From: a virus
Direction: 5' to 3' (one strand)
IMG/VR virus record: IMGVR_UViG_3300021197_001909
Coordinates: 1-20,956 of that record
DNA: 20,956 bases
A model generated the notes under the pieces. That model had not been told where the DNA came from. It saw only the letters and a program-made list of their open reading frames with translations, and searched no databases. Shown piece by piece: positions 1 to 20,956 of this stretch. The first letter of the stretch is position 1; each line of letters starts with the position of its first letter. The translations under genes were made by a program, and so were the position numbers.

Positions 1-1
1 A

Positions 2-223
2 TTTAGAAAGAAACGAGATATTGATATAGCATATTCTATAGTAGAGTTGTTCAATCGAAGAGGTGAGATAGATAATTTTAACAAGAAGAGCTTATATATA
101 CTGATACGTGAGATGACTGGTGTCAATACGGTTTACATTACAAAGGTTGTTAATGAAATGAAAAAGCATTATAAGATATTAGCTCTAGAATATCAAACAG
201 GCGTGACCAGCCCCTCAAAATAG
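2..223 (+). CDS. C-terminal part of an upstream gene, unknown function, possible helix-turn-helix end
   Basis: The frame is open from the window edge to a TAG stop at 221-223, giving the last 73 residues of a protein whose start lies outside the window. It is basic and predicted mainly helical. The segment around residues 29-55, NKKSLYILIREMTG followed by VNTVYITKVVNEMKKHY, has the spacing of two short helices joined by a turn, as in small winged-helix or helix-turn-helix proteins, but I do not recognise the family. It is followed by the only sizeable non-coding gap in the window. A regulatory or packaging (small-terminase-like) role would fit a helix-turn-helix, but that is a guess. Coding status is supported by the uninterrupted frame and sensible composition. 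Confidence 0.6.
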   Translation, partial: FRKKRDIDIAYSIVELFNRRGEIDNFNKKSLYILIREMTGVNTVYITKVVNEMKKHYKILALEYQTGVTSPSK

Positions 224-298
224 TATGTTGTAGTTTTTGCTTACAAATTACATTACTGTATACTTATAGGTGCAGTACTACATGTAAAGGGTAAGCAA
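224..298 (+). promoter_or_regulatory. Leader region with ribosome binding site and possible promoter/hairpin
   Basis: This 75-base gap is the longest non-coding stretch in the window. AAAGGG at 286-291 lies 7 bases before the ATG at 299 and is a good ribosome binding site. TATACT at 259-264 with TTGCTT 16 bases upstream (237-242) is a weak sigma70-like match, only three of six at the -35. An imperfect inverted repeat spans 249-286: TACATTACTG can pair with CAGTA and ATGTA on the other side of a four-base bulge, leaving a 14-base loop. No T4-type late promoter (TATAAATA) is present. The ribosome site is sound; promoter and hairpin are tentative. Confidence 0.3.
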
Positions 299-694
299 AT
301 GGACAATGATGTAAAAATATTTGACAATGTATCGTTTAGTGATCTTACTAGAGATATATACGATAATTCAAAAAGCAAACGGGTTCAACTTGATCTATTG
401 ATTCAAGAAATCCATGGATTTATACAAAGCATAGATGATGCCGTTGTTGTTATGCCTATAGTCAAAGAAATATTTGATGTAGCTATAAGAAACGATGAGC
501 ATCTTGTAAAATTAGCCAGTGTGCTCCAACGAATAGTTGGAAAATCAAACGGAGCGTCTGATTCGGATACAATGATGCTTTCGGATGCTGAGAAGGAAGA
601 GTTGATAGCTACTCTTCAAGATACAGCTAATGATATGCAAGATGAGTCCGATAAAATAAATAAAATTAAAACGAATGTTCCAGTAGGTAATTAA
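299..694 (+). CDS. Small helical protein of the baseplate operon, unknown function
   Basis: A 131-residue acidic, soluble protein, predicted almost wholly helical, with no signal peptide or membrane segment. Residues 10-85 read as two or three long amphipathic helices, including the stretch RNDEHLVKLASVLQRIVG. Residues 90-131 form a charged helical tail. I believe similar small proteins occur in marine T4-like phages near baseplate genes, but I know no function for them. The start is set by a good AAAGGG ribosome site 7 bases upstream. Its TAA stop overlaps the ATG of the next gene (TAATG at 692-696), so the two are probably translationally coupled. A chaperone or small tail or baseplate component is possible by position only. 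Confidence 0.75.
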   Translation: MDNDVKIFDNVSFSDLTRDIYDNSKSKRVQLDLLIQEIHGFIQSIDDAVVVMPIVKEIFDVAIRNDEHLVKLASVLQRIVGKSNGASDSDTMMLSDAEKEELIATLQDTANDMQDESDKINKIKTNVPVGN

Positions 695-1875
695 TGGGTT
701 CTACATTCATAACTTTAGAACCTTCATCTGTAGACAATTCCGGTCTTTTCAAAAATTCACCTCCTCAACTGGTATGGTTACAGTTTGTCCCAGGACATGT
801 TGAAAAAATTTATACAGAACCTTCCGCTATGTCTGGTGTGATAGAAGCATCAGCTCATGCAAGTGATAATTCAGTTACTAAAACTTCTACCAAGTACTTA
901 CCATTGTTGAGAGGTATAAACGAAACTCCCAGCAAGGGTGATCCAGTATTGCTCTGTACTTTTGGACAACGAAATTATTATTTAGGTCCTCTCAACACAG
1001 AAAATAAGATAAACTTTAATATAGATAGTTTATATGAAAATGGATCAGACGAGGCTGCAGGTGAAGCTGGTAGAGATTTGAACTTTCCTTTCCAACCCAA
1101 TAGATCTAAATCCACCAAACCAACTAATACAACACCTCCTTCTCACGGAGATGTTATGATAGAAGGTAGGCATGGTAATTCTATTAGGGTAGGTAGTAGA
1201 GGCTCAAATCCTTATATAGTTTTTAGTAACGGGAAGAGTATCAATAGTAGCTTTGATAGCGCGGCAGATGGAACATTATTAGCAGCATTACAAAACGGTT
1301 CAATAAAAGACAACTTTGGTGAGTATATATCACAGGATACTAACGCTACGATCAATGGATATGTACTTGCATCCGATACAGTAAATGAACCCAATAGAAT
1401 TATGTCATCTCTTGTACAGACATCTATAGGAACAGATGATGTCACTGATTACATATACAATTATACAAGACCACAATTATTTGGTTCTTCCGATAGGATT
1501 ATTTTTAATGCTAAGAAGGAATCTATATTTCTTTCAAGTAAAATTAATCTCAATATGGGAGCAGGTAAAGATGTAACAGTATCCGCTAATAGTAAGATAT
1601 TATTGGAAGCATCTAATATTTATTTAGGAAAGCAAGAAGAAGCTCATGCGGTAGCATTTGCTGATAACATATCAGAAGTACTTACGGAGTTGATTGATAT
1701 AGTGAGTTCAGCGGTGGGTATATGTAATGGAGCTCCCGTACCATTGTTGGAAAATCCACCAGTGGGTAACGGAGGACCAATTGGATTGAAATTAGCTAGC
1801 TTGAAGGCTAAATTTGCTCCAGGAGGTCAGTTAGATTTTCAAAGTAGTAAACATTTTGTAGAAAAAAACCAATAG
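694..1875 (+). CDS. gp5/GpV-like baseplate hub or spike protein without lysozyme domain
   Basis: 393 residues. Residues about 20-110 look like the OB-fold of phage baseplate hub/spike proteins, with the segment LPLLRGINETPSKGDPVLLC followed by a YYLGPLN strand. Residues 151-182 carry the pattern HGDVMIEGRHGNSIRVGS then NPYIVFSNG, which I associate with baseplate proteins of marine T4-like phages. Residues about 260-312 are a run of short beta strands (DRIIFNAKKESIFLSSKIN, then KILLEASNIYLG) like the stacked strands of a T4 gp5 or VgrG-type needle. T4 gp5 has a lysozyme domain between OB-fold and needle; nothing resembling it is seen here. The expected role is the membrane-piercing spike at the centre of the baseplate. 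The ATG overlaps the upstream stop. Assignment to the spike class is likely; exact orthology to gp5 is inference. Confidence 0.65.
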   Translation: MGSTFITLEPSSVDNSGLFKNSPPQLVWLQFVPGHVEKIYTEPSAMSGVIEASAHASDNSVTKTSTKYLPLLRGINETPSKGDPVLLCTFGQRNYYLGPLNTENKINFNIDSLYENGSDEAAGEAGRDLNFPFQPNRSKSTKPTNTTPPSHGDVMIEGRHGNSIRVGSRGSNPYIVFSNGKSINSSFDSAADGTLLAALQNGSIKDNFGEYISQDTNATINGYVLASDTVNEPNRIMSSLVQTSIGTDDVTDYIYNYTRPQLFGSSDRIIFNAKKESIFLSSKINLNMGAGKDVTVSANSKILLEASNIYLGKQEEAHAVAFADNISEVLTELIDIVSSAVGICNGAPVPLLENPPVGNGGPIGLKLASLKAKFAPGGQLDFQSSKHFVEKNQ

Positions 1876-1888
1876 TTATGAGGATAAT

Positions 1889-2320
1889 ATGAAAAAAAAT
1901 CAATTAAGATTATTAATAAGAGAAGTTGTTAGAGAGGAAGTTCAGTTGGAGGTTCGAAAAATTCTCCGCGAGGATAAAAAAACTACTTTACCTTCAAGAG
2001 CTGCAGCTCCTACCACAGCACCCCAACGGCCAGCACGTAAACGTGCAGTTCCACAAACTAATAATCCCTTGTTGAATGATATTTTACAAGAAACGGCTAA
2101 TGATACGGATTGGGAGACTATGGGAGGTGGGACTTTAGACACTTCAAATATGCAAGATGTCTTGAATAGAACCATGCAACCTACAGCGGAAGGTCATCGC
2201 GCAACTCAAGCAGCTCCTATAAATCCAGCTGATCCTATGTCACAGTTTTTAAATAAAGATTATCGACCGGTCATGAAGGCATCCGAGCAAAAGATAAAAC
2301 AACGTAGCCCTGGGAAGTAA
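1889..2320 (+). CDS. Small protein with basic N-terminal helix and Pro/Ala-rich linker, unknown
   Basis: 143 residues, basic and apparently mostly disordered. Residues 1-28 form a charged amphipathic helix (KKNQLRLLIREVVREEV). As far as I recall, this kind of KxQLRxxIRE opening is frequent in unrelated proteins of marine T4-like phages, so it may be a docking helix or targeting tag. Residues 30-55 are rich in Pro, Ala, Thr and Arg. The remainder is polar with short motifs such as NPLLNDILQET. No catalytic motif, signal peptide or membrane helix is visible. GAGG lies 8 bases before the ATG, and 13 bases separate it from the spike-like gene. Its stop overlaps the next start (TAATG at 2318-2322). 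A linker or assembly factor of the hub is plausible by position. Confidence 0.7.
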   Translation: MKKNQLRLLIREVVREEVQLEVRKILREDKKTTLPSRAAAPTTAPQRPARKRAVPQTNNPLLNDILQETANDTDWETMGGGTLDTSNMQDVLNRTMQPTAEGHRATQAAPINPADPMSQFLNKDYRPVMKASEQKIKQRSPGK

Positions 2321-2826
2321 TGGGAAGTCTGAAATCAGATATAGAGGATGTATTTGTTAATGCTTCTGGTATAACTCCTGACGAGAATGGAAAACTTGAT
2401 AAAGGTAACATTCCCAGCTTGGCAGAAGGTATAGCGTTAGCTGTAGAGCGGTATATTAAGAGTTTAACCTTTAATATAACATCTATGGATGCTACGGTAA
2501 TAGTAGATGAAATAAAATTTTTAAAGGATGTGGATATAGATTTAACTGGTGTGGGACATCCGGGTACGGTGGGACCAGCTGTTGCACCCCCATCACCCCT
2601 TATAAATCTCAAGCTACCCGCTTTGCCTCCTACTGGTAAGATAAAAAGAAACACAGTATTTAAGAATGGTATGAATGTAGAAGCAAAAGGAAAGGCTTAT
2701 CTTGGTAAAGCAGCTTCGGCAAAAGTTCAGCTGAAGGACCCTATTTATGATAGAACTAATCAGTATAGTAGAAATGCTGAAGTAAAACTTAATCCAGATA
2801 AAAGCACTATTAATAAGGCAACATAA
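2320..2826 (+). CDS. Conserved-looking small baseplate-operon protein, unknown
   Basis: 168 residues. Residues 1-45 are helical (LKSDIEDVFVNAS, then LAEGIALAVERYIKSLTF). Residues 50-75 are beta-like. Residues 78-110 are a Gly/Pro-rich linker containing AVAPPSPLINLKLPALPPTG. The C-terminal 55 residues are basic and polar. I do not recognise the family. It starts on a TAATG overlap with the preceding gene and ends on another with the gp25-like gene, so it sits inside a tightly coupled set. The GGGA at 2312-2315 could serve as a close ribosome site. By position, immediately before gp25, a small tail or baseplate assembly protein is a fair guess, but nothing in the sequence proves it. Confidence 0.7.
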   Translation: MGSLKSDIEDVFVNASGITPDENGKLDKGNIPSLAEGIALAVERYIKSLTFNITSMDATVIVDEIKFLKDVDIDLTGVGHPGTVGPAVAPPSPLINLKLPALPPTGKIKRNTVFKNGMNVEAKGKAYLGKAASAKVQLKDPIYDRTNQYSRNAEVKLNPDKSTINKAT

Positions 2827-3269
2827 TGGCAAGAAGAGATCTCACAATACAGCCGCTGATAGAAGACAGAACGGAAAATATTTTTATTGGTTTAGAATAT
2901 CCTCTAAAGAGAAGTGAAGGCATTGAGGGATATTTTGAATCTACCAAGACCACCATACAAGCTGTAAAAAATAATATTAAGTTATTATTATCTACGGATA
3001 AGGGTGAGAGATTAATGCAACCTCAACTTGGAATGGGTTTAAAAAAATATTTATTTGAACAAGTTACCGATGAAACTAAAATTGCTATAGAGAACGATAT
3101 TATTGATACTTTTGAACAATATCTTCCTTTTGTTGAAGTGAAGGATTTGAAGGTTCAAATGCTACCTGATAGCGTAGGTTCTAGAAACACTATGAAAGTG
3201 ACTGTACTTTTTAACATAACAAAGGATCCCAATTCATTGGAATCTGTAACTGTAACACTAGGAGACTAA
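2826..3269 (+). CDS. 25: Baseplate wedge subunit, gp25/GpW family
   Basis: 147 residues, close to the usual length of the family (T4 gp25 is about 130). Residues 25-60 give the helix that packs in the wedge core. The family signature follows: a short LLLST turn, then KGERLMQPQLGMGLKKYLFE at about 59-78, with GER at 60-62 matching the conserved G-E-R loop. The C-terminal half alternates helix (ENDIIDTFEQYLPFVEV) and strand (MKVTVLFNITKD), as expected of the gp25-like fold. This protein attaches the sheath to the baseplate and binds the gp6/gp7 core in T4. The start overlaps the previous stop (TAATG) with AAGG 7 bases upstream. Only one base separates it from the gp6-like gene, the normal partner. 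Confidence 0.92.
   Translation: MARRDLTIQPLIEDRTENIFIGLEYPLKRSEGIEGYFESTKTTIQAVKNNIKLLLSTDKGERLMQPQLGMGLKKYLFEQVTDETKIAIENDIIDTFEQYLPFVEVKDLKVQMLPDSVGSRNTMKVTVLFNITKDPNSLESVTVTLGD
3260..3264 (+). promoter_or_regulatory. Ribosome binding site that fixes a GTG start
   Basis: AGGAG lies 6 bases before the GTG at 3271. An in-frame TAG at 3259-3261 means nothing further upstream can be the start. The next in-frame ATG comes about 48 codons later and would remove the conserved N-terminal wedge region. GTG is therefore the start of the gp6-like gene. Confidence 0.8.
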
Positions 3270-3270
3270 G

Positions 3271-5382
3271 GTGCCATATACGGATCAAGACTTCAAAGAA
3301 ACTAATGTAAATTACATTAACAAAGACTTCAATACAATAAAGAGTTCCTTGATTCAATACGCTAAGTCTTATTTTCCCGACACATATAGAGATTTTAACG
3401 AAACATCACCTGGTATGATGCTTCTAGAAATGTCCGCATATGTTGGTGATGTATTGTCTTTTTACATGGATCAACAATATAAAGAAATGATGTTACCTTT
3501 GGCTGAAGAGAGACGTAATGTAGTGACGCTAGCCAAGATGTTAGGATACAATGCAAAAACTTCAGTACCAGCTTATGCTGTATTGGAAGTAACACAAACG
3601 GTTGGTTCTTTGGGAGATGGAGCATTTCCTGATTACAGCGAGGCGGTATCCATTGAACCTGGTATGCAGGTACAATCATCATTATCTTCAACTGTAAAGT
3701 TTGAATCATTGGATGTGATAGACTTCTCAGTAAGTTCATCAGCTGATCCACTTCCCATACAAAGTGATTTTAATGATGAGGGTATAGCTACTGGATATGA
3801 TCTCAAGAGATCAGTTACTGCTATTAGCGGTGAGACAAAATCTAAAAGTTTTCCAGTAGGAGCTCCAGTTAAATTTTTAAAACTAAACCTACCTGAAAAA
3901 AATGTCGTACAGATTATTTCAGTACATGATAGCAATGGAAACAAGTACCACCAAGTAGATTTTTTAGCACAAGATAGAGTACCCATTGAGACTCATTATA
4001 CATCTAATCCTAATAGAAGTGATGCTTATACGTCTTTAGAAAGTGGACAAGACGTGAGTACGGTTCCCGTTCCATACACCTTGGAATTTATAAGAACTTC
4101 TAAACGATTTGTAGTAGAGAACGATTTTGAAGGAACTACGAGTGTGGTATTTGGAAACGGAATACTACGTTCTGGTAAAACAATACAAAGTGGTTTTATA
4201 CAATCCGATCAAGCAGGAATTACGGTACCGGGTCAAGTACAGAGCATTCAAGCAGGTATTGATCCACTATTAGGAGATGAATTTAGTACGTTAGGTGAAA
4301 CTCCATCCCACACTGAGCTTACAGTAAAGTATAGAGTAGGTGGAGGATTGAATTCAAATGTAGTAGCCAACGACTTATCTGTAGTAACAAATAAAATAGG
4401 AGCTCCAGGCAGTCCCAGCTTAACATCAGCTACGTTATCCGTCACAAATCCAGAACCAGCTAGGGGTGGTGCTGCAGAGGAAACTTTACAAGAGATACGA
4501 GAGCGAGCTGCTGCATTTTTTACCACACAGAATAGATGTGTTACTAAGAGTGACTATGAAGCTAGAATATTAGGGATGCCGGCTAAGTTTGGTAATCTTG
4601 CTAAAGTGTATGTGGAGAGAAGTTCCGGAAATACATCACAGCTTATAGAAATCGTACGAAATGCTGAAGTAGGCATACAAGCTAAATATGATGTTGGCGC
4701 ACCTCCGGACAGAGAAAACTTTAACGACTTTTATCAAAAAGTTCAAAATGCATTGGAAGTTATTCAAAGTGGCGTTATACCCACTATTGAGGTATACACG
4801 CTTAGTTATGATAGAAATAAAAATTTAACAGAAACACCAGCAGATCCAATAGGTGTAAATCTTAAAAATTATCTAAACGAGTTTCGTATGCTTACTGATG
4901 AAATAGTTTTGAGACTTACTAGAGAATCTGGAGGTGGGTACATTGTAAATTTTGGTGTTTATTTTGATGTGGTAGCCCATAGAAATGCCAACAAGGCAGA
5001 AATAAAACTAAAGTGTATAGATAAAATTAGAAATTATTTCCAAGTAGATAAAATGCAATTTAGACAACCCATTTACGTTAGTAAGTTAGAATATGAGCTC
5101 ATGAACATAGATGGAGTGTATTCAGTAAATTATGTCTGTATATCACAGGGTCCTAATTATGAATTACAACCTGGAGTATCCGTGAGTACGTTTGGACCTC
5201 TATATACGTATCACCACGTAAACAATTCATGGCAGGTAGATGACTCTACGGGTCTGACTAATTATGGATATAAATTTGACTTTGAGCAATCACTTAATCA
5301 GGGGGTAATACAACCATCAGCAACACCCTCCGTTTTTGAATTAAAAGATCCAGAACAAAACATAAAGGGAGCTGTTAGATAA
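3271..5382 (+). CDS. 6: Baseplate wedge protein, gp6/GpJ-like
   Basis: 703 residues (T4 gp6 is 660). The N-terminus has the strongly conserved wedge pattern: YINKDFNTIKSSLIQYAKSY at about 15-34, then DFNETSPGMMLLEMSAYVGD and SFYMDQQYKEM to about residue 73, followed by NVVTLAKMLGYNAKT. The middle (about 90-370) is beta-rich. Residues about 400-450 carry a GAAEETLQEIRERAAAFF helix and the TKSDYEARILGMP motif typical of the Baseplate_J/gp6 class. The C-terminal third includes the helical hairpin and FQVDKMQFRQPIYVSKLEYE. gp6 dimers form the ring that holds T4 wedges together. The start is GTG, fixed by AGGAG and an upstream in-frame stop. The stop overlaps the next ATG (TAATG). The sequence appears complete and undamaged. 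Confidence 0.92.
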   Translation: MPYTDQDFKETNVNYINKDFNTIKSSLIQYAKSYFPDTYRDFNETSPGMMLLEMSAYVGDVLSFYMDQQYKEMMLPLAEERRNVVTLAKMLGYNAKTSVPAYAVLEVTQTVGSLGDGAFPDYSEAVSIEPGMQVQSSLSSTVKFESLDVIDFSVSSSADPLPIQSDFNDEGIATGYDLKRSVTAISGETKSKSFPVGAPVKFLKLNLPEKNVVQIISVHDSNGNKYHQVDFLAQDRVPIETHYTSNPNRSDAYTSLESGQDVSTVPVPYTLEFIRTSKRFVVENDFEGTTSVVFGNGILRSGKTIQSGFIQSDQAGITVPGQVQSIQAGIDPLLGDEFSTLGETPSHTELTVKYRVGGGLNSNVVANDLSVVTNKIGAPGSPSLTSATLSVTNPEPARGGAAEETLQEIRERAAAFFTTQNRCVTKSDYEARILGMPAKFGNLAKVYVERSSGNTSQLIEIVRNAEVGIQAKYDVGAPPDRENFNDFYQKVQNALEVIQSGVIPTIEVYTLSYDRNKNLTETPADPIGVNLKNYLNEFRMLTDEIVLRLTRESGGGYIVNFGVYFDVVAHRNANKAEIKLKCIDKIRNYFQVDKMQFRQPIYVSKLEYELMNIDGVYSVNYVCISQGPNYELQPGVSVSTFGPLYTYHHVNNSWQVDDSTGLTNYGYKFDFEQSLNQGVIQPSATPSVFELKDPEQNIKGAVR

Positions 5383-6518
5383 TGCATTATAGAATTTTTT
5401 CAACAGCAGATACGTATATCAATAGTGGCTCCAATTTGATTACGGGAGAAACATTTAAAGATCAAAATTTTGGTCGAGATGAAATATTAGAACTCAAGAA
5501 GGTATATGTTAATAACGACTTTGGGTATCAAACTAGAGTTTTAATAAACTTTCAAGGTCCAGACTTTTCTGAGATTAGTCAGTCCATAGTAAACAAAACA
5601 ATTACTTCGCCTAAATTTAAATTAAGATTATTTGAAGCTAACGGTACAACTGATGTATCTACAAATTATTCTCTAGGAGCATATCCAATATCATCTTCAT
5701 GGGATGAAGGTATTGGTAGAACCTCAGATTCACCCAAGACGACTACTGGATGTAGTTGGGAAAATCGTTCTTATTATGCCGGAGCTTCTCCAGTAACGTG
5801 GTCGCATGATGATGGTTTAGCAAGACATGGAGTATATTTTTACACGGGAAGTGGTTATGAAGCCTCACAATCATTTACATATGCATCACCCGATGTCGAT
5901 ATGGATGTTACTGATATTGTGAATAGGTGGTTAGAAGGTTCTAACAACAATGGATTTTTAGTAAAGTTTAGTGGTAGTCACGAAGAGGCTGCACTATCAG
6001 ATGGAACTATAACTACTGGCGATCTTAGATTTTTTAGCGGTCAAACTAATACAATCTACGCTCCAGTATTGGAAGTTCAATGGGACGATCACTTACCAGC
6101 TACCGGTTCAAATACAGGTAGTTTATTACCAGTTACTATGAGTGGTCTAAATGATATGATTGTAACAATGAAAGGTCTCAGAGAATCATATAGAGACACT
6201 GAGAGAGTAAAGTTCAGAGTTCAAGCTCGCCCAAGACATATACAAAAAACGTTTACAACTTCAGTACAAACGTTGACTGGATCATTCATACCAGAGGGTA
6301 GTGGGTCATATAGTATTGTTGATGTAGCAACAAATGAAACAGTAGTTCCTTTTAGTCCATATACATCAATGAGTTGTGATGATACGGGAAATTATTTTAT
6401 TCAATGGATGAATGGTTTTTATCCTAACAGAAAATATAAGATACAATACAAATTAAATTTTGATGATAATCAAGAAGCGATCTATGATGATGGGTTTGAA
6501 TTCATTGTACGTCAGTAG
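5382..6518 (+). CDS. DNRLRE/CBM96-like virion adhesion protein
   Basis: 378 residues. Residues 1-235 follow the DNRLRE pattern (now grouped with CBM96 carbohydrate-binding modules): DTYINSGSN, then NFGRDEILELK, then RVLINFQ, a KFKLRLFEA strand, SSSWDEG, then DMDVTDIVNRWLEGSNNNGF and a final APVLEVQWDD. This is a jelly-roll fold associated with surface adhesion and polysaccharide binding. Residues about 240-378 are a second, beta-rich domain (KFRVQARPRHIQKTF; a Y-rich stretch near the end) that could anchor the protein to the baseplate. No signal peptide is present, as expected for a virion protein. It directly follows gp6 on a TAATG overlap with AAAGGGAG 10 bases upstream. A receptor-binding or baseplate-decorating role is inferred from fold and position. 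Confidence 0.7.
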   Translation: MHYRIFSTADTYINSGSNLITGETFKDQNFGRDEILELKKVYVNNDFGYQTRVLINFQGPDFSEISQSIVNKTITSPKFKLRLFEANGTTDVSTNYSLGAYPISSSWDEGIGRTSDSPKTTTGCSWENRSYYAGASPVTWSHDDGLARHGVYFYTGSGYEASQSFTYASPDVDMDVTDIVNRWLEGSNNNGFLVKFSGSHEEAALSDGTITTGDLRFFSGQTNTIYAPVLEVQWDDHLPATGSNTGSLLPVTMSGLNDMIVTMKGLRESYRDTERVKFRVQARPRHIQKTFTTSVQTLTGSFIPEGSGSYSIVDVATNETVVPFSPYTSMSCDDTGNYFIQWMNGFYPNRKYKIQYKLNFDDNQEAIYDDGFEFIVRQ

Positions 6519-6527
6519 GAGTAAGTA

Positions 6528-7796
6528 ATGGCTGAATCATTCGGAAGAGGTTTTGTGACCGGTCAAAATAACCGGGATAGAAAACAAGATCCTGATTTCA
6601 AAGCTATGCAAGAGGATAGAAAAGTAGCTCTTGAGAATCAACGTGCAAGAGATCAGTTAGCTTTAGAAGAATATCTAGAGATGGAATATGATCCATATGT
6701 ACCTCCTCTTGTAGATTTAAGTAGTGGTGAAATAGAGGATCCACCCATTGCACCTATGACAATCACACCCACTACAGTAGCACCTCCAACTGAACCAATC
6801 GTGTCAACTATTAATGAAGTTGTCGAAGAACCTTTAGATGATGAAGGACTACTAACTGAACCAGAACCTGTCCAGGTGGTAAAATCTCCAATGAGGATAA
6901 ACGAACCAATACAAGTGAGGGATTTCTCTACACCTCAATTGATATCAGAGATAACAAAGCGATCAAGTGATCAAAAAAACCTATTGGGGTTGAATCCCGT
7001 GAGGACGACAACAACTCAACCAAGCACTCCCCCAATCACAATAACTATACCAGATGCACCACCATCCACAATTCAAAGTTTGGGTGGAGGTTTTATTGGT
7101 GGTGTTGGAGGAGCACTACCTACGCCTGGATGCCTAGATCCCAGAGCAGATAATTACAATCCAAATTCATCTAGGGAAGATGGCTCGTGTGTGTTTACAA
7201 TTCCTGGATGTATGGACCCAATAGCGTACAACTTTTCGGGAGAGTATTCAGTTCAACTAAATAACAGTGGCTTATATACTATTGTTGGTGCAAATGAGTC
7301 TGACGGATCGTGTAAATATTTTGATTATGGCTGTTTTCAACAAGATGCCGTTAATAACACATGTACCAATACGGATCTAATACCTCAAATCTCATCTGAT
7401 GGATATGAAGTGTTATCAAAACACTCAGACGAATCACTTAGTAAAGTACGTCTAGTGGCAACTAGTGGAAATTTAGATACTCTATCCTTGATATCTAACA
7501 TGTCGGGTACTGAAAGATATAATTATTTACTTAACAACTATGTAGAAATGACAGATACCAACTTACAAAATAAACAACGTGTATTTAACATACAAGAGGT
7601 AGGAGAGGATCCTACAACACAATCACCTATATTGGTTATAAACCTCATGCCAGCTTCAACTCAAGGAGCCGGATCATTTGTCGAAAATCTTAAAAATGTG
7701 AGGGATTCAAGACGAGGACCAAAGGATTCAAGACGAGGACCAAGGGATTCACGACGAGCACTAAATGCAACTCGAGGAGGTAGCTACAACGTATGA
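6528..7796 (+). CDS. Cys-repeat structural protein with Pro/Thr linker and basic tandem-repeat tail
   Basis: 422 residues. Residues 1-52 are a charged helix. Residues 53-200 are a Pro/Thr/Ile-rich, probably extended linker ending in a Gly-rich GGGFIGGVGGA hinge. Residues 201-221 are a complete copy of the GCxDxxAxNYNxxA..DGSC repeat, and 227-262 a second copy widened by about 15 residues. A further Cys pair follows (YGC, NNTC). Residues 285-390 are a compact mixed domain. Residues 392-412 are three tandem units built on DSRRG, giving a strongly basic tail. AGGAG lies 6 bases before the ATG. The stop overlaps the next start (ATGA at 7793-7796), and the next protein continues the same repeat family. 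The linker plus Cys-repeat layout suggests a fibre or adhesin-like virion protein; the role is inferred. Confidence 0.65.
   Translation: MAESFGRGFVTGQNNRDRKQDPDFKAMQEDRKVALENQRARDQLALEEYLEMEYDPYVPPLVDLSSGEIEDPPIAPMTITPTTVAPPTEPIVSTINEVVEEPLDDEGLLTEPEPVQVVKSPMRINEPIQVRDFSTPQLISEITKRSSDQKNLLGLNPVRTTTTQPSTPPITITIPDAPPSTIQSLGGGFIGGVGGALPTPGCLDPRADNYNPNSSREDGSCVFTIPGCMDPIAYNFSGEYSVQLNNSGLYTIVGANESDGSCKYFDYGCFQQDAVNNTCTNTDLIPQISSDGYEVLSKHSDESLSKVRLVATSGNLDTLSLISNMSGTERYNYLLNNYVEMTDTNLQNKQRVFNIQEVGEDPTTQSPILVINLMPASTQGAGSFVENLKNVRDSRRGPKDSRRGPRDSRRALNATRGGSYNV
7128..7313 (+). repeat. Two copies of a 21-residue Cys-paired repeat (second expanded)
   Basis: Copy one covers 7128-7190 (residues 201-221) with G-C, D, A, N-Y-N and E-D-G-S-C at the conserved places. 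Copy two covers 7206-7313 (residues 227-262). It keeps GCMDPIAYNF at its start and SDGSC at its end but has an insert of about 15 residues between. Each copy has one Cys near each end, suggesting a disulfide or metal-bound loop. Confidence 0.8.
7701..7763 (+). repeat. Three 21-base tandem repeats coding a basic DSRRG tail
   Basis: Units at 7701-7721, 7722-7742 and 7743-7763 share the core GATTCAAGACGAGGACCA; the first two differ at one base and the third is diverged. They add three seven-residue units around DSRRGP near the C-terminus. High DNA identity between units one and two points to recent slippage or unequal exchange. Confidence 0.85.
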
Positions 7797-10700
7797 AATT
7801 AAGTATTATATCCTGTATAGATGATGGTTCCTGCTACTTTAATCCAGGGTGCACCAACAATGCTTTCTTAGAATTCTACACTCAAGGTTACGTAGCTGAT
7901 TATGACGATGGGTCTTGTTCCCAAGCTGTAGTGTTTGGGTGTACAAATATTGATGTGCTAGAGTTTAATCCATTTGCTAATTTTCAACGAGATGGTGACT
8001 GTGGAGCCACCACTCCACTAATACAAGGCTGTACAGATAGAAATGCTTTAAATTTTAACAACTTGGCAAACAGAGATAATGGTACTTGTTCGTATATAGA
8101 TCAAGAATTTGCCGCTGGTATTGCAAGAGAAAAAGAAAACATAGCTGGGATATTGTCCAACTTACTGGTGAAGCATGCTGAAGAAATAAAAACTGTCACA
8201 CAAACTACAAATTTATCAAGTCTACAAAAGACAGTGAAAGCGGGAACTATACAACGAGGTAGAGAGTCCACGGATAAACTATTGCTGTATCAATCTGAGT
8301 ACAAAAGTAACTTGGATGAATCACGAGATGTGGTGCAGCAGATATACGACAAAATGTATCCTAATGGGGCCAATCCCAACACCACGGCTGCAGTTGTTGA
8401 TCCACAATCATTGAGATTTGAATTTTTTGATAAGTCGGATCAAGAGGGAGGTGGTACCTTCATAAGAATTATTTTTGGTCTATCACAAAGTACTTTAGAA
8501 ATAGACGTACAGGCTATATCATCACACTTAAACCAATTTGTTGATATTCAGGAAACATTTAGACCTATAGATCCCGATAAAGCTAAGACGGTATTAGATG
8601 ATACTATATTTGAATTGTTACCTCCCACTACAAGTCGTCAAGAAAGAATAAATAATTTCTTTGCAGAATATCAACAACTACGACCACCAGTAGTACCTGT
8701 AGATACTGGGGCTGTTATAGATGCAGACGAAGATGGTGTAACAGATACAATCGATCCTAATGAATCAAACAACTACAGCTCGCTATACGATATATCAAAC
8801 ACAACGAATCAAGCTGCAGAAGAAAACAAATACATTACATGGCAACAATCCAGTGAAGATGTAGACAATGCCGACAAATCTCTTGAGTGGCTAAGTAATG
8901 ATATAGTGAGCAACTTCTTTCCACAGAGTCAGCCCAGTATCAGCGTGGAGGATACTAGACCTGAATATGAATCTACATCTCAGGGTTATTTACAAATAAG
9001 AAATCTTAATCAGGGTATAGTAGTACGAAGCCAAACTGGCAATGATGTAGGATTGATAGGAAACAATCCAAGCGATCCTGTGTGGAGACGTGAAGGATTT
9101 ACAATATCAATGTGGGTAAAATTTTTAGATAAAGTATCATCTGGTACACTATTTAACTTTGGTAATCCAATTAGAAATAACTCACCATACGGTTTTAGAT
9201 TAGAAACCTATACACTGGGTCGAGATGAATTAGCCAGTACGGGAAACGGAAAGACCTTTGGTGAGGAATCTTATGACAGGGGTATGAACTTATTTCCCGG
9301 CGATGAAACAAGAGCAAGATTTGTAAGACTACTCGTTAGGGACGAAAACAATCTTCTTAGAGATTCACAACATGGACATTACTCTGGACAAAATAATAAC
9401 TCAGGTTTAAATTTTAAAAAATCTAATCCTGAAGAATTTGCGGCGGCGTTATATGACTTTGAAAATAATCAACCCGTTAGGAATTATCAAGAACAGGGTT
9501 TGCAGGATGCATACCAACCAGCATTAGGTTGGGACTCGGAGAAGTGGTTGTTACCATACACTACCATACCCGTTAAATTAAATGAATGGTTTCTTATAGT
9601 AGCAAATTATGATCCCACAAGAAATGAAGACCATTCAGTACCAACAGTTGATCCGGATTACTGGAAGTGGAAATGTTCAGAAAGAATCCTAACGGAAGAT
9701 AATAGTAACACATATGTATGTGATCCTGATTCGTATACTAGTGATAGCAACAAGGGGTCTAAACTAAAAGTAGAAGTGATAGGCCGTTCCGAACTCTTAC
9801 GAGGTCTTGGATATAAGATAGGAGAGGAACCAGAAGAACTAGCCGATACAGCAGTTACAGTAGATACGGTTACTGGGGAAACTTCCAATAGTCCACCTCC
9901 TCCATTGAATTTGGGAGGCTGCTTAGCTCCTACAGCTACTAACTATAATCCAGATGCAACCTTTGAGGATGGAACGTGTATATTTCCAGATCCCAATGCT
10001 ACCGCTACGATAAGTTTAGATGGACTAGCAGCAACATTTAATTCAGAAAATACTTCAGAATTATTGACTCTTGGAACTCCTGGTGTGTATTATAACACTA
10101 ATGGCATTTTAGTATCAATAGATTATTTTGATTCAACAACGACCAAATCTATAATTACAATTGGAGAACTTGATCTTGGTATGGGAACATATGTTAATAA
10201 CAACACTGTAACATTTGACTCGCCTCTACCCGAATCGTATAGAGGTAAAGAAGTGTTTGCTCGTCAGGCTATGTCATTGGGACAACCTACTTTATTGAGA
10301 ATAGAAAACATTGGCGGTGGTGAAGATGGTATAGAGGTAGATGGAACACTTCTAGATTTTTCTAATGGATATGCAGTCAACGTACCAGTCGTAACCGGTC
10401 AAGAACTAACTATCCGTCCAATACCAAATGGAGATAATGATTACATGTTCGGACAGACTTCCACAACAGGCATCAACAGAGGAATAAATATTGAAGGTGA
10501 ACGAGGAATGTTGATCAGTAACAATGTGGAAGAAATAACAATATTAATTCCACCGACAGATCTAGATAACAATCCAGTAACCAATAGTGTGGATTGGGGT
10601 AAAGCTACTATTAGTTTTACACCTGCAGAGTTTGAAATATCTTTTCCCAACATAGATGATATTCCCAACCAAGCTCAAAATGCTATTGTAGAAAACATAA

Positions 10701-11257
10701 GTTTAAATTTTACAGTTATCAGTCCTCCTCAAATTGAAGGCTTTGGACCACTTGCAGCAAATGTACCCGGTGAATTACCTACTTTGATAGGTTTGGGTGA
10801 AGCTGATATTCAACTACAAGAAGGACAAACTACAATAACTGTTGAACAAACTTTACTACCCAAGACATTTACTGTAGAGACAACTAAACAACATAACATC
10901 AATACTAATAATCAAACCTTTATTACTACCGACATAGATCCTATAAGCATTAGAACAATTACAATTGAGGATTTAGCTCCAACGGATTCAGTCATACCAA
11001 TCACATTAGATCTAACTGCAACACGAGATATAGTAGATGAAGTAACAGAAGAGGTACAGGAAATGGAAGAAGAAACACAACAAGAAGATGTAACGATTCC
11101 AGATCCCGAGCCAGATCTAATACCCGGATGTACGGACACGCTAGCTATTAACTATAACTCATTAGCTACTGTCGATGACGGAACTTGTCAGTATGATAGT
11201 AAACAAAAGTCAGATAAGAACCTACCAAGAAGACAAAAGAAAACTAGAGGTTACTAA
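7793..11257 (+). CDS. Giant Cys-repeat protein with LamG-like and calcium-loop regions
   Basis: 1154 residues. The N-terminus opens inside a repeat: only the second half (C8 to C14, CIDDGSC) is present. Full copies follow at 19-42, 49-70 and 79-99. Residues 103-300 are helical then mixed. D310, D312, D314, D318 and D321 in DADEDGVTDTID match a thrombospondin type 3 calcium loop. Residues about 398-667 look like a LamG/concanavalin-type jelly roll (GFTISMWVKF near 436; NEWFLIVANYD near 597) with an inserted loop carrying C628 and C643. Another repeat sits at 709-729, then beta-rich domains to about 1080, an acidic stretch, a final repeat at 1112-1132 and a basic tail ending RRQKKTRGY. An in-frame TAG at 7781 makes the ATG at 7793 the first possible start. 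Likely a large adhesive virion protein. Confidence 0.7.
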   Translation: MKLSIISCIDDGSCYFNPGCTNNAFLEFYTQGYVADYDDGSCSQAVVFGCTNIDVLEFNPFANFQRDGDCGATTPLIQGCTDRNALNFNNLANRDNGTCSYIDQEFAAGIAREKENIAGILSNLLVKHAEEIKTVTQTTNLSSLQKTVKAGTIQRGRESTDKLLLYQSEYKSNLDESRDVVQQIYDKMYPNGANPNTTAAVVDPQSLRFEFFDKSDQEGGGTFIRIIFGLSQSTLEIDVQAISSHLNQFVDIQETFRPIDPDKAKTVLDDTIFELLPPTTSRQERINNFFAEYQQLRPPVVPVDTGAVIDADEDGVTDTIDPNESNNYSSLYDISNTTNQAAEENKYITWQQSSEDVDNADKSLEWLSNDIVSNFFPQSQPSISVEDTRPEYESTSQGYLQIRNLNQGIVVRSQTGNDVGLIGNNPSDPVWRREGFTISMWVKFLDKVSSGTLFNFGNPIRNNSPYGFRLETYTLGRDELASTGNGKTFGEESYDRGMNLFPGDETRARFVRLLVRDENNLLRDSQHGHYSGQNNNSGLNFKKSNPEEFAAALYDFENNQPVRNYQEQGLQDAYQPALGWDSEKWLLPYTTIPVKLNEWFLIVANYDPTRNEDHSVPTVDPDYWKWKCSERILTEDNSNTYVCDPDSYTSDSNKGSKLKVEVIGRSELLRGLGYKIGEEPEELADTAVTVDTVTGETSNSPPPPLNLGGCLAPTATNYNPDATFEDGTCIFPDPNATATISLDGLAATFNSENTSELLTLGTPGVYYNTNGILVSIDYFDSTTTKSIITIGELDLGMGTYVNNNTVTFDSPLPESYRGKEVFARQAMSLGQPTLLRIENIGGGEDGIEVDGTLLDFSNGYAVNVPVVTGQELTIRPIPNGDNDYMFGQTSTTGINRGINIEGERGMLISNNVEEITILIPPTDLDNNPVTNSVDWGKATISFTPAEFEISFPNIDDIPNQAQNAIVENISLNFTVISPPQIEGFGPLAANVPGELPTLIGLGEADIQLQEGQTTITVEQTLLPKTFTVETTKQHNINTNNQTFITTDIDPISIRTITIEDLAPTDSVIPITLDLTATRDIVDEVTEEVQEMEEETQQEDVTIPDPEPDLIPGCTDTLAINYNSLATVDDGTCQYDSKQKSDKNLPRRQKKTRGY
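7814..8089 (+). repeat. N-terminal array: one half plus three full Cys-paired repeats
   Basis: The half repeat is at 7814-7834 (CIDDGSC). Full copies lie at 7847-7918, 7937-8002 and 8027-8089, each starting G-C-T-[ND] or G-C-T-D and ending D-[DNG]-G-[STD]-C or close to it. The third, GCTDRNALNFNNLANRDNGT plus Cys, is nearest the consensus. Spacing is about 30 residues. Confidence 0.8.
9917..9979 (+). repeat. Isolated internal Cys-paired repeat
   Basis: Residues 709-729 of the giant protein read GCLAPTATNYNPDATFEDGT plus Cys, a near-perfect consensus copy. It separates the LamG-like region from the downstream beta-rich domains and may act as a rigid spacer. Confidence 0.85.
11126..11188 (+). 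repeat. C-terminal Cys-paired repeat
   Basis: Residues 1112-1132 read GCTDTLAINYNSLATVDDGT plus Cys, directly before the basic C-terminal tail. The same arrangement of repeat then basic end closes the preceding protein more loosely. Confidence 0.85.
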
Positions 11258-13395
11258 TGATCAGCTCTAGACCATTTCAAGATGATGAGCCAACTCGACT
11301 CAAGCAGGGAATAGGAGTAGATGATCAGCGACCTAAACTGGGTTTGTATTTTGGATCTAATGATGAAATAGAGTATGGTGTAACTGTTAGTAATGAGTCT
11401 CCATATAGTACATTTCAAGAGTACTTAAAACAAGAACAAATACAACTGAGTAGTTTTTTTTCTAGCGATAATGTTGGCACTAATGATCTATACTTGCAGA
11501 AGATTGGATCATCTTGGCCTAACTGGCCACCAGAGCATCACTTCGTACCGGATGTTCAGGTCCGAACTAGACGAGGAGGTTTTGAAACTCCGCCACTACA
11601 ATATTATGATTCTAGTATTCAAGAACAAGTAGATGGCTTTACAGCAAACAGAGCTCCCACGGATGTAATTTTTAATTTTTATCCACGACAATGGAACACT
11701 ACGACACAAGACAGTAGATTAGTAAGTGAATTAAATGAACGAGAAGTTATAAACGACACATCACGTTACTACATAATGGATGTAGACTGGGGAGACGATT
11801 CTCCTCCATCATACAAAAGCACTCCAATTAAAATTGGTGGAACGGTAAAACATTTTTACAAAAAACCTGGATTGTACAACATAACCGGATACATGTTTAA
11901 GCGAACTGGGGAACCCTCGAAGAGAGTTAATTTATTAAAAACTAAAGCTCTTGTAACGAGGACTAAAGGACCCGGGTCAATAGGTAAGTCTAGGGGTCTG
12001 ATCAGAAATACACAATGGCCCAATAATCCCGGAGAAACCGACTACGTTATCCAACTTACAAAAATAAATAAAACGGATAATTATTCTATTTATTTAGATG
12101 GTATCAAGCCAGGTAGAGACTATACGTTTTCTGTTTGGGCTGCCGTACCAAGGAGCCTCACTAATAGAGCCATCTTTAGAAGCAGGATTTACGATCACAC
12201 ACCAGGTGATACTGTATTTACGGGTGAGAGTGATTGGTACTCTGATACATTTGTAAAAGTTATAGATAAATTTAATGATGGATATTATACCTGGGAGAGA
12301 TTATCCATAACGAGAACTGCTCCAGCTAACGCAACTGGTACTTGGATGATAGAATTAGCATATGGTGATACCTCGACATATAAGTCAAAGGGTCAATTTT
12401 TCTTCACTGGCTTTCATCTCGAGCAATCAGAAGTACAATCTTCACATTCACCTATATACTTTAAGAGGTTTTCACTTAACATACTGTTAAGCGACAACTC
12501 AAGCACCTTTAATGAATTTCCTCAACTGGGAGGTAGAGACTATACTTTTTTTCCTTACCCAGCTACAACCCCCATAGTAGGAGGAATAAATAAAAATTCT
12601 CTATATTATAAATCCATATCTAGATTGGCTGGATATCAAAGTTCTGGAGTCGTGGATGAACTATCTTTTTTATCCTATGGGGATAAGATACGAGCACAAG
12701 CAGAGGGTGTAAAGGTATCTGAGAAATTTGGTAAGCTGACAACTATACAACATTTTGATAATTTACCTGAACACAATGGATTCAAACTAAAGAAGAGCAC
12801 CACGGGTGATACACTATACGGACCTTCAGAATTAGGAGATGGTATTACTAATATCAACGTGGGTCAATTGAGAGTGTTCACGACAGGAAAAAAAACAATT
12901 GAGGATCTCTTAGGCATTCCAGATGATGCAAGAGTTCCCGGCAAGTCTTCATACTATAAAAATATTATACCGGAAGAATATAGCATAACGTATAGAACCG
13001 GAGTAACAATTCAAGATGGAGATGTAGTTGGTATAGATGCCCTTGCAAGTCAATATTGGCTAAATGACTATTATTATCCAGTACTTCCTAAGTTTAGCCA
13101 GTATGGTAGAGAAGTAGATGGCAGCGTACAATCTGATGGTGATGGAGAAAGGACTCCACTACCAAAGGATAATATACCTTGTTTGACCAATACAATTAAT
13201 GATCCAGATCTACTAATTGATATTGACACAGAAGAAATAAATGACAGTGTACTGAGAGATCGCTCTGGTACAGGAACCGTTCCCATTATATTTGAGGATT
13301 ACAAGTTAGATGTAAACGAAGACGATCAGATTGAAAGATTTCCCCTCACACAAAAGATCACAATTGGCACTAGCGAACAAATGCAGGCTCTATAA
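11257..13395 (+). CDS. PKD- and CBM-like virion protein, paralogue of the next gene
   Basis: 712 residues. Residues about 165-225 look like a PKD-type Ig fold: MDVDWGDDSPP at 174-184 and HFYKKPGLYNITGYMF at 199-214 supply the WGD and H-Y...G-Y marks. Residues about 255-395 resemble a CBM4/9-type jelly roll (IYLDGIKPGRDYTFSVWAAV; WERLSITRT; FFFTGFHLEQSEV). From residue 425 a C-terminal module begins (GGRDYTFFPY, PIVGGINKNS, LRVFTTGKKTIEDLLG at 538, SGTGT at 670). A counterpart closes the next protein, without the CBM-like block. AGAGG lies 6 bases before the ATG, which overlaps the upstream stop (TAATG); the stop overlaps the next ATG in the same way. No signal peptide is seen. A glycan-binding baseplate or fibre protein is inferred. 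Confidence 0.7.
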   Translation: MISSRPFQDDEPTRLKQGIGVDDQRPKLGLYFGSNDEIEYGVTVSNESPYSTFQEYLKQEQIQLSSFFSSDNVGTNDLYLQKIGSSWPNWPPEHHFVPDVQVRTRRGGFETPPLQYYDSSIQEQVDGFTANRAPTDVIFNFYPRQWNTTTQDSRLVSELNEREVINDTSRYYIMDVDWGDDSPPSYKSTPIKIGGTVKHFYKKPGLYNITGYMFKRTGEPSKRVNLLKTKALVTRTKGPGSIGKSRGLIRNTQWPNNPGETDYVIQLTKINKTDNYSIYLDGIKPGRDYTFSVWAAVPRSLTNRAIFRSRIYDHTPGDTVFTGESDWYSDTFVKVIDKFNDGYYTWERLSITRTAPANATGTWMIELAYGDTSTYKSKGQFFFTGFHLEQSEVQSSHSPIYFKRFSLNILLSDNSSTFNEFPQLGGRDYTFFPYPATTPIVGGINKNSLYYKSISRLAGYQSSGVVDELSFLSYGDKIRAQAEGVKVSEKFGKLTTIQHFDNLPEHNGFKLKKSTTGDTLYGPSELGDGITNINVGQLRVFTTGKKTIEDLLGIPDDARVPGKSSYYKNIIPEEYSITYRTGVTIQDGDVVGIDALASQYWLNDYYYPVLPKFSQYGREVDGSVQSDGDGERTPLPKDNIPCLTNTINDPDLLIDIDTEEINDSVLRDRSGTGTVPIIFEDYKLDVNEDDQIERFPLTQKITIGTSEQMQAL
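12529..13392 (+). repeat. C-terminal paralogous module, copy 1
   Basis: Residues 425-712 of the first PKD-bearing protein. Landmarks in order: GGRDYTFFPY, PIVGGINKNSLYYKSI, LRVFTTGK, SGTGT, DYKL. The same landmarks occur in order in copy 2 at 16269-16829; this copy is about 100 residues longer because of extra sequence between landmarks. Confidence 0.75.
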
Positions 13396-16300
13396 TGGCT
13401 TTACAACCTTACATATATGACGTTTACATCTACTCTGGTAAAGAGCAAGTGTCCCAAATAGGCTATGTATCCGATGAAAGTAGACCGGGACTAGGAACAT
13501 ACACTAGTCTCCCAAACGAAGAATACAATGGAATAGTTCATGATAATCTTAATAATCTTCAACAACAAAACATATGGCCTTTTGATGGAGTGAACTTATT
13601 TCTCAAGGGAATGGTAGTGAGTAATCAAGCAGATGACGGCGGTCGCGAACCAACCCAATATAGTCATATGTTGGAAATTTTTCTCTTTAATGGAGACAAG
13701 GCTGTTGTGGATGGAGAAGGCAATTACGTAGACCTGCTAGGACCCGTGAGTGGTGAGGACCTTCGAAGAGTATGCAGACACATTCCCAATAGACAAAAGC
13801 ACGTAATTCACAGAGAGATTTACGCCTATAGATCTGCAGGAGATAATGAAACCGGTAAAAGGTTCTTAGGGAACGTTTATGAGCCACCTCAAGGTGAAGA
13901 TGGTTGGAAGTATAGTTTTGTGCCTCTTTATAAGAATGCTCCTCTATCAACGGCTGAGGTTACAGAAGCTAAAAGTGTCAATGCTCTTACTGGAAATGTA
14001 AACGGATTACCTCGTCGTAGAGGCATCCGGACGGAGAACGAGGTGTATGATGTTGGATTCAATCCAGAGTTTCCCAATCCTTATTCCGGTGCTTTAATGA
14101 ATATTCCTCAAACAGTATCTTCATTAATACTAAACGGTGGACAACTGAGAAACACCAGTAATAATCTTTCTGATCTAGAATCCAATCCTGATGTTGGCTT
14201 TGAACCAATAGAGGTGTTTGGAACACCGGATGAATTTTCCACTGATATTAGAGGAGATGGTGGGTATGTAATGATAGTCAGAATGGGAGGACATGATACT
14301 TCAGATGGTGCTGGTTCGGCTTTTACTAGACGAAGATCATACTATCGAGTAACGATTCCCAAGAAGATATTCTACAACTTGATAGCTAATCCTGGCTATG
14401 CTGGTGGTATGGCTGTTATGGAATGGAAGTTGTCTGGAGATTCTCGAAAGTTATCATATCATAATGAAGAATTTGGTATTGAGAATCGATATGACAGTGC
14501 AAATGAATTAGTACCGGGATTATACCTTCCTAATGGAGGAACTGACACTGGATATCAAGATGTACTCCAAGATAGTTCTTTGGATGTAGAGAATGTATTC
14601 TCCTCTGAGATTATTGATATAGGTAATAACGGAAATATAGAACAACTGAAGGGTGGATTATTTCCACAGACAGCCCCAGATCTATACAATGAATTCACAA
14701 CTCCGTTTTATAAAATAGATGAGTACTCGGATAATTTGGTTGATGGCAATAATAGAGATCCAGCTTGGGCATTACGAGCTTTTCAGATAGCAGTAACGGG
14801 ACCATCAGAGAGAGGTTACCGTATGTGGGAGAGCTATCCCAATGAGGGAGGAACTGAGTTGGAGCGATATGGGTATATAGAGAATACTAGACGTATAGCT
14901 TCAATAAGTACTAAACAGCCCAGAACAACCAATCTACAGGGAAATTTCAATCCATTAAAAACAGTGGATTATTTATCAGCAATGGGAACGTCAATACCAC
15001 ATGAATTTATTACTCCTGCAGGATTAGAAAATAGTAGATTTTTACAACCTCGTTATGAAGTAAATGGAGATATGTTTCCTATTTTTGCCTACAGTCGTAC
15101 ATCAGAGGAACCAGATTTGTTTAACGATTCTCCAATAGCTAAAATTAGTGCAGATCAATATTGTAGAGAGGAATATAATGTAAATAGTGGCGCTGATATG
15201 TCGTTTGGATACACTTCAATATCAACGGGTAGAGATACAGAACCTCCTTTTTGGCAATATAGAGATGGTGCATGGACAACAGAATTTGATAATAACAATG
15301 AAGAGGGGTATGAGTTCTATTATTTCAATGACATTAAATGTCTTGAGGTTACAGGAGTAGATAATGGATTCTTGAACCCTCTGCCAGGACCAGAAGTGAT
15401 AGAAGATTTCACACCACACGTTGATGTATTTGTAGGAGACGTTAATAATCCTAACAGTTGGACTAGTCTCCAAGACTATTACAATGTGGATACTCAACCA
15501 GAAGAATATCAAGCAGCTTCAGCTCTAAATGAAGTTCACGTTAGAATAACCAATAGAAACCAGTTGGGTGGTACAATGCTTTATCCTAAACTACCAATAG
15601 AGGATTCTGTATTGTATGATGGTTTGGAGGTAACATTAAATGGGAATACTATTTTTTCCTATGATAGTACAAACGTCGCTGTATCAAGCAGGCTTGGGGT
15701 TTTAAATGCAGATGCCTTTTGTGAGACTAAAGGTTACGACGCAGTTGACGCTCTAAGGAGCACAATGGTTAATCAGCCCATTGGACCAATACGATACGAC
15801 ATAGCAGGTAGTCCAATCTTAGCAACATCCACTATGTTTAGATGGGATACCATTCAATGTATAAACACGGTGGAACCGTTAAGTGAAGAAGAGTATATCT
15901 TTTCAAACTATAAGTATAAATTTAGAATAATGAGTTGGGGTGATGAGCCAGAGCTACAAAATTTAAACAGTGGTGAGATTGATAAACTACTAAGAGAGCA
16001 ATATGAATCCATCAATACAACTAAGTATCCATATCAAGATGTCTACATGTATCCTGAGTCAGGAGAGTTCTCTACTGATCCCGCACCCATACAAACCATT
16101 TCTCATAGATATAGAGAGGGAGGATTATACCAAATAAGAGGATACGTCTTTAATTATATACAAGATGCAAGACGACCTGAGTTACAACAAGCAGTTAGGT
16201 GGAAATACTTTATCAGTACGATATACGTGAATCCTACTAGTTATCAAGTAGAAGATTTTGGAGCACTGGGAGGTTATGATTTCACCACACTTCCATATTC

Positions 16301-16832
16301 CAATACTACGGGATTGACACCTACACCTATAGTTGGTGGTTTGAATAATAACTCTCAATACAATAGGTCTATAGACTCAATAAGGGAAGATGGACAATTT
16401 ACAGCATCAGAGTTGGATGAGCTGTACAAGTTGAATAAACTGAGTCAAAACGATGAATTTGGATCTCATGTAAATCAATTGGACTTGTATCAAATAAGAG
16501 TTTTTAAAAAAGGAAAGTTTGACATGGAACGGATAACCGGTTTGAGTAAAGTAAGCACGCAAGTGGAATATACAAACACAACAGATACAAACAAACCAGC
16601 ATCTTTGACGACTACTATACAAGATTCACTGGATGCAGAACTAAAAAGTTCTTGTAACTTGGAATTAAATTTAGACCAAACGGTCGCTGGAACTATTTTG
16701 GACAGTTCCGGTCAAGGTACGCTAGGTATAGTAGTAGGAGATTATAATTTATCTAAACCTTCCGGAGAAGATATCCAACGAGATGATAATATGAAACTAC
16801 CTGAACAGGGTTCCTCTGATAATGCAATTTAA
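13395..16832 (+). CDS. Large PKD-bearing virion protein with duplicated Cys-bounded domain
   Basis: 1145 residues. The first 580 residues are beta-rich and unrecognised. Two Cys-bounded segments follow: C590 to C649 (ADQYCREEY ... YFNDIKCLEV) and C776 to C822 (ADAFCETKGYDA ... FRWDTIQCI). They look like an internal duplication of a small lectin-like domain. Residues about 843-935 resemble a PKD fold (FRIMSWGDEPE at 843-853; HRYREGGLYQIRGYVF at 904-919). From 959 the protein ends in the module shared with the previous gene (GGYDFTTLPY, PIVGGLNNNSQY, IRVFKKGK at 1034, SGQGT at 1105, DYNL). The ATG overlaps the previous stop with AGG 7 bases upstream. It is followed by a 17-base AT-rich gap. A receptor-binding or baseplate-peripheral role is inferred. 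Confidence 0.7.
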   Translation: MALQPYIYDVYIYSGKEQVSQIGYVSDESRPGLGTYTSLPNEEYNGIVHDNLNNLQQQNIWPFDGVNLFLKGMVVSNQADDGGREPTQYSHMLEIFLFNGDKAVVDGEGNYVDLLGPVSGEDLRRVCRHIPNRQKHVIHREIYAYRSAGDNETGKRFLGNVYEPPQGEDGWKYSFVPLYKNAPLSTAEVTEAKSVNALTGNVNGLPRRRGIRTENEVYDVGFNPEFPNPYSGALMNIPQTVSSLILNGGQLRNTSNNLSDLESNPDVGFEPIEVFGTPDEFSTDIRGDGGYVMIVRMGGHDTSDGAGSAFTRRRSYYRVTIPKKIFYNLIANPGYAGGMAVMEWKLSGDSRKLSYHNEEFGIENRYDSANELVPGLYLPNGGTDTGYQDVLQDSSLDVENVFSSEIIDIGNNGNIEQLKGGLFPQTAPDLYNEFTTPFYKIDEYSDNLVDGNNRDPAWALRAFQIAVTGPSERGYRMWESYPNEGGTELERYGYIENTRRIASISTKQPRTTNLQGNFNPLKTVDYLSAMGTSIPHEFITPAGLENSRFLQPRYEVNGDMFPIFAYSRTSEEPDLFNDSPIAKISADQYCREEYNVNSGADMSFGYTSISTGRDTEPPFWQYRDGAWTTEFDNNNEEGYEFYYFNDIKCLEVTGVDNGFLNPLPGPEVIEDFTPHVDVFVGDVNNPNSWTSLQDYYNVDTQPEEYQAASALNEVHVRITNRNQLGGTMLYPKLPIEDSVLYDGLEVTLNGNTIFSYDSTNVAVSSRLGVLNADAFCETKGYDAVDALRSTMVNQPIGPIRYDIAGSPILATSTMFRWDTIQCINTVEPLSEEEYIFSNYKYKFRIMSWGDEPELQNLNSGEIDKLLREQYESINTTKYPYQDVYMYPESGEFSTDPAPIQTISHRYREGGLYQIRGYVFNYIQDARRPELQQAVRWKYFISTIYVNPTSYQVEDFGALGGYDFTTLPYSNTTGLTPTPIVGGLNNNSQYNRSIDSIREDGQFTASELDELYKLNKLSQNDEFGSHVNQLDLYQIRVFKKGKFDMERITGLSKVSTQVEYTNTTDTNKPASLTTTIQDSLDAELKSSCNLELNLDQTVAGTILDSSGQGTLGIVVGDYNLSKPSGEDIQRDDNMKLPEQGSSDNAI
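15150..15341 (+). repeat. Cys-bounded domain, copy 1
   Basis: Residues 586-649. It opens A-D-Q-Y-C and closes Y-F-N-D-I-K-C. The matching open and close in copy 2 are A-D-A-F-C and F-R-W-D-T-I-Q-C. The interior is diverged and about 13 residues longer than in copy 2. Confidence 0.5.
15708..15860 (+). repeat. Cys-bounded domain, copy 2
   Basis: Residues 772-822, opening A-D-A-F-C-E-T-K-G-Y and closing W-D-T-I-Q-C. The Cys-x3-G-Y opening is reminiscent of small Cys-bounded lectin-like domains in other marine phage tail proteins, from memory only. Confidence 0.5.
16269..16829 (+). repeat. C-terminal paralogous module, copy 2
   Basis: Residues 959-1145 of the second PKD-bearing protein. Landmarks: GGYDFTTLPY, PIVGGLNNNSQYNRSI, IRVFKKGK, SGQGT, DYNL. 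The distance from S-G-x-G-T to the C-terminus is about 40 residues in both copies, which supports true homology rather than chance motifs. Confidence 0.75.
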
Positions 16833-16849
16833 TTAATATTTATTAAAGT

Positions 16850-19800
16850 ATGGCAAAGCTAAAATACAATTACACTCAAGATAAACTGCAAGAAATTCAA
16901 GCGGCTGGTGATTCTAATGTAGGACTAAAGTTTAATCCTATATCAATGGGTAGTGGAGGACCAGGTCACTTTGTTAGATTATCTGTTTTTGATAGTTCGG
17001 ACAATTTTGTCCGAAGCTTTCTCACCAATGTATCCAATGAGGGTGTACCGGTTATTTATGGATCAAATGCATCCACTCCCACTATTTATCAAAGTCCTCT
17101 TTCACCAGATGGTAAGCCAATACTTGCTGGAGTTGTATCGGCGGGTGGTGTAACGGTTGATCCTGTAGGAACGTTATCAGCTATAAATTTTTGTAATGGG
17201 GAACAAGCCGATGTTGTTGATTCGCAACTTATAGCATCTAATGCACAAATATTGGGTGGAGTGAATCAAATATCTTACTGGGATGATGGTTGGGTAGTAG
17301 AACAACGTGGTGTCATGATACCATCAGCAGTTTGGTCAAATATAACATGCATGAGTGTAGGAACAACCGACTATGAAGTCATAGGATCTCCTCAGTTAAA
17401 CATCTACAGAACAATTAATGATGATAATGTAAATTTTTACTTTAAACCTACGGAAGCACTCTCATCAATAATTTTACCAACGGGAGATTATAGTCTACAG
17501 TTTGAGTTTTTGCGTAGCACGATAGACGTGCTTGCTAGTAGTATCGTCAATCCTAGATACATAATCAGAGAGATATCACCTAGCAGAAAAGAGATCCGGA
17601 TAGGTCCTGGATCAGATGGACCAATACCTTTTGTTCTTAACAACTCAACGCAAGAGGGACAGTTAGGATTCCAACAAACATTTAAAAATTTACTAGAAAG
17701 TTCTTCTGATCCAACTGGGGTCTATAAATTTGATTACGTGGTTGGACTACCTAAAGGTAGATCATTACCTGTAGTGAATTATGAATTTGATAATAGATCG
17801 AGCACATCTCCTACATTAATCATAAAGCTGGGTGAAGAATTACCCGCTGATATAGTGGTATTAAATCAGATCAGTATTGATCAACAAATTTTTACTACAC
17901 AAACTGAACAAATATTTTACGAGTCTGATCTTCACAGAGAACAACAAACAGGAGCTGGCTTAGATGCACAACAATTTGGAGGCTTTTCTCAAGTAGAAGT
18001 AAGTGAGCAAATTAATAGTGTGGCTGAAGATCCTTTTCAAAGTGTAGCGGATCTTACTGGATCTTTGGTGGACACTTCAATATTAAGTTGGGTTAATTCT
18101 GGTAGTGGGTTTGGCGTTGATATTAACTTAAATATAAATTACAACGATTTTACAAATCACACCTTCTTTGGTTCAGCAGCATCAAAATTAGACAACTTTA
18201 AAAATAAACTAACTAATATAGAAAACCAATTGAGCAGGATAAGTCAGTCATTATCAAGTAGTTTTGTTAGTATGGATGGTGACTCAACATCACTAGTTAA
18301 ATCAAGAAAAACTTCATTTGAAGAAATACAACGGATCAAAGATACATTTACTCCATATGAAAGATTTTTATATTATGACTACCAAAGTAACAGCTCAGCA
18401 TCAGCACCTGGTATAGGAGCTAATTTGGCTCACTCTAAACCAGTTACTGGTAGTTATACACAATTAACAAGTTATGGAGGATTCCCGCTAGTATACAAAC
18501 ATTCAGCTCCTGGAGCAGATGATGGCACTAGTGACTCACAACATAACGGCTTAGATTTGTTTAGAGGAAAATACAAAGCGGAAGACAAACCGTTCTTTAA
18601 TTATAGTGGTTCATTATTTTTAAGTTTCTTATTAAAGGGTGATCATGATATAGGTGACTTCACGTTAGAAAATATTAACACGAGATATGATGAGTTTGAA
18701 AAGGGTAAATTACCCAATACAGCTTTAGGTAGTGGTTCTATTTTATCCGAGACGGTCACTGGCTCTGAATATAGACGATATATTTTTGAAGCTTCACAAT
18801 CTTTTTGGAGACCATATAGACAGCAACGACTAAACATGTACAATTGGAATGATAATGCATGGAGTGACAATGTAGATTTTTATCAAATAGTATCTTCCTC
18901 AGAAGCACAGTCATCAGCATCTAACTCACCAAGTGCAAGCAATCCAGATTCATATGCTATTCAAGCTGCGGGTCAGTTTTACAAATCTATAGGTACTACA
19001 TTCTTAACCGGTAGTACAGCATTATTTTCAGGATCGTTTATGCCTTCCGGTGAGCTGTTTAGAGTTTCAGCTTCCTTGAGAACAAGAGGAGGAGCCGTAG
19101 CTCCATCTGGTATAGCAGCTAACGTTACTTCATCGTTTATAACGGATGTAAGATTAACAACAAAAAATCCTATAGATGTGTATCCGTTTCATAGTATTTA
19201 CAAAGTTAGTTCTACAGAATTTTCAAGTTGGTTTGATGGTCTTAGAGCATCAGCATCAGCGTATGATGATAATAACATACACGCATTAGTCAACAATATA
19301 CCAACAGCAATTAAAGAAGACTCTCAATCTACAGAGTTATTAAGTTTTATAAAATTAATGGGTGAGCAATATGATCTTCTAAGAAATTATATAGAAAATT
19401 TTGAGAAGCTATCGTCTAGATCCTATAACAGTCAAGACGGCGTACCTCCTAACCTACTACCTATTTTAGGTAAGAATCTTGGTTGGGATTTCACTTCACC
19501 ATTTACAGGTAGCTTATCTGAATACTTTGGTTCATCTCAAGAAAATATACGAGTGGGTGGTAGATCTGTAGAGGAAATAACTACTAATACGTGGCGTAAG
19601 ATTCTAAACAATTTGGTACGAGTTTATAAAACAAAGGGTTCTGCAGCTAGTATATCTGCGCTATTGAATACTTATGGATATCCAGCGGATATTTTGACCG
19701 TGGCGGAGACGGGAGGTTCTTTAGAAGAACACAATCCTTCTATTATTTCTAATGATGTATCCACATTACTTTCTGGATTATCTGGTCAAGCTGATAACGT

Positions 19801-20956
19801 AAGTTTTATACAAACAACTGAAGAGTTCTTCTCATTTATAATTAACAACGATCCTAATAGAACTTTATCTCTCGATTGGTACACCAACGATGCGGATAAT
19901 ATTGAATCTTTGGAATTCATTATTAATCCAAACCCATCTTCCAACAATCAAGTTATTTTTGAAAATAGTGGTTCTGGAGGAGAAACGCTATGGGACATAA
20001 GATTAAAAGCTGGATCGTCTACAGAAACACAGGGTCAGATAGAATTTAGAATTAACAATTCTCCAAATGGTTCTGGATCTATAGAAGACAATGCAGTATC
20101 AATGTCTGTTCCTACATCTGGATATAAGAGTGGTAATGATTATTGGAATGTAATGCTTTCAAGAGTATCCAGTAGTGTAAGTGGGTCTGGTGTACAAGGA
20201 TACAAACTATTTACAGGTTTACAGTCAGAAGATAAGATAGTAGAATTTAACTCAGTATCTATGTCTATAAGTGGCACAGCTGTTATTAATGAAGTTAATT
20301 ATAACATTAATTCTAACTGGTTCTCTACCGGTAGTAGAGCTAAAACTGATAATGGAAACTTGTTAGTGGGACGCACCTACACGGGCTCTATAGCAGAAAT
20401 ACGAACATGGCAAACACAATTGAGTGCAAGTAAATTTAAGCAACATGTATTAAATAAAAAAAGTACAGTAGGAAACAACGTCACGGCTTCCTTTTCAGAA
20501 TTGGCGTATAGGTTTGCTTTGCAAGAAAATTTTACAACTGGATCTGCTATGAAGATAGAAGATGCTAACCCTAATAAAATTAAAGATTATTCATTTACGC
20601 TACTAGCGGGCTCTAACTCTGGTTCAGTATTCTATGATAGTGATTTAATAACATTAAATAAATTTAGTATAAGAACTGGAGGTACTGATCAACAGGATGG
20701 TAATAAAGTACTCATTAATCCTAAAGAAACGGTAGTTGGTAATTTAGATATAAATCAAACTAGCGTACGGACCATTTATGATAAAACTCACGAAAACAAA
20801 AGAAGTAGGTCAAACAAACTTAATTTAGTTAAGTCTCCTTCTAAAGTTTTAAATAACTTCATAATTAACTCACTAGCTGATTATGACGTTTCTGGAAAAT
20901 TTGCGGATCCTGAAAACGTATTTAAAGATTCTTATGAGGAGTTAAATAAATTTAGA
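16850..20956 (+). CDS. Very large baseplate protein (5' part, runs off window): GpI/gp7-like segment plus LamG-like domain
   Basis: I read this frame codon by codon: it is open from ATG to the window edge, giving at least 1369 residues with no stop. An in-frame TAA at 16844-16846 makes ATG 16850 the first possible start. Residues 1-440 are beta-rich. Residues about 445-475 are a coiled-coil-like helix (KLTNIENQLSRISQSL), followed near 499-511 by TFTPYERFLYYDY. Residues about 800-945 are helical and end in RVYKTKGSAASISALLNTYG (924-943), the type of segment found in P2 GpI-like tail proteins and their T4 wedge counterpart gp7. Residues about 995-1200 look like a LamG jelly roll (LSLDWYTND; GSIAEIRTWQTQLSASKF). 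No clear ribosome site precedes it. A gp7-equivalent wedge scaffold is a reasonable inference but not proven; T4 gp7 is about 1030 residues. Confidence 0.6.
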   Translation, partial: MAKLKYNYTQDKLQEIQAAGDSNVGLKFNPISMGSGGPGHFVRLSVFDSSDNFVRSFLTNVSNEGVPVIYGSNASTPTIYQSPLSPDGKPILAGVVSAGGVTVDPVGTLSAINFCNGEQADVVDSQLIASNAQILGGVNQISYWDDGWVVEQRGVMIPSAVWSNITCMSVGTTDYEVIGSPQLNIYRTINDDNVNFYFKPTEALSSIILPTGDYSLQFEFLRSTIDVLASSIVNPRYIIREISPSRKEIRIGPGSDGPIPFVLNNSTQEGQLGFQQTFKNLLESSSDPTGVYKFDYVVGLPKGRSLPVVNYEFDNRSSTSPTLIIKLGEELPADIVVLNQISIDQQIFTTQTEQIFYESDLHREQQTGAGLDAQQFGGFSQVEVSEQINSVAEDPFQSVADLTGSLVDTSILSWVNSGSGFGVDINLNINYNDFTNHTFFGSAASKLDNFKNKLTNIENQLSRISQSLSSSFVSMDGDSTSLVKSRKTSFEEIQRIKDTFTPYERFLYYDYQSNSSASAPGIGANLAHSKPVTGSYTQLTSYGGFPLVYKHSAPGADDGTSDSQHNGLDLFRGKYKAEDKPFFNYSGSLFLSFLLKGDHDIGDFTLENINTRYDEFEKGKLPNTALGSGSILSETVTGSEYRRYIFEASQSFWRPYRQQRLNMYNWNDNAWSDNVDFYQIVSSSEAQSSASNSPSASNPDSYAIQAAGQFYKSIGTTFLTGSTALFSGSFMPSGELFRVSASLRTRGGAVAPSGIAANVTSSFITDVRLTTKNPIDVYPFHSIYKVSSTEFSSWFDGLRASASAYDDNNIHALVNNIPTAIKEDSQSTELLSFIKLMGEQYDLLRNYIENFEKLSSRSYNSQDGVPPNLLPILGKNLGWDFTSPFTGSLSEYFGSSQENIRVGGRSVEEITTNTWRKILNNLVRVYKTKGSAASISALLNTYGYPADILTVAETGGSLEEHNPSIISNDVSTLLSGLSGQADNVSFIQTTEEFFSFIINNDPNRTLSLDWYTNDADNIESLEFIINPNPSSNNQVIFENSGSGGETLWDIRLKAGSSTETQGQIEFRINNSPNGSGSIEDNAVSMSVPTSGYKSGNDYWNVMLSRVSSSVSGSGVQGYKLFTGLQSEDKIVEFNSVSMSISGTAVINEVNYNINSNWFSTGSRAKTDNGNLLVGRTYTGSIAEIRTWQTQLSASKFKQHVLNKKSTVGNNVTASFSELAYRFALQENFTTGSAMKIEDANPNKIKDYSFTLLAGSNSGSVFYDSDLITLNKFSIRTGGTDQQDGNKVLINPKETVVGNLDINQTSVRTIYDKTHENKRSRSNKLNLVKSPSKVLNNFIINSLADYDVSGKFADPENVFKDSYEELNKFR

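Follow-up and report, generated by a model that had tools for sequence, protein, structure and literature searches.

A CBM96-fold protein encoded directly after gp6 as a probable baseplate-wedge subunit of mostly uncultured phages

We analysed a window of 20,956 nucleotides (the whole stretch of DNA under study, positions 1 to 20,956 of IMG/VR virus record IMGVR_UViG_3300021197_001909), in which a gp25-like gene precedes a gp6-like gene that is followed, in turn, by the gene of a 378-amino-acid (aa) protein. The features of the window that bear on this protein are the following.

2826..3269, + strand: gp25-like baseplate wedge gene (147 aa; PF04965, phrog_261)
3271..5382, + strand: gp6-like baseplate wedge gene (703 aa, GTG start; phrog_10646, phrog_219)
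5364..5371, + strand: Shine-Dalgarno-like AAAGGGAG within the 3' end of gp6, read from the sequence
5380..5384, + strand: TAATG, the gp6 TAA stop and the start codon of the 378-aa ORF with one base (A) in common
5382..6518, + strand: predicted two-domain, baseplate-linked protein (378 aa, ATG start; profile matches, AF2 model)
5382..6089, + strand: N-terminal DNRLRE/CBM96-fold jelly roll (residues 1-236; NF033679 and PF24517 over cut-off)
5772..5861, + strand: variable jelly-roll loop (residues 131-160; block of lowest conservation in alignment A2)
5982..6011, + strand: second variable loop (residues 201-210; mean majority frequency 0.30)
6111..6515, + strand: C-terminal Ig/macroglobulin-like beta sandwich, candidate wedge-docking domain (residues 244-378; predicted model)
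16850..20956, + strand: possible gp7/Tail_P2_I-like large tail gene (1369 aa, open at its 3' side at the window end; context)

Profile searches matched the gp25-like gene to PF04965 (E 7.9e-12, 45.3 bits vs. a cut-off of 27.2) and phrog_261 (E 7e-23), and the gp6-like gene to phrog_10646 (E 6e-29) and phrog_219 (E 2e-25), both described as 'baseplate wedge subunit', with its match to Baseplate_J staying under the cut-off (E 0.086). The large gene at the window end had no Tail_P2_I match of its own in the profile search, and its relative at another locus, L078, matched Tail_P2_I under the cut-off (E 0.0023, 18.2 vs. 20.6 bits). The ORF at 5382-6518 does overlap the gp6-like ORF in the TAATG, as the first-pass annotation had stated, but the further claim that this overlap sets the gene apart as the first one translated after the wedge core did not hold. 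The same -1 overlap occurs at 6 of the 11 junctions between the 12 ORFs that we took as the operon, and hence it is not distinctive; of the 71 pairs in which gp6 and the DNRLRE gene are adjacent, 43 have it too. A special meaning for the overlap was therefore rejected. As AAAGGGAG lies 10 bases 5' of the ATG at 5382, the 378-aa gene putatively has a start signal of its own.

The N-terminal half of the protein had been proposed to be of the DNRLRE/CBM96 type, and profile searches bore this out, with two matches over the curated cut-offs: DNRLRE NF033679 (E 2e-12, 47.5 bits vs. 34) over residues 23-232, and CBM96 PF24517 (E 7.3e-7, 29.6 bits vs. 26) over residues 6-109, the latter spanning positions 6-87 of the 164 in the profile. 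Upon scanning 68 family members, the window protein included, at a threshold of E <= 0.01 rather than the curated cut-off, we obtained DNRLRE matches for 65 and CBM96 matches for 44. The predicted fold agreed with the profiles. Modeling the entire protein with AF2 (mean pLDDT 87.4, pTM 0.86), we found that, among the structures listed, 8wab_B matched the N domain best (VIA-align Z 18.4, 168/176 residues, 2.4 Å, 21% identity), and 7vbo was matched as well (VIA-align Z 14.4, 167/182 residues, 3.2 Å). The best 50 hits of a plain Foldseek search were other sandwiches (an Epf adhesin first, TM about 0.2), with 8wab and 7vbo absent; none of the sequence and profile searches reached 7vbo, and no DNRLRE relatives turned up in a search of plasmid records. 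Within the loop at residues 131-160, alignment A2 contains insertions of up to 35 columns, and near residue 150 two relatives carry inserts of about 105 aa (L081) and about 165 aa (L089), visible as split HMM matches. The recognisable conserved positions (N29, G31, R52, W107 and D171) are sheet and core residues. The N domain is acidic, with a net charge of -13 in the window protein and of -5 to -21 across 115 of 115 sequences. The best reading of the modeled domain is a CBM96-fold head with a putative ligand.

The C-terminal half, previously described as unrecognised, was predicted to form an Ig/macroglobulin-like beta sandwich when modeled separately (mean pLDDT 84.6, pTM 0.79), a recognition that holds at the level of a common, generic fold only. 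The top fold match among the matches listed had a Z of 9.3 (97 residues aligned, 2.9 Å), Foldseek returned no match at E <= 0.001, and the fold matches listed were common Ig-like folds with no baseplate proteins among them. Searched alone at E <= 0.1, the C domain retrieved no phage records beyond the 6 that the N domain had also hit, and no other tail proteins. The proposed division into two domains that meet close to residue 240 was upheld by three observations: structural matches span either residues 1-237 or residues 255-378, the AF2 model agrees, and the relative at L078 carries about 240 aa inserted at the domain boundary. We regard the predicted fold of both halves, together with the DNRLRE/CBM96 membership, as established at the level of models and profiles. 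The L078 insert itself looked LamG-like by eye and had no match in Pfam at E <= 0.01.

Relatives of the 378-aa protein are encoded at 27 viral-contig loci (the one at L029 ends at residue 113, which is the contig end), and hence the ORF is, as judged from its homologs, not a chance one. A profile-guided scan located relatives in 576 of the best 600 candidate stretches (tblastn E <= 1e-3), some of which repeat the 27 viral-contig loci. Among phage records, 6 had a gp6 match that covered 80% or more of the query. They are the same 6 that carry the 378-aa protein and represent three lineages: Flavobacterium phage immuto (four records), Microcystis phage Mel-JY01 and the uncultured LR756508. The immuto and Mel-JY01 proteins (QQO92077.1 and WWT39509.1) are full two-domain relatives with 32-34% identity, encoded directly 3' of gp6 and annotated as 'hypothetical', without an assigned function. 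More distant gp6 carriers (S-H34, LuckySocke and Paride) have, by annotation, different genes after gp6. None of the 23 members searched had a PHROGs match. In bacterial and archaeal genome contigs, a single scan with two peptide patterns gave 36 pattern matches, of which 0 were confirmed as relatives, and therefore a virulent lifestyle of the carrier phages is only suggested. Overall, the family appears from these searches to be shared across a large set of phages, most of them uncultured.

We found the gene to be strictly linked to gp6 and to share its descent. A member of the family lies directly after gp6 at 71 of the 74 testable loci recruited through gp6, and at 42 of 45 when only contigs not already collected via the 378-aa protein are considered, confirming the tight coupling to gp6 that the first-pass annotation had claimed. 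At the other three of the 74, a 77-aa ORF separates gp6 from the family gene (L148) or a fibre-like ORF and then the contig end follow gp6 (L125 and L128). In some relatives, an extra long fibre-like gene lies between gp6 and the family gene (L023/L024 and L078). Across 49 gp6-recruited loci, mean identity was 39.1% for gp6, 39.5% for gp25, 42.3% for the N domain and 48.2% for the C domain. The greater conservation of the C domain is limited to near relatives and is absent from distant pairs, as at a gp6 identity of 0.3-0.4 the means were 0.38 for the N domain and 0.36 for the C domain; at a gp6 identity of 0.6-0.8, N-domain identity never fell below 0.52. A Mantel test over 107 loci, which compared these two domains alone with gp6, gave r = 0.864 for the N domain and 0.841 for the C domain against gp6 distances (0 of 999 permutations each). 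Neither faster divergence nor exchange relative to the baseplate core was seen, both domains being on average no less conserved than gp6, and this, together with distances that track those of gp6, would fit a core part of the baseplate. Co-inheritance with the baseplate core therefore points to a regular component of the baseplate and away from an exchangeable adhesin.

In T4, the wedge proteins gp7, gp8 and gp10 are encoded after gp6; PHROGs profile searches revealed no relation between these and the window family. With CBM96 TM6-N4 of Dp0100 (7vbo), the window N domain shares both a profile and the predicted fold. TM6-N4 is reported to belong, as one module, to a secreted alginate lyase and to have an alginate groove of positive charge, with Lys10, 22, 25, 27 and 31, Arg36 and Tyr159 (PMC9971899), whereas the window N domain is fused to an Ig-like domain, lies within a tail operon and has a net negative charge. 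With 8wab, a chondroitin-sulfate-binding CBM attached to a chondroitinase, it shares the predicted fold; our literature search found no paper on 8wab. The first-pass annotation had described DNRLRE-type jelly rolls as known from surface and biofilm proteins and not from T4-type baseplates. A wedge protein with CBM folds was already published. As reported in that work, Gp119 of the Bacillus cereus myophage Vp4, named 'baseplate wedge 3', has CBM folds, binds host cells and is the third wedge gene, numbered right after the gp6-like wedge 2 Gp118; its CBM is family 16-like, the portion that is conserved is an N-terminal domain resembling A511 Gp105, and close relatives have no CBMs, among them Deep-Blue Gp177, a wedge protein that shows no cell binding (PMC11406892). 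Like Gp119, the window family is a wedge-linked gene after gp6 with a CBM fold; unlike it, its jelly roll is N-terminal and present throughout the family examined. In Listeria phage A511, which is cited as the 'wedge 3' type, the baseplate J-like gene is separated from the short gene that precedes gp106 by a gene of 3930 bp, and therefore the gene order there is no exact match to the window family. The A511 Gp105 domain (6hhk) was absent among both the fold matches and the PDB-sequence profile matches listed. The family appears to resemble the 'baseplate wedge 3' of Herelleviridae. An open-literature query for DNRLRE with phage or tail gave one paper, on an ORF of Aeromonas phage BUCT551 left unplaced in its accessible text, and a broader query gave neither DNRLRE nor CBM96 among the matches listed. 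With Vp4 Gp119 published, a CBM-bearing wedge protein is not new in kind.

We propose, with a probability of about 0.6, that the protein is a co-inherited baseplate-wedge subunit of a contractile tail that carries an outward CBM96-fold head as a peripheral platform. We infer that it is part of the virion, where its C-terminal Ig-like sandwich would dock on the wedge core beside gp6 or on the direct partner of gp6, baseplate binding by this domain being plausible, and where the jelly roll would face outward with its variable, insertion-tolerant loops on the far side. Such a platform may serve for fibre attachment and/or for touching surface glycans broadly and with low specificity at landing; for the predicted glycan-binding step by the N domain, we would give not far short of even odds. 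Inserts both between the domains (L078) and in a jelly-roll loop (L081 and L089) indicate modularity.

The CBM96-like head might instead make the protein a glycan-binding adhesin that attaches to host-surface polysaccharide and helps to set the host range, as the DNRLRE/CBM96 profile matches, the strong similarity in fold to two CBMs that bind glycans, the variable loops that tolerate insertions and the published precedent of cell binding by Vp4 Gp119 (PMC11406892) would suggest. However, both domains co-evolve with gp6 with no sign of exchange and are conserved like gp6, which is unusual for a host-range determinant, and the net charge of the N domain as a whole is opposite to that of the positive groove on which alginate binding by CBM96 is reported to depend (PMC9971899). 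We consider this reading unlikely. Of the earlier label 'adhesion protein', the CBM96 fold thus stands, whereas the sense of a receptor-binding adhesin is weakened by the gp6-like conservation, the gp6-tracking distances and the acidity in 115/115 sequences. The same conservation, co-inheritance and acidity, as well as the extra fibre-like genes at times inserted directly alongside the family gene, would also be expected if the CBM96 fold were a pure structural scaffold, that is, a wedge or fibre-docking subunit without sugar affinity like Deep-Blue Gp177, in which the sheet and core would explain the recognisable conserved positions. Yet this leaves the recognisable CBM fold and the loop insertions as unexplained extras, and the DNRLRE signature is kept in 65 of 68 members; we view the scaffold as a tentative possibility. 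Lastly, an assembly chaperone or accessory factor of the wedge operon that stays outside the virion would show the same linkage and co-inheritance, and we found no virion proteomics or structure of any member, the immuto and Mel-JY01 literature included. Two cell-surface-type beta sandwiches and loop inserts of up to about 165 aa would, however, be atypical of chaperones, and we judge this very improbable.

Wedge genes after gp6 in uncultured phages are usually annotated as 'hypothetical'. Naming this family, which is nearly always gp6-adjacent in its clade, would give many contigs a marker together with a hypothesis of function. Should the CBM96 head of the proposed wedge subunit bind glycans, carbohydrate contact would be a fixed function of the wedge, extending what is so far the lone CBM-wedge case of Vp4 Gp119. 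More speculatively, and in our view rather doubtfully, a glycan-sensing CBM96 domain may sit permanently in the wedge beside gp6 as a conserved landing sensor, separate from the exchangeable fibres; if true, such a sensor might link contact with polysaccharides, of the surface or of a matrix, to the rearrangement of the wedge.

We found that the DNRLRE/CBM96-type gene is tightly linked to the gp6-like gene that precedes it:

5382-6518, + strand: DNRLRE/CBM96-type gene, ORF of 378 aa

The stop codon of the 703-aa gp6-like gene, which matches phrog_10646 (E 6e-29) and phrog_219 (E 2e-25) and follows a gp25 gene (PF04965, E 7.9e-12), shares one base with the start of this ORF, and a Shine-Dalgarno-like AAAGGGAG lies 10 bases 5' of that start. 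The overlap that the first-pass annotation had taken as a direct coupling to gp6 is present but not special, as a -1 overlap occurs at 6/11 junctions of the operon, a set of 12 ORFs that we chose. A single-sequence scan found relatives in 27 viral-contig loci, and a profile scan confirmed at least 576 stretches (576 of the 600 candidates listed), from which 80 loci were retained. To avoid circularity, we assessed linkage in a separate sample of 80 loci recruited by a gp6 profile, six of which were untestable (gp6 runs off the contig in five, and too little sequence follows it in one). The DNRLRE/CBM96-type gene came next after gp6 in 71 of the 74 testable loci; locus L148 has a 77-aa ORF in between, while in L125 and L128 a fibre-like ORF follows gp6 and the contig then ends. 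Contigs of 29 of these 80 loci overlapped with earlier sets, and among the 51 new contigs alone the linkage held in 42/45 testable loci. Since most of the loci behind the gp6 profile had themselves been collected by way of the protein, the linkage is valid for this gp6 clade rather than for all gp6 genes. Among annotated phages, 82 records match gp6; in six of them, from three lineages, the match spans 80% or more of the query, and exactly these six carry the DNRLRE/CBM96-type protein. In three gp6 carriers at a greater distance, other genes occupy the corresponding place. In locus L081, the gp6-like gene lies in two ORFs, 1349-2797 (482 aa) and 2856-3458 (200 aa), reflecting a split gene or a sequencing error.

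The protein also varies in step with gp6. Pairwise identities across 107 loci correlated with those of gp6 at a Mantel r of 0.864 for the N domain and 0.841 for the C domain (0/999 permutations reaching the observed r for either). In 49 gp6-recruited loci, gp6 and gp25 averaged 39.1% and 39.5% identity to the window, against 42.3% in the N domain and 48.2% in the C domain. The N domain exceeded gp6 in 37/49 loci and the C domain exceeded the N domain in 36/49; this lead of the C domain was lost in distant pairs, where a gp6 identity of 0.3-0.4 goes with 0.38 for the N domain and 0.36 for the C domain. Genes further downstream were found less often and at lower identity (orf7793: 14/49 loci, 32.3%), partly because of short flanks. 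Within the protein, the loops formed by residues 131-160 and 201-210 hold most of the variation, and near residue 150 about 105 extra residues occur in L081 and about 165 in L089. Judged by these comparisons, with gp6 and gp25 as the yardstick, the protein does not appear to evolve like an adhesin.

The DNRLRE identification itself proved correct: the N-terminal part exceeded the curated cut-offs of both DNRLRE (47.5 vs 34 bits) and CBM96 (29.6 vs 26 bits), and across 68 family members (E <= 0.01) DNRLRE matched 65, CBM96 44 and the disaggregatase repeat 7. The two-domain AF2 model (68 sequences; mean pLDDT 87.4, pTM 0.86) aligned by VIA-align with a chondroitin-sulfate CBM (Z 18.4, 168/176 residues, 2.4 A) and the alginate CBM96 (Z 14.4, 167/182 residues, 3.2 A), far above the remaining matches listed (Z <= 10.6). 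Neither CBM was among the best 50 matches listed by plain Foldseek, which placed Epf adhesin chains first at TM-scores of ~0.2; against viral models, Foldseek gave three full-length matches (TM 0.80, 0.82, 0.69), all without a functional name. The C domain modelled alone is a beta sandwich (mean pLDDT 84.6, pTM 0.79) with zero Foldseek matches in the PDB at E <= 0.001. Since VIA-align ranks macroglobulin and SKICH-type domains highest for it (Z 9.3, 97 residues aligned, 2.9 A), the predicted fold is a common Ig-like arrangement that gives no hint of function.

The CBM96 study places alginate binding in a positively charged groove, at Lys10, Lys22, Lys25, Lys27, Lys31, Arg36 and Tyr159 (PMC9971899). 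In contrast, our N domain is net acidic over the whole domain in 115/115 sequences (mean -12, range -21 to -5), whereas the C domain carries almost no net charge (mean -1.2, range -8 to +5). This acidity, a figure for the whole domain rather than for the groove, makes a similar, CBM96-like ligand less probable. We consider putative glycan binding by the protein somewhat less probable than its absence.

In some relatives, long fibre-like genes with SGNISASG-type repeats lie between gp6 and the DNRLRE gene:

L023/L024: 1958-7984 in L024
L078: 1828-4464
L070: 1-1464
L125
L128

Complete ones encode 878 to 2008 aa, and several share an N-terminus like 'NKVISSNFQKLL'. L078 also carries tandem paralogues of the DNRLRE/CBM96-type protein (4468-6414 and 6415-7515), the first with ~240 extra residues exactly at the junction of its two domains, LamG-like by eye and without a Pfam match. 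In the window, a simple pattern, GC(T/L/M)D..A.NYNP.A...DG(S/T/D)C, finds two Cys-rich repeats in 6528-7796 and four in 7793-11257, with no Pfam match. For 11257-13395, the GTA/phage head spike fiber domain scores below its threshold (25.9 vs 36 bits). An ORF of at least 1369 aa (16850-20956), open at the window end, has a relative in L078 that matches Tail_P2_I below threshold, and is possibly a gp7/gpI-like wedge partner.

We propose that the protein is part of the wedge: its C-terminal sandwich would dock near gp6, and its CBM96-fold head would sit peripherally. The nearest published case is Vp4 Gp119, a wedge protein with CBM folds: this 'baseplate wedge 3' is reported to decorate sensitive B. 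cereus cells, and its CBM-less relative Gp177 to show no cell binding (PMC11406892). As Gp105, the Listeria phage A511 type of 'baseplate wedge 3', is absent among the listed fold-search and PDB-sequence profile matches, and the A511 record has a different gene order from the window, the relation to Gp119 is a likeness of role and not membership. The feature originally pointed out is real, and its DNRLRE assignment holds. The emphasis should move from an adhesin to a co-inherited baseplate component, a predicted virion protein with a CBM96-fold head.
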